Assembly: GCF_000011385.1 (NCBI RefSeq)
Contig: NC_005125.1
Location: forward strand, 1,984,001-2,048,000
Origin: Gloeobacter violaceus PCC 7421
Lineage (GTDB): Bacteria > Cyanobacteriota > Cyanobacteriia > Gloeobacterales > Gloeobacteraceae
Direction: 5' to 3'
Length of the DNA stretch: 64,000 nt
Shown here: positions 1 to 64,000 of the stretch, piece by piece
How positions within the stretch are numbered: the stretch's first letter is position 1
Layout: every line of letters starts with the position of its first letter
Position numbers and translations under genes: made by a program
Notes under the pieces: generated by a model
The model's input: only the letters and a program-made list of their open reading frames with translations
The model's database searches: none
What the model was told of the DNA's origin: nothing

Positions 1-98
1 TAAGCGGCGGCAATCACGGTAAACTAAATTGACCCATCCGAGACCACCGGTCTTCGCGGATCGAGCCGCCCACTTCGCAATTTACAGGCTTTGCGCTC

Positions 99-2072
99 AT
101 GCACCCACTTTTTGGACGTTCTGGTTACGGGCAGACTGCTGCCTCGGTGCTGCTTGTCGCCCAGTTGGGATTCACCCCGGCGCTTCTAGCCCAGGAGCAG
201 GCGCCGCCGGCTGCCGCCCCGGAGGCTCCTCCCGCCGGTCCGGCACAGCCGGCCGAGACGCCGCCCGCCGCTACCCCGGCCGTCCCGGATACGCCGCCTG
301 CCGAACCGCAGCAGGCTCCCACCGAACCGGCCGCCCCTGCCGAGCCGCAAGTGCTCGTAGCCGAAGTCCGGGTCGTAGCGAGCAAGGGCAAGCTCGGCGA
401 CACCCTCGAAGGGCGCGTCTACAACGCCATCCGCACCCGTCCCGGCCAGACCACCACCCGCACCCAACTGCAGCAGGACATCAACGCCGTCTTTGCCACC
501 GGCTACTTCGCCGACGTCAAAGCCACCCCGGAGGACACCCCGCTCGGTGTGCGCGTCACCTTCGACGTGTCCCCCAACCCGACTCTGGAGGCGGTGAGCA
601 CCGAGGGGAGCACCCTGCTGCCGGAGGCCGTGGTCCAAGAAACGTTCAAAAACCAGGTGGGCCAGACGCTCAACTTTGGTGAACTGCAGCGCGGCGTCAA
701 ATCGCTCGAAGAGTGGTACGCCGAGCGCGGCTATGTGCTCGCCAAAGTCGCCGACGTGCAATCGACCCCCGACGGCAAAGTCAAGCTCACCGTCACCGAG
801 GGGATCATCGAGGACATCCGCGTCAAGGGCAACACCCGCACGCGCGACTTTATCGTGACCCGCGAAGTCGCCCTCAAGCCGGGGGGAGTATTCAACCGCA
901 ACGCCATCCAGCGCGACTTGCAGCGGGTCTACGCGCTCAACATTTTCAAGGATGTGGGCCTCGACTTGGGCCAGGGGCAAGATCCCCAAAAAGTGGTCGT
1001 CAATATCAAAGTCGAAGAGAAAAGCACCGGCTCGATCGCCGCGGGTGCGGGCGTCAACTCGGCCTACGGCTTTTTTGGCACCCTGTCGCTGCAGGAGAGC
1101 AACTTGGGCGGCAACAACCAGAAGATCGGCCTTGATGTGCAGGGCGGCGGCCAGATTTTGCTGTTCAACTTGAGCTTTACCGACCCGTGGATCGCGGGCG
1201 ATCCCAACCGCACGTCGCTTTCGACCAACATCTTCAATCGCCAAGCCTTCAGCTACGTCTTCAACGGCGGCGGCGTCGGCGTGCTCAACCCGCGCACGGG
1301 CTTTGTCGAGACGCCCCGCGAAAATCGCCTCGGCCTGGGTGTCATCTTTGGCAGGCCGCTCAACAACGAATGGCGCGCCTCGGCGGGGGCACGTTTCGAG
1401 ACGGTGCAGCTGCGCGACTTTTTGGGGCGGCGCTATACCACCGACAATCTCGGCAACCCGCTTACCATCAGCGGCACCGACACCGACCGGCTCTTTTTCT
1501 TGCAGGGGGCGCTGGTGCGCGACACCCGCGACAACCCGAACACGCCGCGCTCCGGCTCGGTGTTGCGCGGTTCTTTGGACCAATCGGTGGGAGTGTTGGG
1601 GGATGTCTTTTTCACGCGGCCGACCGTCTCCTACAGCCAGTTCATCCCGATGGACATCCTCCCCTGGGGCCAGGGCAAGCAGGTGCTCGCCTTCAACAGT
1701 TCCGTGGGTACGGTCTTCGGCGCCCTGCCGCCCTACGAAGCCTTTACCCTGGGCGGCGGCAACTCGGTGCGCGGCTTTTTTGAAGGCAACCTCGGCACCG
1801 GCCGCAGCTATATGATCAACTCCGTCGAGTTTCGCGCCCCGGTCTTCGATCCGGTAGGGGCGGCGCTTTTTGTCGACTACGGCACCACCCTCGGTTCCCA
1901 GGCGGCCGTACTTGGGGCTCCGGCCATCGTGCGCGGCAAAATCGGTGCGGGCCTGGGCTTCGGCATCGGCCTGCGCGTCCAGTCGCCCCTCGGTCCCCTG
2001 CGCATCGACTTTGCCGCCAACACCGCCGGGCTACCCAGCCAGGTGCACTTTGGCCTTGGAGAAAAGTTTTAG
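99..2072 (+). CDS. bamA: Omp85/BamA outer membrane assembly protein
   Basis: Outer membrane protein assembly factor of the Omp85 family, which inserts beta-barrel proteins. The 657-residue product begins with a signal peptide ending near LLAQ (about residue 31). A Pro/Ala-rich spacer follows (about 32-80), then POTRA-type modules (about 85-310, including the VEEKSTGSIAAGAG junction) and a C-terminal 16-strand-type barrel with the GGGNSVRGF loop motif. The last residue is Phe, typical of outer membrane barrels. The Pro-rich spacer before the POTRA domains is common in cyanobacterial Omp85. The stop codon touches the lpxD start, so it heads a lipid A operon. No clear Shine-Dalgarno precedes the ATG. 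Family call is secure. Confidence 0.93.
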   Translation: MHPLFGRSGYGQTAASVLLVAQLGFTPALLAQEQAPPAAAPEAPPAGPAQPAETPPAATPAVPDTPPAEPQQAPTEPAAPAEPQVLVAEVRVVASKGKLGDTLEGRVYNAIRTRPGQTTTRTQLQQDINAVFATGYFADVKATPEDTPLGVRVTFDVSPNPTLEAVSTEGSTLLPEAVVQETFKNQVGQTLNFGELQRGVKSLEEWYAERGYVLAKVADVQSTPDGKVKLTVTEGIIEDIRVKGNTRTRDFIVTREVALKPGGVFNRNAIQRDLQRVYALNIFKDVGLDLGQGQDPQKVVVNIKVEEKSTGSIAAGAGVNSAYGFFGTLSLQESNLGGNNQKIGLDVQGGGQILLFNLSFTDPWIAGDPNRTSLSTNIFNRQAFSYVFNGGGVGVLNPRTGFVETPRENRLGLGVIFGRPLNNEWRASAGARFETVQLRDFLGRRYTTDNLGNPLTISGTDTDRLFFLQGALVRDTRDNPNTPRSGSVLRGSLDQSVGVLGDVFFTRPTVSYSQFIPMDILPWGQGKQVLAFNSSVGTVFGALPPYEAFTLGGGNSVRGFFEGNLGTGRSYMINSVEFRAPVFDPVGAALFVDYGTTLGSQAAVLGAPAIVRGKIGAGLGFGIGLRVQSPLGPLRIDFAANTAGLPSQVHFGLGEKF

Positions 2073-3122
2073 ATGGGAGTCCAATTCAGCGCTGCTGAAT
2101 TGACCGACCTGGTCGGCGGCGAGCTGTCGGGCGATCCCGGGCGGCTGGTCGTGGGTGCCCGGCCTCCGGAGGAAGCCGAAGGGGGCGATCTGACCTTTGC
2201 CCTCGACCTGCACGCGCGCAAGCTCATCGAGACGACCCGCGCCGGGGTGGCGATCACCCCGGTGCGCTGGCCCTTCGAGCATCTCACCCAGATCGTGGTG
2301 GCCAACCCGCGCCTGGCCATGGCGCAGGTGCTCGCCCACATGTTTCCGCAGCCGATTGCGATGCCGCCCGCGGGCATCCATCCGAGTGCGGTCGTCCATC
2401 CGAGTGCGGTGGTCCATCCGAGTGCCTCGGTGGCGGCCCTGGTCTACGTCGGTCCGCGCGCCGCGGTCGGGGCCAACACGCACCTGTTTCCGGGGGTGTA
2501 CGTCGGGGCGGAGGCGGTGGTGGGCAGCGAGTGTCTGATCTATCCGAACGTGGTGCTCATGGACGGCATCCGCCTGGGCGACCGGGTGGTCATCCACGCG
2601 GGCAGCGTGCTCGGCTCCGACGGCTACGGCTTTGTGCCGACCGGCGAAAGGCACCTCAAAGTGCCGCAGGTGGGCACGGTGGTTATCGGCGACGACGTCG
2701 AGGTGGGCGCCAACGTCGCGGTGGACCGCGCCACCATGGGCCAGACCGAAATCCAGGCGGGCACCAAGATCGATAATCTGGTCCACATCGGCCACAACGA
2801 CCGCATCGGCCGCCACTGCCTGATCGTCTCCCAGGTTGGTCTTGCAGGCTCGGTCAAAGTCGGCGACCGCACCGTGATCGCTGGGCAGGCGGGGGTGGCC
2901 AACCAGACTACCGTGGGCGCCGATTGTTTGGTGCTTGCCCGTTCCGGGGTGACCAAAGATTTGCCCGATCACTCCAAGGTCTCCGGTTTTCCGGCCCAAG
3001 ATCACCTGCTCGAACTCAAGCAGCAGGCGGCCCGCTCGCGCCTGCCGCAGATCGTCGAGCAGATGCGCCAGATGCAGCGGCGCATCGAGCAATTGGAAGT
3101 GCAGCTTTTGGGGAGGCTCTGA
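2073..3122 (+). CDS. lpxD: UDP-3-O-acylglucosamine N-acyltransferase LpxD
   Basis: Adds the second acyl chain in lipid A synthesis, using acyl-ACP, in the cytoplasm. The 349-residue protein has the N-terminal LpxD domain (uridine-binding; about 1-100), then a left-handed beta-helix of hexapeptide repeats (about 100-310). The active-site segment NLVHIGHND carries the catalytic His. A C-terminal helix follows (QIVEQMRQMQRRIEQLE). ATG follows the bamA stop with no gap, so translation is probably coupled. Length matches the family. Confidence 0.95.
   Translation: MGVQFSAAELTDLVGGELSGDPGRLVVGARPPEEAEGGDLTFALDLHARKLIETTRAGVAITPVRWPFEHLTQIVVANPRLAMAQVLAHMFPQPIAMPPAGIHPSAVVHPSAVVHPSASVAALVYVGPRAAVGANTHLFPGVYVGAEAVVGSECLIYPNVVLMDGIRLGDRVVIHAGSVLGSDGYGFVPTGERHLKVPQVGTVVIGDDVEVGANVAVDRATMGQTEIQAGTKIDNLVHIGHNDRIGRHCLIVSQVGLAGSVKVGDRTVIAGQAGVANQTTVGADCLVLARSGVTKDLPDHSKVSGFPAQDHLLELKQQAARSRLPQIVEQMRQMQRRIEQLEVQLLGRL
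2379..2432 (+). repeat. Three tandem 18-base units inside lpxD
   Basis: Three head-to-tail copies of an 18-base unit starting CATCCGAGTGC encode hexapeptide-repeat steps (HPSAVV, HPSAVV, HPSASV) of the LpxD beta-helix. The nucleotide identity between copies is unusually high for such a helix, which suggests recent unit duplication inside the gene. Confidence 0.7.
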
Positions 3123-3125
3123 TCG

Positions 3126-3986
3126 GTGCAGCAGCAGACCCTAGCCGCCACCGTCCAGCTTTCGGGCATCTCGTTGCACAAGGGGGCGTCCGTCGCCGTG
3201 CGGCTGTGCCCGGCTCCTCCGGATAGCGGCCGGTGCTTCGTGCGCGCCGATCTTGCCGGCACCCCGGCGATCCCGGCCCTGGCCCGCGGCTTTCGTCCCA
3301 GTCCCCTGTGCACCACCCTCAGCGAGAACGGCGCGGCGATCCAGACCGTCGAGCACGTGCTCGCGGCCCTCTACGGTCTGGGGATCGACAACTGCCGCAT
3401 CGAGGTGGAAGGTCCCGAACTGCCCATCCTCGACGGCTCCGCCCGCCCCTACGTCGAGGCGGTGGTCCGCTCGGGAACCGTCCGGCAAAACGCTCCCCGG
3501 CGCTTCTATCAGATTGCCGAGCCGGTAGCCGTCTACGAGCGCGACGCCTTCGTAGTCGCCATGCCCACCGACACCCCGGCTTTGCAGGTCAGTTACGGCA
3601 TCGACTTTCCCCACCCGATCGGCCGGCACTGGTTCAGCCTGGAGCTGACCCCTGAGAATTTTGCCCGCGAGGTGGCTCCGGCGCGCACCTTCACCCTCCA
3701 GTCCCAGGTCGAACAACTGCTTGCCTGTGGCCTGATTCAGGGAGGCAGCCTCGATTGCGCCCTGGTGGCCGGTGCCGACGACTGGCTCACACCGCCCACC
3801 TGGCCCGACGAGCCCGCCCGCCACAAGCTGCTCGATCTGTTGGGGGATTTGAGTCTGGCAGGAGTCGCCCTCAGTGGGCACATCGTCGCCTACAAAGCGG
3901 GCCACGCCCTGCACGGCAGGCTCGCCCGCGCCCTTGCCGAAAAGGTTCCCGTTCCATCCGTATGCTCCCAAAAGCCGTCCCAATGA
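3126..3986 (+). CDS. lpxC: UDP-3-O-acyl-N-acetylglucosamine deacetylase LpxC
   Basis: Zinc deacetylase for the committed step of lipid A synthesis. The 286-residue sequence carries the zinc ligands and catalytic residues of the family: the His in [15 protein letters not shown], the His and Asp in [10 protein letters not shown], and the C-terminal His in GHALHGR. It starts with GTG three bases after lpxD. Its stop overlaps the next start in ATGA (3983-3986). Length is slightly short of the E. coli enzyme (about 305) but all motifs are present. Confidence 0.95.
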
Positions 3987-4411
3987 TCGACAACATCGAA
4001 ATTCAGAAGATCCTCGCCCACCGCTACCCGTTTTTACTCGTCGACCGCGTGCTCGTCTTCGAGCCGGGGGTGCGGGCGGTCGGCATCAAAAACGTCACCA
4101 TCAACGAGCCGTTCTTCCAGGGGCACTTCCCCGGCCGGCCGCTGATGCCGGGGGCCTTGCTCATCGAGGCGATGGCCCAGGTGGGCGGCATCGTCTGCGG
4201 GCAGTTGCCCGAGGCGGTGGGCAAGATCCCGCTGCTGGTGGGGGTCAACAAGACCCGCTTTCGCCGCCAGGTGGTGCCGGGTGATCAGGTGATCATCACC
4301 GCTGAGGATCTGCGCACCCGCCAGAAGCGCTTCGGGATCATGCAGACCCGCTCGGAGGTCGATGGCAAACTGGTAGCCGAAGCCGAGATTATGTTTTCCC
4401 TGGTAGATTGA
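3983..4411 (+). CDS. fabZ: 3-hydroxyacyl-ACP dehydratase FabZ
   Basis: Hot-dog-fold dehydratase of type II fatty acid synthesis; 142 residues. It carries the active-site His in [13 protein letters not shown] and the following helix with Glu in ALLIEAMAQ. The chosen ATG overlaps the lpxC stop (ATGA); an in-frame ATG at 3962 would add seven residues. In this operon it competes with the Lpx acyltransferases for hydroxyacyl-ACP, so co-transcription balances membrane phospholipid and lipid A. Confidence 0.95.
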
Positions 4412-4430
4412 GTCCAGCCATCTCCCGCCC

Positions 4431-5309
4431 ATGCCACAATCGTCAAAAGTCATGAATCCACCCGCCTTGACGACACCTTTGATCCACCCCTCGGCCGTCA
4501 TTCACCCGCGGGCTGTCCTGCACGAGAGCGTCCAGGTCGGCCCGTTTGCGGTGGTGGGTGAGCACGTGCGCATCGGGGCGGGCACGGTGGTCGGTCCCCA
4601 CGCCGTGATCGACGGCTGGACGGAGATTGGCTGCGACAACGTCATCTATAACGGCGCCAGCATCGGCACCCCGCCCCAGGATCTCAAGTACCGCAACGAA
4701 CCCTCGCGGGTGCGCATCGGCGACAACAACGACATCCGCGAATTTGTCACCGTCAACCGCGGCACCGACAAGGGCAGCGAGACCGTCGTGGGCGACAAGA
4801 ATCTGTTGATGGCCTACGTGCACGTCGGCCACAACTGCGCCATCGGCGACAATGTCGTGATCACCAACGCCGTGATGCTCGCCGGGCATGTGCACATCGA
4901 GTCGCAGGCGCGCATCGGCGGCCTGGTGGGCGTCCACCAGTTCGTGCACATCGGCAGGCTCGCCTACATCGGCGGCATGGCCCGCGTCGACCGCGACGTG
5001 CCGCCTTTTACGCTGGTGGAGGGCCACCCGGGCCGCACCCGCGGCCTCAACTGGGTGGGTCTCGAGCGCGCCGGCATCTCCGACGCCGCCGGGGCCGACC
5101 GCGAGAGCTACCGGCTGTTGCGCCAGGCCTACAAGTTGCTCTACCGCTCCGCCACGCCCCTCGAAAAAGCCCTGGTCGAGTTGCAGGCCCTGGCGGGCAA
5201 TCCCTATATCGATCACCTGCACACGTTTTTGAGCCGGTCGGTGGGCGACCCGGCGCGACGCGGTCCCACCCCCGCCGCCCGCAAGCGCCCCGGCGGCGAC
5301 GACGCCTAA
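4431..5309 (+). CDS. lpxA: UDP-N-acetylglucosamine acyltransferase LpxA
   Basis: First acyltransferase of lipid A synthesis; left-handed beta-helix trimer. The 292-residue product contains hexapeptide repeats from the N-terminus, the catalytic His in HVGHNCAIGDN, the GVHQFVHIGR segment, and the C-terminal helical domain. A second in-frame ATG at 4452 (MNPPAL) is an equally plausible start. The C-terminal tail is rich in Arg, Pro and Gly, about 25 residues longer than usual. It lies 19 bases after fabZ and 4 before lpxB. Confidence 0.94.
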   Translation: MPQSSKVMNPPALTTPLIHPSAVIHPRAVLHESVQVGPFAVVGEHVRIGAGTVVGPHAVIDGWTEIGCDNVIYNGASIGTPPQDLKYRNEPSRVRIGDNNDIREFVTVNRGTDKGSETVVGDKNLLMAYVHVGHNCAIGDNVVITNAVMLAGHVHIESQARIGGLVGVHQFVHIGRLAYIGGMARVDRDVPPFTLVEGHPGRTRGLNWVGLERAGISDAAGADRESYRLLRQAYKLLYRSATPLEKALVELQALAGNPYIDHLHTFLSRSVGDPARRGPTPAARKRPGGDDA

Positions 5310-5313
5310 ATCG

Positions 5314-6477
5314 ATGGCAGCCCGGCTTTTTGTCAGTACCGGCGAGGTCTCAGGCGACCTGCACGGCAGCTATCTTATCCAGGCGCTGCGCGAGCGCCGT
5401 CCGGATCTGGAGATCCAGGCATTAGGCGGCCGGCGCATGGCGCAGTTGGGCATCCCGATGCTGAGCGACACCACCACCCTCTCCTCGATCGGCGTCGTCG
5501 AGGCCATTCCTTATATCCTGCCGACCCTGCGCATCCAGGCGCGCCTCAAAAAGCTGCTCACCAGCTTTCGCCCCGACGCGGTGGTGCTCATCGACTACAT
5601 CGGCTCCAACGTCGGGGTGGGCAAGCTGGCCCAGAAGCTTGGTATCCCGGTGATCTACTACATTGCCCCCCAGGAATGGGTCTGGCGGACTTTTAAGGGA
5701 GACACCGCCCAGATCGTCGGTTTTACCGACCTCATCCTCGCCATCTTTCCGGAGGAAGCCCGCTTCTACACCCGCCACGGCGGCAACGTCCGCTGGATCG
5801 GCCATCCGCTGGTCGACATCGTCCGCACCACCGTGGGTCGTGCTGAATTTCGCGCGCGCATGGACACCCCAGCGGAGGCGCCGGTGGTAGTACTCACTCC
5901 GGCCTCACGCACCCAGGAATTGCGCCATTTGATGCCGCTCTTGTTCGAGACGGCCCGCGCCATCGCCGGGCAGTTGCCGGAGGTACGCTTCTGGCTTTCG
6001 GTCTCCACCCCGACCTTCCAGGAGGCCATCGAACGGGGCGCCAAAGCGGCGGGAATCGCCGTGCAGTTCATCCCCCCCGGCAGCAATTACGACGCGCTCG
6101 CCGCCGCCGACTTGTTGCTCACCAAATCCGGCACGATCAATTTGGAAGCAGCACTGTTGAACTTGCCCCAGGTGGTGGCCTACCGCGTCGATCCGCGCAC
6201 CTACTGGTTCGCCAAAAAGATCATGGGCTTTACGATTCCCTACATGTGCCCGGTCAACCTGGTGGAGATGAGTGCCGTGGTGCCCGAATTTTTGCAGGAC
6301 GAAGCTACGGTCGAGACCCTCTCTGCCGCAAGTTTGGAATTGCTCAAGGACCCCAAAGCTGCCCAGCGCATGCGTGAGGGGTACGCGCGGGTCAAAGCCC
6401 AATTGGGTGAACCGGGCGTCATCGCCAGAGGGGCGGAAGCTATCCTCAAGGTGCTCAACGGCACCGGTCTGTCCTGA
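5314..6477 (+). CDS. lpxB: Lipid-A-disaccharide synthase LpxB
   Basis: GT-B glycosyltransferase (family GT19) that joins UDP-diacylglucosamine and lipid X. The 387-residue protein shows the N-terminal STGEVSGD motif, DAVVLIDYIGSN, YYIAPQEWVW, and the C-terminal KSGTINLEAAL nucleotide-sugar motif. It is the last gene of the operon and faces the petD-like gene tail to tail with a 4-base gap, so no room is left for a classical terminator. Confidence 0.94.
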   Translation: MAARLFVSTGEVSGDLHGSYLIQALRERRPDLEIQALGGRRMAQLGIPMLSDTTTLSSIGVVEAIPYILPTLRIQARLKKLLTSFRPDAVVLIDYIGSNVGVGKLAQKLGIPVIYYIAPQEWVWRTFKGDTAQIVGFTDLILAIFPEEARFYTRHGGNVRWIGHPLVDIVRTTVGRAEFRARMDTPAEAPVVVLTPASRTQELRHLMPLLFETARAIAGQLPEVRFWLSVSTPTFQEAIERGAKAAGIAVQFIPPGSNYDALAAADLLLTKSGTINLEAALLNLPQVVAYRVDPRTYWFAKKIMGFTIPYMCPVNLVEMSAVVPEFLQDEATVETLSAASLELLKDPKAAQRMREGYARVKAQLGEPGVIARGAEAILKVLNGTGLS

Positions 6478-6481
6478 CCGC

Positions 6482-6889
6482 TTAAACCAGTGTCAAAAAG
6501 CCCAGCACGGCGACTCCGAGGTGAATAGCGACAAACGCCGCCCGGCCCAAAAAGCGGCCCCCCGGCAAACGCTTGCCCAAATCGGGCAACAACGGCAGCA
6601 GGAACAACCCGGCCACCACCCCGGCCATCGCAGCAAGCCCCAGAATCTTGGCAGGCAGAGCCTTGATGATGAAAAAGGCGGGCAGCATGTACCACTCGGG
6701 AAGCACCTCGGGGGTGGCGAAGACGTCGTAGGCTTCGATGAGGCGCGGCGGTTCGAGAACCGTGAGTACTAGCGCCACCCCGATCGATGCAATGACTACC
6801 AAAGCAATATCGAAGACCCGCGTATCGAGCGAGCGACCAACGGCGGGCAAGGTTTTAGAAGAGTTTTGCTTTTCTTGCTGCGTATACAT
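6482..6889 (-). CDS. Divergent cytochrome b6f subunit IV (PetD) paralog
   Basis: A 135-residue membrane protein with about three hydrophobic helices. It keeps the quinol-site motif PEWY (in VLPEWYMLPAFF) but lacks the conserved PetD N-terminus ([11 protein letters not shown]...) and is otherwise weakly similar. It overlaps the upstream cytochrome b-like gene by 35 bases, so the pair is translationally coupled. A normal petD lies at 55604-56083, so this is an extra, diverged copy rather than the housekeeping subunit. Partner: the product of 6855-7508. Function unknown; a quinol-oxidising side complex is possible. Confidence 0.75.
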   Translation of the reverse strand: MYTQQEKQNSSKTLPAVGRSLDTRVFDIALVVIASIGVALVLTVLEPPRLIEAYDVFATPEVLPEWYMLPAFFIIKALPAKILGLAAMAGVVAGLFLLPLLPDLGKRLPGGRFLGRAAFVAIHLGVAVLGFLTLV

Positions 6890-7508
6890 GGGAGAACAAA
6901 GCCAGTACGGTGAACAAAGGCATCACGACGCTGTGCAACCAGTGGATTCGGGCGATGCTCGCGTCGCTCACCCCCGAACCGTTGAGCAGAAAATACTTGA
7001 CCGCCGCCCCCAGAACCGGCACATCGGCGAGCAGATTCGCCTCGATCATCAAGCGCCAGTAAGCGTTCTGATCCAAAGGCAAGTAATAACCGGTCACATT
7101 CGCGCCGAGCAGCATCAGGCCCATCACCAGACCCGTCCACCACATCCATTTGGCCGGACCGCGAAAATAACCGTACCAGTAGGCCAAAGCGGTAAACGCC
7201 AGACTGCACACCAGCGTCAAAGAACTCGCCCACCAGTGCAAGCCGCGCACCGCCCAACCAAAGCTGGTCTGGTAAGTAATCTGCCGGGTCGAATCGTAGG
7301 CCCCGAGCGAAGGCACAAAGTTGGCCCCAAGCAAGACCCCCGTGAGCAACGCGAGGACCAAAAAGGTGACCGTCGCCGAAGACAAATAGGGCAGCCATTG
7401 CTTGAAACGCTCCTGGGCAGAGCGGTTGGTGACCTCCATCGGTCCATCCTGCAGCGCGCTACCCCCCAATTGTAACGAAGGGATGCGCAATGTAACCAAA
7501 GATTTCAT
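6855..7508 (-). CDS. Divergent cytochrome b6 (PetB) paralog
   Basis: A 217-residue cytochrome b N-terminal-type protein with four helices. The pair spaced 15 residues apart (His192, His207) and His91 in WAVRGLHWW are kept. The position 14 residues after His91, which should be the second helix-B haem ligand, is Phe105. No Cys lies near the residue equivalent to Cys35, which binds haem ci in PetB; the only Cys is Cys101. So the p-side haem site looks intact and the n-side haem/ci site does not. ATG 7508 was chosen; ATG 7439 with weak AGGATGG upstream or TTG 7577 are alternatives. Compare the canonical petB at 56122-56769. Confidence 0.75.
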   Translation of the reverse strand: MKSLVTLRIPSLQLGGSALQDGPMEVTNRSAQERFKQWLPYLSSATVTFLVLALLTGVLLGANFVPSLGAYDSTRQITYQTSFGWAVRGLHWWASSLTLVCSLAFTALAYWYGYFRGPAKWMWWTGLVMGLMLLGANVTGYYLPLDQNAYWRLMIEANLLADVPVLGAAVKYFLLNGSGVSDASIARIHWLHSVVMPLFTVLALFSHVYAARKAKLF

Positions 7509-7616
7509 TGCTTTTGAGCTCTCGCTTCTGGTAGGTTCATTTTGAAGCCCGAGTCGGGTCGCCTGGAAGTTTGCCAAGATAAAAGCGGGCTGGATTCAGT
7601 GGGCGGGGTGCTCCCC

Positions 7617-8555
7617 ATGCCCTATCCGCAGCCCCCAATGGAGAAACCCCCGGTGAAGCTTGAGCCTCAGCTGAACTTTGTGCAGATCTCAGACGTCCAC
7701 CTGCGGCCGAATGCCGGCCGTTCGGGCTGGTGGCTTTCGGAGCGGCCCGAGCATCTGCTGCAACTGGCGGTCGAAAAAGTCTGTGCCCTGGGCGGCGTCG
7801 ATTTTGTCGTCTTTACGGGCGACCTGTTCGATCAGGCCGAAGCGGCGGCCCTCGATCAGTTCGTGGCGATTGCGGGCGCTCTGCCGTGTCCTTATCACGT
7901 GGTGGTGGGCAATCACGACGTGGTGGGCAAACCCTGGCCGGGACGGTTGACCAAGCAGACCTTCGCCGAACGCCTCGCCCTGCCGGAAAAGCTGTACTAC
8001 AGCGTGCCCGTCAAGCCCGGCTACCGGCTTATCGTCCTCGACACGGTCCCGGCGCCGTTTCCCCACGCCCAGGGCTGCCTGCCCGCCGAGCAGATGGAGT
8101 GGCTGCGCTGGCAACTTCTGGTGCACCGCGACGAGCAGGTGATCGTCGCCCTGCACCACCCGCCGGTGGCACCGGCTTACTTTCGCGATTTTCGCCTCAA
8201 CCCGCTCGACGGCAGCCAGTTCGCCGAACTGATGGCCGCCTCGCCGAACGTGGTTGCCGTGCTGAGCGGCCACCTGCACGTGCCGCGCCGCTGGAGCTAC
8301 CGCAAGCGGCCCTACTTCAGCGCCCCGTCCCTGGGCGGCCCCCCCAACGCCTTTCGCCACTTTCAACTGGAATTGACCGCCCGCTCCGCGCGGTTGCGCT
8401 ACGACTGGATCCCGGTGGTTCCCGAATCGAAGCGCCGCCCGCTGTGGTATCCGCTCACCGTCGGAAGCCGCCGCGACCGGCGCGGGCGCTACCGTCTGCA
8501 ATTGCCTTTGCTCGCCCAGCGCCGGTTGGCCCGGCGCCTGAACGCCGCCTCCTAA
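7617..8555 (+). CDS. Metallophosphoesterase, Icc/CpdA-like
   Basis: Calcineurin-type phosphoesterase. All metal-binding motifs are present in order: SDVHL, FTGDLFD, VVGNHD, ALHHPP and SGHLHVP. This order and the about 310-residue length match class III cyclic-nucleotide phosphodiesterases (Icc/CpdA), but substrates of the family vary. No signal peptide is seen, so it is probably cytoplasmic. ATG 7617 is preferred over a TTG at 7542; ATG 7638 is also possible. It diverges from the cytochrome b-like pair, and its stop interlocks with that of the lipoprotein gene on the other strand. Confidence 0.85.
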   Translation: MPYPQPPMEKPPVKLEPQLNFVQISDVHLRPNAGRSGWWLSERPEHLLQLAVEKVCALGGVDFVVFTGDLFDQAEAAALDQFVAIAGALPCPYHVVVGNHDVVGKPWPGRLTKQTFAERLALPEKLYYSVPVKPGYRLIVLDTVPAPFPHAQGCLPAEQMEWLRWQLLVHRDEQVIVALHHPPVAPAYFRDFRLNPLDGSQFAELMAASPNVVAVLSGHLHVPRRWSYRKRPYFSAPSLGGPPNAFRHFQLELTARSARLRYDWIPVVPESKRRPLWYPLTVGSRRDRRGRYRLQLPLLAQRRLARRLNAAS

Positions 8556-8761
8556 GGGGTCGAGGTGCCCTCTACCGGCGTCGAGGTGGGCACCCCTTCG
8601 GGAGCCTCGGTGTTGCTCGGGGCCGGGGCATTGCCCGAGGGGACCGGTGTATTGCCGAGACCGGGTTTTTGGGCTTCTTCGACCGAAGGCTGGTTGGCGC
8701 AGGCCGTCAGGCCCAAAGCCGCCAGAAGCACCAGCAAAAACAGGGTGCGCGTCGATTTCAT
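8552..8761 (-). CDS. Small Pro/Thr-rich lipoprotein
   Basis: A 69-residue product with a typical lipoprotein signal peptide: MKSTR, a hydrophobic core and the lipobox LTAC (Cys20-21 region). A low-complexity tail of Pro, Ser, Thr and Glu follows. GAGGAA lies 9 bases before the ATG. No domain is recognisable; the mature part is probably unstructured. It may be a membrane-anchored linker or simply a surface lipopeptide. Its stop overlaps the phosphoesterase stop (8552-8555). Confidence 0.7.
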   Translation of the reverse strand: MKSTRTLFLLVLLAALGLTACANQPSVEEAQKPGLGNTPVPSGNAPAPSNTEAPEGVPTSTPVEGTSTP

Positions 8762-8809
8762 GGGAGCGGTTCCTCTTCAGGTTCGAGGGGGATTATAGTA
8801 CGCTCCGCC

Positions 8810-9205
8810 CTACCTAGCGGCACGCCGCTCGATGTCTTCGAGCGTGGCCAAAAGCAAGCGGCGTGCCTGGAGTTGCCAGCCCCAGCGCTGGATGACAAAG
8901 GCCCCCCAGCAACCGGCAATGGCGACGCCCCAGCCCCACAGCGCCCCCAAAAAGCCCAACAGCAGGCCGAGGCCACACAGGCCCCAAAAAGGCAGCGCCA
9001 CCGTCTGGCGCTGCTTCTCGACGATCGGTCCTAAAGGCGCGCCGGAATCCAGCTCGGTGCGCAGTTCGCCCGCCAGATGCTCCCGCTCGGCAGTGCTGAG
9101 GCGAAAGGCCACCTTCGGCCTCAGCTTCTCGATCTTGCGCAGATCGGTGCTGTACTCGGTCAATTCGTCTTCCGCCGCCCGAATCAACTGCTCTTTGATG
9201 CCCAT
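8810..9205 (-). CDS. Unknown protein with C-terminal membrane hairpin
   Basis: About 131 residues from the ATG at 9205 (a TTG at 9274 would add 23). The N-terminal half is charged and helical (KEQLIRAAEDELTEYSTDLRKIEKLRP). It is followed by two hydrophobic segments rich in Gly and Trp (ALPFWGLCGLGLLLGFLGAL, then GVAIAGCWGAFVI) and a basic end. I do not recognise a family. It is divergent from psbX with a short shared promoter region, so both could be expressed together. Confidence 0.6.
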   Translation of the reverse strand: MGIKEQLIRAAEDELTEYSTDLRKIEKLRPKVAFRLSTAEREHLAGELRTELDSGAPLGPIVEKQRQTVALPFWGLCGLGLLLGFLGALWGWGVAIAGCWGAFVIQRWGWQLQARRLLLATLEDIERRAAR

Positions 9206-9269
9206 CGCCACCGCCGCCCGCGCCACCACCTTATTTTTAACAGCTTCGTCACATCGGGCAACAAAAAGG

Positions 9270-9318
9270 TACAATCTACACTACTGTGACTTCGTCAAGC
9301 ACACGTCCCCTTTGGAGA
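9270..9318 (+). promoter_or_regulatory. Candidate psbX -10 box and ribosome binding site
   Basis: TACAAT at 9270-9275 lies 51 bases before the psbX start and could be a -10 box; no good -35 is seen at 17 bases. GGAGA at 9314-9318 lies 7 bases before the ATG at 9326 and decides that start. Confidence 0.4.
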
Positions 9319-9325
9319 ACCGTCC

Positions 9326-9436
9326 ATGACCGCGACGCTGAGCAACTTTTTGTGGAGCATCTTCTGGGGGGGCGTGGTGGTTGCCCTCGGTGCCGCCGCC
9401 CTCACCGCCATCTCCCGCATCGACCGCATCCGCTAG
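9326..9436 (+). CDS. psbX: Photosystem II protein PsbX
   Basis: A 36-residue single-helix protein. Its N-terminus MTATLSNFLWSIFWG matches the PsbX pattern (MTPSLxNFLWSL...), and the transmembrane segment and basic end (ISRIDRIR) are as expected. PsbX sits at the periphery of photosystem II near cytochrome b559 and affects quinone turnover. GGAGA at 9314-9318 gives a good ribosome binding site. The TAG stop forms a CTAG shared with the convergent gpmA stop. Easily missed because of its size. Confidence 0.8.
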   Translation: MTATLSNFLWSIFWGGVVVALGAAALTAISRIDRIR

Positions 9437-10092
9437 AGCCGGGCGATGCTGCGGGCCGGCGGCTGCGGCGGCCGGATGATGTCGCATCGGGGCATGAGCA
9501 CCTGCGAGAAGGTGCCGTCCGCCTGATGCTCGAAGGCGACCGGCACGCAGTATTCGATTTCGACCTTTTCGACCTGCTCGGGGCTCAGGTGATCGAGTTC
9601 CATCAAAATGGCCCGGATCGTGTTGCCGTGGGCACTGACGAGCACGTTCTTACCCGCCTCCAACTCGGGAACAATTTTTTCGTAGAAATAGCGCAATGAT
9701 CGCAGGGCGGTGTCCTTGAGGCTCTCGCCGCCGGGGGGACGCCCCTCCAGGCTGCGCCGCCACTGCCGGACCGTTTCCTCACCGTACTTCGCGGCAGTTT
9801 CGGCTTTGTTGAGCCCCTGCAGCTCGCCGTAGTGGCGCTCATTGAGGGCCTGATCCTCGATCACCGGCACGTCCGGTTGGTCGGCGGCTTCGAGAATGAG
9901 GCGCAAGGTGTCTTGGGCGCGCGTCAGTTTGGAAGTAAAGGCGACGGCGAAGGGGACGCAATAAATCAACTCGCCGCAGGCGCGGGCTTCCGCGCGGCCT
10001 TTTTCGGTCAGGGGAACGTCAGTCCAGCCGGTGAAGCGGTTTTCGAGGTTCCAGATCGATTGACCGTGGCGGACCATGACCAGTAGTGCCAT
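9433..10092 (-). CDS. gpmA: 2,3-bisphosphoglycerate-dependent phosphoglycerate mutase
   Basis: Interconverts 2- and 3-phosphoglycerate. The 219-residue enzyme has the phosphohistidine motif VRHGQSIWN at the N-terminus, the Glu in NERHYGELQG, and the second catalytic His in SAHGNTIRA; these are the BPG-dependent histidine phosphatase signatures. ATG 10092 starts right before ALLVMVRHG; the longer open frame to 10113 has no support. Its stop overlaps the psbX stop. Confidence 0.92.
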   Translation of the reverse strand: MALLVMVRHGQSIWNLENRFTGWTDVPLTEKGRAEARACGELIYCVPFAVAFTSKLTRAQDTLRLILEAADQPDVPVIEDQALNERHYGELQGLNKAETAAKYGEETVRQWRRSLEGRPPGGESLKDTALRSLRYFYEKIVPELEAGKNVLVSAHGNTIRAILMELDHLSPEQVEKVEIEYCVPVAFEHQADGTFSQVLMPRCDIIRPPQPPARSIARL

Positions 10093-10195
10093 GTGGTGCT
10101 CTGCCAAAAACAAACAAGGTTGTTCTAACAGGGCCGGGACGCATTCGGATAGAACTACCCAAAATATTCAGCTTTGCGGGTGTTACCCTGAGCCC

Positions 10196-10510
10196 ATGCA
10201 GGCGCTCTCTCTACCGACCTGGATCATTCATATCGCGAGCGTCGTCGAGTGGACGCTGGCCATCGCCCTCGTCTGGCGCTACGCCGAGCGCACGGGCGAG
10301 CGGTCCTTCCGGGCGCTGTGCTGGGGGATGCTGCCGGCGCTGGTGGGGGCGATGGCGGTCCTGGTCTGGCATTACTTCGACAACCGGCCCGAGCTGGCCT
10401 ATCTGGGCCAACTGCAGGCGGCGATGACCCTTTTGGGCAACGCCACACTGGCGTTTGCGGCCTATCTTATCTACCGCTCCGCCCGCCGCGGGCCGCAAAA
10501 AGCACCGTGA
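10196..10510 (+). CDS. Ycf49-like (DUF2499) membrane protein
   Basis: A 104-residue protein starting MQALSLPTWIIHIASVVEWTLA, the hallmark of the DUF2499/Ycf49 family of cyanobacteria and some plastids. It has about three hydrophobic helices (residues 8-26, 42-60, 72-92), and HYFDNRPEL is also conserved in the family. Function of the family is not established. Its stop overlaps the next start as GTGA (10507-10510), so the two are one translation unit. Confidence 0.85.
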   Translation: MQALSLPTWIIHIASVVEWTLAIALVWRYAERTGERSFRALCWGMLPALVGAMAVLVWHYFDNRPELAYLGQLQAAMTLLGNATLAFAAYLIYRSARRGPQKAP

Positions 10511-10911
10511 CCATCTTTTGGGGACTGGCCATCGCACTTTTGGGGGCGACGTCGATTGCCTGCGGCGTTTTTGGATTGTCGAATTTATACGTCGCCCGCT
10601 GGATGCCGGGGTGGGTGTTGCTTGCGGTGGCCGTCGCGGGCGGACTGGGTTTTGCCCGCGCCTGGGAGCATTTTTTGTCCCGTCTGGAGGTGGACGACAC
10701 CGTTGGTACCAACGACCGATCCCCGCCGCCGGCCATGCCCGCCGCTCCGGCCCTGCTCAGCAGCTTCTGGTTGATGGCGTTGGCCGGTGTCCTGTGGGTA
10801 GGAGCGCTCGGTTCCGTGGGGGTCGCGCGGCTATTGAGCGCCTCCACGGCGGCGGCACTGGCACTGGCTGCCGCTCTCATCTTCCTGTCGCGCCCGCGCC
10901 GGACCGTTTAG
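10507..10911 (+). CDS. Membrane protein coupled to the Ycf49-like gene
   Basis: A 134-residue product from the GTG that overlaps the upstream stop. Three or four hydrophobic segments are split by a polar loop rich in Pro (VGTNDRSPPPAMPAAP). In other cyanobacteria the Ycf49-like gene is often followed by a DUF3593-type membrane gene; this could be a diverged form, but I cannot see enough conserved residues to say so. Coupling suggests a joint membrane function. Confidence 0.6.
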   Translation: MTIFWGLAIALLGATSIACGVFGLSNLYVARWMPGWVLLAVAVAGGLGFARAWEHFLSRLEVDDTVGTNDRSPPPAMPAAPALLSSFWLMALAGVLWVGALGSVGVARLLSASTAAALALAAALIFLSRPRRTV

Positions 10912-11024
10912 TCGGCTGTGCGCTCAAGCGCAATGGCGGGTGCGCTTGGTAAGCTGGCGGCCCCGATGGGCGTTCGCTAGCCTTGAAATGGACCTTCAGC
11001 GTCCACTGGTTTGGAGCTTGACCG

Positions 11025-11339
11025 ATGGACACCTTCCTCTACAGTGCAAGTTTGGTCGCGATGGCATCGCTGGGCAGCGCGCACGGGCTGGCTCCCGACT
11101 CCGCCGAGGTGTTTCCCTTCTTGCAACCGGCGGCGGCACCGGAAGTCGTCCTCTTGGTCAAAGACCGGGGCAAAGACCGGGAGCGGAGCGCCGGGCGGGC
11201 CGCTCCCCGCTTCGACAACCGGCCGCGTTTTGAAGCGGGTCCGCCGGGGCGCGCGCCAGGATCCCCGCTGCGCGGCGGGCGCAGCCCTGACGAGCGCAGT
11301 AAGCCCCCCAAGCGCGAGCGCAAAATTTTCTACTTTTGA
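11025..11339 (+). CDS. Small secreted basic protein, unknown
   Basis: 104 residues. The first about 22 (MDTFLYSASLVAMASLGSAHG) look like a signal peptide. The rest is Arg/Pro/Gly-rich and probably unstructured, ending KRERKIFYF. No family recognised. A terminator 22 bases downstream supports it being a real transcription unit. Codon use resembles neighbours. Confidence 0.5.
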   Translation: MDTFLYSASLVAMASLGSAHGLAPDSAEVFPFLQPAAAPEVVLLVKDRGKDRERSAGRAAPRFDNRPRFEAGPPGRAPGSPLRGGRSPDERSKPPKRERKIFYF

Positions 11340-11360
11340 TCGCGAATATCTTCAAGACCG

Positions 11361-11386
11361 CCCCGGCCCCCCAGCCGGGGTTTCTT
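11361..11386 (+). terminator. Rho-independent terminator
   Basis: Stem CCCCGGC (11361-11367) pairs with GCCGGGG (11374-11380), with a 6-base loop followed by TTTCTT. It ends the small gene at 11025-11339 and separates it from comEC. Confidence 0.75.
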
Positions 11387-11498
11387 GTCGGTCATTGCCC
11401 GACGCATTGCCGCACATCCCGGTACACTGCCGGCCTTAAATTTCGCTCCGCACGCCCAAACCGGTCACAATCGCCGGGTCGGGGTCGGGGTGAAGCCG

Positions 11499-13652
11499 AT
11501 GGAGCGCAACGGCTATTTTTTGGTGAGTGGGGCATACTTTGCCGGATTATTGCTCTCGGGGTGGGCCTGGGGCTGGTTGGCTCTCGGGATTGTGGGCGTG
11601 GTGGGAACGGTCGCCTCGCTGCGGGTCTTTTCACTGCCTTCCTGGCGTTTCTGGGTGGTGGCGTTCGTCTTTGCCGTGGGCGCGGGAGCTTACCTGCATC
11701 TGCGCACCCCCCGGCCTGCGCCCACCGACGTCAGTTGGAATGCTCCACGTTCATCGGTCGTGTTCACCGGCACAGTCGGCGGTTCTGTGCGTCTGGGGCC
11801 TGCCGGGCAGCGCTTTTTGCTCACCCTGGATTTGCCCGAGTCGGGCAAAATCTGGGTGCGCGCCCCGGGAAGGCCGCCGGTGCGCCCCGGCGATCGGGTG
11901 CACATCAGCGGCGCTTTGCGCCGTCCGGCTGTGCCTGCCAACCCCAACAGCTTCGACGAGCGGGCGTACTTGAGCAGGCAGGGAGCCTTTGCCGTGCTGA
12001 AGGCCGAGGCGCTCGCCGTGCTGGGCGCCCCGGCTCCCGACTGGCTCGCCCTGGCCAGGGAGCGCATCGCCGCAACCCACAAGCGCTTTTTGGGAGAAGA
12101 GGCGGGGGCGTTGCTGGGTGCTCTGGTGGTCGGGGCGGATGCGGTGACCTTGCCGAAAGCCGTCGAGGAGCGCTACCGCGCCGTCGGCCTCGCCCATCTG
12201 CTCGCCGCTTCCGGCGCCCAGGTCTCGATCTTGCTGGGGGCGGCTCTGGTCTTGCTGCGCGGCTATCCGCCGCCGGTGCAGGCGGCCGTGGGAGGGATTT
12301 TGCTCGCGGGATTCGTGGCCCTTGCCGGGGGCGGACCGTCGATATTGCGGGCGGCGGCCATGGGCGCGGTGGCGCTGCTGGCCATCGTCCTGGGCGAAAA
12401 GGCGGAGCCGCTCGGAGCCCTCTGGGCTGCCGCCTTTGTCCTGCTCGTCGCCGATCCGCTGATGATCTGGGATCTGGGCTTTGCCTTCAGTTTTCTGGCC
12501 ACCCTCGGGCTGGTGGTGAGCGTCCCGAGACTGACTGCCCGCTTGGAGGGCCTGCCGGGAACGATCGCAGCCGCCCTCGCCGTGGGCTTCGCCGCCACCC
12601 TTTGGACGCTGCCGCTGCAACTGTTGATTTTCGGCCAGTGGAGCCCCTACGCCCTGGCGCTCAACCTGCTGGCCGCCCCGGTTGTCGAAGTGCTCACCCT
12701 GGGTGGAATGGCGGCAAGCGCCCTCGCCCTGGTCCACCCGAACGCCGCCGGGGTGCTGGACATTCCTTTGGGCTGGCTACTGGCGGCGCTCGACGCGCTG
12801 GTGCGGCAGGTGGCGGATTGGCCGGGCAGCCTCGCCACGCCCGGTCTGCTGCTGCCGGTGCAGGCGGTGGCCCTTTACGCCCTGCTCGTCGCGGCCCACA
12901 CCCACCTACCCTGGCGGCCCCTCACCCTCGCCGCCGCTCTGGTGCTGGTGGCTCCCGGTTGGCTGCCCCGGCCCGCGGTCACCCTCGCGGTGCTCGCGAG
13001 CGGCGGCTCCGAAGCGCTGGTGATCGAGACACGGCGCCGCACCCTGGTGCTGGGCGGCGGCTCGGTTGGGGCGGTGGTCGGGGTGCTGGTACCGTATCTC
13101 GAAGCGCGCGGCCGTCTGGCCGTCGATGCGGTCGTCGCCACCGGCGAAGCCCCCTGGCAAACCGGCGGGCTGCGGGAGTTGCTTGAAGCGGCCGAAGTTG
13201 AGAGACTTTACGACGCCGTGCCGCCGCCGCGCTCCGCCCATTGGCAGCAAACCCTCGCGCGGCTGGGTACAACCCGCCGCATCCCCCTTCTAGCCGGTGA
13301 GCGCATCGAACTGGAGGATGAGGTCGAGCTGCGGCTGCTGGCGAGCGAGCCCCCGGCGCTTTTGTTGGAAGCGGCCGGATCGACGCTGCTGTTGGCCGGA
13401 TCGCCCAGCCTGCTTGAGCAGCGCTGGCTGTTGCAGGAGCATCGCGGTACACTCGGCCCGGTGCAATGGCTGTGGAGCGGCGGGCGGCTGCCGGAGGCTT
13501 TGCTGAGGCTCGACCGCCTGCAGGGCGTACTCGTCAGCGGTCGCGAACGGGGCCGCCCGCCCGCCCGATTGCCCCGCTGGAGCACCGAGCGGCACGGAGG
13601 GCTTATCTGGGAAGCCTGGCCCGGCGGCGCACGGGTCAGTGCAAACAGGTAG
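11499..13652 (+). CDS. comEC: ComEC/Rec2 DNA uptake channel, degenerate C-terminal domain
   Basis: Inner-membrane channel for single-stranded DNA in natural transformation. About 717 residues: two N-terminal helices, an OB-like domain (about 90-190) and the multi-helix competence domain. The channel region contains HLLAASGAQVSILLGAALVLLRG and FSFLATLGLVV. The C-terminal part has the beta-lactamase-like fold pattern, but where active members have THxHxDHxGG this one reads VVATGEAPWQTGG (about residues 545-557), so the metal ligands are missing. ATG 11499 precedes the first helix; TTG 11385 is less likely. Confidence 0.88.
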   Translation: MERNGYFLVSGAYFAGLLLSGWAWGWLALGIVGVVGTVASLRVFSLPSWRFWVVAFVFAVGAGAYLHLRTPRPAPTDVSWNAPRSSVVFTGTVGGSVRLGPAGQRFLLTLDLPESGKIWVRAPGRPPVRPGDRVHISGALRRPAVPANPNSFDERAYLSRQGAFAVLKAEALAVLGAPAPDWLALARERIAATHKRFLGEEAGALLGALVVGADAVTLPKAVEERYRAVGLAHLLAASGAQVSILLGAALVLLRGYPPPVQAAVGGILLAGFVALAGGGPSILRAAAMGAVALLAIVLGEKAEPLGALWAAAFVLLVADPLMIWDLGFAFSFLATLGLVVSVPRLTARLEGLPGTIAAALAVGFAATLWTLPLQLLIFGQWSPYALALNLLAAPVVEVLTLGGMAASALALVHPNAAGVLDIPLGWLLAALDALVRQVADWPGSLATPGLLLPVQAVALYALLVAAHTHLPWRPLTLAAALVLVAPGWLPRPAVTLAVLASGGSEALVIETRRRTLVLGGGSVGAVVGVLVPYLEARGRLAVDAVVATGEAPWQTGGLRELLEAAEVERLYDAVPPPRSAHWQQTLARLGTTRRIPLLAGERIELEDEVELRLLASEPPALLLEAAGSTLLLAGSPSLLEQRWLLQEHRGTLGPVQWLWSGGRLPEALLRLDRLQGVLVSGRERGRPPARLPRWSTERHGGLIWEAWPGGARVSANR

Positions 13653-13676
13653 CATGTGTGAAAAACCGGCGCCACC

Positions 13677-13681
13677 AGGAG
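13677..13681 (+). promoter_or_regulatory. Ribosome binding site AGGAG
   Basis: AGGAG at 13677-13681, about 10 bases before the ATG at 13692, fixes the start of the transporter gene. Confidence 0.7.
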
Positions 13682-13691
13682 AAAGGCTGCA

Positions 13692-14747
13692 ATGGGAGAA
13701 CCGGCCGAGAATGCAAACGGCGGCGTTTTATTAACCCGCATCAGTACCAACGCCCTGGTGCGCTTTTTGTTGCTTTTTGCCTGCGGCTGGGCGCTTTTGA
13801 CGTTGTTTTCGTACTTCGAGTACGTGATTACGACGTTCACCTTCGCGGCGGTCCTGGCGCTGCTGCTCAACTATCCGGCGCGCTATCTGGAGCGCTTTGT
13901 CGGTCGGGGCGCTTCCCTGGCGGTGGTGATCGTGCTCAGTCTGATTTTGATGGTCGTGGTCGTCGCCGGTCTGGGGGTGACTATCGTCGGCCAGGTGCAG
14001 CAGCTGGCCAACGCGATTGTCAACACGTTCAACTCTTCGGCGGACCCGCTGACCCGGTTGGAGGAATTTCTGACGGCCCGCCGCATTCGGATCGACCTTG
14101 AACCGGTGCAACAACAGGCCACCGAGCTGGCCAGAAACACAATCGGCTTTATCCTCGGCTCGTTGCCGTCGTTTCTGGGAAGCTACGTCACGTTTATCGT
14201 CATCGTCGTGGTCGCCTTTTTTATGCTCGCCGATGGGGGACGGATCTGGGGGCTGTTGATCAAATTTTTGCCCGCCGCTCAACGGGTGCGCTTCTCACAG
14301 TCGGTGCAGAGCAATTTCGCCGGCTTTTTTCAGGGGCAACTGTTGATTGCATTGTTTTTGGGGACCGCAAGCTTTGTGGTCTTTACGCTCCTGCAGATCC
14401 CCTTTGCCCTGGTACTGGCCATCACCGTCGCCCTGTTCGATTTGATCCCCGGCATCGGGGCGACGTTGGGGGTGGGCCTGGTCTGCCTGACGGTGCTGGT
14501 GCAGGGGGATTGGGTCGCGACGCTGAAATTGTTCGCCGCCTGCATCGCGCTCCAGCAGGTCCAGGACAATTTCATCGCCCCCCGGGTGATGCAGAGCACG
14601 GTCAATCTCAATCCGGTGATCGTCTTTTTTGCACTGCTGGTCGGGGCGCGCATCGGTGGATTGATCGGTGTGTTTCTGGCCGTGCCGGTGGCGGGGGTGG
14701 TGGTTAGTCTGCTCGACGTCGAAGAAGCCCAGTCCAAGCAGACCTGA
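13692..14747 (+). CDS. AI-2E family transporter (PerM/UPF0118)
   Basis: A 351-residue membrane protein of the AI-2E exporter/PerM family. Helices cluster at about 20-70, 75-100, 155-180 and 215-345, with a periplasmic/amphipathic region between (about 100-150). The family signatures DLIPGIGATLG and QQVQDNFIAPRVMQ are present. Members export autoinducer-2 or act as ion antiporters; the substrate here cannot be told. Convergent with the following gene, 9-base gap. Confidence 0.87.
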   Translation: MGEPAENANGGVLLTRISTNALVRFLLLFACGWALLTLFSYFEYVITTFTFAAVLALLLNYPARYLERFVGRGASLAVVIVLSLILMVVVVAGLGVTIVGQVQQLANAIVNTFNSSADPLTRLEEFLTARRIRIDLEPVQQQATELARNTIGFILGSLPSFLGSYVTFIVIVVVAFFMLADGGRIWGLLIKFLPAAQRVRFSQSVQSNFAGFFQGQLLIALFLGTASFVVFTLLQIPFALVLAITVALFDLIPGIGATLGVGLVCLTVLVQGDWVATLKLFAACIALQQVQDNFIAPRVMQSTVNLNPVIVFFALLVGARIGGLIGVFLAVPVAGVVVSLLDVEEAQSKQT

Positions 14748-14756
14748 ATCGAAGCG

Positions 14757-15548
14757 TCAGCGGGCCAAAATCGTGACTTTTTCCTCCAGCTTGGGCCTGC
14801 CGAAGCGCTGCCAGGCGCTGCCGCCGCGCAAAAACAGCTCCATCCAGCGAATCGGTGTACCGTCGGGATCGTTCCAGCCCGAGCTGCCGGGGGCAAAGGC
14901 GAGGGTGCCCTCCGGCACCCGAAAGCTGCCGTCGGAGTAGACCGCGTCGCTGACTGCGTCGCCCACCCGCAGCACCAGTTTGGTGCCGACTTCGAGGGCC
15001 AGGCTGCTGTGGGCGATGGTCGTCTTCAAGTTGCCGTAGCCGTCTACCCAGGCGATGCGATCGGCGGGCAGATCCGGCAGCCGATCGCGCTCCAGGGGGT
15101 TGCCCAACAGCGACTCGTCCCCGGCGGCGATCTTGGCGGCGGCTACCGGAAAGATGTCGCGCGAGCGAAACTGCGACCCGGCGCGCGCCACGTTCACCCA
15201 GTGGAGCGCCAGGGCACTATCTTTGATAAACGAGAGGGTGTACCCGGCGTTGACCCCGACGGTGCGGATGCCTCCGGGAAGTAAGGCGTAGACCAGGCCT
15301 TCACCCTCGTTGTCGGCGCGCGGTTGCACGTCGTCTTTGCGGGGGGCGCAGTTGTGGTAGATGAGCATGTCCGGCGGGGATGGGTTGAGCCCCAATTGTG
15401 CCACCCAGAATCCGGTGGCCAGGGTGCTGAAGGGCGGCACCGACACCGGCAGGATCTGGGCTTCCCCGGTGTGGAGCATCAGGCGTTGGGCCACTTCTGA
15501 AAAAGCCGAATCGCCGTTGCCGTAGTCGGCAATCAGGTGGATGAGCAT
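14757..15548 (-). CDS. SAM hydroxide adenosyltransferase-fold protein (DUF62), divergent
   Basis: 263 residues with the two-domain DUF62 layout: N-terminal LIADYGNGDSAFSEVA, the RDIFPVAAAKIA helix, and a C-terminal beta domain beginning IAWVDGYGNLKTTI. Classical members hydrolyse SAM to adenosine and methionine with an Asp-Arg-His triad. Here the usual VVDPGVG segment is replaced by IYHNCAPRKDD and the usual FHGRD reads FRSRD, so the triad is not intact. A second, closer relative lies at 57306-58088. Its gene follows the molybdopterin oxidoreductase gene after 78 bases on the same strand. Confidence 0.75.
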   Translation of the reverse strand: MLIHLIADYGNGDSAFSEVAQRLMLHTGEAQILPVSVPPFSTLATGFWVAQLGLNPSPPDMLIYHNCAPRKDDVQPRADNEGEGLVYALLPGGIRTVGVNAGYTLSFIKDSALALHWVNVARAGSQFRSRDIFPVAAAKIAAGDESLLGNPLERDRLPDLPADRIAWVDGYGNLKTTIAHSSLALEVGTKLVLRVGDAVSDAVYSDGSFRVPEGTLAFAPGSSGWNDPDGTPIRWMELFLRGGSAWQRFGRPKLEEKVTILAR

Positions 15549-15626
15549 CGCCGGTTCCCCTGCGGTCAGTGCAAGGCCATCGTAGGGGATATGGGTCTCA
15601 AGGCGTTGTTCCGATGCGCACCTTGG

Positions 15627-17879
15627 TCAATCGGCGTGGATGAGCACCGGGTTGCGCTTGAATGCCGGGATGCCGCAGCGCAGGTCCACGGGGGGGCGGA
15701 TGATGTCGTTGATTTCGGGATAGAACATCAGGGCGGCGCCGCGCTTGGGGGCGCCGAAGATAATTTCGACCTGCTCTTTTTGGCCGACTTTGCCGGTGAC
15801 CGTTACCCGCTCGTGCTCGGCGAATCCGGCGGCGGCGGCGTCCTCGGGGTGCATCAGGATGCAGTTGCGGTGCGGCATCCCCCGGTAGGTGTCGCCCGCT
15901 TTGTAGACGACGGTGTTGTGCTGGGAGTAGGAGCGCACTGTGACCAGCACCAGGGCGATGGCGCGTTTGGAGGTTGTGACGCCAAAATCTTCGGCCCTGG
16001 GCTTATCGAGCACCGGCAGGGGGGTGACGAACATCTTCGCTTTGCCGGTGGGCGTTGCAAATCGGGGCTCGTGGAAGATGCGGCCCGCTATCGTAAATTC
16101 CTCGCCGGTGCGGTCGATCTCGCCGATTTTTTCGTAGCCGGGGATCGTTTGGGCGATGAGCCCGCGCACGTAGGCGGTGTCGGTGAGCCGCCGCCAGTCG
16201 AGCGGTGTCTCGCCGTGCATCCGGTGGGCAAGGCGCGTCAGAAATTCGACTTCCGAGATGAGGTCGGCGTCGTGCAGATGGGTTTGGCCTTCGCTGTTGA
16301 GGCGCACGAAGTTGTTGCCCGACTCGGTGGTGGTCTTGTGGGGATTCTCATCGCGGGTGAAGACGGGGATGATGATGGTGTCTTTGGCGGCGAGGCCGTG
16401 GAAGTGGCCAGGGTTGGGCTTGGTGGATAGATAGATGATCGTTTTGATGCGGCCGAGGGCGTGTGCAGTCTGGGCGCGGTCGGGATTGGCTCCCCAGAGG
16501 TTGCCCCCCAGGCACAACAGCGCATCGATCTTGCCGGATTCGGCAGCCTGGATGAGGGCACGGGTGTCGTAGCCGGGGGCACGGCTGAGGGGTTTTCGCA
16601 GGAGTGTTTCGAGGGCTTTTTGGATCGCTTCTTTGGGCCGGGCGCTCACCCCCATCGAGCCGAAGCCCTGCACGTTGGAGTGGCCGCGGATGGGCATCGT
16701 GCCTGCGCCCGGTTTGCCGGCGTTGCCGGTGAGCAAAGCCAGGTTGGCGATGGCGTAGACATTGTCGACGCCGTTGGCGTGCTGGGTGATCCCCATCGCC
16801 CAGGCAAAGACGGTGCGCTCGGCGCGGCCGATCACCGCCGCTGCGCCTTCGATGGCGGCGCGCTCGATGCCGCAGGTGTGCTCGATGCGCTCCCAGGGGG
16901 TGGCCTGGATGTGGGCGATTACGGCCTGCCAGTCCTCGGTGTGGGCTTCAAGAAAGGCGCGCTCAAGCCGGTTGCTTTCTATGAGAGATTTGGCCAGACC
17001 AATCAAAAGGGCGACGTCGCTTCCCGGGTCGGGCTGCAGGTAAAGTGAAGCGATCTCGGAGCCGAAAGCCAGCGATTTGAGCGAGGCGGGGGTGGCGAAG
17101 TTGATAAGGCCGACTTCGAGTACCGGGTTGACGACGATCACCGCGCCGCCGCGCTCGCGCACCTGGATCAGTTCGTTCATCAGGCGCGGGTGGTTGGCGG
17201 GGGCGTTGGAGCCCAGCAGCACGACACAGTCGGACTGGCGCAGGTCGTCGAGGCTCACCATCGAGGTGCCGGAGCCGAAGACTGCTTTGAGGCCGACGGT
17301 GCTGGGCGAATGGCACAGATCCGAGCAGTCCGCCAGATTGTTGGAGCCGTAAGCCCGCAACATCAATTGGAGGATGTAGGCCGCTTCGTTGGAGGAGCGG
17401 CCCGAGGAGTAGGAGGCGACGCGCTCGGGTGGGCCTGAAAACGCCCGGGCGGCGATGGCGAAAACCTCTTCCCAGCCGATTGGTTCGTAGTAATTGCTGT
17501 TCGCGCGCCGAATCACCGGGTGGCTCAAGCGACCCAGTTTGTCGGCTTCCATCGATGAGAGTTCCTGCAGGCGAGCAAGATCCATGCGGGCGAAGCAGTC
17601 TCGACCCACCGGTCCTTGTAGATCGGCGGCGATCGATTCGACGCTTTTGGCGCAGCGTTGGAGGGGTTCGCGCTTTTCGTTGAAAAATCCGCCCTTCTGG
17701 CCGCCGGTTCCCCAGGCGCAGGATTTGCAGGCGCTTTTGTGGTTGAGTTTTTGCCAGAGCAGCGTGCGGTGGGCCAGGGTTTTTTCTGCCCAGTAGAGCA
17801 GTACCGGCAGCCCGCCTCCTCGGCTGATTTTGAAGACGGCGGACCCGGAAGCAGGGTAAGGCTTCAACACTCTGGCCAT
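15627..17879 (-). CDS. Molybdopterin oxidoreductase, FdhF/YdeP family
   Basis: A 750-residue bis-molybdopterin-guanine-dinucleotide enzyme of the formate-dehydrogenase-alpha-like (YdeP) group. Features are a Cys pair CKSCAWG (Cys51, Cys54), the molybdopterin domain with VASYSSGRSSNEAAY, and DCSDLCHSPSTVGL in the region of the metal ligand. Also present are GNAGKPGAGTMPIRGHSNVQG, and a C-terminal dinucleotide-binding domain with YSQHNTVVYK and GMPHRNCILMHPEDA. There is no Tat signal, so it is cytoplasmic. YdeP in E. coli is linked to acid resistance; the physiological substrate is unknown. No partner subunits are adjacent. Confidence 0.85.
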   Translation of the reverse strand: MARVLKPYPASGSAVFKISRGGGLPVLLYWAEKTLAHRTLLWQKLNHKSACKSCAWGTGGQKGGFFNEKREPLQRCAKSVESIAADLQGPVGRDCFARMDLARLQELSSMEADKLGRLSHPVIRRANSNYYEPIGWEEVFAIAARAFSGPPERVASYSSGRSSNEAAYILQLMLRAYGSNNLADCSDLCHSPSTVGLKAVFGSGTSMVSLDDLRQSDCVVLLGSNAPANHPRLMNELIQVRERGGAVIVVNPVLEVGLINFATPASLKSLAFGSEIASLYLQPDPGSDVALLIGLAKSLIESNRLERAFLEAHTEDWQAVIAHIQATPWERIEHTCGIERAAIEGAAAVIGRAERTVFAWAMGITQHANGVDNVYAIANLALLTGNAGKPGAGTMPIRGHSNVQGFGSMGVSARPKEAIQKALETLLRKPLSRAPGYDTRALIQAAESGKIDALLCLGGNLWGANPDRAQTAHALGRIKTIIYLSTKPNPGHFHGLAAKDTIIIPVFTRDENPHKTTTESGNNFVRLNSEGQTHLHDADLISEVEFLTRLAHRMHGETPLDWRRLTDTAYVRGLIAQTIPGYEKIGEIDRTGEEFTIAGRIFHEPRFATPTGKAKMFVTPLPVLDKPRAEDFGVTTSKRAIALVLVTVRSYSQHNTVVYKAGDTYRGMPHRNCILMHPEDAAAAGFAEHERVTVTGKVGQKEQVEIIFGAPKRGAALMFYPEINDIIRPPVDLRCGIPAFKRNPVLIHAD

Positions 17880-17977
17880 GGCGCTCGGGCTCGATAAGTT
17901 CCAGCTTCCAGGGTAGCCGAGCGCACAAAAACGCTGGTGCTACGATGGGGCCAATCCGCTCCGGGCAACGCCGGTCT

Positions 17978-18571
17978 ATGTTTGCGACCGTGCCGTCTCA
18001 AGGTATCCAACCGCGTCCATTTACGGTGGACGAGTACTACCGCATGGGCAAAGCGGGCATCTTTCATCCGGACGAACGGGTGGAACTCATCGACGGACTG
18101 ATCATTCGCATGCCTCCCCAAGGTCCACTGCACGCCGCGACCGTCGCGCGCATACTCGCCTGCCTGCTCGCCTTGATCGCTCCTGAGAATGGCACTGTCT
18201 GTATCGAGCGGCCGATCGCTCTGGATGAATACGGTGAGCCGGTGCCGGATGTAACCGTGGTGACGCCGGATCCTGAGGGCGATTACTATTCCACCCGTCA
18301 CCCCGGTCCGAGTGATGTCTTGCTGGTGATTGAAGTAGCGGATTCGAGTCTCGGCAAAGACCTGGGTATCAAAAGAGCCGCCTACGCTCGCGCCGGCATT
18401 CGCGAGTACTGGGTTGTGGATGTGGAAACTCGCCGCTTGCATCGCTTCAGTGATCCCCAGGACGGGCTTTATTGCAATGCGGTGGTACTGGGTGAAAGCG
18501 ATTTTCTGTCGCCGGATGCCTTTCCCGCGCTGAGCATTTCCGTCGCGGACTTGCTGGCCAGGCGAAAGTAA
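17978..18571 (+). CDS. Uma2 family putative endonuclease
   Basis: Uma2 (DUF820) protein with a PD-(D/E)xK-like fold, very abundant in cyanobacteria and of unsettled role. Motifs: ERVELIDG, PDVTVV, and the DVLLVIEVADSS...KRAAYARAGIREYWVVD block with the catalytic Asp and Glu-x-Lys-like residues. 197 residues from ATG 17978; an ATG at 17945 would add 11. One of three Uma2 genes in the window, all of different lengths. Confidence 0.82.
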   Translation: MFATVPSQGIQPRPFTVDEYYRMGKAGIFHPDERVELIDGLIIRMPPQGPLHAATVARILACLLALIAPENGTVCIERPIALDEYGEPVPDVTVVTPDPEGDYYSTRHPGPSDVLLVIEVADSSLGKDLGIKRAAYARAGIREYWVVDVETRRLHRFSDPQDGLYCNAVVLGESDFLSPDAFPALSISVADLLARRK

Positions 18572-18629
18572 GCTGGGAGCCGGTTGTCTGGACAAACCCC
18601 ACGGTTGATTTTGCACGACAGTCTGTGGG

Positions 18630-18665
18630 GCGAGAGGTGGAACCCCCTTCGGGTTCCCCTCTCGC
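18630..18665. repeat. Strong intergenic hairpin
   Basis: GCGAGAGG (18630-18637) and GGAACCC (18639-18645) pair with GGGTTCC (18651-18657) and CCTCTCGC (18658-18665). This gives 15 base pairs with one bulged T and the loop CCTTC. There is no T tract on either side, so it is not a classical terminator. It lies in the 275-base gap between a Uma2 gene and the 3' end of folD; nothing else is seen there. Confidence 0.6.
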
Positions 18666-18846
18666 GCTCTCCTCCTCCCCGCGTCGAGGGGCGTGCCACC
18701 CCCCCGACACCCCCCCGGACTTAGCGGCACGGTGGGAACGAGAATTGGTGGGTGGGATGGGTTTATTCTTCCAGTGCGTGCACGACGCGTGTCGACTGCG
18801 GCATAGTTTTGTGTGGGCGCTGCGCCCAATAGAGTGTCTGGAGACC

Positions 18847-19719
18847 TTATTCGATCAGCCGCTGTTTGTAGCTCTGGACGGTGTTGGCCAACAGCATCGT
18901 CACCGTCATCGGTCCGACGCCCCGCGGCACCGGGGTGATCGCCGCCGCCACGTCGCGCACAGAATCAAAATCGACGTCGCCCACCAGGCGGCTGTTGCCC
19001 TCGTAGTCGGTGACGCGGTTGATGCCCACATCGATTACCACCGCCCCGGGCCGGACCATGGCGGCGGTGACCAGCTCCGGCCGCCCGGCCGCCACCACCA
19101 GCACGTCCGCCATCTGGGTGATGGCGGCCAGATCCGCCGTGCGCGAGTGGGTGGTGATTACGGTCGCGTCTTTTTCGAGCAGCATCAGGGCGACGGGTTT
19201 GCCCACCAGGATGCTGCGGCCGATGACGACGGCTGTCTTGCCCGCCAGGGGCACCCCCGCCTCAGAGAGGATCCGCATCACCCCGGCCGGGGTGCACGAG
19301 CGCAAGCCCGGCTCGCCGCGCACCAGCCGCCCCAGATTGACCGGGTGCAGACCGTCGACGTCTTTTTCGGGGGCGATGCGGTTCAGTACCCGACCGCTGT
19401 CGATGTGCTCCGGCAACGGTAGTTGGACGAGGATGCCGTCCACGGTCACATCGGCGTTGAGGCGATCGATGAGGGCCAACAGTTGCGTCTCGGAGAGGCT
19501 CGCTTTGAGGTGCTGACTTTTGGCGACATCGATCCCCACCGCTTGACCAGATTTGTTTTTGTTGCGGACGTAGGCGGCGGAGGCCGGGTTGTCTCCCACC
19601 CACAGCACGGAGAGGCCGGGCGGGCGGCCGAAGCGCTCCTGCAGCGACTGCACCTCGCAAGTCAGCTCGGCCTGAATGCGGGCGGCCAGGGCTTTGCCGT
19701 CGAGAATGGCTGCGGACAA
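18847..19719 (-). CDS. folD: Methylenetetrahydrofolate dehydrogenase/cyclohydrolase FolD
   Basis: Bifunctional NADP-dependent enzyme of one-carbon metabolism. It shows [16 protein letters not shown] with the Tyr-x3-Lys catalytic pair, VQLPLPEHI, the [14 protein letters not shown] motif, GRSILVGKP in the NADP domain, and [14 protein letters not shown] near the end. 290 residues from a TTG start at 19719, chosen because a perfect AGGAGG (19729-19734) stands 9 bases upstream. A GTG at 19749 would add 10 residues but has no comparable site. Confidence 0.95.
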
Positions 19720-19728
19720 GGGGAAACT

Positions 19729-19734
19729 CCTCCT
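19729..19734 (-). promoter_or_regulatory. Consensus ribosome binding site setting a TTG start
   Basis: AGGAGG on the minus strand, 9 bases before TTG 19719. It decides the folD start in favour of the rare TTG codon. Confidence 0.8.
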
Positions 19735-19820
19735 GTGGGTAGCACTCACATCGCCGTCGGGGTGCCACTGCGAATGTGTGGCAATGCTATCACCCGGAAG
19801 CGTCGGCCCACACGGCAGTC

Positions 19821-20129
19821 TCAGCGCACCCGGCAGCCGAACTGGGCAGCCAGGGCCAGCAGGTTTTCGAGGCGGCCCTCGGCCGATTCGCCCAGGCGCA
19901 CCTGCAGGCTGTGGCGGCGGCTACCCAGCGATTGGAGAGTGATTCGGGGGGTACCGACGCCCGACAGGGCGCACTCGGTGAGGAGCTCGGCGGCCAGATC
20001 TTCGAGTTCGGCGCGGCGCCCCCGATAGACGAAGGTGAGCTGCAGGGCGGTGTTCAACGCGGCGGTGGCCGGTTCGCTCTCGGCAAAGGGCAGAGCCGCC
20101 GCGGGCCGGGGCAGGGGTTGGCAGACCAT
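19821..20129 (-). CDS. Small unknown protein
   Basis: 102 residues from the ATG at 20129, which overlaps the stop of the upstream gene as TAATG. Two predicted helices ([14 protein letters not shown] and [13 protein letters not shown]) flank beta-like segments, suggesting a small alpha/beta domain. No family recognised. Coupled to the next gene upstream; the two are probably partners. Confidence 0.55.
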
Positions 20130-20482
20130 TAGGCGGTCGTCCGGCGACGGACGGCGACGGGCAGCGCGTAAAGCTCGGCGGCGCGGGCGCGCCACAGTTC
20201 GTCGCGGATGGTGCGGGTGCGGTCGGTGGCCACCAGCGCCATCAACTGGGCCACCTCGTTGTCGAGGGCATAGCCGCGGGCCACCGAGGCGGGCAAGTCG
20301 GCAATCGGCGGCCAACCGCGCTCCTCGGGCAGGTGGGCATACTCGGCGCGCAGCAGCGAAAGCTTCAGCCGGCAGGCGACGTGCGCCGCCTGCGCTTCAA
20401 GACGCAGATCGCGGCGGACCTGGACGGGGGAGCGACCGGACAACTTGCGGGAGAGGCTCATGGGCACTTTGTTTATGGTCAT
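20129..20482 (-). CDS. Small helical protein, unknown
   Basis: 117 residues, mostly helical and rich in Arg and Ala (RKLSGRSPVQVRRDLRLEAQAAHVACRLKLSLLRAEYAHL). A Met at 20461 (MSLSRKLSG) is an alternative start. The stop overlaps the start of the following gene (TAATG), so translation is coupled. No family recognised; no membrane segment or signal peptide. Confidence 0.55.
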   Translation of the reverse strand: MTINKVPMSLSRKLSGRSPVQVRRDLRLEAQAAHVACRLKLSLLRAEYAHLPEERGWPPIADLPASVARGYALDNEVAQLMALVATDRTRTIRDELWRARAAELYALPVAVRRRTTA

Positions 20483-20491
20483 TTGTTCATA

Positions 20492-21601
20492 TCATAGCGT
20501 GCCCGAGGACAAACGTCCAGTGCGCGAGCGGGCGCATTCGGCGAACCACGCCTCGAAGCGACCCCCCAGGGCGGCGAGGGAATAGTGGGTCTCGATGTGG
20601 GCACGGCAGGCGGTCCGGTCGATTTCCCCCAGGCGGCCCACGGCCTGGATCATCGCGGTAGTATCGTCGGGGGGGACCAGAAATCCGGTCAGGCCGTCTT
20701 GGATCGTTTCGGCTGGACCGCCGCGGGCGTAGGCCACCACCGGCACGCCGCAGGCCATCGCCTCGATGGCGACGTTGCCGAAGGCTTCGGTCCACTTGGG
20801 GGTAAAGAGCATTCCCAGGGCCGGTCCGAGGCGGTGCTGCATCTGGTCGGTGGGGAAGAAGCCTTCGTAGTGCACGCGGGCGGTGGGATGCAGGGCGCAC
20901 ACCCGCTCGAAGTAGGCCGCATCCTGCATGCGCCCCAGCAGGTGCAAAGGCAAATTGCAGGCGGCGGCCACCGCCAGGGCGTCTTCGAGTCCTTTTTCGG
21001 GGGCGATGCGGCCCACCCAGGCAAGAAACGGTTCGGCGTCGGGCGTCGGGCAAAAGTCGTAACTGGCCGGATCCAGGCCGAAGGGCAGCACGGTGAGCCC
21101 TTCGATCGGTGCGAACGTCTCGGCCTGGGAGCGGGTGTAGACGGCCACGGTGCCCGGAAAGGTCTCCAGCACCCGGACGATTTGCCGATCGATGCTCTCC
21201 AGCAAGGAGCCCATCGTGATCATATGGGCGAGCGGTGTGCGGAAAAACGGGGTCAGGTACAGGGGCAGCCAGTCGTAGCACCAGTTGAAGATGACGTCGT
21301 AGTCGTCCTGGCGGGCGCGGGCCGCTTCGAACAGGTTAGCGAGCGCCGAGGGCTGGGGCAAAACCACCGGGCTGTCGCGGCCGGTGTGCTGGGCGGAGGC
21401 CGGCGGTAATCCCGGGATGGCCGCTACCAAAGGTACCGCGCCGGTGTGGCTGCCTTCGGGGGCGACGATGTGCACCAGATGGCCGCGGCGGATCAGTTCG
21501 GCCGCCAGGGTGAGCACATTGAACTCGACGCCCCCTGCCATGCCGGTACCCAGAGGCCCGAGGGCGGAAGAGACGAACAACAGACGCAGCTTCAAGGGCA
21601 A
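20492..21601 (-). CDS. Group 1 (GT4) glycosyltransferase
   Basis: GT-B glycosyltransferase of 369 residues. The N-terminal domain has the Gly-rich loop (GTGMAGGVEFNVLTLAAELIRRGH). The C-terminal domain has WVGRIAPEKGLEDAL and the EX7E nucleotide-sugar motif in TEAFGNVAIEAMACGVPVV. No membrane anchor. Acceptor unknown; glycolipid or surface polysaccharide is usual. Start is TTG 21601 (MPLKLRLLFVSS); a downstream alternative would cut into the first strand. Nine bases separate its stop from the next minus-strand gene. Confidence 0.85.
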   Translation of the reverse strand: MPLKLRLLFVSSALGPLGTGMAGGVEFNVLTLAAELIRRGHLVHIVAPEGSHTGAVPLVAAIPGLPPASAQHTGRDSPVVLPQPSALANLFEAARARQDDYDVIFNWCYDWLPLYLTPFFRTPLAHMITMGSLLESIDRQIVRVLETFPGTVAVYTRSQAETFAPIEGLTVLPFGLDPASYDFCPTPDAEPFLAWVGRIAPEKGLEDALAVAAACNLPLHLLGRMQDAAYFERVCALHPTARVHYEGFFPTDQMQHRLGPALGMLFTPKWTEAFGNVAIEAMACGVPVVAYARGGPAETIQDGLTGFLVPPDDTTAMIQAVGRLGEIDRTACRAHIETHYSLAALGGRFEAWFAECARSRTGRLSSGTL

Positions 21602-22102
21602 GTTCCAAATGCACCCTTAAAAAGTGTAGTTCCGCGGCACAGGCACCCGCCGCGGCGGCAATTTAAACCGCCAAAGCTCCCGGGCAAAATTCCGGCCCCA
21701 TCCCCCCCAAAAGCTTTGAATTTGAGGTTATTGCTGCAGGAATCGCTTGCCTGCGGAAGGGGGGCCAGGGGGGATCCACTTTTTTCTGCCCAGTGCCCCT
21801 AAAAAGTGCGGAGCGCCGGCCTAAGTAGCAGTGGAAGGATAGTACCACCCAAGCTTCAAAGCCAAACTTCTCGCCCACTTCGACCCGCGACTCTGGGCAT
21901 CTGTACCTGTAGATGCCCTCTGAAATCCGGGTGCAGCAACGCTGCCATTCGGTGAAGTTGAGCGGGAATGGCCGGCCTGGAAATCGCTTTTTGGGGTTTC
22001 AGGGTTCGAAAACTTTTGAATCCTGCTCGGAAGACAGTTTGCGGAGCATTCTGTCGAGAGTGGTGTGCCTTCCCGTCCCATTCACTTAGGTAGGAATCAG
22101 AC
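21602..22102. other. 501-base intergenic region
   Basis: No gene seen. It holds a 13-base direct repeat (CCCTTAAAAAGTG at 21614-21626 and CCCCTAAAAAGTG at 21796-21808) around a segment containing cyanobacterial-type noncoding C/G runs (around 21700-21780). It also holds a perfect 8-bp hairpin GGGCATCT/AGATGCCC (21895-21902 with 21911-21918). The right part carries the promoter of the secreted-protein gene at 22103, not clearly resolved. Confidence 0.45.
21895..21918. repeat. Perfect 8-bp inverted repeat
   Basis: GGGCATCT and AGATGCCC with an 8-base loop, 185 bases before the secreted-protein start. No T tract. Could be an operator or RNA hairpin. Confidence 0.4.
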
Positions 22103-22657
22103 ATGTTGACCGTATCTTCTTCAAAGCTCTGGGCTGCCGCCGCGGCACTGCCAATGTTGCTCCTCGGTACCGCTATCGCCCAGGCAGCGCCCTGGACGGC
22201 GGCGGCCTCCACAGGTGTGGTGGACGAGGAAGATCTGCAGCTGATCAGCGCCAACGAAGGCCGGGTTGAAGTCATCGGTTCGGCACCGGTGCCTGCAACC
22301 CTCAACCTGCGTTACAACATCGTGGCGCTCGACGAACTCGTCAACTTGACCAGTACTTCACCGATTGATTTACGCGCTCGGTATCGCGACAACGGAAGCA
22401 ATGCGCGGGTGGAGTTGAGGCTGAAGGCATACAACTACGAGACCGGGGTCACCACCACGCTGTTCAACTTCGACAGCAACGCCTTCCCGGCCAACTCTAG
22501 CTACCAGACACAGACCGAATGCTTCTTTCTGGGTGCTCCCCTCGACTTCACCCAAAATGTGTACTTCATCGATGCCCTGCTCACGAAGTCGAGTTCAGGC
22601 GGCACAGCGAGCCTCGCGACCATCGCGCTCGGCTTCGGCAGCTGCAGCCCCCAGTAG
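22103..22657 (+). CDS. Secreted protein, unknown
   Basis: 184 residues with a clear signal peptide (hydrophobic core LPMLLLGTAIAQA, cleavage near residue 29). The mature part looks beta-rich, with alternating polar/hydrophobic strands (RVELRLKAYNYETG). It has two Cys (in TECFFLG and FGSCSPQ) that could form a disulfide. No family recognised. A strong terminator follows 37 bases downstream, so it is a single-gene transcription unit. Confidence 0.7.
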   Translation: MLTVSSSKLWAAAAALPMLLLGTAIAQAAPWTAAASTGVVDEEDLQLISANEGRVEVIGSAPVPATLNLRYNIVALDELVNLTSTSPIDLRARYRDNGSNARVELRLKAYNYETGVTTTLFNFDSNAFPANSSYQTQTECFFLGAPLDFTQNVYFIDALLTKSSSGGTASLATIALGFGSCSPQ

Positions 22658-22694
22658 GACAGCGGCCTGGACACCGGGCAGGCCCGAGAAACAG

Positions 22695-22724
22695 CCCAAA
22701 GTCGTGCAGACTTTGGGTTTTGTT
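22695..22724 (+). terminator. Rho-independent terminator
   Basis: Perfect 9-bp stem CCCAAAGTC/GACTTTGGG (22695-22703 with 22709-22717), loop GTGCA, then TTTTGTT. Ends the secreted-protein gene. Confidence 0.9.
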
Positions 22725-23000
22725 CGGTTTGTCAGTTCCAGTGCCCTCCCGGGGAGCAAGGTGGCAGCGGCACCTGCAAAACTGCGTTGCTGTTTTATGA
22801 GCTTTTTGTGCGGTGCGGGTTCTTGCCGATGCCGGCGCGGTGGTCAAATCCAGACCGCTGGCGTAGGCGAGCACTGGGTAATCGATATCCCTGGCCGTCG
22901 GCTCATCACCCGTGCGCAACCCGCCCAGGGCGATGGCGGACCGGCGGCTTCGCCACTTTCTTGCAAGTGTTGCCGCCCGCGCCGCCACCGTCCCGACCTC
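22725..23000. other. Gap without recognised gene
   Basis: Between the terminator and the CHAT gene stop. Open frames here have no start signal, no recognisable family and atypical composition. Nothing else seen. Confidence 0.4.
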
Positions 23001-25940
23001 TCAGCCTCCCAGTTTAGACAATCGCACCGATCGCCAGTCCCCCGAAGCTGTGAAGGAACCCCACCAGTAGGGGTGGGCTCGTCCCTGCTGAGCCGCCACC
23101 GCCAGTTGGGCCTGCCTGAGGGCCTCCGAGCGCCCCAGCCCCGCCACCAACCCCCGGTAGAACCGCTCCATCAGCTTCGCCGTCGTCCGGTCTTCCACCT
23201 GCCACAGCGTCAATACCTGGCTCCTGGTACCGGCCAGTGCCAGCGCCCGCCTCAGCCCCTGCACCCCCTCGCCACCCAGCACCAGTCCCACCCCGCTCTC
23301 GCAGGCCGACAGCACCGCCAGTTCGGTGCCCTCCAGGTCGAGCCCCTGGGCTTCGAGGGCAGTGAGCACGCCGTCTTCGGAGCCGGAGGAGCGGGCGTTG
23401 AAGCCGGCCAGGGCCACCCCGGAGCGCAAGAGCGGCTCCTGCGCCTCCGCCTCACCTCTGGTGTCCCGCTCCTGGAGGAAGAAGCCGTGGGTGGCCAGGT
23501 GCAGCAGGGCGGGGGAACGGGCGGCCTTGAGGGCGTTCTCGGTGGCCAGCGCCCCGGTGAGCAGTCGGGTGGAGGGAATGCCCAGCAACCGGGCGACGGC
23601 CCTGGCTTCCCGCTCCGCCCCGGGCAGCGGTCGGACGGTGAAGCCCGTCAGGGCGGCGGAGCGCAGGTTCTCTCCCCAGCGCGCCGCCGCCGCCCCGGTG
23701 CTCTCCCCGGTCGCACGCCTCTCGGCGGCGGGTCGGGACGCAAGCGGTGGGCCGGCAGCGGCGCGGGCGAAGTCCGGCCCGCCCAGCACCAGCGGACCGG
23801 ACCGGGGAGCCGGTGCAGCCTGTTCAAGCCGGGGCAGTTCGCGACCGGAGACGAGGTAAGTGAGGGCGTACCGCTGCAGCAAAGAGCGCCCGTCCTGGGC
23901 GACGAGGGCGGCGAAGGGCATAGTGTTGAGCTGGCCGTCGGGGGCGAGGAACAGGTGCTTGACTCCCGGGTTGCCCTGCAGAGGAGCGAGGAGTTTTTGG
24001 TGGAGCTGGCGGGCGAGCTTGTCAGCCCGGCCGGTGCCGGGAGAAGTGGGGTCGAGCAACCAGGAGCGCCAGTAGCGGATGAGCGCGTCTATCTGTTTGG
24101 CTTCCCCCAGGTCGACGCCGCGGGGCGGACCCACCGCCGGCAGCAGGTAGGCGGCGTAGCGCGGCGGGCCGAAGCGTTGGGCAGGGCCGGCCGCCTTCGG
24201 CTCGAAGGGGCGGTAGAGCACGAACTCGACGAGGGCAGCATCTTTGGGAAGGGCCTGCTGAACCGCCTGCAGGGTGAGCGGGCGGGTGAGGGCGCGCAGA
24301 CCGGCACCCGCGTCGGCCAGGTTGTCCTCCAGTTGGCGGACCTGGGTACGCAGTTCGCTCACCCGGGTCCGGTATTGCTCGGGGGGCAAGGTGACGGAGT
24401 TTTGAAGGACGAGGGTGGCCAGTTGGGTCCGGGCGGCGGCCAACCGCTGCAGCGGCTGTTGGCGCTCGGGAGGCAGGCGGCGGCGCAGGCGGGCGAGGGC
24501 AAGGGTGGCCTCCTCCAGCACCCGCCCTTTGCGGCCGAGGGCGGTGGAAAAGGCGAGGCGGGCGGCCTCGGGGTCGTCGCGCAGGCGGTGGAGGTGGAGC
24601 CAGAGGGCGAGGTCGGCGGTGTCCTTGAGGGAGGCGAGGTAGGCGTGGTTGCGCTGTTGGGCGGCGGCGGGGAGGTTGAGGGCGAGGTTGTGCTCCTGGA
24701 TGTCGAGGGCCTGTCGAAGGGCCTGTCGGGCGTCGTCGGGTCGGTCTTGCCGTAGGCGCAGGAGGGCCAAGTTGTAGAGGCCGGTGGCCATCTTCGGGTG
24801 CTGAGTCCCGAAGGCTTTCTCCCAGAGGGCCAGGGCGCGCTTGTACAGCGGCTCGGCCTCGGTGTACTCGCCCCGTTCCCGGTACAGGTTGGCCAGGTAG
24901 ACGAAGCTGTTGACTGTATCGGGGTGCTCCAGTCCGAGGGTTTTCTCTTTGATTGCCAGGGCGCGCTTGAACAGCGGCTCGGCCTCGGTGTACTCACCCC
25001 GTTCCTGGTGCAGGAGGGCCAGGTTGCTGAGGCTCACGGCCACCCTCGGGTGCTCCGGTCCGAAAGCTTTCTCCCAGATGGCCAGCGTGCGCTTGTGGAG
25101 CCGCTCAGCCTCGGCGTTCTCGCCTTGACGGTCATACAGGTTGGCCAGGTTGTTGAGGCTCACGGCCACCCTCGGGTGTTCCGGTCCGAAAGCTTTCTCC
25201 AAAATGGCCAGCGTGCGCTTGAACAGCGGCTCGGCTTCGGCGTACTCGCCCCAGCGGTAGTACAGGAGGGCCAGATTGCCGAGGCCCACGGCCATTTTCT
25301 GGTGTTCCGGTCCGAAAGCTTTTTCCTCAATGGCCAGGGCGCGCTTGTGGAGCGGCTCGGCCTCGGCGTACTCGCCCCGCTCGGAGTACAGGAGGGCCAA
25401 GTTGTTGAGGTTCTTCGCCACCTCCGGGTGCTCCGGCCCGAAGGCTTTCTCCCGGATAGCCAAAGCGCGCCTGAAAAGCGGCTCGGCCTCAGCGTACTCG
25501 CCCCGCTCGGAGTACAGGAGGGCCAAGTTGTTGAGGCTCTTCGCCATCTCCGGGTGCTCCGGCCCGAAGGCTTTCTCCCGGATAGCCAAAGCGCGCCTGA
25601 AAAGCGGCTCGGCCTCAGCGTACTCGCCCCGCTCTGTGTACAGGAGGGCCAGGTTGTTGAGGCTCTTCGCCACCTCCGGGTGCTCCGGCCCCAGGGCTTT
25701 TTCCCGCGTGGCCAGGGCTTGTTCGGCCAACGGCTGGGCCTCTTTGTACCGGCCCGCTTCCCGCAGCTGGACTCCCTGCTCGTCCAGCCGTGCGGCTTCT
25801 GCCAGCTCCCCGCCCGGTGCTTCTGCCGTTGCCGGTTGCGTCCAGGCGGAGCGGGGGCACACAAGACCCAGGCTCGCCACCAGGGACAGGGCACAGGCCC
25901 ACCGTCGAGCGGTACAACGCAGAGAGACGGGTAAGAGCAT
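23001..25940 (-). CDS. Secreted TPR-CHAT caspase-like protease
   Basis: 979 residues. A signal peptide (LVASLGLVCPRSAWTQ, cleavage near 35) directs it out of the cytoplasm. Eight near-identical 42-residue TPR units of the kinesin-light-chain type follow (about 75-410; ALAIREKAFGPEHPE... each). A helical linker leads to the C-terminal CHAT domain (about 690-975) with the catalytic dyad His818 (LATHGFF) and Cys880 (LSACESGVG). CHAT domains are caspase/separase-like; known examples cleave partners after TPR-mediated recognition. ATG 25940 follows GGAGGG closely. Nearby genes on the same strand encode a GDSL esterase and a membrane sigma-like fusion. Confidence 0.9.
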   Translation of the reverse strand: MLLPVSLRCTARRWACALSLVASLGLVCPRSAWTQPATAEAPGGELAEAARLDEQGVQLREAGRYKEAQPLAEQALATREKALGPEHPEVAKSLNNLALLYTERGEYAEAEPLFRRALAIREKAFGPEHPEMAKSLNNLALLYSERGEYAEAEPLFRRALAIREKAFGPEHPEVAKNLNNLALLYSERGEYAEAEPLHKRALAIEEKAFGPEHQKMAVGLGNLALLYYRWGEYAEAEPLFKRTLAILEKAFGPEHPRVAVSLNNLANLYDRQGENAEAERLHKRTLAIWEKAFGPEHPRVAVSLSNLALLHQERGEYTEAEPLFKRALAIKEKTLGLEHPDTVNSFVYLANLYRERGEYTEAEPLYKRALALWEKAFGTQHPKMATGLYNLALLRLRQDRPDDARQALRQALDIQEHNLALNLPAAAQQRNHAYLASLKDTADLALWLHLHRLRDDPEAARLAFSTALGRKGRVLEEATLALARLRRRLPPERQQPLQRLAAARTQLATLVLQNSVTLPPEQYRTRVSELRTQVRQLEDNLADAGAGLRALTRPLTLQAVQQALPKDAALVEFVLYRPFEPKAAGPAQRFGPPRYAAYLLPAVGPPRGVDLGEAKQIDALIRYWRSWLLDPTSPGTGRADKLARQLHQKLLAPLQGNPGVKHLFLAPDGQLNTMPFAALVAQDGRSLLQRYALTYLVSGRELPRLEQAAPAPRSGPLVLGGPDFARAAAGPPLASRPAAERRATGESTGAAAARWGENLRSAALTGFTVRPLPGAEREARAVARLLGIPSTRLLTGALATENALKAARSPALLHLATHGFFLQERDTRGEAEAQEPLLRSGVALAGFNARSSGSEDGVLTALEAQGLDLEGTELAVLSACESGVGLVLGGEGVQGLRRALALAGTRSQVLTLWQVEDRTTAKLMERFYRGLVAGLGRSEALRQAQLAVAAQQGRAHPYWWGSFTASGDWRSVRLSKLGG
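24711..25718 (-). repeat. Eight 126-base tandem repeats encoding TPRs
   Basis: Eight consecutive 126-base (42-codon) units in the CHAT gene. Units 1-3 are nearly identical at DNA level, units 4-6 moderately so and units 7-8 more diverged, a gradient that suggests recent expansion at the 5' end. Copy number may vary between strains. Confidence 0.85.
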
Positions 25941-26120
25941 ATCCCTCCAGGATCCACGGCCTTCACAGTAATAGTAGACCTGCCTGCAGAAGATATGCAT
26001 TCTGACATTGGGCCGCCCCAACAAACGGGAGCGCTGCGACTGGTTTTTCCCCCTGTAGACCCGTAGTTGCGGCGGCCTGCAATCATTGAAGCCTGGCCCT
26101 GAGATCCTGCGTCACTTGGC

Positions 26121-27110
26121 CTAGGGGCTTGATGTAAAGATCGTACCGGTGAAAAACTCCGCCAGCTCCTGCCCGACGGCTGCCGTCGGGTGCACTTCGT
26201 CCCAGAACAGGTATTCATCGGGGTTCGCACACACCGCCACGGCCGTCAGACAGGGCGAGATAGTGTTCGTGAGGCCGTAGTCTTGGGGAGCGTCGAGAAA
26301 CTTGTTGAATCTGGTGTAGAAGTCCAGGAGGATGGTGTTCAAACCGGGTCGTGACTGTTTCAATTCCTGCAAGGCGATCTTGATGTACTTGTTAGCAAGC
26401 TTCACCTGATCCTTCAGCGTAGGCAATTCGCCCGGGTTGACCTGCGTGAGCGGAGCCCGGCTAAGATCCGGGATGTTGCTGATGACGATATTGCGCGCAC
26501 CATAGGCGTACAGCGTTGCCACCGCGGTTGTCAGGTTCTGGACCGGGACGTTATAGTCCAGTTCGCGATTGGCCAGAAAATCGTTCAGAAGATCGTTGCT
26601 GCCTGCGGAGATGAAGTAGAGCGTCTGGGGTGTGACCTGTGGCGCCGGCTGAGTAAAGGTACCGAGCTGGTAGAGCAGGCCCGGTGTCTCCGGGGGGGGG
26701 CCACCAAGAGGAATGGGCTGCTCCAAGAAAAAGCCCGAGGGAGCACCGCCAAAGGCAAAGTTTTGCCCTCCCGCCGTGGTACTGGGCACCAGGTTGATGC
26801 CCAAAGGGGCCAGGACATTCTCGATCCAGAGCGGACCGTTGGAGAAACGACCCGAAAAGTAAGGCGGGCTGGGGGGAAACACGCCGCCGTTTGCGTTGAA
26901 GACGTTTCCGGTATCGACCAGACTGTCGCCAAACACGTAAACACCGTCGACTTCTAGCGGATCCACTTTCGTTCCATTGGAGAGTGCATTGTTACTGGTG
27001 GTCGTGTCGACGGTTTGGGCATAAGCGGCCGTCGGAGCCGCCGTCACATAGGCTGCTACGCTTGCAGCGAGCAGTAGGCAAGCACTCAAAGATCGAAAGG
27101 TACCAAACAT
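26121..27110 (-). CDS. Secreted GDSL esterase/lipase
   Basis: 329 residues. Signal peptide to about residue 31 (TAAYAQ). SGNH-hydrolase blocks are present in order: block I VFGDSLVDTGN (Ser63), block II GGQNFAFGGA, block III ISAGSNDLL, block V DEVHPTA with catalytic Asp and His. It resembles secreted plant-type GDSL lipases and the passenger domain of esterase autotransporters, but no barrel follows. The ATG 27110 has GGAGG 8 bases upstream; an ATG at 27125 has none. Confidence 0.88.
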   Translation of the reverse strand: MFGTFRSLSACLLLAASVAAYVTAAPTAAYAQTVDTTTSNNALSNGTKVDPLEVDGVYVFGDSLVDTGNVFNANGGVFPPSPPYFSGRFSNGPLWIENVLAPLGINLVPSTTAGGQNFAFGGAPSGFFLEQPIPLGGPPPETPGLLYQLGTFTQPAPQVTPQTLYFISAGSNDLLNDFLANRELDYNVPVQNLTTAVATLYAYGARNIVISNIPDLSRAPLTQVNPGELPTLKDQVKLANKYIKIALQELKQSRPGLNTILLDFYTRFNKFLDAPQDYGLTNTISPCLTAVAVCANPDEYLFWDEVHPTAAVGQELAEFFTGTIFTSSP

Positions 27111-27259
27111 TACGAATTCCTCCATTGTAGAGCTGATTGATCGTCTTTACCAAAGCGAGAGTTGGGGTGTACTCACACGGCTTTGCTGGCAATGCGGTTC
27201 ACATCGCCCTCGACGCATATTCACTTTCTATCTGGGACGAATTGGCGAGAACTTTAGCT

Positions 27260-27450
27260 CTGGAGCAAGTGTCAGGTGTCAGGTATCAGATAAAAAACCG
27301 TTGCCCATACAGGTTTTGAGCAGCCAACGGTTTTATGCACCCAAATAACGCTCTGGAGCGCTTTTCGGGTGCCCAGACAACAGCAGATTGCCCAAATCCC
27401 AGTTGACAGGCGTTTCAACCCTGGCACCTGACACCTGACACCTGCTCCAG
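27260..27450. mobile_element. MITE-like element with 30-base terminal inverted repeats
   Basis: 191 bases bounded by imperfect inverted repeats, 27260-27289 and 27421-27450 (27 of 30 positions match). Each carries CTGGAGCA at the outer end and a GTGTCAGGTGTCAGGT core. The interior has no gene and several short inverted repeats. A related half copy is at 29325-29386. No clear target duplication was found. It lies in the 347-base gap between the GDSL gene and the stop of the sigma-like gene. Confidence 0.65.
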
Positions 27451-27457
27451 ACTGGCT

Positions 27458-29185
27458 TCAGTCCGGCCGACAATTCAGCGGCTGCTCCTCACTGCTATCG
27501 AAGGTGAGCAAGTAACGCGCCGTGCGTTCTGTGCCGTCCGGCCAGTCGGGTAACCCCCGCTTCTGCAGTGCTTCTACTGCCCCGAGCAGTGCCGCATCCT
27601 GCTCGGCGCCGCTGGAGATTAGTACCTCTGGCGCTTCTGTCAAACGGACCCGGCCCGCCGCCACCGACAAGGGCACCTCAAGCACCGTGGGTCCGTCGGT
27701 ATCGGGCAGGGGTGACAATTCGCCCAGCGCCTTGCAGAGTGTAACGGCGTAGTCCCGGTGGGCGCTGTCGGCGTCGCCCCGCACCACCACTTTTTCGGGG
27801 CCGGCGGCGATGAGCGGCGCGGGCAAGCGCCGGGCCGCAGGAGGGACCGACGGTTTGTTTTCAGGACGGGGGCGGGCCACCGGTCGCTCGGCCGCGGCCT
27901 GCGGCTTTCGGGTCTGCTGGGTCTGCTGGGTCTGCCGGGGCGCCGGGGCGGCGGGGGAACGGGGCGTGGCCTTTGGGGGCGGATCGGCCTGGGGGCGCTG
28001 GGTCGCGGGCCGCTCGGGTGGAGGCGGTGCATCCGCCAGAGTCGGCGGCGAAGGGGTCTGGGCCATGCGGGCGAGACCGGCGAACAAAACCACGCTGATC
28101 CCGGCCGCCACCGCTCCCAGATACCACCATCCTCTTTCCCGGGGCGGCACGGGCCTCGCCATCAGCTGGTCCCAGATGGCTTGTTCGGCCGGATCGCTGC
28201 ACGGGCGAAGCGTTTCTGCCGTAGCGGTCCAACCGCTGCGGCGCAGCAATTCCGGGATCGCCTCCGCCATATCCTCGGCCGTCCGTTGGTTCGAGGCTGC
28301 GGGCGCTCCGGCGCCCTGCGGACAGGGCGCGCTCCCGGGCTCCTCCCGGCTTCTCCGGCACTGGGCGCCGCGGCAAAAATGCGTGTCGCCGCACTCGTCG
28401 TTAAAATCCGGCCCCAACAGCTCGGCCAGGCGCTTCTTGATGTCGCCCAGTTTCTGGGAGATCCGCCCGGGGGAACGGCCCATGGAGCGGGCGACGTCCT
28501 GTTTGACCTCACCGCGCAGGAAGATGCGCTCCAGCAACAACCGATCCGCTGCGCTCAGCCCATCCACCGCCCGCAGGAACTGCTCGCGGCACTGCTGCTC
28601 CAGCAGCGCGTCCCCGACAGCCGCTCTAGCGTCGGGGATGCCCTCCAGCAAGTCCGGGGGAGGGTCGCCGCCAGAACCCGCCGCCCCGTGTGCCGATGTG
28701 GCTTGGGCGAGTTGCAGCGCCCGCCGCCGCTGCTGACGACCCCGCTCCGTGACGGGCGCAGGCCGCCCCCAGCGGGGATTGACCCGGCGCTGCAGACTGC
28801 TGAACACCTCCTGCAGGACGTGATTGCTCAACCATGTCGAAAATCGGCCTCGCTGGGGTTCGAATTGTGGCAGGCGCTCGTGCAACAGCAACAGCACCTC
28901 CTCCTCGAACACCTGCACATCGAAGCGTCCCTCCCAGGCTGCGTTGCGGGCACTACAGTACTGGCGGCACAGGTGACGCAGCAACCGGTGCATCTCGACC
29001 ATACCAGCGCGGTTGGCCTCGCGCTCCAACCTGGCGAGCTTTGTGTTGCGCTCCGCAGGTGTAATTGCCGTTTCCCGACGGATCACGTGCCACTGCCATA
29101 CCAGTGGCTGTAACCGCACAGCCAGCTCGTGCAGCGCGTCGGCGATGCTCGGCTGGGCCGGGTGGGCCAAGTTGAAAACTTTCAT
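27458..29185 (-). CDS. Sigma-like / membrane / TonB-C-like fusion protein
   Basis: 575 residues with an unusual order. About 85-135 resembles sigma region 2 (FEEEVLLLLHERLPQFEPQ, FSTWLSNHVLQEVFSSL). About 205-255 is a sigma region 4-type helix-turn-helix (SAADRLLLERIFLRGE, then VARSMGRSPGRISQKLGDI). A Cys cluster follows (Cys265, Cys271, Cys276), then a single membrane helix (353-373), a Pro/Gln-rich spacer (378-455) and a C-terminal domain (475-563). The pattern EVPLSVAAGRV...LISSGAEQDAALLGAVEAL in this last domain is like TonB C-terminal domains. ATG 29185 has GGGAGG upstream. Possibly a membrane-tethered transcription factor that senses periplasmic state. Function is inferred. Confidence 0.7.
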   Translation of the reverse strand: MKVFNLAHPAQPSIADALHELAVRLQPLVWQWHVIRRETAITPAERNTKLARLEREANRAGMVEMHRLLRHLCRQYCSARNAAWEGRFDVQVFEEEVLLLLHERLPQFEPQRGRFSTWLSNHVLQEVFSSLQRRVNPRWGRPAPVTERGRQQRRRALQLAQATSAHGAAGSGGDPPPDLLEGIPDARAAVGDALLEQQCREQFLRAVDGLSAADRLLLERIFLRGEVKQDVARSMGRSPGRISQKLGDIKKRLAELLGPDFNDECGDTHFCRGAQCRRSREEPGSAPCPQGAGAPAASNQRTAEDMAEAIPELLRRSGWTATAETLRPCSDPAEQAIWDQLMARPVPPRERGWWYLGAVAAGISVVLFAGLARMAQTPSPPTLADAPPPPERPATQRPQADPPPKATPRSPAAPAPRQTQQTQQTRKPQAAAERPVARPRPENKPSVPPAARRLPAPLIAAGPEKVVVRGDADSAHRDYAVTLCKALGELSPLPDTDGPTVLEVPLSVAAGRVRLTEAPEVLISSGAEQDAALLGAVEALQKRGLPDWPDGTERTARYLLTFDSSEEQPLNCRPD

Positions 29186-29324
29186 ATGCGCATTTTCCTC
29201 CCATTCTCGATTCGGCAACAGAGACGAGAACGTGCCGCGGCGGACACTAACATCTATATAGGTCCGTTTTCCCGCCGCTTTAGCCGCCGGCCAAAATAGT
29301 TCTTCAAAGATGCGACGAGCTTAA

Positions 29325-29386
29325 AGCAGGTGCCAGGTGTCAGGGGGAAAACCCCGCCGCCAGTACGGTTTTCAGCCGACTGGCTG
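29325..29386. repeat. Half copy of the MITE-like repeat
   Basis: AGCAGGTGCCAGGTGTCAGG followed by an AAAACC..GCC..AGTACGGTTTT segment parallels the left half of the element at 27260. The right half is absent. It lies in the 236-base promoter region upstream of the sigma-like fusion gene, where it may affect expression. Confidence 0.5.
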
Positions 29387-29421
29387 TAGTTTGTGCGACT
29401 GCAAACCGCTCTAAGGGAAAT

Positions 29422-30114
29422 CTACCGGGTAGCGCCATCCCGGGGCGGATCTGTCGGGGCGTTCGTCCGAGTGTTCAGGGCCGTCATCCGGGCGCGAAAG
29501 GCCGCCAGATCCGGCGCTTTCGGTTCGGTCCGCGCAAAGGAGGAACGCTGATTTAACCGCCGTCCCCATTGCTGCAGGTGCGGGTAATCGTCGAGCAAGA
29601 CGCCCACCCCCGGCAGCCGGGGCACGACTGTGCCTGCCACCACTTCCGCCAGGGTGAATTGCTCGCCTGCGAAGTAAGTTTGCTCCCCCAGCAGTTGCTC
29701 AAAAAAGCCAAGCGCCGTCGCGATTCGCCCTTTGGCCTGCTCAGCGGCTGCCGCTTCGACCGCCGCCCCCATCGAGCGGCGGATGAGCAACCCGAAAGGC
29801 GGCACCAGTTCGTTGATCGTCACCAGTTCGACCATCCGCACGGCGGCCAGCACCTCGGGCTTCCCGGGCAATAGCGCAGGCATCGGGTACTTCGCTTCGA
29901 GGTAGTCGAGAATGGCGAGCGATTCGAGTACCCGCAATCCGCCATCGACGAGCACCGGAATGTGATGAAAAGGGTTCAGGGCGAGAAAGTCTTCGCGCCA
30001 CTGGTCGCCGTCGAGTTGCAGCGCGATCGACTCGAAGGGCAGACCCTTCTCCAACAGAGCAATCCAGACGCGGCGGGAGTTGAAGGAGATGGGCAGGTGG
30101 TAGAGCTTGAGCAC
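29422..30114 (-). CDS. Glutathione S-transferase family protein
   Basis: 230 residues. N-terminal thioredoxin-fold domain (KLYHLPISFNSRRVWIALLEKGLPFE, cis-Pro in NPFHHIPVLVDGG, then LESLAILDYLEAKYP) and C-terminal all-helical domain with the N-capping LAEVVAG...LPGVGVLLDDYP pattern. The Ser in ISFNSRRV suggests a Ser-type active site. GTG 30114 is chosen because GGAAG lies 5 bases upstream and the first strand begins there; longer frames to 30240 give a non-homologous N-terminus. Confidence 0.88.
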   Translation of the reverse strand: MLKLYHLPISFNSRRVWIALLEKGLPFESIALQLDGDQWREDFLALNPFHHIPVLVDGGLRVLESLAILDYLEAKYPMPALLPGKPEVLAAVRMVELVTINELVPPFGLLIRRSMGAAVEAAAAEQAKGRIATALGFFEQLLGEQTYFAGEQFTLAEVVAGTVVPRLPGVGVLLDDYPHLQQWGRRLNQRSSFARTEPKAPDLAAFRARMTALNTRTNAPTDPPRDGATR

Positions 30115-30331
30115 GGTGTCTTCCAGTGACCAGCCCGATTGTAGTATCAAGGACGGGGTGGTAACGGCGGCAGGTCGGGCTGGGGCAGACCCGCCAAGCG
30201 CAAAACAGTTGCGAGATTCGCAAAAGCCGGCCGAAGCCAATTTTTGTCCGGCACAGGAAAAAATTCTGGATGCTGCTGGGCAAATCGGTTAGATAGAGAA
30301 GCATGTATGCAGACGAATAGGAGCATTTTCG

Positions 30332-30661
30332 ATGGAAGAGCGCCTGGACCGTGCTGAGCAGCGGCTTGACCAGCATGGCGAGTTGATAGCCGAACTGCGG
30401 GCCGCCACGCTGACTAACACTCAGAACCTCGATCGGTTGGTCGGTGTTGGCGAACGGTTCATCAACGTGGCGGTCGACGCTGTCACAGAGCTACGCACAA
30501 CTACTGCCAGATTGGACCAAAATGTCGAAGAATTGCGCACCATGGGCTTGCGCCAGCAAGAGGCCATCGAAGAGTTGCGGGCGTTCAACCGCCGCCAAGA
30601 AGCCATCAACGACTACATTTTGCGTCGCGACCGCGAGCGTGGCAACGGCCAACCGGGGTGA
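30332..30661 (+). CDS. Small coiled-coil protein
   Basis: 109 residues, almost entirely heptad-like helix (ERLDRAEQRLDQHGELIAELR..., ARLDQNVEELRTMGLRQQEAIEEL). AGGAG precedes the ATG. Similar short coiled-coil proteins are frequent in cyanobacteria; no specific function known. Convergent with the aldo/keto reductase, 12-base gap. Confidence 0.65.
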   Translation: MEERLDRAEQRLDQHGELIAELRAATLTNTQNLDRLVGVGERFINVAVDAVTELRTTTARLDQNVEELRTMGLRQQEAIEELRAFNRRQEAINDYILRRDRERGNGQPG

Positions 30662-30673
30662 GGTGCCGTTCGC

Positions 30674-31717
30674 TCAAGAAGCCAGTTCTTTGTCCGCGGG
30701 GAAACCGTGCTGCTCGCGGCCGGGGGGGCCGTCGTACTTTTTGGAAGTCTTGTACAGCTCGAAGCGGCCGTCGGCTGCGAGCGTCGCGTACTGCGAGCGC
30801 ATCGCCGCCAGTTGCTTCTGGTCGAAGGGGACGAAGCCCCGGGCCACCCGCAGATTTTGCTCCAAGATCGCCGTCGATTCGATTCCGCTTACGGTGGTGG
30901 CGATCGGCAGGCTCATCGCGTAGCGCAGCGCGTCCGCCGGGGAGAGCAGATCTTTTTTGAGCATTTCGCCGCTGCCGCCGAAACTTTTCATGCCGATGGC
31001 GGCAATCCCCAGGGCATTCAGGCGCGGCAGCACCTGCTGCTCGAAAGAGCGAAAGCTCGCATCGAAGCAGTTGAGGGGCAACTGGCAGGCGTCGAAGGGA
31101 TAACCTTTGTCGAGCATTTTCAGATGAATCGCCGGGTCTTTGTGACCGGTAAAGCCGACGTAGCGGACTTTGCCTTCCTTTTTGGCCTGCTCCAGCGCTT
31201 CGATGACACCGCCCGGGGCAAAGTGCAGCTCCGGGTCGTTGTCGTAGATCACTTCGTGGACCTGCCAGAGATCGAGATAATCGGTCCCCAGCCGTTTGAG
31301 GGATTCTTCGAGCTGGCCCATGGCCACTTTGCGGTCCCTGCCGTGGGTGCAGACTTTGCTCATCAACAATGCCTGCTGCCGCCTCCCGCCGCGCAACGCC
31401 TTGCCCATGCGCTCCTCGCTCAGGCCGTCGCGATACTCCCAGGCGTTGTCGAGGAAATTCACCCCCGCATCCATCGCCGCATGGACGATACGGACGGCTT
31501 CCGCATCGCTTTTGGCCGAACCCAGGTGGTAGCCGCCCAATCCGATAATCGACACCTGCACGCCCGTCTTGCCGAACGGACGGCGCGGGATTGCCCCCTG
31601 GGCCTGCCCCCTCTGTGCCGTCAGCGCCTGACCGGCCGCAAGCATCGCCGCCCCCGCCGCGAAACGCTGGATAAATCGCCTGCGCTCCCCTTTTGCTGCC
31701 ATCCGCGTGACTTCCAT
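30674..31717 (-). CDS. Tat-exported aldo/keto reductase
   Basis: NADPH-type aldo/keto reductase with a twin-arginine leader (GERRRFIQRFAAGAAMLAAG, residues about 10-29), so it is exported folded, presumably by the TatC-dependent pathway whose tatC is at 47828. The catalytic set is visible: Asp and Tyr in FLDNAWEYRDG, Lys in LLMSKVCTHG, His in LDLWQVHEV. Full TIM-barrel length (about 347). ATG 31717 or 31702; no strong ribosome site decides. Substrate unknown. Confidence 0.88.
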   Translation of the reverse strand: MEVTRMAAKGERRRFIQRFAAGAAMLAAGQALTAQRGQAQGAIPRRPFGKTGVQVSIIGLGGYHLGSAKSDAEAVRIVHAAMDAGVNFLDNAWEYRDGLSEERMGKALRGGRRQQALLMSKVCTHGRDRKVAMGQLEESLKRLGTDYLDLWQVHEVIYDNDPELHFAPGGVIEALEQAKKEGKVRYVGFTGHKDPAIHLKMLDKGYPFDACQLPLNCFDASFRSFEQQVLPRLNALGIAAIGMKSFGGSGEMLKKDLLSPADALRYAMSLPIATTVSGIESTAILEQNLRVARGFVPFDQKQLAAMRSQYATLAADGRFELYKTSKKYDGPPGREQHGFPADKELAS

Positions 31718-31785
31718 GCTGTTGGAGTCACTTTGCCATCCATTACCGCCAACGAGCGTCTTCCCCGCGGTGGAACCACGCTTAG

Positions 31786-32238
31786 TCAACCGTAGCGCCT
31801 CTGGTGCTCGTGCTTGAGGCGCAGGTACTCGGGATCTTCTTTGGCCTGGCGGTACATGTGGTAGAAAATAGCCGCCGCCTCGGCCTTTTGCGGGTCTTGA
31901 ACCATCGGTAACACCTCGGTTCGCCCTTCGTTCCACTTGCGTCCGCCTTTGTGATTGGCGTAACGCCGGGCGCGGGTGAAGCCCATCTGCAAAAACTTGC
32001 GTGCCATGTCCATACCGACAAAGTCGCTTTGGGCTTTGTAATCAAGAAACATCGCAAAAAGCTTGTCCGCCGATGCGCGTGCGACCTCAGGCGTGCGAAA
32101 GCGCCAGTGAGGCAGCAGTTCGCTTTTGTAGGGCTCGACGAGCAGTACCCCTTGCTCGCCCACACCCACACGGTAGAGTTCTGGATGGGCACGCAGGTCC
32201 AGGTGCACGTAATCGAGGTTGTAGTCGAACTTCGTCAC
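31786..32238 (-). CDS. DUF4385 family protein
   Basis: 150 residues matching the DUF4385 pattern from memory: FDYNLDYVHLDLRAHPELYRVG, VGEQGVLLVEPYKSELLPHW, MARKFLQMGFTRARRYANHKGG, KAEAAAIFYHMYRQAKEDPEY. A stand-alone cytoplasmic domain of unknown function found widely in bacteria. Gene lies 68 bases upstream of the reductase on the same strand. Confidence 0.8.
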   Translation of the reverse strand: MTKFDYNLDYVHLDLRAHPELYRVGVGEQGVLLVEPYKSELLPHWRFRTPEVARASADKLFAMFLDYKAQSDFVGMDMARKFLQMGFTRARRYANHKGGRKWNEGRTEVLPMVQDPQKAEAAAIFYHMYRQAKEDPEYLRLKHEHQRRYG

Positions 32239-32308
32239 GGACAGTACAAACGCAGTTTCTCGATGCTCGCGTCTGGTCGCTGACGCCCACCTCAGTACAA
32301 AGAAGTAT

Positions 32309-32884
32309 TTAGGCGCCGGGCACAGTGCTCAGCCAACCGAATACCTCGCCGACGCTCAAGCGCAAATCGGAGATTGGCTCCGGCACCGGTAGCGGAGCAG
32401 TTGGGACGTTCAGCAACATCGGCTGACGTCCAGGCGGATACACCAGCACGGAGCGCTCGGCGGGATCGACAAGCCAACCCATTCGACAACCGTGCTCCAG
32501 GCAATGGAGGATGTTGCCGGTGACCCGGGTCTGACTTTGCTCCGGAGAAAGCATTTCGATGGTCCAATCGGGAGCGCGGTCGAAAACGTTGGCGATCTCG
32601 GCTTGTTCGTCGATAGGAATGCGTTCCCAGGCAAACACGGCGATATCCGGAACCACCGAACGCCCGTCAAACGTACAACGTAGTTCTGGAAAAGCCCTTG
32701 CAATTCGCCGGGGTTTGGCCGCAGCGTCGACGGCAATCACCAGTTCGGCCTGCAGTGTGCTGTGTTTGCCCTGGGGCATCGGCTTTTGAAGAATCCGACC
32801 GTCGATATATTCGCAGGCGGGTTTGGTTTCCGGAAGGCGCAGGAACGCTTCCAACGTGACGAAGGCGACCGGTGATTGCGCCAC
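32309..32884 (-). CDS. Uma2 family putative endonuclease
   Basis: 191 residues with the Uma2 pattern: CEYIDGRILQKPMPQGKHSTLQAEL, VPDIAVFAWERIP, WTIEMLSPEQS...GWLVDPAERSVLVYPP. GTG start at 32884 gives MAQSPVAFVTLEAFLRLPE, the usual family beginning. Only distantly similar to the other two Uma2 proteins in the window. Confidence 0.8.
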   Translation of the reverse strand: MAQSPVAFVTLEAFLRLPETKPACEYIDGRILQKPMPQGKHSTLQAELVIAVDAAAKPRRIARAFPELRCTFDGRSVVPDIAVFAWERIPIDEQAEIANVFDRAPDWTIEMLSPEQSQTRVTGNILHCLEHGCRMGWLVDPAERSVLVYPPGRQPMLLNVPTAPLPVPEPISDLRLSVGEVFGWLSTVPGA

Positions 32885-32951
32885 AGCGGTTCTGTCCCAG
32901 ACTCTGGTGGGATCCTAGCACCACCGATCCCGCCTGCGGAAAATCGGACAA

Positions 32952-33842
32952 CTACAGCGGGAAAGCGGCGTCGCCGAGGCGCACGTAGATGTCGCGCTGA
33001 TTGTCGGCAAAAGTCCGCCGCCCGTGCATGGCGCGGCTGTTGTTGATCATGGCGATGTCGCCGCTCTTCCAGGGCAGGGCGATAGTGATCTGCTCTGCCA
33101 CCGCCTGCAACTCGCTTATCACCGCCTCGGGGATCGCAGAACCGTCCTCCAGGCGCACCAGGCTCGCGCTCGAACCGGCCCGCTCCTGGCCCACCACCGG
33201 CAGGATGTTGTTGATGAAAACCTCATGCCGGCCGTCGGGGCTGCCCACAAAGGCCGAAGCAAGAAATTCGGTGGTGACGCTGCGGTTCTCGCCGAAGTGG
33301 ACCGCCATGCGGTTGGCGGCCGCGATCGCGGTCACCTCCTCAAGGCTGTCGGTCTGGTAGATGCCCTGCCAGGTGCCGTCCGGGTAGGTGCGGATATACT
33401 TGAGCCGCTGGGTGCGGAACAGTTCGCGGGTGGTGGGACTCAAGGTCTTCCAGAAGCGGATGCCGTCCGAGACCGTGGTCTCACCGCCGCTCAGGGCCGG
33501 GGCGGCACAGTAGAACCAGAGCACCGAGGGTCGGTAGAGGGAGTAGTACATCTCGCCGTGCATTGGGACGGCGAAGCGCAATTTATGACCGGTCACCGAC
33601 ATCAAAGTCTTGTCGCCGCCGATCGTCTCGCGGCTGTAGGCGCCGCCCACGTAGGGGCGAAATTCGGTGCAGAACTCTTTGCTGAAGCGCTTAAACGTTT
33701 CGGTGTCGGCCCCGAAGCCGCTGAAATAGACGTAGCCGGTGGTGCGAAAGGCGTCGATCAGCCATTCAAAGTCCAGGTCAAACAGGCCGATGCCGGGGGC
33801 GGCTTCGTAGGTCGTTCCGAATTTTTCCGTGGTGGTTTGCAT
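32952..33842 (-). CDS. TauD/SyrP-type Fe(II)/2-oxoglutarate oxygenase
   Basis: 296 residues. Iron ligands: His95-x-Glu97 (PMHGEMYY) and distal His273 (SRAMHGRRTF); 2-oxoglutarate-binding Arg likely at 283 or 288. The His-x-Glu form is seen in SyrP/AsnO-like hydroxylases of secondary metabolism rather than in TauD proper. ATG 33842 has GAGGAA 7 bases upstream. Last gene of the left arm of the sulfotransferase cluster. Likely hydroxylates a small molecule or a carrier-bound amino acid; substrate unknown. Confidence 0.82.
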   Translation of the reverse strand: MQTTTEKFGTTYEAAPGIGLFDLDFEWLIDAFRTTGYVYFSGFGADTETFKRFSKEFCTEFRPYVGGAYSRETIGGDKTLMSVTGHKLRFAVPMHGEMYYSLYRPSVLWFYCAAPALSGGETTVSDGIRFWKTLSPTTRELFRTQRLKYIRTYPDGTWQGIYQTDSLEEVTAIAAANRMAVHFGENRSVTTEFLASAFVGSPDGRHEVFINNILPVVGQERAGSSASLVRLEDGSAIPEAVISELQAVAEQITIALPWKSGDIAMINNSRAMHGRRTFADNQRDIYVRLGDAAFPL

Positions 33843-33886
33843 GGCGAATTTCCTCAAGAAACGTCGTTCAAGGGCAAAAAAACGGC

Positions 33887-35209
33887 TCAGTCCAGGGGGA
33901 AGCGCCAGGCTTCGAGGGCAATCGAAGGCAGCGGCTCGCCTTTTTTGGCCGGGGGCTGTCCCTGGGCTCGCGGGTTGAAGAGGAGCACCAACCCCTCGGG
34001 GGTCGAGAGGGCCGCCACCAACTCGCCCCCGAAATTCCCCAGGGGTTTTTCCGTCCACTGCTCACCGTCCGGGGTGACGAACAACTTGAAGGCGCCCCGG
34101 CTGGTGAAACCCGCGCACAGGTAACCCGCGTGGGCCACCAGGCACTGCAGCACGGCCGTACCGTCGTCGAAGCCCGGACCCATCGCCGAGAAAGGCACCT
34201 TCAGCCCCGAGGGCGAAAAGCGCGGCTTGCCCACGATCAGATCCCAACCGCCGTCGGGATTGACGCGGAAGATTTCGACATTGGCGACCTGGTGGGCGCG
34301 CAGCGAGCGGTGGGATTTGCCGCCTGCCAAGTAAAGGCAGCCCCCGAAGTGGGCCATCGCCGCCACCTGCTGGTTGTCGCTAAATAGATAGGCGCCGCTG
34401 GCGATCACCTGCTCGAAATCGCCGGGCTGAGCGGCGAGCGCCCCCAGCCGCCACAACTGAAAACCGCGCTCCAGGTTGCGCGTTCCTATATAGAGTGAAT
34501 CCGCGAATACTGCCGCGCGGCAGGCCAGTTCGTTGCCTTGTTCCTTAAATCCCGGTACGGGCACTTCCTCCCAGAGGGCCGAGTCCACAGCCTCACCGCG
34601 CAGTAGGGGCGGCGCATTCTGGCTGAGGCCGGTGGCCAGGGCCACCACCCCGCCCCCAAACGGGACAGGCTGGTGAAAGGTGTGGCCGTTCGCAGGCACA
34701 AGATCGAATGTTGTCCGCCACGGTCCGCCATCTTCGCTAATGGCCACCTCGCCCCCCAGGGGCGAAGAGAGACTCGCCACCAAGCGACCCCGCTCTTCAA
34801 ATAGACAGCAATAGACATTGCGGCCCGTCTCCAGGGCCTGCTCGCCCGCCAGGTTCACCCCCAGGGCGTCGGTAAGCTTGTCCTTCGATTGCTCCTCGGT
34901 CGGATTGTCCGGGAAGAACGTATCGAGCATGTTCCCCGGGCCGCTGCGCCGCTTGGTGTTGATGGCCAGGGAGGTGTGCACCGTCTGCCAACCCCGGGTC
35001 TGCGGGTCGAAGCGGACGATGCGCCGAAAATCCTGCACGTCGCGGTCGATGTAGAGGCCGGCAAAGTAGATTTGCCCCCCGTACCAGGCCAGGGCACCGA
35101 CGATTTGATCGACATCGTCGATGTCCAGTTGGGCGATGGTGCCGAGGGAGTGGGCGCCGGGGGCGATCTGGCCGGGCGCGGCGGTGGGGGAGGCAAGTGG
35201 GTGGATCAT
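33887..35209 (-). CDS. Propeller-like protein of unknown function
   Basis: 440 residues without signal peptide or membrane helix. Recurrent strand patterns (ALAWYGGQIYFAGLYID, AVFADSLYIGTRN, MAHFGGCLYLAGGK, LVAHAGYLCAGFTS) spaced about 60-90 residues apart suggest a six- or seven-bladed beta-propeller. No known family signature seen. The gene lies between a sulfotransferase and an oxygenase gene on the same strand (39 and 44 base gaps), suggesting a scaffold or an enzyme of the same pathway. Confidence 0.65.
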   Translation of the reverse strand: MIHPLASPTAAPGQIAPGAHSLGTIAQLDIDDVDQIVGALAWYGGQIYFAGLYIDRDVQDFRRIVRFDPQTRGWQTVHTSLAINTKRRSGPGNMLDTFFPDNPTEEQSKDKLTDALGVNLAGEQALETGRNVYCCLFEERGRLVASLSSPLGGEVAISEDGGPWRTTFDLVPANGHTFHQPVPFGGGVVALATGLSQNAPPLLRGEAVDSALWEEVPVPGFKEQGNELACRAAVFADSLYIGTRNLERGFQLWRLGALAAQPGDFEQVIASGAYLFSDNQQVAAMAHFGGCLYLAGGKSHRSLRAHQVANVEIFRVNPDGGWDLIVGKPRFSPSGLKVPFSAMGPGFDDGTAVLQCLVAHAGYLCAGFTSRGAFKLFVTPDGEQWTEKPLGNFGGELVAALSTPEGLVLLFNPRAQGQPPAKKGEPLPSIALEAWRFPLD

Positions 35210-35248
35210 GGGAGCGAAACCTCACTTTTTGTCAAACGGCTCGCGCTT

Positions 35249-36211
35249 TTAGTACCCCATCTGCTGGGCCAGCTCCTGGATCTCGCGGGCGGTGTCGGTG
35301 TCGACGGCCCACTCGAAGGTGCCCTTGAGGGGCGGGATGGGCACTTTGCTGCTGCGCAATTTTGGGTTGGCCAAAAACTTCGGATCGTTGCCGAAGGGGG
35401 CATTGATGGGACCGGTGCGGGCGTAGGGCGATTCTTCGGGCGATTTCATCTCGTCGATCGCCTCTTGATCGGTGCGCACCCCCAGCCACTCGGCGATCTG
35501 CGGCAAATAAATATCGAGATCCGAGAGCAGATCCTCGCCGCGGATGCGCATGCCCTGCCCCAAGGGCAGCCGCTCCATGAAGTTCATAATCTTGGTGTGG
35601 GCGCTCAGCCAGAGCTTGAGCGGGCTCACCTTCACCGGTTTATTGCCCTTGAGGTCTTCCTCTTCGTCCGACAGAAAGGCCGGATCGACGCTCCAGCCCA
35701 CCTTGGCCTGCATTGCCCCCACCTGCTCGCGCGTCTGGATGATCACCGAGAGAAATTCGGCGATCGACTTGGCGGAGGTGACCGGGTGGCGGGTCAGATG
35801 CAAAAAACGGGCCTTCGGAAACATGTGGAAGGCCCGCTCCATGTTCTCGACTTTTAAGATCGTGGTCGGAGATTTGTCTACGCCGATCTTAGGATTTACA
35901 TAATCGAGTACATAGTTGAACACTTCTTTGCAACCCAGGTGCATGTGTTCGTTGATCCAGACGCGCGCCCGGTGCACCGACAGCTCGTCTTGCGTCCCTT
36001 CGTGGATTTCGGCCAGGGTGCGGGCGAGGCCGTCCATGGCCGTGGGCCAGCGCCGCTGGATGCGGGCAAAATTCAGTTCTTCGATCGTGTCGGTCTTGAA
36101 TAAATTCAGCTCCGGAAAACCGTACAGATCCGGGTGTCGGCCCAGGAGCGCGCAGACGACCGACGAAAACGAGCGTGGAGGTGTCAATATAATCAGAGGC
36201 TGATGCGACAC
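35249..36211 (-). CDS. PAPS-dependent sulfotransferase
   Basis: 320 residues of the sulfotransferase fold. 5'-phosphosulfate loop TPPRSFSSVV (Arg13), the VDKSP segment with Lys113, and the 3'-phosphate motif FLHLTRHPVTSAKSI (Arg141, Ser149) are intact. The end EIQELAQQMGY is shared with the divergent paralog at 36711. Transfers sulfate from PAPS to a hydroxyl or amine; acceptor unknown. Second gene of the left arm. Confidence 0.83.
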   Translation of the reverse strand: MSHQPLIILTPPRSFSSVVCALLGRHPDLYGFPELNLFKTDTIEELNFARIQRRWPTAMDGLARTLAEIHEGTQDELSVHRARVWINEHMHLGCKEVFNYVLDYVNPKIGVDKSPTTILKVENMERAFHMFPKARFLHLTRHPVTSAKSIAEFLSVIIQTREQVGAMQAKVGWSVDPAFLSDEEEDLKGNKPVKVSPLKLWLSAHTKIMNFMERLPLGQGMRIRGEDLLSDLDIYLPQIAEWLGVRTDQEAIDEMKSPEESPYARTGPINAPFGNDPKFLANPKLRSSKVPIPPLKGTFEWAVDTDTAREIQELAQQMGY

Positions 36212-36249
36212 AGGTATAGCCAGAACAATATCAAGTGGGGGCTATTGTA

Positions 36250-36621
36250 TCACTTCGGCAAACGGGCCAGGCGTTGGTCGAGCCGCCCCAGCTCGTCGGC
36301 GGTCATCTGCACCAGCGCCACCAGCGTCTTGTACTGATGCTGCAGTTGGCGCTTGTACTCCTCCAGCTCGCTGCGCGAAGAGCAGTCCTCGGCCACCTCC
36401 GGGGCTTTGACCCAATCCTGGATGGTCTTGAGAAATTCGAGCGGGACGGCGTTGTAGACCACCTGCGGCTGGACGTCCTCCAGCTGGGGCATTGCCTGGG
36501 CAGGAGCCTCCGGCAGCGGCAATTCTTCGAGCAGGCTCTGCTCGTGGCGGTCGCGGAATTTTTGCAAGACCGCCTGGCGTTTCTGCGCGTCGCTGGGCAA
36601 AATCTCGGGTTCGGCCGACAT
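36250..36621 (-). CDS. Coiled-coil protein at head of sulfotransferase arm
   Basis: 123 residues, helical, ending in a coiled coil (SSRSELEEYKRQLQHQYKTLVALVQMTADELGRLDQRLARL). Not recognised. First gene of the minus-strand arm, 38 bases before the sulfotransferase start; ATG 36621 preferred over the longer frame. Confidence 0.6.
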   Translation of the reverse strand: MSAEPEILPSDAQKRQAVLQKFRDRHEQSLLEELPLPEAPAQAMPQLEDVQPQVVYNAVPLEFLKTIQDWVKAPEVAEDCSSRSELEEYKRQLQHQYKTLVALVQMTADELGRLDQRLARLPK

Positions 36622-36710
36622 AAAAATCCTGCACAAAACTCGCCGTTATTGTAGACCCGCGCCTTCGATCCGTATAGGCTTGCAGGCGAACCCACCCCAA
36701 GGCGCGCACC

Positions 36711-37616
36711 ATGCCGACCGCCCCACCGATAGTCATCCTCTCGGCCACCTGCAGCGGCAGTTCGCCCCTTTCGGCGATGCTCGGCCAGCACCCGGAAGCT
36801 TACGGGGTGCCCGAGATCAACTTGCTGATGGCCCGCACCGTCGAAGAACTGGTGCTGCTGTTGCAGGGGCCGCGCCAGTTTCAGATCCACGGGCTATTGC
36901 GCGCCGTCGCCCAGCTCTACAGCGGCGAGCAGACCCTCAACGCCGTCGCCATGGCCCGCCGCTGGCTCTCCAACCGCTACTACGCCCAGACCACCGAGGT
37001 GCTCGCGGAGTTGTGCGCGCGGGTGGCGCCTTTGCGGCTGGTCGATCCGAGCCCGGTCTATGCCGCCGAACCGGAGCGGCTCTCAAGACTTTACGAAGCT
37101 TTTCCGGAGGCTCACTTTGTGCACCTGCTGCGCCATCCGCGCGCCCAGGGCGAGGCGGTGATGGCGATCGCCGGGGGGGCGCTTGCCATCAACGACGGGG
37201 CCTTCGAATTTGTCGCCAAAAAACCGGTCCTAGATGCCCAGCGCACCTGGTTTACGTTCAACGACAACATCCGCCGTTTTCTGACAGATGTCCCTGCCTC
37301 CCAGCAGACGGCCGTGCACTGGGAGGCGGTCGCAAGCCGTCCCACTTCCACCCTGCGCGATCTGTGCCGGGGGCTGGGACTGAGTTGGAGCGAGGAGATT
37401 GGCCAGGCGATGCTGCACCCGGAGCACTCCTCCTACGCCGGGTTCGGCCCCTACAGCACCCACCTCGGACACGACCCCCATTTTTTGCGCAATCCATACT
37501 TTTCAGAACAGCCCGAAGGGCACTTCTCGCTGGAAGACTCGCTCGCCTGGCGGGCGGACGGAAAGGGTTTTTATCCGGAAATTCAGGAACTGGCGCGTCA
37601 GATGGGTTACGACTAA
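36711..37616 (+). CDS. Degenerate sulfotransferase paralog
   Basis: 301 residues, clearly paralogous to the product of 35249-36211 (same LGxHPExYGxPEINL start, same RHP motif at 141-143, same EIQELARQMGY end). The loop Arg is replaced (ATCSGSS), the VDKSP Lys is Pro (VDPSP), and the PAPS-binding Ser149 is Ala. It has therefore lost key PAPS contacts and is probably a non-catalytic or altered enzyme. Divergently transcribed from the left arm. Confidence 0.75.
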   Translation: MPTAPPIVILSATCSGSSPLSAMLGQHPEAYGVPEINLLMARTVEELVLLLQGPRQFQIHGLLRAVAQLYSGEQTLNAVAMARRWLSNRYYAQTTEVLAELCARVAPLRLVDPSPVYAAEPERLSRLYEAFPEAHFVHLLRHPRAQGEAVMAIAGGALAINDGAFEFVAKKPVLDAQRTWFTFNDNIRRFLTDVPASQQTAVHWEAVASRPTSTLRDLCRGLGLSWSEEIGQAMLHPEHSSYAGFGPYSTHLGHDPHFLRNPYFSEQPEGHFSLEDSLAWRADGKGFYPEIQELARQMGYD

Positions 37617-37678
37617 CCGGTTCGGCGGCGGGCAATTCTTGTAAGAAAGCATGGCTGGGGGCAGTACGTCCATCGCAT

Positions 37679-37707
37679 TTGACACCCCAATGGAAAGCTG
37701 ATAGTCT
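37679..37707 (+). promoter_or_regulatory. Candidate promoter of TPR gene
   Basis: TTGACA (37679-37684), 17 bases, then TAGTCT (37702-37707), 35 bases before the ATG at 37742. Confidence 0.5.
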
Positions 37708-37741
37708 TCTGCTCAAGTTGTTGCTTCGGTAAATTTACGGT

Positions 37742-38722
37742 ATGGCAGGATTTACTCCAAAGCTTAAAAAAGTTACAAAGGCGAACTCGCGCGACCGTCT
37801 GAAGCTCGCCGGGACTCTGTTTCGAGAAAAGCGTTACGACGAAGCCCTCGAGGAAGCCACTGCCATTTTGGAAGAAGAACCTTCCTCCCTGCAGGCCCTG
37901 ATGTTGACGGGCAGCGTTTACCTGAAGACCAAGCGCTTCGACGAAGCCCTGGACGCCTTTCAAAAAGCGCTCAGAGTCGATCCGCTCTCGCCGCAGGCTT
38001 GCCTCGGTATCGGTATGGCCCACCTGCGCAAAAAAGACTACAAGCAGGCGACGGTGGCCTTCGAGAGTGCCCTCAAGCTCGATCCCAAATCGGCCAAGGC
38101 CTATATCACCCTGGGCATGTCGGCCCTCGGCCAGGAGCACTACGATCTGGCCATCCAGTACTTCAACAAGGCGCTGCGCTTCGATCCGCAGGCGGAGATG
38201 GCCCGAATCTTGATCTCGCGCGCCTACAAGAAGCTCGGCAAGCCGGGCGACGCCGTCAGTACCCTCGAGACCGCCGTCAAGCTCAACCCCAAGAGCGGCA
38301 TGGCCAACATGTCGCTGGCGAGCTTCTACTTGCAGAACAAAGACTACACTTCCGCCGAGGCCGCTTTGCAGAGGGTGCTCGAAGCGCGGGGCGACAAACC
38401 GGCCCCGACGATCATGCTGTCGCTTGCGGATCTGTACGTCCAGACCGACCGCACCGAGGAAGCGGGCGACATCCTGCGCGCCCTGCCCTCGGCGCCCAAG
38501 CTGCAGGCGCGCAAGCACAAGCTCTTCGGCGATCTCTACACCAAGCAGGGTCTGCTCAAGGAAGCGGCGGAGGAATACCGCGCCGCGAGCTTGATGGCCT
38601 CCGACGACGATGAAATCGACGATGTCGACCTCGACGGTCTGGTGGAAGCCGGTTCGGCCAGCTGGCAGGAACTGGCGAGCACCTACCGGGCGACGGCCAC
38701 CGAGTCGATCTCGCGCAAGTAA
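37742..38722 (+). CDS. TPR repeat protein
   Basis: 326 residues made of about seven 34-residue TPR units (residues about 17-280: EALEEATAILEEEPSSLQAL, DEALDAFQKALRVDP, YDLAIQYFNKALRFDP...). An acidic tail (ASDDDEIDDVDLDGL) follows. Cytoplasmic adaptor type, no enzyme domain. Its stop lies 46 bases before the phosphatase-fold gene, and it sits in the right arm of the cluster; probably assembles the pathway enzymes or the exporter. Confidence 0.82.
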   Translation: MAGFTPKLKKVTKANSRDRLKLAGTLFREKRYDEALEEATAILEEEPSSLQALMLTGSVYLKTKRFDEALDAFQKALRVDPLSPQACLGIGMAHLRKKDYKQATVAFESALKLDPKSAKAYITLGMSALGQEHYDLAIQYFNKALRFDPQAEMARILISRAYKKLGKPGDAVSTLETAVKLNPKSGMANMSLASFYLQNKDYTSAEAALQRVLEARGDKPAPTIMLSLADLYVQTDRTEEAGDILRALPSAPKLQARKHKLFGDLYTKQGLLKEAAEEYRAASLMASDDDEIDDVDLDGLVEAGSASWQELASTYRATATESISRK

Positions 38723-38768
38723 AACATCATCGCATCGAGACCCCCCTACTGGCTGCGTGGAGGCAGGA

Positions 38769-39596
38769 ATGCCCAACCATCTCGTGCAGATCATCATGGA
38801 CAGCTGCCGCTTTGACAGTTATGAAGCGGCGGCGACGCCCAACATGGACAAAATCGGCAAAGGGGAGGCGCGCTACAGCTACGCCTCGTGGACCTCGCCC
38901 TCCCATTACGCCATGCTCATGGGAATGGTGCCCCACACCAGCCCGCGGGGGGTCTTCGCCTCCGAAGTCTACAAGCAGGAATTTACCCGCTGGATCGACC
39001 GGCTCGATATGCCGGATCTGTCCTTCAAGACTTTCGTGCCGCACCTGTCGCTGCCGAAGGTGCTGCAGGATCTGGGCTACGAGACGATCGCCCGCGTCTC
39101 GATGCCGGTGCTCAACCAGTTGACGGGCATGAACCGCTTTTTTGACGATTACAAATTGATGGGCAACCACAACGACTTCAAGTCAATGGTGGCGGAAGTC
39201 GAATTCGAAGAGGACGAACCGCGGTTCTACTTCTTTAACCTCGGCGAGACCCATTACCCCTATATGCTCTCCGGCGAAGATTTGCCCCACATCTCAGGGG
39301 TGCACGGCGTCTTCAAGCACATGGACGAATCGCTCAAGGCGGGCGAGGGACCGGTAGAGGCCAAGTTCTTCGAAAAAGACGAGATGGAGCAGCTGCATAA
39401 GCAGCAGATCCGTTGCGTCGAGTACATCGACGGCCTGTTGGGGGAACTGATCGAGAAGTGCCCGCCCAACACCCACTTCATCGTCACCGCCGATCATGGC
39501 GAGTTGTTCGGTGAGGACGGTTATTTCGGCCACGGCCCGATCATGCACCCCAAGTGCTTTGAGATCCCCTTCCTCGAAGGTCTGCGCCCCGCCTAG
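38769..39596 (+). CDS. Alkaline-phosphatase/sulfatase-fold hydrolase
   Basis: 275 residues. N-terminal metal site VQIIMDSCRFDS, TPNMDKIGKGE, the nucleophile region ASWTSPSHYAMLMG, and the C-terminal metal site TADHGELFGED. In sulfatases the nucleophile position is Cys/Ser in CxPSR; here the matching residue is Thr (TSPSH), as in phosphatases and phosphotransferases of the superfamily, so hydrolysis of phosphate is as likely as of sulfate. No signal peptide. GGAGG lies 5-6 bases before ATG 38769. Confidence 0.75.
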   Translation: MPNHLVQIIMDSCRFDSYEAAATPNMDKIGKGEARYSYASWTSPSHYAMLMGMVPHTSPRGVFASEVYKQEFTRWIDRLDMPDLSFKTFVPHLSLPKVLQDLGYETIARVSMPVLNQLTGMNRFFDDYKLMGNHNDFKSMVAEVEFEEDEPRFYFFNLGETHYPYMLSGEDLPHISGVHGVFKHMDESLKAGEGPVEAKFFEKDEMEQLHKQQIRCVEYIDGLLGELIEKCPPNTHFIVTADHGELFGEDGYFGHGPIMHPKCFEIPFLEGLRPA

Positions 39597-39657
39597 CACC
39601 TTGAAATCGCCGTCGGTGGGCGCTTGCACCCCCCCGCCGAGGAAGTTGGAGGTCTCG

Positions 39658-42345
39658 ATGTACCAGCCCCTTCAAACTTGCTTTCGCAGGGATCTCGTCA
39701 TCGATGAGGTCGTCAAGGCGGGCGTCAAGTCCTACCGCATCAAGGACCCGGCGAGCGGGGAGACCTTCGAGTTTGGCGAGGAAGAGTTTTTTCTCTGTCA
39801 GCTGATGGACGGCGCCCTGACGCCGCGCCAGATTATCGAGGCCTTCGAGGCGCGCTTCGGCCTCAAGATGAGCGAAGAGGACTTCGAGCCTTTTTGTCGA
39901 CAAATTGGCGAATACGGGTTGCTCGAGCGCTACAGCGAACGCCGACAGACGACAGCCACGATCGTTGTCTCCGAGGCGCAGCCCTTCGCGGCGGGGGGTG
40001 CCTTTGAAGATACAGGGGAGCCGGGGCAGGGCAAAAAGCCCAAAAGCGACATGCCCTACAAGTGGTACTACCCCGAGCTGGCGCCGGTGTTCGTGCTGTT
40101 TGCCCGCCTGCTCGAACCGTTCCACCTGCTCTTTAAGCTCGCGTTTTTGCTGCTCATCCCGACCGTCCCGCTGACGCTGATTACGATCCTCAACAACCAG
40201 ATCCTGTTTTTTCAGGATTTTTCAGAGTACTACTCGCCCATCGACGGGTTGACCAAGCACATGGTCAACATCCTGGTGGTCAACAGCATCAGCAAAGTCG
40301 CCCAGGCCGTCGTCGCCTCCCATTACGGCGTGGCGGTCGAGCAGTTCGGTCTGCAGATGCTCTTCGGCTTTTTTCCGCGCTTCACCGTCGGCAAGGGGCC
40401 GCTGTTCCGCCAACTCACTCGCGAGCAGCAGATCTGGACCTTCGCGACTCCGATCCTCGTGCGCTTGCTGTTGTTTGTGTTGGGCGGCCTCACCTGGTAC
40501 CTCAACCACGGTTCGACCAACAGCATGAGCGCCTGGGCCGTGTCGCTGTGTTATATGGCCTTCGTGGATACGGTGCTCGACTCCAACCCGCTCTGGCCGA
40601 GCGACGCCTACGGTGTGGTGGTGGCCTACTACCGGCTGCCGCCGAGTTTATTTAAGCGCAACCGCCAGATTGTCGAGCGTCTGTTGCGTCTGCAGTGGCT
40701 GCCGGACACCATTCCCCTGGGCGACCGGTTGCGGATGACTTTTTTTGCGCTGGTCGGCGAGGTGGTCTGGCTGGCGTTTTTTGCCTACATTACTCTGCAC
40801 AGCGCCGAGGCGCTGCAAAAGCTGGTCCCCGATCTTTTGGGCGAAGGTCTGGGGATACTATTGTTTTGCCTGCCGTTCCCATTCGCTATCCATTGGTGGT
40901 TACTCGTGCGCGACAAAACTCGGACTTCTAAAAAAGCTTCTTCGTCGTCGCCCCTGGGTTCTGACCAGGCGGCGATCACCCCGGCGGGCAAGCCGGACCA
41001 TCTGCAACTGCCGGAAGGGGAGCAGGCGAATTTGCAACTGGCCTCCCAGGCATCGGACGGCATTCTGGAGGCACCCGGATCGGCCCCGCCGCGCTTCGGC
41101 GGCGGCGTCAATCTTTGGGAAGTGTTCCGCAAAGGTCTGCCCTGGCTTGTCCTGGCGGCTTTTGTCGTGATTTTAATGCTGCCCTATACCTACCACTACG
41201 GCGGGGCGATCCAGCTGTTGCCTCCTCGCCAGCAGCCGATCGCCGTCGAAGTCGAAGGTGTGCTCGACAAGCTCTACTTCAAGGGCGGCGATCAAAAGCT
41301 GATCAAGGCCGGCACCACCCTCGCGCTCTTGCGCTCGGTGGACACCCAGAATCAGGTGAACACGGGCCTTTCGGACGTGCGCACCAGAGAGGCGGCCTTG
41401 ATCACTGCGCAGGAAGAATTGCGCAAGTTGCTGAGCATGCCCCGGCCCGAGGAGGTGCAGGTGGCGCGCGATCAGGTGAGTGTCGCCCGCCAGGAAGTCT
41501 CGGTGGCCAAAAGCCAGCTGGTGACCGCCAAGAGCAAAGCCGACTTCAGCGCCCGCGAAGCGGAGCGCAACTTGAAACTCAGCAAAGAAGGGGTCGTCTC
41601 CGATCAAGTCTACGAAAACGCCAAGCGCGAAGCGGAGACCGAGCGCATCGGCGTCGAGACCGCCCAGGAGAGCCTGGCAAGCGCCGGGCAGCGCCTGGAG
41701 CAGGCCCAGTCGAATTTGCGCCTGGTGATGGCCGGTCCCCACCCGCAGGAGATTTCCGCCGCCCGCAGCAAAGTGGAGCAGGAGCGGGCCGAATTGAAGC
41801 GGGTCCAGGACCAGTACGCCTACTACCGCCAGCAGCTCAATTTCACCAAGGTGGTGATGCCCTTTAACGGCTACATCATCACCCCCAACCTCGACTGGAA
41901 GGTCGGTAGCCGCATGCAGGTGGGCGATGTGCTGGGAGTGGCCCAGCACGCCAGCCGCATCACCGGCACCATCCAGATGCCCGAGTACCAGGCGGGCGAC
42001 GGCTTCAAGCCCGGCGGCGAGGTGGAAGTGAAGCTATGGGCCTACCCGACCCGTTCGTTTGCAGGCAAGGTGGCCTCGATCGAACCGGTGGCCACCTCCT
42101 ACAACAAGAACGACCCCCAGAACGTCACCAAGAGCGTCGAGTACGGCGCCGACCCGACCGAGTTGCTCAAGAGCACGACGCGCTACGTGAACGTCGTGGT
42201 CGACTTCCCGCAAGCCAAAGCCGAGATGAAGCCGGGCATGACCGGTTACGCGAAGGTCACCGGCGAGACCCAGCCGGTCTTCCAGGCCTTCAGCCATCCG
42301 CTGGTGCGCTTTGTGACCGTCGAGCTGTGGTCCTGGTTGCCGTAG
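39658..42345 (+). CDS. PqqD-like / inactive M50-like / HlyD membrane fusion
   Basis: 895 residues in three parts. Residues 10-92: winged-helix PqqD-like domain (peptide-binding type). 140-420: multi-helix membrane domain aligned to M50 site-2 proteases of HlyD-fused type, with GVAVEQFGLQMLFGFFP and DSNPLWPSDAYG; the HExxH motif is replaced by SKVAQ (212-216), so no zinc protease activity is expected. 493-515: membrane helix. 528-895: HlyD-type adaptor with biotinyl-lipoyl halves flanking a coiled coil (about 574-728). GGAGG precedes ATG 39658. Likely exports or presents a peptide or modified product of this cluster. Confidence 0.8.
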   Translation: MYQPLQTCFRRDLVIDEVVKAGVKSYRIKDPASGETFEFGEEEFFLCQLMDGALTPRQIIEAFEARFGLKMSEEDFEPFCRQIGEYGLLERYSERRQTTATIVVSEAQPFAAGGAFEDTGEPGQGKKPKSDMPYKWYYPELAPVFVLFARLLEPFHLLFKLAFLLLIPTVPLTLITILNNQILFFQDFSEYYSPIDGLTKHMVNILVVNSISKVAQAVVASHYGVAVEQFGLQMLFGFFPRFTVGKGPLFRQLTREQQIWTFATPILVRLLLFVLGGLTWYLNHGSTNSMSAWAVSLCYMAFVDTVLDSNPLWPSDAYGVVVAYYRLPPSLFKRNRQIVERLLRLQWLPDTIPLGDRLRMTFFALVGEVVWLAFFAYITLHSAEALQKLVPDLLGEGLGILLFCLPFPFAIHWWLLVRDKTRTSKKASSSSPLGSDQAAITPAGKPDHLQLPEGEQANLQLASQASDGILEAPGSAPPRFGGGVNLWEVFRKGLPWLVLAAFVVILMLPYTYHYGGAIQLLPPRQQPIAVEVEGVLDKLYFKGGDQKLIKAGTTLALLRSVDTQNQVNTGLSDVRTREAALITAQEELRKLLSMPRPEEVQVARDQVSVARQEVSVAKSQLVTAKSKADFSAREAERNLKLSKEGVVSDQVYENAKREAETERIGVETAQESLASAGQRLEQAQSNLRLVMAGPHPQEISAARSKVEQERAELKRVQDQYAYYRQQLNFTKVVMPFNGYIITPNLDWKVGSRMQVGDVLGVAQHASRITGTIQMPEYQAGDGFKPGGEVEVKLWAYPTRSFAGKVASIEPVATSYNKNDPQNVTKSVEYGADPTELLKSTTRYVNVVVDFPQAKAEMKPGMTGYAKVTGETQPVFQAFSHPLVRFVTVELWSWLP

Positions 42346-42349
42346 TCGG

Positions 42350-43186
42350 CTAACTGCCCAGCTTCACCTGGTAGACGTTGCCTTCGCCCTCGTCGCTGAC
42401 CAGCAGCGTCCGTTCATCCAAAAAGAGGGCTTCGCGGGGTTTGCCGAGCTTGTCGGCCACCACGGTCGGTTTGCCCTGCTTGTCCAGGCGCACCAGCTGG
42501 CCGCTGCCGATGTCGGTGACGTAGATGTCCCCGGCGGGAGAGATAGCCAGCCCGCTGGGGTCGGTGAAGCCCTTCGCCCAAAGCGTCGGCTTCTCACCCG
42601 GTGCCCAGCGGTAGACGCCCTTGTCGCCCTGGTCGGTGACGTAGGTTGTGCCGTCGGCTGCAACAGCAATATCGCGCCAGCCGTAGGTCGCTTCACGCGG
42701 GTTGACCGTCACCGGCGGCTCTTCCTTCTTGAGGGTGCCTTTGCCGTCGGGCGCGTAGCGGCTCACCTCGCCCGTGCGGTGGGAGACCACCAGCAGCGAG
42801 CCTTTGCGGCCCGGATCTTTGACCACACCCAGCGGGTCGGTGATCTTGCCTTCCAGGCGGCTCACCTGCCCCGACTGGACGCGGGCGAGACCGTTGCCGT
42901 TGCGTTCGGCCACGTAGAGCACCCCATCCATCTCGACCGACCACGACGGGCGCTGCAGGTCCTTTGCCGCCACCGTCTGATTCTTGCCGTCCGGGGTGTA
43001 GCAAACCACCCGGCCTGCCCCCTGCTCCACCACACAGATGTCTTTGCCGACGAGCGCGAGGCCCTGGGGCTTGTCAAGGCCCGTCACCCACTTGCTCACC
43101 ACGGCGGTACTCGCCGGGACGGTTTCGGCCGTCACTGCTGCGGCCAATGCCGCAGCGATCACCACTCCATACCTGATACCTGCCAT
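42350..43186 (-). CDS. Secreted NHL/SMP-30-type propeller
   Basis: 278 residues. Signal peptide (GVVIAAALAAAVTAETVPA). Propeller repeats of the NHL kind (LDKPQGLALVGKDICVVEQG, DPLGVVKDPGRKGSLLVVSH, DPSGLAISPAGDIYVTDIGSG). ATG 43186 has GAGG 6 bases upstream. Periplasmic or extracellular; binding or lactonase-like role. Convergent with the fusion exporter (4-base gap) and divergent from cytochrome c6. Confidence 0.78.
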   Translation of the reverse strand: MAGIRYGVVIAAALAAAVTAETVPASTAVVSKWVTGLDKPQGLALVGKDICVVEQGAGRVVCYTPDGKNQTVAAKDLQRPSWSVEMDGVLYVAERNGNGLARVQSGQVSRLEGKITDPLGVVKDPGRKGSLLVVSHRTGEVSRYAPDGKGTLKKEEPPVTVNPREATYGWRDIAVAADGTTYVTDQGDKGVYRWAPGEKPTLWAKGFTDPSGLAISPAGDIYVTDIGSGQLVRLDKQGKPTVVADKLGKPREALFLDERTLLVSDEGEGNVYQVKLGS

Positions 43187-43208
43187 ACGCCACCTCAAGA
43201 AAAATGAA

Positions 43209-43226
43209 AAGATTGTGAAAAATCTT
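43209..43226. promoter_or_regulatory. AT-rich palindrome between divergent genes
   Basis: AAGATT (43209-43214) and AATCTT (43221-43226) with 6 bases between, followed by TTAATATATG. This is the only AT-rich stretch in the 88-base region between the NHL gene and the cytochrome c6 gene, so it probably carries both promoters and perhaps an operator. Confidence 0.35.
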
Positions 43227-43274
43227 AATATATGAGATACCAGAGCAAAGGGCGCGCGTCAAGGGAGCAGGGCG

Positions 43275-43613
43275 ATGCGGTGGGTGTGGACAGTGGGGGC
43301 AGTGAGCATTTCGGTGCTGGGAGCGGGGGTGATCCTGGCCGAGGCACAGCCGGATCTAGCGGCGGGAGAGAAGATCTTCAAAGCCAACTGTGCGGCTTGC
43401 CACGCCGGGGGGAACAATATCGTGGAGCCGGAGAAGACGCTCAAAAAGGAGGCGCTCGCTCACTTCGGGATGGGTTCGCCAGCGGCGATTATCCAGCAAG
43501 TCACCGGCGGCAAAAACGCCATGCCTGCCTTTGGGGGTGAACTGAGCACCGAGGAGATCCGGCAGGTGGCTTCCTACGTGCTGGAGATGGCAGATAAAGA
43601 CTGGCAGAAATAA
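43275..43613 (+). CDS. petJ: Cytochrome c6
   Basis: Soluble lumenal/periplasmic electron carrier between cytochrome b6f and photosystem I. 112 residues with a signal peptide (to about residue 24, LAEAQ). The haem-binding CAACH is at 39-43 and the axial Met83 is in NAMPAFGG. C-terminal helix [14 protein letters not shown]. Length of the mature protein (about 88) is typical. In a thylakoid-less cell it would work in the periplasm. Confidence 0.93.
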
Positions 43614-43624
43614 AGCAAATCCGC

Positions 43625-44362
43625 TCAGAGAAGCGCTTCCGGGTCGATGCCGCGCTCGCGCAGCAATTCGGCGAGGCGCTCGGCCCGTCGCTCGGCTTCC
43701 AGGCGTGCCGAGCGCTCCTGTGCGACCTGTACTTCGACCTGTGCCAGTTGTTCTTCAGGGGCAGCGAGCCGGTTTCCGGTCGCGTCGAACCAGTACAACC
43801 ATTCGCGCTGCCAGCCGCAGTAGCGCCCGGGCGAGCGGCCGATCCCCAGGCCGATTTCCGCCAGCCACACCGGTTCACCGGGGAGGCGCACGTATTCCCC
43901 ATCGACAAGTTTGTATACTTCGAGCGTGTCGTGCTTGCGCCTGCGGCTCGGACGGCTGGGGTTGTAGACGACGTAGTACAAGATTTCAAGCCGCGCGTAG
44001 TTCTTCATCTTGCTGCCGTACTCGCCCCGGTAAGTTTTCGAGACCACTTCCAGGGCGAGGATGGGCAGAACATTGTCCTCCTCCCAAAGCACATAGCTGA
44101 GGCGACCGTTCTCGGCCACGAACCGTTCGACACCCAGGCTCAAGAAGCCGTCCGGGACGACGGCCGGTTTTTCGGGGTCGTAGTAGACGCCCATGTCGAC
44201 GCCAAAAAACCAGTCCTCCCGCTGCGCCCAGAGGATGGCCAGAATGGCGCCGAGCAGGTTGGGGACAAGATTTTGCAGTTCGTTGTCCACCGGTGTCTCG
44301 TCGGAATCGAGCAGTTCTGCGGAGGAGGGCAGGCACTGCCACGAATAATACCGCTGCAGCAT
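43625..44362 (-). CDS. Uma2 family protein with C-terminal coiled coil
   Basis: 245 residues. Uma2 core: VPDGFLSLGVERF, PILALEVVSKTYRGEYGSKMKNYARLEILYYVVYNP. A charged coiled-coil tail follows (EEQLAQVEVQVAQERSARLEAERRAERLAELLRERGIDPEAL), a form common in cyanobacteria. Convergent with petJ (11-base gap). Confidence 0.85.
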   Translation of the reverse strand: MLQRYYSWQCLPSSAELLDSDETPVDNELQNLVPNLLGAILAILWAQREDWFFGVDMGVYYDPEKPAVVPDGFLSLGVERFVAENGRLSYVLWEEDNVLPILALEVVSKTYRGEYGSKMKNYARLEILYYVVYNPSRPSRRRKHDTLEVYKLVDGEYVRLPGEPVWLAEIGLGIGRSPGRYCGWQREWLYWFDATGNRLAAPEEQLAQVEVQVAQERSARLEAERRAERLAELLRERGIDPEALL

Positions 44363-44516
44363 GACAGAGGCTCCGGGGTGCGGGTTGCCCCTATTCTAGG
44401 CCCGAGATGAGAAAGGCTTCATCCAGGGTTCATCGCCGTTTTACGGGCAGCTGAAAAACTAACTTTGGTAGCCGATGACACTCCATCCATCCCGGTTTGC
44501 CCGGAAGATTTCTCCC

Positions 44517-44768
44517 ATGATTAAGCAAATCGCCGTTCAGATCGAGCGCAGTCAGAGCCGTCCCCGCCGCGAGCGCCTCTATAACTTGCAGATTGTCGGA
44601 TGCGCCGCGGGGATGTCTGTGCCCTTGCTGGCCTGCTTCACGCTCTTCTGGGTGGCGACGACGGGGGAGATGCCGTTTTTTGCCGAAGGGGCGGTGCCCA
44701 TGGTCCTGTTGGCGGCCGCCACCGCCATGGGCGGCTGGGTGTGGGCGCAGAGCATCGATTTGATGTGA
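44517..44768 (+). CDS. Small two-helix membrane protein
   Basis: 83 residues from ATG 44517 (GGAAG about 10 bases upstream; an ATG at 44475 would add 14). Basic N-terminus, then two hydrophobic helices (SVPLLACFTLFWVATTG and VPMVLLAAATAMGGWVWAQ). Family not recognised. Confidence 0.5.
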   Translation: MIKQIAVQIERSQSRPRRERLYNLQIVGCAAGMSVPLLACFTLFWVATTGEMPFFAEGAVPMVLLAAATAMGGWVWAQSIDLM

Positions 44769-44775
44769 TCGTGTC

Positions 44776-44796
44776 CGCTATTGCAAAGCAATAGCG
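44776..44796. repeat. Perfect 9-bp hairpin
   Basis: CGCTATTGC (44776-44784) and GCAATAGCG (44788-44796), loop AAA, just after the small membrane gene. No T tract follows; may act as a transcript end or attenuator. Confidence 0.5.
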
Positions 44797-44856
44797 CCCC
44801 GGTCGCAGTCGCCCGCACGTCGTTGGTGCGGTTTTCGCAGCCTGGCGGCTCCCTGC

Positions 44857-44887
44857 TATTGACATCCAATTTCAATAACGGTAGGCT
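44857..44887 (+). promoter_or_regulatory. TonB-receptor promoter with overlapping inverted repeat
   Basis: TTGACA (44859-44864), 17 bases, TAGGCT (44882-44887). A perfect inverted repeat TATTGA/TCAATA (44857-44862 with 44872-44877, 9-base gap) covers the -35 box, the geometry of a repressor operator. Given the gene, an iron-responsive regulator is the natural candidate, but the sequence is not a textbook Fur box. Confidence 0.5.
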
Positions 44888-44989
44888 TGGCACGGCTTGC
44901 AGCTGAGACGTGATCTGTGGCAGGGCGAAGACTTCTGGTCTTCTCGCCCCCAATCTTTTCCGTCTGGATCTGCTTAGTTGGGAATTTTG

Positions 44990-47200
44990 ATGAGAAGTGC
45001 TTTGCGTGCGGCTCAAAGCGTTGCCGCACCGGTTTTGGGCTGTGCATGCTTTTTTAGCACGCTATTGCAAGTGTGGGGTATACCGGGAGCGCTTGCTGCT
45101 CCAGAGATCTCGCCCGTCCGCCGTCTGGACCTACTGGCCGTCGGCGAGGCCCAACAGCTGCTGGCACAGACGCAAACGCCTGGGGGCAAAAGTGAGGATG
45201 AGCTTGAGGAGGTGACGGTACTGGGCAACCGCGGTTACCTGCGCAGGAACGCCGATTCGGGCACGCGCACGGACACCGCCATCCGGGACATTCCCGCCAA
45301 TATTCAGGTGATCCCCCGGCAGATAATCGACGATCAGGGAGCGGTACGCATCGAGGAAGCGCTGCGCAATGTCAGCGGCGTGACCTTCGCCAGTTCCTTC
45401 GGCGGTCGCGCCCCCGAGTTTAACGCCCGCGGGTTCACCGCCAGCCTCTACAAAAACGGCTTTCTGGAGCGCAACGGCGGCAGCTTTTTCAACGCCCGCA
45501 CCTCGCCTGAGGTTGCCAATCTGGAGCGCCTGGAGGTGCTCAAAGGCCCGGCCTCGGTGCTGTTTGGCCAGGGCGATCCCGGCGGCACGATTAACTTGAT
45601 TACCAAAGCACCCCTTTTGACCCCCTCGGCTTCCATCCGCTTTACCGCGGGCAGCTACGACTTCTACCGCACCACCCTCGATCTGGGCGGTCCGCTCACC
45701 GGCGATGCGAGCCTCGCCTACCGCCTCAACATCGCCTACGAGGACACCCACAGCTTTCGCGATTTTGTCCAGAAGGCCCGCTTCTTCGTCGCACCGGCGC
45801 TTACCTGGAAAATCAGTCCCCAGACCACCCTGCGCTTCGAAGGGGAATACCTGAGCGACAACTACCCGATCGACCGGGGACTGGTGTTTGTGAATGGAGC
45901 CGATGTCGGCCTGCCGGTCAACCGTTACCTGGGCGATCCGACCCGCCGGCAGGTGTACGACGAAAAGCGCGGCTATCTGACCCTGGAGCACGCATTTGCC
46001 GAGAATGTGCGTCTGCGCAGCTTCGTGCGCTTGAGCACCAGCCGCGAGGACTACCGCTCCACCGAGGTGAGCGGGCCGCTGCAGGCGGATGGGCGGACGC
46101 TGCCCCTCGGGGGGTTCGAGGGAGGTCAGTACTACGAAACTTACACCTGGCAGAACGACCTCATCTGGAAATTCGACACCGGCTCCATCAAGCACACGCT
46201 GCTGGTCGGCTTCGATTGGATCAAACAAACCGGGTTTTTCTACAACAATGGCTTTTACGACGGCAATGTCATCGATATCTTCACTCCCGTCTATCGCTTC
46301 GACTACACCAACCGCATCGACGATTCCGGTTTCGACGGCCTGACGACCGCCAACACCTTCGGCGCCTATATCCAGGATCAAATCGCTTTTTCCGACAATC
46401 TCAAGTTGTTGCTGGGCGGGCGCTTCGACAGCTTCGACTACCAGGACGACTACCGCGACGACAGCTTCAACTCCTTGGCCCGCGCCCAGGCGTTTTCGCC
46501 CCGGGTGGGCCTGGTCTGGCAACCGATCGCGCCGGTTTCGCTTTTTGCCACCTACAACCGTTCTTTTTTGCCCCAGTTCGGTCTCAATCCGTCCGGGACG
46601 GCCTTTTTGCCGGAGCGCGGCACGCTCTACGAAGCCGGGGTCAAAGCCGAACTGGCCGAAGGACGCTTGTTCTCGACGTTGTCTATCTATCGCCTCGAAA
46701 AGGACAATGTCCTGACAGCGGATCCTTTCAATCCGCGCTTTTCGATCCAGGTCGGTCAGCAAAGCGGTAGCGGCGTCGATTTCGATATCGCAGGCGAAAT
46801 TCTTACGGGCTGGAATGTCATTGCTTCCTGGGCCTACAGCGATGCGCGCATTACCCGCGACAACACCTTCGCGGTGAATAACCGCCTGCCCAACGCCCCC
46901 TTCCACACCGCCAGCCTCTGGACCACCTATCGCCTGCGCGAAGGGGCGCTCTCGGGCTTCGGCGTCGGCGCGGGCCTGTTTTATGTGGGCGAGCGCGCCG
47001 GCGATCTGGACAACACCTTCGCCATTCCCGGCTACACGCGGGCCGATGCGGCTGTCTACTACGAGCGGGAGCGCTGGCGGGCGGCGGTCAACTTCAAGAA
47101 TCTGTTCAACGTGCGCTACTTCGAAGGGGTGCAAAGCGACACCCGCATCTACGTCGGGACGCCATTCACTGTGCAGGGAACGCTCAGCTATCAGTTTTGA
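44990..47200 (+). CDS. TonB-dependent siderophore receptor
   Basis: 736 residues. Signal peptide to about residue 36 (PGALAAPE), a TonB-box-like EEVTVLG, the plug domain (TDTAIRDIPANIQVIPRQIIDDQGAVRIEEALRNV split over 90-125), and a 22-strand barrel ending GTLSYQF with terminal Phe. Conserved LKGPASVLFGQGDPGGTINL matches ferrichrome/FhuA-type receptors. Takes up ferric siderophores or another metal chelate with TonB energy. ATG 44990; a TTG at 44978 is less likely. No siderophore transport genes adjoin. Confidence 0.9.
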   Translation: MRSALRAAQSVAAPVLGCACFFSTLLQVWGIPGALAAPEISPVRRLDLLAVGEAQQLLAQTQTPGGKSEDELEEVTVLGNRGYLRRNADSGTRTDTAIRDIPANIQVIPRQIIDDQGAVRIEEALRNVSGVTFASSFGGRAPEFNARGFTASLYKNGFLERNGGSFFNARTSPEVANLERLEVLKGPASVLFGQGDPGGTINLITKAPLLTPSASIRFTAGSYDFYRTTLDLGGPLTGDASLAYRLNIAYEDTHSFRDFVQKARFFVAPALTWKISPQTTLRFEGEYLSDNYPIDRGLVFVNGADVGLPVNRYLGDPTRRQVYDEKRGYLTLEHAFAENVRLRSFVRLSTSREDYRSTEVSGPLQADGRTLPLGGFEGGQYYETYTWQNDLIWKFDTGSIKHTLLVGFDWIKQTGFFYNNGFYDGNVIDIFTPVYRFDYTNRIDDSGFDGLTTANTFGAYIQDQIAFSDNLKLLLGGRFDSFDYQDDYRDDSFNSLARAQAFSPRVGLVWQPIAPVSLFATYNRSFLPQFGLNPSGTAFLPERGTLYEAGVKAELAEGRLFSTLSIYRLEKDNVLTADPFNPRFSIQVGQQSGSGVDFDIAGEILTGWNVIASWAYSDARITRDNTFAVNNRLPNAPFHTASLWTTYRLREGALSGFGVGAGLFYVGERAGDLDNTFAIPGYTRADAAVYYERERWRAAVNFKNLFNVRYFEGVQSDTRIYVGTPFTVQGTLSYQF

Positions 47201-47248
47201 TTTGCATGCTATGTGTAGCTTTGACAACTTCTAAGCCAACCCATGGTC

Positions 47249-47551
47249 TCAAGACCCCGATTCTTCAAAGAGGGTAGGCAGGTCGCGGCGGCCACTCACA
47301 ACGCGCAGGATTTCGATACCATCGTCCAGGACTCGATAGAAAATGATGTACTCTCCGAGTGGTAATCCTCGAAGACCAGTCCGAAGCGTTCCGTAACTTC
47401 TGCCGCTGTTCGGGAAGGTGACAAGTTGAAGGCATTTTCTGTCAAACTCCTCGAAAAAACGCTCACCGGCCTCGACGCTTGCCGCTACAAATCGGTCTGC
47501 AATTTCGTCGAGATCCTGGGCAGCAAGAACGTTAAGGATATAACGGCTCAT
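47249..47551 (-). CDS. ParE/RelE-type toxin
   Basis: 100 residues of the RelE/ParE fold: MSRYILNVLAAQDLDEIADRF..., LVTFPNSGRSYGTLRTGLRGLPLGEYIIFYRVLDDGIEILRVVSGRRD (here split). ATG overlaps the antitoxin stop by 4 bases (ATGA), the standard arrangement of antitoxin followed by toxin. ParE members poison DNA gyrase; RelE members cut mRNA on ribosomes. The ParD-like partner suggests ParE. Confidence 0.85.
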   Translation of the reverse strand: MSRYILNVLAAQDLDEIADRFVAASVEAGERFFEEFDRKCLQLVTFPNSGRSYGTLRTGLRGLPLGEYIIFYRVLDDGIEILRVVSGRRDLPTLFEESGS

Positions 47552-47814
47552 TCCCTTTCTTGGCGCACCTGTCGGAGCCGTTCGAGGGTCCGGGCCACAT
47601 AATCTGTGCCGTCCACAGGTGGAGCGTGCTCCGAGGCGGCAATGGCCGCGTCGATTTTCTCCCGCACGTCCTCGACCCACTTGGCCTCGGCGCGATCGTG
47701 CGCTTCGAGCAATTGCAACGCTACCTCCAGCAGTTCTTCGGCGGAGCGGTACTGCCCGGTCTGGAGTTTGCTAAGAACGAAGCCTTCCTGTTCGGGAGTG
47801 AGAGAAATGCCCAT
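47548..47814 (-). CDS. ParD-type antitoxin
   Basis: 88 residues: MGISLTPEQEGFVLSKLQTGQYRSAEELLEVALQLLEAHDR is the ParD ribbon-helix-helix start; the acidic helical tail binds the toxin. ATG 47814 preferred; the frame can extend to a TTG at 47838, overlapping the tatC end. It starts 13 bases after the tatC stop, so tatC transcripts may read into the module. Confidence 0.82.
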   Translation of the reverse strand: MGISLTPEQEGFVLSKLQTGQYRSAEELLEVALQLLEAHDRAEAKWVEDVREKIDAAIAASEHAPPVDGTDYVARTLERLRQVRQERE

Positions 47815-47827
47815 GGGTCGTCCCAGT

Positions 47828-48613
47828 TTACTTGCCAATCAGTTTGACCGCGCCCGCGCCGCCAAAATAGAGGATTGTCACCGCCCCGGCTAGAAAGGTC
47901 TGGGTGAGCGGATCGGTCGAGGGGGTGACGACGGCCCCCAGCACCACCGCGAAGACGCTCACATAGCGCCAGACCGAGAACATCCGCTCGGAGGAGACGA
48001 TCCCCGTCACCCCGAGCAGCACCTGCAAGATCGGTACCTGAAAGACGATGCCGGTGCTGATCAGCATCACGAACATCAAGTCGAAATAGCGCTCGATCGT
48101 CCAGGTCTGATCGACGACGCCGTCGCCGTAGCTCACAAAAAAGTTGAGGGCGGCCGGGGCCAGGACCATAAAGGCAAAGACGACGCCCACGACGAACAGC
48201 ACACTGGAGCCGACCACGATGGGCAGGATGAGTTTGCGCTCGCGGCGACTGAGCCCCGGCAGCACGAAGCGCACAATTTGATAGAGAATCATCGGGGCCG
48301 CGACCATCAGACCGCTGTAGGCCGCCACTTTAAACGAGACAAAGAAAAATTCGCCTGGGATGGTCTGGATGAATTTGACCGTCGTGCCCGCCGGCTTCTG
48401 CAGCAGATCGACGATCGGTTTGACGAAGATAAAACAGCCGATAGTGGCCGCGATAAAGGTGCCAAGCGCCCAGAAGAGGCGGGTGCGCAACTCTTCGAGG
48501 TGCTCCCCCAGGGTCATCTCGACCTCGTCCGGAAATTCGTCCTTGGAGTCGAGGGCGTCGTCGGTCTCGGGCGGATTGTCTTCTTGTTCGAAGTCGGGGC
48601 GCGTAGCGGTCAT
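47828..48613 (-). CDS. tatC: Sec-independent protein translocase TatC
   Basis: Core of the twin-arginine translocase. 261 residues with six helices. Conserved LGEHLEELRTRLFWAL at the N-terminal signal-binding face, FKVAAYSGLMVAAPMILYQ, PGLSRRERKLI, and FQVPILQVLLGVTG are present. Acidic N-terminal extension of about 32 residues. At least one Tat-type substrate is encoded in the window (30674-31717). Confidence 0.95.
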   Translation of the reverse strand: MTATRPDFEQEDNPPETDDALDSKDEFPDEVEMTLGEHLEELRTRLFWALGTFIAATIGCFIFVKPIVDLLQKPAGTTVKFIQTIPGEFFFVSFKVAAYSGLMVAAPMILYQIVRFVLPGLSRRERKLILPIVVGSSVLFVVGVVFAFMVLAPAALNFFVSYGDGVVDQTWTIERYFDLMFVMLISTGIVFQVPILQVLLGVTGIVSSERMFSVWRYVSVFAVVLGAVVTPSTDPLTQTFLAGAVTILYFGGAGAVKLIGK

Positions 48614-48660
48614 AACGGTCGAGCCACTTCGCTCTCAATTCTAGCGCCCGGGTCTGTCGT

Positions 48661-48897
48661 CTAACGGACCGACCGGCGCTCCGGTACGGGGTCGTAACCG
48701 CCCGGATGCAGCGGATGGCAGCGGCACAGCCGTTTGGTGCCCAGCCAGATTCCCGCCGCCACCCCAAATCGCTCGATCGCCTGGCGGGTGTACTCCGAGC
48801 AGGTAGGCACGTAGCGGCAGGTGGGCGGCGTCAAGGGCGAAACAAACCGCTGGTAGAAGCGGATGGCCCCGGTGGCGGCCCTGCGGACAAGCTCCAT
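48661..48897 (-). CDS. yidD: Membrane protein insertion efficiency factor YidD
   Basis: 78 residues with the compact YidD signature: [43 protein letters not shown], three conserved Cys. AGGAAG 7 bases before ATG 48897. Assists YidC-dependent membrane insertion; here it precedes tatC on the same strand (47-base gap). Confidence 0.93.
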
Positions 48898-49034
48898 GGG
48901 TAATCTTCCTGGACCCATCCAGCCTAGCAAGTCCAAAGTTTTCCGACTTTTTCCACAGCCCTGTGGAAAACCTGGGGAAAGGTCGATATTCCCGGCGGCG
49001 GTACACTAGGGGCAGTTATCGCACGCGGTGGGAC

Positions 49035-49250
49035 ATGGCTGGAATGGAAGTCGGGCAAAAAGTGCGTCTGGTGCGGGTGCCGCCCTACGTCAAAACCGCA
49101 GACGCCATGCCCATGCTGCGCTCCTCGGCCTTTTTGGAGGTGGGCCAAGAAGGGCTCATTCTCGATCGCAGGCCCGGCAACTACTGGGCGGTGCGCTTCA
49201 AGCAGGGCGCCTTTCTCATCGACGGCGGCGATCTCGAAGCGGTCGGCTGA
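49035..49250 (+). CDS. sipA: NblS-interacting regulator SipA (DUF3148)
   Basis: 71 residues: GQKVRLVRVPPYVKTADAMPMLR, VGQEGLILDRRPGNYWAVRFKQGAFLIDG. This is the SipA/DUF3148 SH3-like fold, found in cyanobacteria, which binds and stimulates the NblS histidine kinase in stress signalling. ATG 49035 or 49044; the longer frame to 48963 adds a non-homologous stretch. Confidence 0.88.
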   Translation: MAGMEVGQKVRLVRVPPYVKTADAMPMLRSSAFLEVGQEGLILDRRPGNYWAVRFKQGAFLIDGGDLEAVG

Positions 49251-49338
49251 GCGTAGTACCTGGGAGTGCATATTCTCCGGCCGCCGAGTATAGAAAAAGG
49301 CAGCCGGGGCGTTACCCCACCGCCCCATCCATCACCGA

Positions 49339-52300
49339 ATGCATTCGATACCGTCTATGCCTTCTTTTCGCCGCGAGTTCCGGTTGGGTCTGGTTGTCTA
49401 CGGTGGTGTCGCCCTGGCCATCTACATGAACGGGGTGTGCCAGGAGTTCTACAAGGCCGTGCGCGGCCGGGGGCTCTACAAACTCATCAAGGCCCTGAGC
49501 GACTCGGATATCGCGGTCGACGTCGTCTCGGGCACCTCCGCCGGAGGAATCAACGGCGTTCTGCTCAGTTATGCCCTGGCCAACAGCGACGAGCAGCGGG
49601 TCGTCGACTTCGAGGGATTTGCCCGGCTGTGGCGCGAGAACGGTGCCATCGACAAGTTGCTGCGCAAAGCCGAGGTACGGCGAGCCAGCGACCGGGTCGA
49701 ATCGGTGCTCAACGGCGAGGGTTACTACCAAGAAAAGCTCTTCGAGGCGCTCCAGAGCGCCGGCCGACCGCGCCCTGTCCCAAACGGCACCGATGAGTGG
49801 CCCACCGCGACGGCGGAACTCGACTTGTTCGTTACCGGCACCGACCTCTTGGGCCGGGTGACCCAGGCGCTCGACAATACGGGAAGCTGCATCGAAGTCA
49901 AAAACCACCGCTCGGTATTCCTGCTCAAGCACCGCCGCGGACGGCGCGAGGAGTTCAATCCCGCCGAGCCCGACCGCTTGCAGGCTCTGGCAAAACTCTG
50001 CCGGATCACCTCGTGCTTTCCGGTCGCTTTTCCGGTGGTGACTGTCAAACTGCCCACCGCCGATCCGACCGGCAGGCTCGCACCGCTCGTCGATCCGGTC
50101 GACCGGTTTCTGGTGCAGTGGGGGCAACTCGATAAACGCGAACTGCCGGATGTACCCCCCGACGACGGCAACAACGAGCGGTGCTACCGGCTGCACTTTG
50201 TCGACGGTGGGGTTCTCGATAACCGGCCTTTTTCCCACGCCCTGGGCCAGATCCACAGCCGCACCGCCTACCGCCCAGTCTGCCGCAAGATGTTCTACAT
50301 CGACCCCAGCCCGGATCTGTTCACCGAAACGGATCACTTCAAGAACATGCCCCGGCCGAACCTGCTGCGGGTGATCGGCGATGCGCTGATCGGCATGCCC
50401 ACCTACGAGAGCATCGGCGAGGACCTGGAGGCCATCAACCGCTACAACGAAAAAGTCCGCCGCTACCGCTATTTGCTCGAAGCAAAGCTGACCCGGCCCG
50501 AAACCTACCGACAGCCGCCCGCGACCGGGCAAGTCAACTATCTGTACTGGCGCATCCGGTTGGTGACACTGCGCGACCGGGTTTTGCCGGTGATTTTAAG
50601 GTTGGAGGAACAAAAAACGGCCGGGCAGGCCAAGGCCCAGGAGCAGACCCTCAACAAAGCCGCCGACTTGCTCACCAGTTTCATCGACGAGCGCGAATCC
50701 TTGCCCCGACGCGAGGAGCACTTTCGCCTGGCAAGCGTGCAGGTGCGCGACCTTGATGTCGAATACGCTCTGCGCAAACACCGGTTCATCCTGCAAGTCG
50801 TCTGCTGGGATCTCGATCAAGGCGAAGATTTACCTGCTGCCCACTACAACCGCCTCGGCCGTCTTGCCCAGATACTGAGTCGCCAGATCGAACTGCTCGA
50901 AATTATCAAAGCGTCACTGATAGCTGCTTTGAGCCGCGCGGAAATAGCTTCAGAGTTTCTCAAGCTCGTCGAGCAGGATGTGCCCATCTCCCAAGAGCGC
51001 GAGCGCGTCCGCCTGCAGCTCTATGCGTACCTGCTCGCCGTCCACCGCGCCTTCTTCCTCAACCAGCCGGGTGCACAGCCCGATCCGGCGGCGGGGTACT
51101 TCGAGCGGCTCATCGACGCTGCGACAGAGGCGGCACGCGCCTATATCGATGGCGGCGATGAGCAGATCGTCTGGCCCTCGCCACGCACCCTCGCGGGCAT
51201 CTACGACGCCCTCAAGGCCAAAAGTAACGGGATCGATCCGTTCGGCCTCGCCTTTGGGGTACTCTCGCAGGTGCCCGACCCCGATTGGGCCGACCTGCGG
51301 CCGGTAGATCTCAAAGACAGCATTTTGCACATTGTCGAAGTGGCAAGTGCACGGCTTATCGGCTTGAGCGGCCTTGAAGAAAGCCCCAGATACCTGCAGC
51401 TATTTCACGAGTACCGACACTTGGATGAGGAACTGCTGCCCTACGAATACCTGGCCGACTTTCAAGAAAAAGAGCCTATCGAACTGGTACGCATCAGCCC
51501 CCACGACGCGAAGATGGGCTACAGCGAAAGACGCGACTGGAAAGACAAGCTTGCCGGTGACGCGCTGTACGCCTTCGGTGGCTTCTTCAAGCGCTCCTGG
51601 CGCTCCAACGATATTCTCTGGGGGCGGCTGGACGGCCTGAACCGTATCGTGCAGGCGCTCGTGACCCGCGAATCGCTGAGCCACTTTCGCCAATTTCTCA
51701 AGCGACAGACAGACCCGCGTCTGCAGCGTTGGGCCGCATCGCCCGAGCACCACAAGGGGGATCTGCGCCACTACCTGGCCCAGGAGTTGGTCGATGGCGC
51801 CTTTGCCCAATCGCCCGAGGCCGAGCGCAAGCAATTGCTAGATAGCCTCGTAGCCCTGGCGGAGTCCCAGAACGGTTTGGCGGATTTTGATCTAGAGGAC
51901 TTTCAAAAGCGGCTGGTCTTGATGGGTCACCGCGAGATTTTGGGGACCGATTTTCGCAGGGTGCTCGACGACGCCATCGCCGAACAACTCGATTGGAACG
52001 CCCAAAAGCTTAAGCCTACCCGACCACAGACGCCGCCGACCTTTGAGCCCGCCACCGGCTACTTCGATCGCACCGTGAGCGCCCTGGCGGCGGCAGCCCT
52101 CGCCGAGCAGTCCCTACAAAAGTACGATTCTTTTGCCAAGCTCGAACAATTTTTCTTAGCCGAGTACCGCGTCGGTGCGGAGGAATTGGGCACCGACGTG
52201 CCCCGGCCGGTGTTGTTCGCGCTTGCCTCCCGGGCCGCCCTGGTGATCCGCGACATGGTCTATTCCCTCGACAGCCGGCTGGGCCGCAGCTGGGTGTACC

Positions 52301-52746
52301 GGACAGCGGATCTCGCCACCCAAGCGGGCCACCTGCTGGCCCGTCTTCTGGCGTTGCCGGTGCTGGGGGGAGCGGGTCTGGGGCAGGCATTGCTGCGCCT
52401 GCTGATGCGCGCGATCCCGCTCGGTGTTGGGTGCTGCTTGCTGTTGCGTTACTTCCACCCATCTATGCAAGTGTCCGATCCGATCGGGCTGCTGGGTGCC
52501 CTGGGAGCTTTTGCGGTCTACTGGTTATTGGGCGAATACTGGCGGCTACCGGCCCGCCGTGCGCCCAATTCGGCGCCAGTGGGCACACCAAAGAAGGTCG
52601 TAGCGGGCGACGAGGTGCTCATCGACGGGCGGTGGTACACGGTCTACGCAGTCGAAGACAAGACCGTCAAGATTCGGCATTTTGTCAACAAGCAGGTGCC
52701 CTACCAGAAATTGCAGGCTGTGCGTTCCGCCGCCCAGGGACGCTAA
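49339..52746 (+). CDS. Large patatin-like protein (DUF3376 type)
   Basis: 1135 residues. N-terminal patatin phospholipase domain (about 12-330): oxyanion motif YGGVALAIYMNGV, nucleophile Ser67 in SGTSAGG, and the second dyad residue Asp289 in FVDGGVLDN. A long helical middle region follows (about 400-960). Two hydrophobic segments lie near the end (about 1000-1060), and an SH3-like tail (VVAGDEVLIDGRWYTVYAVEDKTVKIRHF) closes the protein. Matches the large patatin-related family found in cyanobacteria and actinobacteria. Probably a membrane-associated lipid acyl hydrolase. ATG 49357 is also possible. Confidence 0.87.
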   Translation: MHSIPSMPSFRREFRLGLVVYGGVALAIYMNGVCQEFYKAVRGRGLYKLIKALSDSDIAVDVVSGTSAGGINGVLLSYALANSDEQRVVDFEGFARLWRENGAIDKLLRKAEVRRASDRVESVLNGEGYYQEKLFEALQSAGRPRPVPNGTDEWPTATAELDLFVTGTDLLGRVTQALDNTGSCIEVKNHRSVFLLKHRRGRREEFNPAEPDRLQALAKLCRITSCFPVAFPVVTVKLPTADPTGRLAPLVDPVDRFLVQWGQLDKRELPDVPPDDGNNERCYRLHFVDGGVLDNRPFSHALGQIHSRTAYRPVCRKMFYIDPSPDLFTETDHFKNMPRPNLLRVIGDALIGMPTYESIGEDLEAINRYNEKVRRYRYLLEAKLTRPETYRQPPATGQVNYLYWRIRLVTLRDRVLPVILRLEEQKTAGQAKAQEQTLNKAADLLTSFIDERESLPRREEHFRLASVQVRDLDVEYALRKHRFILQVVCWDLDQGEDLPAAHYNRLGRLAQILSRQIELLEIIKASLIAALSRAEIASEFLKLVEQDVPISQERERVRLQLYAYLLAVHRAFFLNQPGAQPDPAAGYFERLIDAATEAARAYIDGGDEQIVWPSPRTLAGIYDALKAKSNGIDPFGLAFGVLSQVPDPDWADLRPVDLKDSILHIVEVASARLIGLSGLEESPRYLQLFHEYRHLDEELLPYEYLADFQEKEPIELVRISPHDAKMGYSERRDWKDKLAGDALYAFGGFFKRSWRSNDILWGRLDGLNRIVQALVTRESLSHFRQFLKRQTDPRLQRWAASPEHHKGDLRHYLAQELVDGAFAQSPEAERKQLLDSLVALAESQNGLADFDLEDFQKRLVLMGHREILGTDFRRVLDDAIAEQLDWNAQKLKPTRPQTPPTFEPATGYFDRTVSALAAAALAEQSLQKYDSFAKLEQFFLAEYRVGAEELGTDVPRPVLFALASRAALVIRDMVYSLDSRLGRSWVYRTADLATQAGHLLARLLALPVLGGAGLGQALLRLLMRAIPLGVGCCLLLRYFHPSMQVSDPIGLLGALGAFAVYWLLGEYWRLPARRAPNSAPVGTPKKVVAGDEVLIDGRWYTVYAVEDKTVKIRHFVNKQVPYQKLQAVRSAAQGR

Positions 52747-52801
52747 AAGCTCCCGGCGCCCGGCATCTGCTAACGTGATCTTGCAACCTGGAGCGTGGGC
52801 C

Positions 52802-53518
52802 GTGGCAGACATCCTCTACGAAGGCAAGGCAAAAATCATCTACCCCACCCCCGACCCGGCGATTGTGCTCGCGGTCTTCAAAGACGACGCCACCGCCTTC
52901 AACGCCCAAAAACGCGGCACGATCTCGGGCAAGGGTGCCGTCAACGCCACGGTCTCAGCAAAATTGTTCTTGCTGTTGGAGCGCTCGGGTGTGCCCACCC
53001 ACTACATCGACCAGCCGGCGGCCAACCAGTTGCTGTTTCGCCGTCTGAAGATGATCCCGCTCGAAGTGGTGGTGCGCAATATCGTGGCGGGCAGTCTCGC
53101 CAAGCGCACGGGACTGGCGAGCGGCACGGTGCTGGGCGAAGCGATCGTCGAGTTTTACTACAAAAACGACGCCCTGGGCGACCCGCTGCTCAACGACGAA
53201 CATATTCTCAAAGTGCTCACCACCGTCGACGCGCTGCAACTGGCCGAATTGCGCCGCTCGGCTTTGCAGGTCAACGCCATTTTGAGCGCTTTCTACCGCG
53301 AGTGCGGCATCCGACTGGTGGACTTCAAACTGGAGTACGGCTACGACGGGGCGGGGCAGTTGCAACTTGGAGACGAATTGAGCCCGGACAATTGCCGACT
53401 TTGGACCCTGGAGGAAGACCGCATCCTCGACAAAGACCGCTTCCGCTTCGATATGGGCGAGGTCGAGGGCGCTTATCAGGAAGTCCTGGCCAGGGTGATC
53501 GCCAAAGCCGGCCCCTAA
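52802..53518 (+). CDS. purC: SAICAR synthetase PurC
   Basis: Purine biosynthesis step joining CAIR and Asp. 238 residues: ILYEGKAKIIYPT, KDDATAFNAQKRGTISGKG, VVVRNIVAGSLAKR, DFKLEYG, LGDELSPDNCRLW. GTG start at 52802 with GGAG 8 bases upstream; the open frame extends back into the patatin gene but has no start support. A strong terminator follows. Confidence 0.95.
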   Translation: MADILYEGKAKIIYPTPDPAIVLAVFKDDATAFNAQKRGTISGKGAVNATVSAKLFLLLERSGVPTHYIDQPAANQLLFRRLKMIPLEVVVRNIVAGSLAKRTGLASGTVLGEAIVEFYYKNDALGDPLLNDEHILKVLTTVDALQLAELRRSALQVNAILSAFYRECGIRLVDFKLEYGYDGAGQLQLGDELSPDNCRLWTLEEDRILDKDRFRFDMGEVEGAYQEVLARVIAKAGP

Positions 53519-53522
53519 AGCG

Positions 53523-53560
53523 CAAAGCCCGCGGCTGGGATACAACCGCGGGCTTTGTTT
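53523..53560. terminator. Terminator between purC and ftsH
   Basis: CAAAGCCCGCGG (53523-53534) pairs with CCGCGGGCTTTG (53546-53557), 12-bp stem with 11-base loop, then TTT on the plus strand. Ends purC; may also serve ftsH from the other side. Confidence 0.85.
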
Positions 53561-53578
53561 AGAGGAGCAAGAGCGAAC

Positions 53579-55414
53579 CTAGGCGGCAGCCTTGTTCAGC
53601 GAGGTTTCGATGAGCTGTTCCAGCTCTTCGGCATCGACCGTTTCTTTCTGGACAAGCACTTCGGTGACTCTGTCCATCAAGTTGCGGTGGCTGAGCAGGA
53701 CGCTCTTGGAGAGCGCGTAGGCTTTCTCGATGAGTTCGCGGATCTCTTCGTCGATCACCGAGGCGGTGTGCTCGGAGAAGTCGCGCTCGGTCATGATGTC
53801 GCGGCCCAGGAACATGCTGCCGCCCTGGCGGCCGAGGGCCACCGGGCCGAGCTTCTCGCTCATGCCGTAGCGGGTCACCATGTTGCGGGCAATCTGCGCC
53901 ACCTGCTGCAGGTCGTTGGTGGCACCGGTGGTCACTTCGGCTTCGCCGTAGACAATCTCCTCGGCGATGCGGCCGCCCAGGGCGACGGCCATCATGTTGG
54001 TCATGTAGACGCGGCTGTAGAGGCCTGAATCGGCGCGCTCCTCGTCGGGCACAAACCAGGTGAGACCACCGGCCATACCGCGCGGGATGATCGAGATCTT
54101 CTGGACCGGGTCGTACTCAGGCAACAAAGCACCCACCAGGGCGTGGCCGACTTCGTGGTAAGCCACCAGCCACTTGCGCTTCTCGGTCATCAGGCGGTTT
54201 TTCTTCTCGGGACCGGCCAGGACGCGGTCGACCGCATCGTTGACCTCGTCCATCGAGATCTCGGTGAGGCTGCGGCGGGCGGCGAGGATCGCCGCTTCGT
54301 TGAGCAAGTTGGCCAGATCCGCGCCGGTGAAACCGGGTGTGCGGCGGGCAATTTTCTCAAGATCGATGTCTTTGCCCAGGGTCTTGCCGCGGGCGTGGAC
54401 TTTGAGGATCTCCAGACGTCCCTTGAAGTCGGGGCGATCGACCACCACCTGCCGGTCGAAGCGGCCCGGGCGCAGCAGGGCCGCGTCCAGCACATCGGGG
54501 CGGTTGGTGGCCGCGATGATGATCACGCCGGTGTTGCCCTCGAAGCCGTCCATCTCGACGAGCAACTGGTTGAGGGTCTGCTCGCGCTCGTCGTTGCCGC
54601 CGCCCAGGCCGGCACCGCGCTGGCGGCCGACCGCGTCGATTTCGTCGATGAACACGATGCAGGGGGCGTTCTTCTTGGCCTGCTCAAAGAGGTCGCGCAC
54701 GCGGGAAGCCCCCACGCCCACGAACATCTCGACGAACTCCGAACCCGAGATCGAAAAGAAGGGCACACCCGCCTCACCGGCCACGGCCTTGGCAAGCAAG
54801 GTCTTGCCGGTGCCCGGAGGGCCGACGAGCAGCACGCCCTTGGGGATCTTGGCGCCCACCGCGGTGAAGCGCTCGGAATTTTTCAGAAAATCGACGACTT
54901 CCTGCAGTTCGAGCTTCGCCTCCTCGACCCCCGCCACGTCGGTAAAGGTGGTCTTGGTCTGCGGCTCCATCTGCACGCGGGCCTTGGATTTGCCGAAGTT
55001 CATCGCCTGGTTGCCGGGGCCGCCTTGGGCGCGACGCAGCAGGAAGAAGAGCCCACCCAACAGCAGCAGCGGGAAGAAGAAGGAACTGAGAGCGGAGAAC
55101 CAGAAGTTGTTGCTACTGGGCTGGTTCACCGACGCCTCGACGCCGCTCTTCTCCAGAATCGTGTAGAGCTGCCGGTCGCCGGGCGGAATATTCACCCGCA
55201 CCTTGGAGTCGTCCTTGAGGGTAACCGTGGCGTTGGAGCCTTCTTGATTGACGATCACCGACTTGACCTGACCCTGCTGGACCTGCTGGATGAATTCGCT
55301 GTAGCGCAGCTCCGGCTGGGCCTGGGGCTGACCGCTGAAAAATGCGCTCGCCAGCGAAATCACGACAATCGCCAGCAGCACGTACAAACCTGCGTTGCGC
55401 CAGTTCTTATTCAC
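53579..55414 (-). CDS. ftsH: ATP-dependent zinc metalloprotease FtsH
   Basis: Membrane AAA+ protease, 611 residues. Two N-terminal helices (about 7-27 and 107-127) flank a periplasmic/lumenal domain. Walker A GPPGTGKT (198-205), Walker [10 protein letters not shown], arginine-finger region [20 protein letters not shown], and the zinc motif HEVGH are all present. GTG start with AGGA upstream. In cyanobacteria FtsH hexamers degrade damaged photosystem II D1 and control iron and stress responses. Confidence 0.95.
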
Positions 55415-55462
55415 CGAACGGCTTCCTCCCGGACGCGAGTGTTAAGTTTGTTAACTTCTTTT

Positions 55463-55491
55463 AACCTAAGCGAGCGGACGGTGTCCGTCAA
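55463..55491 (-). promoter_or_regulatory. Candidate ftsH promoter
   Basis: On the minus strand TTGACG (55491-55486), 17 bases, TAGGTT (55468-55463), about 50 bases before the GTG start. Confidence 0.5.
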
Positions 55492-55550
55492 CAGTCGGCT
55501 TTCCTTCCATTATGGCCCCGATGCGCCCGGGGCGCACTTTTGGGACCACG

Positions 55551-55581
55551 CAAAAGGGGCGCAGGAAATTCCTGCGCCCCT
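55551..55581 (-). terminator. Terminator of petB-petD
   Basis: AGGGGCGCAGGAA (55555-55567) and TTCCTGCGCCCCT (55569-55581) form a near-perfect 13-bp inverted repeat. On the minus strand it is followed by TTTT (complement of 55552-55555). It lies 23 bases after the petD stop. Confidence 0.85.
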
Positions 55582-55603
55582 CGTTTGAAAGTCGGTTGGT
55601 GAT

Positions 55604-56083
55604 CTAGAACAGGCCCAGGGTCAGGGACTTGGGAATGTCGGGAATCATTGCACCGATGCCCAGGTACATGGTGACCACAGTGCCGATCAAGAAGACGGCG
55701 GTGGCAAGCGGGCGACGGAAAGGGTTCTGGAACTTGTTGACGTTCTCGATGAACGGCACCAGTGCCAGACCGATCGGAATCGCCGCCATCAGCACGACGC
55801 CCAGCAACTTGTTGGGCACGACGCGCAAAATTTGGAAGACCGGGTAGAAGTACCACTCCGGCAGGATGTGCAGGGGCGTGTTGAACGGGTCGGCGGGTTC
55901 GCCCATCTTGGCCGGGTCGAGCACGGCCAGGGCGATGACGCCGAAGATGGTTCCCAGGATAACGACGCCGAAAATCAGAATGTCGTTGGGCCAGAAGGGC
56001 TCACCGTAAGTGTTGTGGCCCATGCCTTGCTCAAGAAGCTCACGGATTTCCGGATCGTCCAGTTCGGGGCGCTTTAGCGGCAT
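55604..56083 (-). CDS. petD: Cytochrome b6f subunit IV (PetD)
   Basis: 159 residues, the canonical form: [31 protein letters not shown] at the N-terminus in the usual order, three helices, quinol-site PEWY in [16 protein letters not shown]. Forms the cytochrome b core with PetB. 38 bases after petB; a terminator follows. Confidence 0.97.
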
Positions 56084-56121
56084 GTCTTTCTCTCCTTAAT
56101 CGAGAATCTACGGTGGCGCAC

Positions 56122-56769
56122 TTACAGGGGACCGGAGATGCCCTGCTTGCGGATCATCAAGAAGTGCATCAGCATGAAAACGACTGTCAGCCAGGGTAGC
56201 ACAAAGGTGTGGGCGCTGTAGAAACGGGTGAGTGTCTCCTGGCCAACCCCGGCGCCGCCGCGCAGAAATTCGACAATCAAGTCGCCCACCACCGGGATGG
56301 CCGAGGGCACCTGGGTGACGATCTTGACCGCCCAGTAGCCGACTTGGTCCCAGGGGAGCGAGTAGCCGGTCACCCCGAAGCTGACCGTCAGGCACGCCAA
56401 AAGCACGCCGGTGACCCAGGTCAACTCGCGCGGACGCTTGAAGCCGCCGGTCAGATAGACCCGAAAGGTGTGCAGGATCATCGCCAGCACCATCATCGAG
56501 GCCGACCAGCGGTGGATCGAGCGGATAAGCCAGCCGAAGCTCACCTCGTCCATGATGTAGTTGACCGAACTGAAGGCTTCGGCGACCGTCGGCTTGTAGT
56601 AGTAGGTCATCGCAAAGCCGGTGGCAAATTGGACCAAAAAGCAAATCAGCGTCACCCCGCCCAGACAATAGAAAATGTTCACGTGGGGAGGAACGTACTT
56701 GCTGGTGATGTCGTCCGCGAGCGCCTGGACCTCCAGGCGCTCCTGGAACCAGTCGTAAACCTTGCTCAT
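56122..56769 (-). CDS. petB: Cytochrome b6 (PetB)
   Basis: 215 residues, canonical: Cys in NIFYCLGG (haem ci), helix-B His pair 14 apart ([11 protein letters not shown]...MILHTFR), helix-D pair 15 apart ([10 protein letters not shown]...MLMHFLMI). Couples quinol oxidation to plastocyanin/cytochrome c6 reduction. ATG 56769 with AGGAC upstream. Divergent from the Rrf2 gene across 93 bases. Confidence 0.97.
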
Positions 56770-56846
56770 AAGACCGCAGTCCTTGCAATAAATTGCGCTT
56801 TCCGTATGAATGTAACACCGGTCTGAGAAGACAACCCGACGCCATT

Positions 56847-56852
56847 TACAAT
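56847..56852 (+). promoter_or_regulatory. -10-like box of the Rrf2 gene
   Basis: TACAAT ends 10 bases before the GTG start at 56863, so a transcript from it would be leaderless or nearly so. No clear -35. Confidence 0.35.
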
Positions 56853-56862
56853 ACTTAACCAA

Positions 56863-57309
56863 GTGCTGAAACTATCGACCCGTGGGCATTACAGCGTCAA
56901 AGCCATGCTGGATCTGACCATTCACCGCCACGATCCCCCCCAGCCGATCCGCCAAATTGCCCGTCGGCAGAACATTTCTAAACATTTTCTGGAGCAACTT
57001 CTCATCCTTCTGAGACAAAGCGGCTTCGTGCGCTCGGTGCGGGGGGTGCAGGGAGGATACGTCCTGGCGCGGCTCCCGGCGCAGATTACGCTTGGGGAGA
57101 TTTTGCGGGCGGTGGGCGACGGGATGGCACCGCTCGGCAGGATCGAGCGCGACGGCACCCAGGCGGAAGATTGGGTGACGATGGCGCTGTGGAGCCGGGT
57201 GCACCGCTCGGTGGAAGCGGCCCTCGACCGGATCACCCTCGAAGATCTTTACCACGACGCCAGAAGCCGCCAGGCTGCCCTCAGCGAAGAGGGCGAATTT
57301 GTGATCTAG
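56863..57309 (+). CDS. Rrf2 family transcriptional regulator without Fe-S cysteines
   Basis: 148 residues. Winged-helix start [50 protein letters not shown] (HTH, split), [24 protein letters not shown]. IscR-type members carry three Cys after this point; none is present, so it cannot bind a cluster in the same way. GTG start with hardly any leader. Position divergent from petB suggests it may control petBD, an inference. Confidence 0.85.
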
Positions 57310-58088
57310 CGGGGGGCACGCACCTGCGGCTGCATGACCACCAGTTGGCCCACCCCTACCCCCAGACGGCGGGCGCAATCGCCCCCTTCGAACATCAGCT
57401 GCACGAAGCCGTGGCTCGCGATTTGCGCCTGGAGCTTGCCGGCGGCGATTTCGCAGCTGTCGATTGAGAAATTGAAGCGGTGGCCGCCGATGCGAATCTC
57501 CCAGGGCTGCTCCACCACCCACTCGCCTGGGATGTTGGTGATCAAGTTGCCGAAGTGATCGACTTTTTGGATCTGGCCGTGGATGCTGTCGGCGCGGCGG
57601 TTGGCGAGGTCGACCTCGAAGCGCGCAAGGGACTGTGGATCGATCGCCCGGCCCAGGTGCGAGAGAGTTTTATCCAGGGCAAGGGCCGCCGCCGCCGGGG
57701 CGAACACATCGCGCCCGCGAAAGAGTCGCCCGCTGCTGGAAGTCGGCAGGCTCAGTTCTACCGCCTCAAGGGCCGGTTCGATATCGAGCACGCCGTCAAA
57801 CAAGCCGTTGTCGGGACCGACGAAGCTGTACGCGGCGGTGCGAAAGGCGACGGCGCGCTGGCCCATCGCCGCACCCGGATCGACAATGGCCAAATGTACA
57901 GTGTTTTCGGGGAAGCTTCGATAGGCGGTCATCAGCTCAAAACGCCCAGACAGTAGATCCTGCGGCCGGATCTGATGGGTGAGGTCGATGAGCGTGACCG
58001 GTGGGCACAGCTTGAGAAGCATCCCCTTGATCGTGCCCACGGCGCTGTTTTCCAAACCGTAGTCGCTCAGGAGGGTAATCACTGGCAT
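57306..58088 (-). CDS. SAM hydroxide adenosyltransferase-fold protein (DUF62)
   Basis: 260 residues: ITLLSDYGLENSAVGTIKG, LIDLTHQI, HLAIVDPGAAMGQRAV, GPDNGLF, RGRDVFAPAAAALA, and C-terminal KVDHFGNLITNI. Closer to the classic family than the paralog at 14757-15548: the Asp (VDPG) and Arg (GQR) of the triad are kept, but the expected FHGRD reads FRGRD, so the His is Arg. The stop shares CTAG with the convergent Rrf2 stop. Confidence 0.85.
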   Translation of the reverse strand: MPVITLLSDYGLENSAVGTIKGMLLKLCPPVTLIDLTHQIRPQDLLSGRFELMTAYRSFPENTVHLAIVDPGAAMGQRAVAFRTAAYSFVGPDNGLFDGVLDIEPALEAVELSLPTSSSGRLFRGRDVFAPAAAALALDKTLSHLGRAIDPQSLARFEVDLANRRADSIHGQIQKVDHFGNLITNIPGEWVVEQPWEIRIGGHRFNFSIDSCEIAAGKLQAQIASHGFVQLMFEGGDCARRLGVGVGQLVVMQPQVRAPR

Positions 58089-58139
58089 TTTCTGTCCGTT
58101 CTCCAGGATGACTGTCTATTCTCAGCTTAGAATCGACCT

Positions 58140-59180
58140 TTACGAAACGTCCGCTTTTTTCTGTTGCCGCCACAGCCGCTGCACCGCCGCGATGGACCGG
58201 TTGACTTCCCAGTTGCGCCTTTGAGGGTCGCGGTCATAGGCGCGCTGCTCTTCTTCGATCATCTGGACATCCTGGCGGATCAGGCCCGCGAGCATCCCCT
58301 GCGCCGAGCCGAAGCAGCGGTCTTTGACAAAGCGACGAAACGGCACCGGCAGTTTGTGCAGATCCGGAAACGCTTCGAGTGAGGTGAAGTGCACCAGATA
58401 GGCGCGGGTGGAGCGCTCCCCTTCGGGGCACAGCAGGCAGTAAAGGCGAAAGTCTTCCCCGAGCCGGGCGCGCCAGTGGGGATAGACATAGCTCACCGCC
58501 AGCGCTTCGGGGTGCGCCCGGCGCAGGGCGGGCACGAACAGTTGCGCCACCGACCAGATCCGGTCGATGCGGTAATAGCTCTGGGCCTCGTAGAGCGCAT
58601 CGATGCGCCCTGGGTGCTCTTCGAGTTTCTCGAGGTGGGCGGCCCCCCAGGCCTGGAAGCGTTCGTGCAGGTGGCCATGGTGCATGTCCATCAAGTTTTC
58701 GATGAGGTACGAGTAGTGGGCCGCACAGGCTATGGGGGCGACCGAAGCGATGTAGTTGAGGTGGTCCCACTCCGGCAGGCGCAGGGGCTCCACGGCGTGG
58801 GCGCGCCCAGGGTCGCCTGCGAACAGCCACACAAAGCCGTCGTGCTCGCGCACGGGGTAGGTGCGCAACCGGCAACCCGGTAAGGATCCTTCGCGGTAGG
58901 GCACATGGGTACAGCGGCCGTCGCCGTCGAAGCGCCAGCCGTGGTAGGCGCACTCCAGACTCCCCTCCACCACGCGGCCGTGGCTGAGCTTGACCTGGCG
59001 ATGGGGGCAGCGATCCTCCACGGCGTGGGCCACCCCGTCCGCGCCGCGAAAGAGGGCAATTGCTTCGCCCCAGAGGGTGATAGACCGTGGCTCCGTCTTC
59101 AGTTCGGCGCTTTGGGCCACGGCGTACCAGCAATTGGGGTCGATGGTGAGCGAACGAATGTCGATCAAGGTTCTAACCAT
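58140..59180 (-). CDS. Rieske-type ring-hydroxylating oxygenase
   Basis: 346 residues. N-terminal Rieske domain with CPHRQ and CAYHGW (2Fe-2S ligands Cys/His pairs, about 60-82). Catalytic domain with mononuclear-iron ligands in LMDMHHGHLHERF. Resembles PaO/vanillate-demethylase-type oxygenases; in context it may act like CruH on carotenoid ring methyls. ATG 59180 overlaps the upstream FAD/Rieske gene by 16 bases, so the two are co-translated. Confidence 0.82.
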   Translation of the reverse strand: MVRTLIDIRSLTIDPNCWYAVAQSAELKTEPRSITLWGEAIALFRGADGVAHAVEDRCPHRQVKLSHGRVVEGSLECAYHGWRFDGDGRCTHVPYREGSLPGCRLRTYPVREHDGFVWLFAGDPGRAHAVEPLRLPEWDHLNYIASVAPIACAAHYSYLIENLMDMHHGHLHERFQAWGAAHLEKLEEHPGRIDALYEAQSYYRIDRIWSVAQLFVPALRRAHPEALAVSYVYPHWRARLGEDFRLYCLLCPEGERSTRAYLVHFTSLEAFPDLHKLPVPFRRFVKDRCFGSAQGMLAGLIRQDVQMIEEEQRAYDRDPQRRNWEVNRSIAAVQRLWRQQKKADVS

Positions 59181-61129
59181 TGGGTGAAAGGCCGCAGGGC
59201 GCCCTCCGGGCTGACGGTAAGCAGAACCCGGCGCTGGAGTCCTTCGCGCTGCAAGACGGCGTTGGCGGCCAGAAAGCCGGAACTGACGGCCCGTTCCATC
59301 AGGCCGCAGGGAAAGGGCATCTTCACCCAGTCGCCTGCGAATATCAGGTTCGGCACCGCCGTCGTCGTCTCGGGCCGCCCGGCGTAGCTGCCCGGCGGGT
59401 AGCCGGAGAAGTTTTTTTGATTGAGCAGTTCGCGGTGGAGCACTTGGGCTTCGCGCAGCGCAGGCACGATCTCGAACAGCTCCGATTCGAAGGTGGCCAG
59501 CAGCGCCTCGCGGGTCGGAAATTCCTTTTCTTTGTAGCAGTAGGCGTGCAGTTCGACGACGCTGCCGCCGGTGCGCTTCGCCCAATCGATATATTGCTCC
59601 TGAATGTGGTGGTAGAGGGTGATGCTGTCGGTGAGCCTGTAACCCGACAGCGAAGCAAAGTCGCTGTAATTCCACTCGAAATCGCGGTCGAACCAGAAGC
59701 GGGCCACGGCGAACGGATCGGCAATCGCCAGGTCCGCGATTTGCCGGCGCACGCCTTCGTGCACTTCGCCCTCGGAGCGCTCGAACAGTTGGCGCATGCC
59801 GGGCACGTCGGCGGCGAGCACGAAGTAGTCGGCCTCCAGTTCGCCTGTTTGGGTTGGGGTATCTTTACCTGCAAGTCGCAACCGTTCGCCCTCCTGCTCG
59901 ACAATGCGCGCCCGGGGCAGATCGGCGCGGGCCGGACCCTGCACTACCCGCCCTTCACTGTCGAAAGTCGCCCCGTGACAGGGACACTGGAATCCGCCGT
60001 CTGCGAGCCTGTCCACCGTGCAGCCCTGGTGGGTGCAGTTGAGCGCGACGGCCTCCCGGGCGGCTCCGCGCACGGCGAATACCCGTTCGCCCTGGCGGTA
60101 ATAGCGATCGGGACCGGCGAGCGAGCGGTCGCGATCGACCCAGAGGGGAGCATCGAGGCTGTCCTGACCCTGCCGGTAAGTCATCGAAACCACCCGACCG
60201 CTCTGCCAGCGCACCCGCTCGACCTGGGCGCCGGTAATCAGGGTGCCGCCGTTGTGCACGAAGGCGGCGGCAATCGGGTCGATAAGACTGGTGCCCATGT
60301 CCTGGCGCGTACCCCGAAAGGCCAGACCTTCAGGATTGCCGAAAAAATAAAAGTGAAAAAACTGGAGCATCTCCCCGACGCTGAGCAGATCGGGAGCGTT
60401 GAGGGTGGATTTGGCAAAGGGCAGAAAGTACAGGTCGTAGAGACCCTGCGGAAAGTTCTTGGCTACCCACTCGCTCACCGAAAGCTCCTCGAGCGGCCGG
60501 CGGGTGACCTGGGTATGAAAGCTGGTAATCGCCTGAAAGACCCGCCAGTGGTCGAAACTGGCCAGGTTGAGACCCCAGGCGCCCCGGTTGGCGGAACTGA
60601 CGGCCAGATCGACGATATTCCACGGAAACGCCGCACTGCTGGGCCTGAAGATCTCGGGGGCGTACTTGTGGCGGTACAGCACCGCGTAGGTCTTGAGATC
60701 CACGAAATTCTGGGCCAGCTGCAACTCCGCCACCAGGCCGTTGAGATTGTAGTACTGCGGGAAGAAGCCGTGGAAGCCGTGTTCCATGGTGAACTTCTCG
60801 CCCAGGACCTCGATGGGCCAGCTCACCAGCTTGCCCCCCAACTGCTCGGCGCGCTCGATGAGGGTGACGGCGAACCCCCGCGCCGAAAGCTCATAGGCGC
60901 AAGCGAGCCCCGCGAGCCCGGCCCCTACGACCACCACCCGGCGCGGGCGCTCTGTGCGGCGGGGCAGTTGCAGCGTGTCCTGTTCAAAGATCGTTGGTTG
61001 GGTTTTCGCGTGGCGCCAGTGCCACAAACCGCTCCCGGCCCCCGCCAGCGCTAATAGACCCAGCACCCGCCGCCGTGAAAGGGTGCGCACGAACCGACGG
61101 GAAGCTGGATAAGTACCCTGCTCACTCAC
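59165..61129 (-). CDS. FAD amine-oxidase-fold protein with inserted Rieske domain (CruE/CrtU-like)
   Basis: 654 residues. A Tat-like or membrane leader (SRRRVLGLLALAGAGSGLW), the FAD-binding VVVVGAGLAGLACAYELSARG with LGGKLVSW, and a desaturase-like body with MEHGFHGFFPQYYNL. A Rieske 2Fe-2S module is inserted at about 375-400 (CTHQGC and CPCHGATF). The C-terminal FAD closure is IFAGDWVKMPFPCGLMERAV. This insertion layout is what I recall for aromatising beta-carotene desaturase/methyltransferases (CrtU/CruE). GTG start. Confidence 0.7.
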   Translation of the reverse strand: MSEQGTYPASRRFVRTLSRRRVLGLLALAGAGSGLWHWRHAKTQPTIFEQDTLQLPRRTERPRRVVVVGAGLAGLACAYELSARGFAVTLIERAEQLGGKLVSWPIEVLGEKFTMEHGFHGFFPQYYNLNGLVAELQLAQNFVDLKTYAVLYRHKYAPEIFRPSSAAFPWNIVDLAVSSANRGAWGLNLASFDHWRVFQAITSFHTQVTRRPLEELSVSEWVAKNFPQGLYDLYFLPFAKSTLNAPDLLSVGEMLQFFHFYFFGNPEGLAFRGTRQDMGTSLIDPIAAAFVHNGGTLITGAQVERVRWQSGRVVSMTYRQGQDSLDAPLWVDRDRSLAGPDRYYRQGERVFAVRGAAREAVALNCTHQGCTVDRLADGGFQCPCHGATFDSEGRVVQGPARADLPRARIVEQEGERLRLAGKDTPTQTGELEADYFVLAADVPGMRQLFERSEGEVHEGVRRQIADLAIADPFAVARFWFDRDFEWNYSDFASLSGYRLTDSITLYHHIQEQYIDWAKRTGGSVVELHAYCYKEKEFPTREALLATFESELFEIVPALREAQVLHRELLNQKNFSGYPPGSYAGRPETTTAVPNLIFAGDWVKMPFPCGLMERAVSSGFLAANAVLQREGLQRRVLLTVSPEGALRPFTQWLEP

Positions 61130-61217
61130 ACGTACCTGCTTAGAACTTTGGTCCGAAAATACTCAACCTGGGCGCTCGGATCGGGGAATATCCAACATTA
61201 TTTAAGCAATGGCCCAC

Positions 61218-61895
61218 CTAGCGCAGCGGGAGATCGACCACCGGGTACCGCTCCCATCCCGGTGCGTCGTAGTGCCACCACTCGGAGGGCAGCGGCAGAA
61301 AGTCCTCCGCTATCATCGCCTTATGCAAAACGGCATAGTTGCGTCTGGCTGTTACGCTCCACTGGGCCTGGGCGTCGCGGCCGGCTCCGGCAGAAAAGTC
61401 GTCGAAGGCCGTGGGCATCTCCTGCTCCTTGCCCCGGCTGTCGACAAGCGTCAAATCCACCGCCGCGCCGCGGTTGTGGCGGGAGCCCTTGGCGGGGTCG
61501 GCCACGTAGCGCTCGTCGGGCACCAGCGCCCACATCTGCTTTTGCACAGCAAGCGGCCGGTAGCAGTCCCAGACTTTGAGACCAAATCCCTCAGCGGCCA
61601 GCCGGTTTTGCACCCGGGCTAGACGCTCGGCCACCGGGGGGCGCAACAGACAGCGCGCCTCGGGGTAGACCGCCTTTTTGAGGAAATTGTCCACAGTGGC
61701 GTAGCGCATGTCACGGCGCACTCCGGGAGCGACGGCACCCAAATCCACCATCGCCTCGGCCGAGACCGGCTTCGAAACCAGGACGACGGCCAAAGCCAAC
61801 AGCACAAAAAACCATTGCACTAAAATTCGCGGCTCCACAACCTTGGGGACATCATACCGAGCGCTTCTCGCTTCCAGGAATCCGGGCGCCGCCAC
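61218..61895 (-). CDS. D-Ala-D-Ala dipeptidase, VanX/DdpX type
   Basis: Up to 225 residues. A hydrophobic leader (QWFFVLLALAVVLVSKPVSAEA) directs it to the periplasm. Peptidase M15D motifs: YRPLAVQKQMW, zinc site SRHNRGAAVDLTL and SEWWHYD with catalytic Glu. Releases D-Ala from peptidoglycan-derived dipeptides; in a bacterium without van genes this is probably recycling. Start uncertain: GTG 61895 or GTG 61838. Confidence 0.85.
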   Translation of the reverse strand: MAAPGFLEARSARYDVPKVVEPRILVQWFFVLLALAVVLVSKPVSAEAMVDLGAVAPGVRRDMRYATVDNFLKKAVYPEARCLLRPPVAERLARVQNRLAAEGFGLKVWDCYRPLAVQKQMWALVPDERYVADPAKGSRHNRGAAVDLTLVDSRGKEQEMPTAFDDFSAGAGRDAQAQWSVTARRNYAVLHKAMIAEDFLPLPSEWWHYDAPGWERYPVVDLPLR

Positions 61896-61943
61896 CCCCT
61901 CTGAAATATCCTCGAGAAGGGGACTTTATCAGGGGGTAATTGC

Positions 61944-62891
61944 ATGCAGACCGTCGCCTTGACACCTTCGGGGCCAGAGGTGCCCCAGATGGGAATCGGC
62001 ACCTGGGCCTGGGGAGACCGGCTTTTTTGGAACTACGGCAGCGACTACGGTCCGGCGGAAGTGCGCAATGCCTTCGAAGCCGCGGTCTCGGGGGGTGTAC
62101 CGTTTTTTGACACCGCCGAACTGTACGGCCTGGGGGAATCGGAGACGCTGCTGGGACGCTTCGAGCGCGAGAGCGGCCAGACGGTGCAGATTGCCACCAA
62201 ATATCTGCCCTTGCCCTGGCGCTGGGGTGCCGAGGCGGTCGAAGAGGCGCTCAGCGCGAGCCTGACGCGGCTCGGGCGGGAGCAAGTCGAACTGTATCAA
62301 GTGCATTCGCCTTTTAACTTCTTTATGGGAGCCGACACGCTCATGGGCGCTCTTGCCCGCGAGGTAAAGCGCGGCCGGATCGCGGCGGTGGGCGTAAGCA
62401 ACTACAGTGCCTCCCAGATGGAGGAGGCCCACGGACGGCTCGCCGCCCAGGGGGTACCTCTGGCGGTCAACCAGGTGCGCTATTCGCTCCTTACGCGCGA
62501 AATCGAGACCAACGGCGTGCTCGATACCGCCCGCAGACTCGGGGTGAAGATCCTGGCCTACAGCCCCCTGGCGCAGGGATTGCTCACCGGCAAGTACACC
62601 GCCGACTCGCCGCCCGAGGGAGCCCGCCGCCTCGACAACCGCTACAGCCCGAGCGGCCTTGCGGCCATCGCCCCGGTGCTGGAGGTGCTGCGCGACCTGG
62701 GCCGAAAGCATGATCGCACCCCGGCCCAGGTCGCCCTCAACTGGCTGGTGGCCCAGGAAGGTGTCATACCGATTCCGGGGGCCAAAACCGCCGCCCAGGC
62801 GGAGCAAAATCTTGGTGCCGTCGGTTGGAGCCTTGCTCCTGAGGAAGTCGAACGCCTCAGCGAGGTAAGCCGCCCCTGGCGAGCTGCGTGA
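61944..62891 (+). CDS. Aldo/keto reductase
   Basis: 315 residues, cytoplasmic NADPH-dependent oxidoreductase. Tetrad: Asp and Tyr in FFDTAELYG, Lys in IATKYLP, His in LYQVHSP. C-terminal cofactor loop IPIPGAKTAAQAEQNLGA. Similar to plant/cyanobacterial AKR13-type reductases. AGGGGG 7 bases before the ATG. Divergent from the dipeptidase. Confidence 0.9.
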   Translation: MQTVALTPSGPEVPQMGIGTWAWGDRLFWNYGSDYGPAEVRNAFEAAVSGGVPFFDTAELYGLGESETLLGRFERESGQTVQIATKYLPLPWRWGAEAVEEALSASLTRLGREQVELYQVHSPFNFFMGADTLMGALAREVKRGRIAAVGVSNYSASQMEEAHGRLAAQGVPLAVNQVRYSLLTREIETNGVLDTARRLGVKILAYSPLAQGLLTGKYTADSPPEGARRLDNRYSPSGLAAIAPVLEVLRDLGRKHDRTPAQVALNWLVAQEGVIPIPGAKTAAQAEQNLGAVGWSLAPEEVERLSEVSRPWRAA

Positions 62892-62919
62892 GATAGCTCA
62901 AATCGTTCCTGAAGATAGA

Positions 62920-62948
62920 TTGCTCACAGTGCACCGTTTGGTTATACT
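62920..62948 (+). promoter_or_regulatory. Candidate mgtE promoter
   Basis: TTGCTC (62920-62925), 17 bases, TATACT (62943-62948). A start about 62955 would give a leader of roughly 180 bases before mgtE. Confidence 0.5.
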
Positions 62949-62954
62949 CAATCC

Positions 62955-63136
62955 AGTGGTGCAGGGGCGCTCCTTTGCATGAGCTGCAACCGCTCGCCTG
63001 AAAAGGCGTTTCGGCCTGTCATCCTTGTCGATTTAGGGTTTTTTCCTTGGGCAGTAGCTCTGACATTCCGATAACACTGCTCCTCTAGGAAGAAAGGGTC
63101 TCCTTTCGTTCCGATGGGGGGCGAAGGAGGCCTGCG
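62955..63136 (+). promoter_or_regulatory. Structured mgtE leader, possible Mg2+-responsive element
   Basis: The leader contains a perfect CGCCT-GAAA-AGGCG tetraloop hairpin (62995-63008) and a run TTTTTT (about 63040-63046). A 10-bp hairpin GGAAGAAAGG/CCTTTC-TTCC (63088-63112) ends 12 bases before the AGGAGG. The segment GGGGCGCTCCT (62964-62974) recalls the GGTGAGGCTCCT core of M-box riboswitches, but the match is partial. Calling it an M-box would be a guess. Confidence 0.35.

Positions 63137-64000
<864 letters not shown>

Follow-up and report, generated by a model that had tools for sequence, protein, structure and literature searches.

The accessible text of the survey of secondary lipid (Pfa-like) synthases by Shulse and Allen (2011; PMC3098273) lists a type O synthase, product unknown, for Gloeobacter violaceus, Dinoroseobacter shibae and Parvularcula, and gives the P1b′ class for types M–T; the type O entry is for the species G. 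violaceus, which has three polyketide synthase (PKS) islands. Heterocyte glycolipid (hgl) islands are defined by the presence of seven or more of 19 hgl homologs. Such an island, again of unknown product, has been reported for G. violaceus, together with a call for high-resolution lipid analysis (PMC11804610); this is also a species-level entry, and it is not equated here with the PKS island at 4.43 Mb. The type P phenolic-lipid clusters on plasmids of Beijerinckia and Methylosinus contain a synthase related to that at 4.43 Mb (~42% over ER-KS), the Methylosinus cluster also carrying ABC, HlyD and TolC genes. In CurM and the olefin synthases (OLS), a sulfotransferase (ST) acts beside a carrier protein within one ACP-ST-TE protein, to which OLS adds a FAAL. 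The RaxST/RaxA sulfated-peptide system combines a sulfotransferase with an HlyD protein.

The locus analysed here lies in a 64,000-nucleotide stretch of G. violaceus PCC 7421 DNA (the window; NC_005125.1, positions 1,984,001 to 2,048,000) and, like the Rax system, contains sulfotransferases and an HlyD-like protein. We consider it, with a probability of roughly 70%, to hold the tailoring and export functions of a secondary-lipid pathway that is split between two loci; the chain would be made by a PfaA-like iterative PKS, and the product is probably sulfated. The candidate synthase resembles the described secondary lipid synthases in its KS-AT-ACP(n)-KR-DH order and its PPTase, and its [VIL]SIxH motif is consistent with class P1b′, but a sulfotransferase, an RRE exporter and an alkaline-phosphatase-superfamily (AP-fold) enzyme go unmentioned in the accessible text of PMC3098273. 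An exported long-chain lipid from an iterative PKS would be shared with hgl islands; however, the full text of PMC11804610 has no word beginning 'sulf', and the window cluster shows no hgdBC-type ABC genes. In type P clusters, a type III PKS takes the place of sulfotransferases, and the HlyD protein is an ordinary one without RRE and site-2-protease (S2P)-like parts. Compared by description with RaxST/RaxA, the window cluster is without a precursor peptide and a peptidase-ABC transporter. Searches of the openly available literature turned up no sulfated lipid or sulfotransferase linked to a synthase of this type.

A divergent eight-gene cluster and its products

All eight ORFs of the two divergent arms were confirmed. 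On the minus strand lie a TauD/TfdA-family Fe(II)/2-oxoglutarate oxygenase of the His-x-Glu type (296 aa; 32952-33842; Pfam PF02668, E 3.7e-41), a propeller/kelch-like protein (33887-35209), assigned from a weak Kelch_6 match (E 1.6e-5) and from co-occurrence, the sulfotransferase ST1 (35249-36211; Sulfotransfer_3, PF13469, E 8.8e-18) and a small charged coiled protein conserved within Gloeobacter (36250-36621). The divergent intergenic region (36622-36710), read directly from the sequence, is 89 bases long, a length that presupposes a start of the small coiled protein at 36621. On the plus strand follow the sulfotransferase ST2 (36711-37616; PF13469, E 1.1e-26), a TPR protein (37742-38722; Pfam TPR) whose gene is the partner of that for the AP-fold enzyme (38766-39596; PF00884, Sulfatase/AP superfamily, E 5.8e-10), and a three-part exporter protein (39658-42345; Pfam HlyD_D23, E 1.6e-9, and AlphaFold fold comparison). 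The longest gap inside the cluster is 125 bases. This layout, including the 89-base gap, and the oxygenase, propeller-like, TPR and phosphatase-fold assignments are those of the first-pass annotation, which had also named the lack of a conserved gene order in relatives as one thing that would refute its reading. The order was found in three further Gloeobacter genomes (G001, G002 and G003), so this test did not refute the reading and the cluster is more than chance; in G002 the proteins are 54–83% identical and the flanking genes are different.

Relatives of single genes were also traced. The window TauD is present in four Gloeobacter genomes; in G007, a TauD ~50% identical (the match has a single in-frame TGA at its end) adjoins a propeller gene, and a relative at 36% is found next to a related synthase on a plasmid of Rhodobacteraceae SC52. 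The TauD of G045 was rejected as a counterpart, not being a close relative. A propeller paralog (~32–36% over the matched part) is the last gene of the PKS operon at 4.42 Mb. Small proteins weakly similar to the coiled protein (20–28% outside Gloeobacter) lie beside ST or exporter genes elsewhere. The AP and TPR genes are adjacent or nearly so in G002, G007, G008, G021, G045, G336 and G405. When genome contigs were scanned with the exporter only, the sole match was a near-identical Aphanocapsa lilacina locus, and a plasmid search with the exporter as query gave weak HlyD matches only. AP homologs on the Agrobacterium Ti plasmid and in Mesorhizobium were rejected as the same system, since their clusters differ.

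The AP-fold enzyme has the invariant residues D12, T43, D243, H244 and H256, and no signal peptide was seen in it; its identity is 68–82% among cyanobacterial relatives and 51–53% beyond them. The formylglycine sulfatase signature (CxPxR/SxPxR) does not occur in this enzyme, invariant Trp42-Thr43 and Pro45-x-His47 being found instead. Its best family match was the STM4013 hydrolase family, although its score of 61.6 bits is below the curated cut-off of 250.

Alignment showed ST1 to have an intact PAPS-loop motif (SPRSFTS) and RHP motif, with both the Arg of the 5′-PSB loop and the Ser of the 3′-PB. Neither residue is found in Gloeobacter ST2, whose loop has Cys in place of Arg (ATCSGSS versus SPRSFTS) and whose RHPRAQGEA stretch has Ala in place of Ser; the label 'degenerate' given earlier to ST2 thus holds for its motifs. 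ST2 is the sulfotransferase type of the other synthase clusters, being 41–46% identical to the single STs of distant ones, and the loop Arg is missing from the ST of G405 too. Among solved structures, a profile of the family matched the CurM ST (E 1.3e-34) and a PKS ST (E 1.1e-31), CurM and olefin-synthase ST domains being by far the nearest; protein-tyrosine sulfotransferases also matched, much more weakly. Whereas CurM and OLS have ACP-ST-TE in one protein, the window STs are free-standing, with no ST-TE fusion and no FAAL in the window; the only fusions seen were ACP-ST in G295 and PCP-ST-TE in G171.

The exporter was divided into an RRE/PqqD-like part (residues 1-95), an S2P-like membrane domain (~133-413) and an HlyD-like adaptor (~500-895), and its C-terminus is WSWLP. 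In Pfam, only HlyD was visible in the window protein, PqqD and M50 being invisible; PqqD matched weakly in 5 of 14 exporter homologs (best E 0.016), and a profile search of the RRE region against PDB sequences gave nothing significant (best PqqD E 0.45). Fold comparison was therefore used. In AlphaFold models, residues 5-93 aligned (VIA-align) with the TbiB1 RRE (Z 10.5 and 10.9), with lasso B1 (Z 10.2 and 10.1) and with PqqD (Z 8.2 and 7.7), so that a winged-helix RRE (PqqD-like) fold is well supported for the predicted N-terminus. Within residues 133-413, 133 positions aligned with SpoIVFB (Z 9.9) and 160 with the site-2 protease of M. jannaschii (Z 8.7), supporting an S2P-like fold for the middle part in a model of moderate confidence for the membrane fold (mean pLDDT 67.8). 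The HExxH zinc motif was absent from all 18 homologous exporter sequences. The fusion of PqqD, dead M50 and HlyD parts proposed in the first-pass annotation agrees with these comparisons. Neither an ABC nor an RND pump is encoded alongside the exporter in the window cluster, the former absence having been noted before. Other cyanobacterial HlyD matches (E ~1e-21 to 1e-25), which cover the HlyD part only, were set aside as unrelated adaptors; of the few C-termini read among them, none ended in WSWxP.

Co-occurrence and linkage with a PfaA-like synthase

The PfaA-like (PUFA-type) iterative synthase of G. violaceus is encoded at 4.42-4.44 Mb, 2.4 Mb from the window. Its first protein reads ER(nitronate monooxygenase-like, NPD)-KS-AT-ACP(3)-KR-DH, the three tandem ACPs carrying GIDSIKR, and the second part reads KS-AT/CLF-DH-PPTase; the iterative KS-AT-tandem ACP-KR-DH arrangement with ER and PPTase is thus present, and the score against TIGR02813 (PfaA) was 1240 bits (cut-off 1010). 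The operon also encodes a free ACP, an AP-superfamily phosphodiesterase (PDE) and the second propeller protein. In a set of 40 genomes, the exporter and a PfaA-like synthase were found in exactly the same nine. ST and propeller homologs were each found in eight of these, the exception being G045, which had no ST match at E 0.001 and was outside the propeller search; the AP-fold enzyme was found in all nine and, among the 40, also in G012 and G036. Among 386 cyanobacteria, the synthase was present in 8, the full-length exporter in 8 and both in 7 (Fisher P 2.7e-13, or 3e-10 by genus, values that ignore shared ancestry). Exporter distances correlate with synthase distances (Mantel r 0.77). In G171, the exporter occurs but this synthase does not; an NRPS and a TPR protein are there instead.

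Since the two halves lie 2.4 Mb apart in G. violaceus, their linkage there rests on inference from other genomes. Window-type genes are physically linked to the synthase in G405, G045, G008, G015, G330, G336, G352 and G295. In the distant genome G405, one contiguous run comprises ST, SDR, hydrolase, propeller, TPR, SDR, AP, small protein, exporter, APS kinase, PDE, ACP and synthase; a single contig of G045 carries exporter, synthase, AP, TPR, ACP, PDE and APS kinase; and G008 shows TPR-AP-synthase and ST-exporter linkages. Related synthase clusters on plasmids include that of SC52, with TauD, and that of Methylosinus, with its ABC/HlyD/TolC set. The earlier proposal of a locus for hydroxylation, sulfation and export is supported by gene-order conservation, by the homology of the STs to polyketide-synthase sulfotransferases and by the presence of APS kinase in two homologous clusters. 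As noted earlier, no precursor gene occurs in the cluster; the missing part, however, would be a synthase encoded elsewhere in the genome and not a precursor peptide.

Alternative explanations and the proposed pathway

Sulfation might be transient, as in CurM and OLS, the ST activating a beta-hydroxyacyl-ACP and a hydrolase releasing a terminal alkene as CO2 and sulfate are lost, which would leave the final product sulfate-free. The kinship of the STs with CurM and a PKS sulfotransferase, the ACP-ST and PCP-ST-TE fusions in relatives and the alpha/beta hydrolase of several synthase clusters are consistent with this, but we consider it unlikely: FAAL and a fused ST-TE are missing from the window, Gloeobacterales have two STs, and no alpha/beta hydrolase homolog of the cluster type was found beside the G. 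violaceus synthase. Moreover, 7-methylheptadecane is reported from G. violaceus, and no genome has both FAAR/ADO and OLS (PMC3903477), although heavy alkenes may have escaped notice. That the window arm serves another of the species' PKS islands (2.067-2.100 or 3.013-3.044 Mb), most simply the former, which is the nearer at 40-80 kb, is improbable despite this closeness, since homologs of the exporter, the AP-fold enzyme, the STs and the cluster-type propeller are absent from both and, in other genomes, only the 4.43 Mb synthase type adjoins these parts, the co-occurrence survey having covered that type alone.

An RRE is a module familiar from peptide pathways, and the first-pass annotation had held the product to be possibly peptide-derived. 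In such a RiPP-like pathway, the RRE would bind either a precursor peptide from a gene at another locus or the small coiled protein, and the bound partner would then be modified and exported. The predicted RRE fold, the small protein kept within the genus and its weakly similar counterparts in other clusters would fit; no precursor ORF is present in the cluster, however, its gaps being too short for one, no core peptide is conserved, and exporter homologs accompany the PfaA-like synthase in nearly every genome in which they occur, and not peptide maturases. A peptide origin is not supported by these findings, and we consider it very improbable. We give hardly any credence to the idea that the locus serves to sulfate a surface polysaccharide or protein tyrosines and that an unrelated lipid synthase was inherited alongside it by chance: the weak tyrosine-sulfotransferase matches would agree with this, but the contiguous clusters that include the synthase, an ACP and a PDE argue against it, as does the fusion of ACP and ST.

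From the conserved order, co-occurrence, linkage in other genomes, fold assignments and ACP-ST fusion, we infer the substrate, step order, retention of sulfate and direction of export in the split secondary-lipid pathway as follows. The chain would be built by the 4.42-4.44 Mb synthase and then modified by the window arm: the TauD-type oxygenase would hydroxylate it, the sulfotransferases would move sulfate from PAPS onto it, and the cytosolic AP-fold enzyme, together with the TPR protein, might carry out a phospho- or sulfo-ester step. The RRE/pseudo-S2P/HlyD protein would transfer the product through the inner membrane, probably in concert with a pump of the ABC or RND kind and a TolC-type channel whose genes lie elsewhere. 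A more specific and doubtful suggestion is that the exporter is a new lipid hand-off machine: its RRE would recognise a protein partner of the synthase, either the free ACP or the small coiled protein, while the dead S2P domain would deliver the sulfated lipid across the inner membrane to the HlyD adaptor with which it is fused. The lipid reading is drawn from genes and genomes, and it would have to accommodate an ST2 without two motif residues in Gloeobacter. With it, a synthase of the earliest-branching cyanobacteria, whose product is described as unknown, gains a prediction, namely a sulfate-bearing or sulfate-activated long-chain lipid; the placing of an RRE and a dead site-2 protease in a lipid context would widen the possible roles of both modules.

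The conserved locus and its spread

The eight ORFs of the first-pass annotation were borne out by direct reading of the window, with corrected starts, and a family search upheld their assignments. The minus arm encodes a TauD-type oxygenase (32952-33842), a propeller protein, a sulfotransferase (ST1) and a small protein (36250-36621); the plus arm encodes a second sulfotransferase (ST2), a TPR protein, an alkaline-phosphatase-superfamily (AP) enzyme (38766-39596) and an exporter (39658-42345). The genome is a single contig of 4,659,019 bases, with the window at 1,984,001-2,048,000. Genes for an NHL/ScyE-like secreted protein and a small cytochrome c immediately follow the exporter (42350-43613) and are missing there in the Gloeobacter genome G002. 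What we take to be Uma2-like proteins are encoded on each side of the cluster region (32309-32884 and 43625-44362), and a downstream ORF (44978-47200) has a translation that by eye resembles a TonB-dependent receptor.

The annotation had proposed a tailoring and export locus, a proposal that would fall if the gene order were conserved in no relative. It was not refuted, since the order is kept in the Gloeobacter genomes G001 and G003, where the entire region is 83-100% identical to the window, and in G002, where the eight genes, 54-83% identical, still have the same order and orientation but the flanking aldo-keto reductase, NHL and cytochrome genes are missing from that place. Near-identical loci are present in Aphanocapsa lilacina HA4352-LM1. 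In more distant relatives the cluster genes are split between places: G007 keeps TauD, propeller, ST1, a small charged protein and a divergent ST2 together, the AP, TPR and RRE-HlyD proteins being located apart from this group. In a survey of 39 relatives, exporter, sulfotransferase and propeller protein were each found in the same eight genomes (G. violaceus, G001-G003, G007, G008, G015 and G021), not counting weak, partial hits to the exporter in G011 and to the sulfotransferase in G011, G018 and G035. The AP enzyme was found in these eight plus G012 and G036. In these last two, small-genome cyanobacteria of one genus, the homolog (L027, L076; about 54%) is solitary, without other cluster parts.

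Anatomy of the exporter

Pfam detected the HlyD part alone. AlphaFold models of residues 1-460 (alignment of 14 homologs; mean pLDDT 67.8) and, separately, of residues 1-103 (pLDDT 84.5) were matched against solved structures. The stretch at residues 5-93 gave Z 10.1-10.9 against the PqqD-like domains (RREs) of lasso-peptide B1 proteins and Z 7.7-8.2 against PqqD, the RRE rows being well separated from unrelated ones. Residues 133-413 resembled SpoIVFB (Z 9.9) and the Methanocaldococcus jannaschii site-2 protease (Z 8.7), a match falling in a mostly helical stretch of moderate model confidence; this predicted assignment is also supported by the motif order along the sequence. Since HExxH was present in none of 18 homologous exporter sequences, the domain is a conserved pseudo-protease. 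Among the homologs, complete proteins end in WSWxP.

Linkage to a PfaA-like synthase

In G045, the AP-TPR pair lies inside a long cluster (P450, methyltransferase, SDRs, CoA-transferase, AP-superfamily phosphodiesterase [PDE], ACP, APS kinase), with the exporter and two large PKS proteins on the same contig. G015 has a PKS, ACP, PDE and SDR set followed by sulfotransferase and propeller genes, and in G008 TPR and AP come before the same PKS. A search with a 657-residue stretch of this PKS matched exactly nine of 40 genomes, namely the eight listed above plus G045. Among 386 cyanobacteria, the synthase was found in eight (one weak) and the full-length exporter in eight, with seven in common (Fisher 2.7e-13; by genus 3e-10; a statistic that ignores shared ancestry). 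In six of these seven, but not in G. violaceus, the two share a contig and fall within about 45 kb. G405 carries a single run of sulfotransferase, SDR, hydrolase, propeller, TPR, SDR, AP (74%), small protein, exporter, APS kinase, PDE, ACP and three synthase proteins. Across 12 genomes, exporter distances are correlated with synthase distances (Mantel r 0.77, P 1e-4), partly owing to one close pair. In G171 (L129-L130), the exporter and a TPR gene adjoin an NRPS ending in PCP-ST-TE; thus the exporter is not confined to a single type of synthase.

The G. violaceus synthase locus (4.42-4.44 Mb) encodes a 3029-residue protein (nitronate-monooxygenase/ER, KS, AT, three ACPs, KR, DH), a 1702-residue protein (KS-AT-DH-PPTase), an ACP, a PDE and a second propeller protein. 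TIGR02813 (PfaA) scores 1240 bits (cut-off 1010), and all three ACPs of the larger protein carry GIDSIKR. These tandem repeats are near letter-for-letter identical, with a 106-residue period (L091:401-9490; 4.43-4.44 Mb), a sign of recent duplication or gene conversion. Two other PKS islands, at 2.067-2.100 and 3.013-3.044 Mb, contain none of the special cluster parts; they (L133-L137) apparently encode hgl-like KS-AT and KR/DH proteins, with thioesterase and PPTase genes.

Type O secondary lipid synthases are listed as including G. violaceus, with an uncharacterized product (PMC3098273), and an hgl island with a product of unknown nature has been reported there (PMC11804610); either entry may mean any of its PKS islands. 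The latter paper calls for lipid analysis of G. violaceus, and no word in its full text starts with 'sulf'. The open-access papers searched contained no report linking this synthase type to sulfotransferases or to the RRE/S2P/HlyD exporter.

Sulfotransferases and the proposed pathway

The sulfotransferase profile best matches the CurM enzyme (1.3e-34) and another PKS sulfotransferase (1.1e-31), far above tyrosine-protein or heparan enzymes. Beside a lipid-type synthase, G295 encodes an ACP fused to a Sulfotransfer_3 domain (L132:18533-19843), its ACP part sharing 37% identity with the ACP of the G015 cluster. APS kinase genes lie within the G405 and G045 clusters. In alignment, Gloeobacter ST2 lacks the loop Arg and a Ser, both retained by ST1; loss of ST2 activity is not certain, because the only sulfotransferase of the G405 run likewise has Cys in place of this Arg. 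AP relatives also occur elsewhere: a Mesorhizobium huakuii plasmid (L028) has a 50% identical enzyme in an uncharacterized biosynthetic cluster with radical SAM, alanine racemase-like, TldD-like and P450 genes, and Agrobacterium pTi (L029) has a 30% relative a few genes away from cysC (adenylyl-sulfate kinase) and an MFS transporter gene.

In the best-supported, partly inferred order of steps, the synthase would assemble a long acyl chain, which the TauD-type oxygenase and the sulfotransferases would modify, perhaps while on a carrier protein. Rhodobacteraceae SC52 has a TauD adjoining its synthase, 36% identical to that of the window. AP and TPR proteins would then act on a phospho- or sulfo-ester; the sulfate may be either retained or, as in CurM, lost. 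The exporter would finally hand the product on, and a Methylosinus plasmid lipid cluster, in which a related synthase occurs with ABC, HlyD and TolC genes, supports export by HlyD partners.
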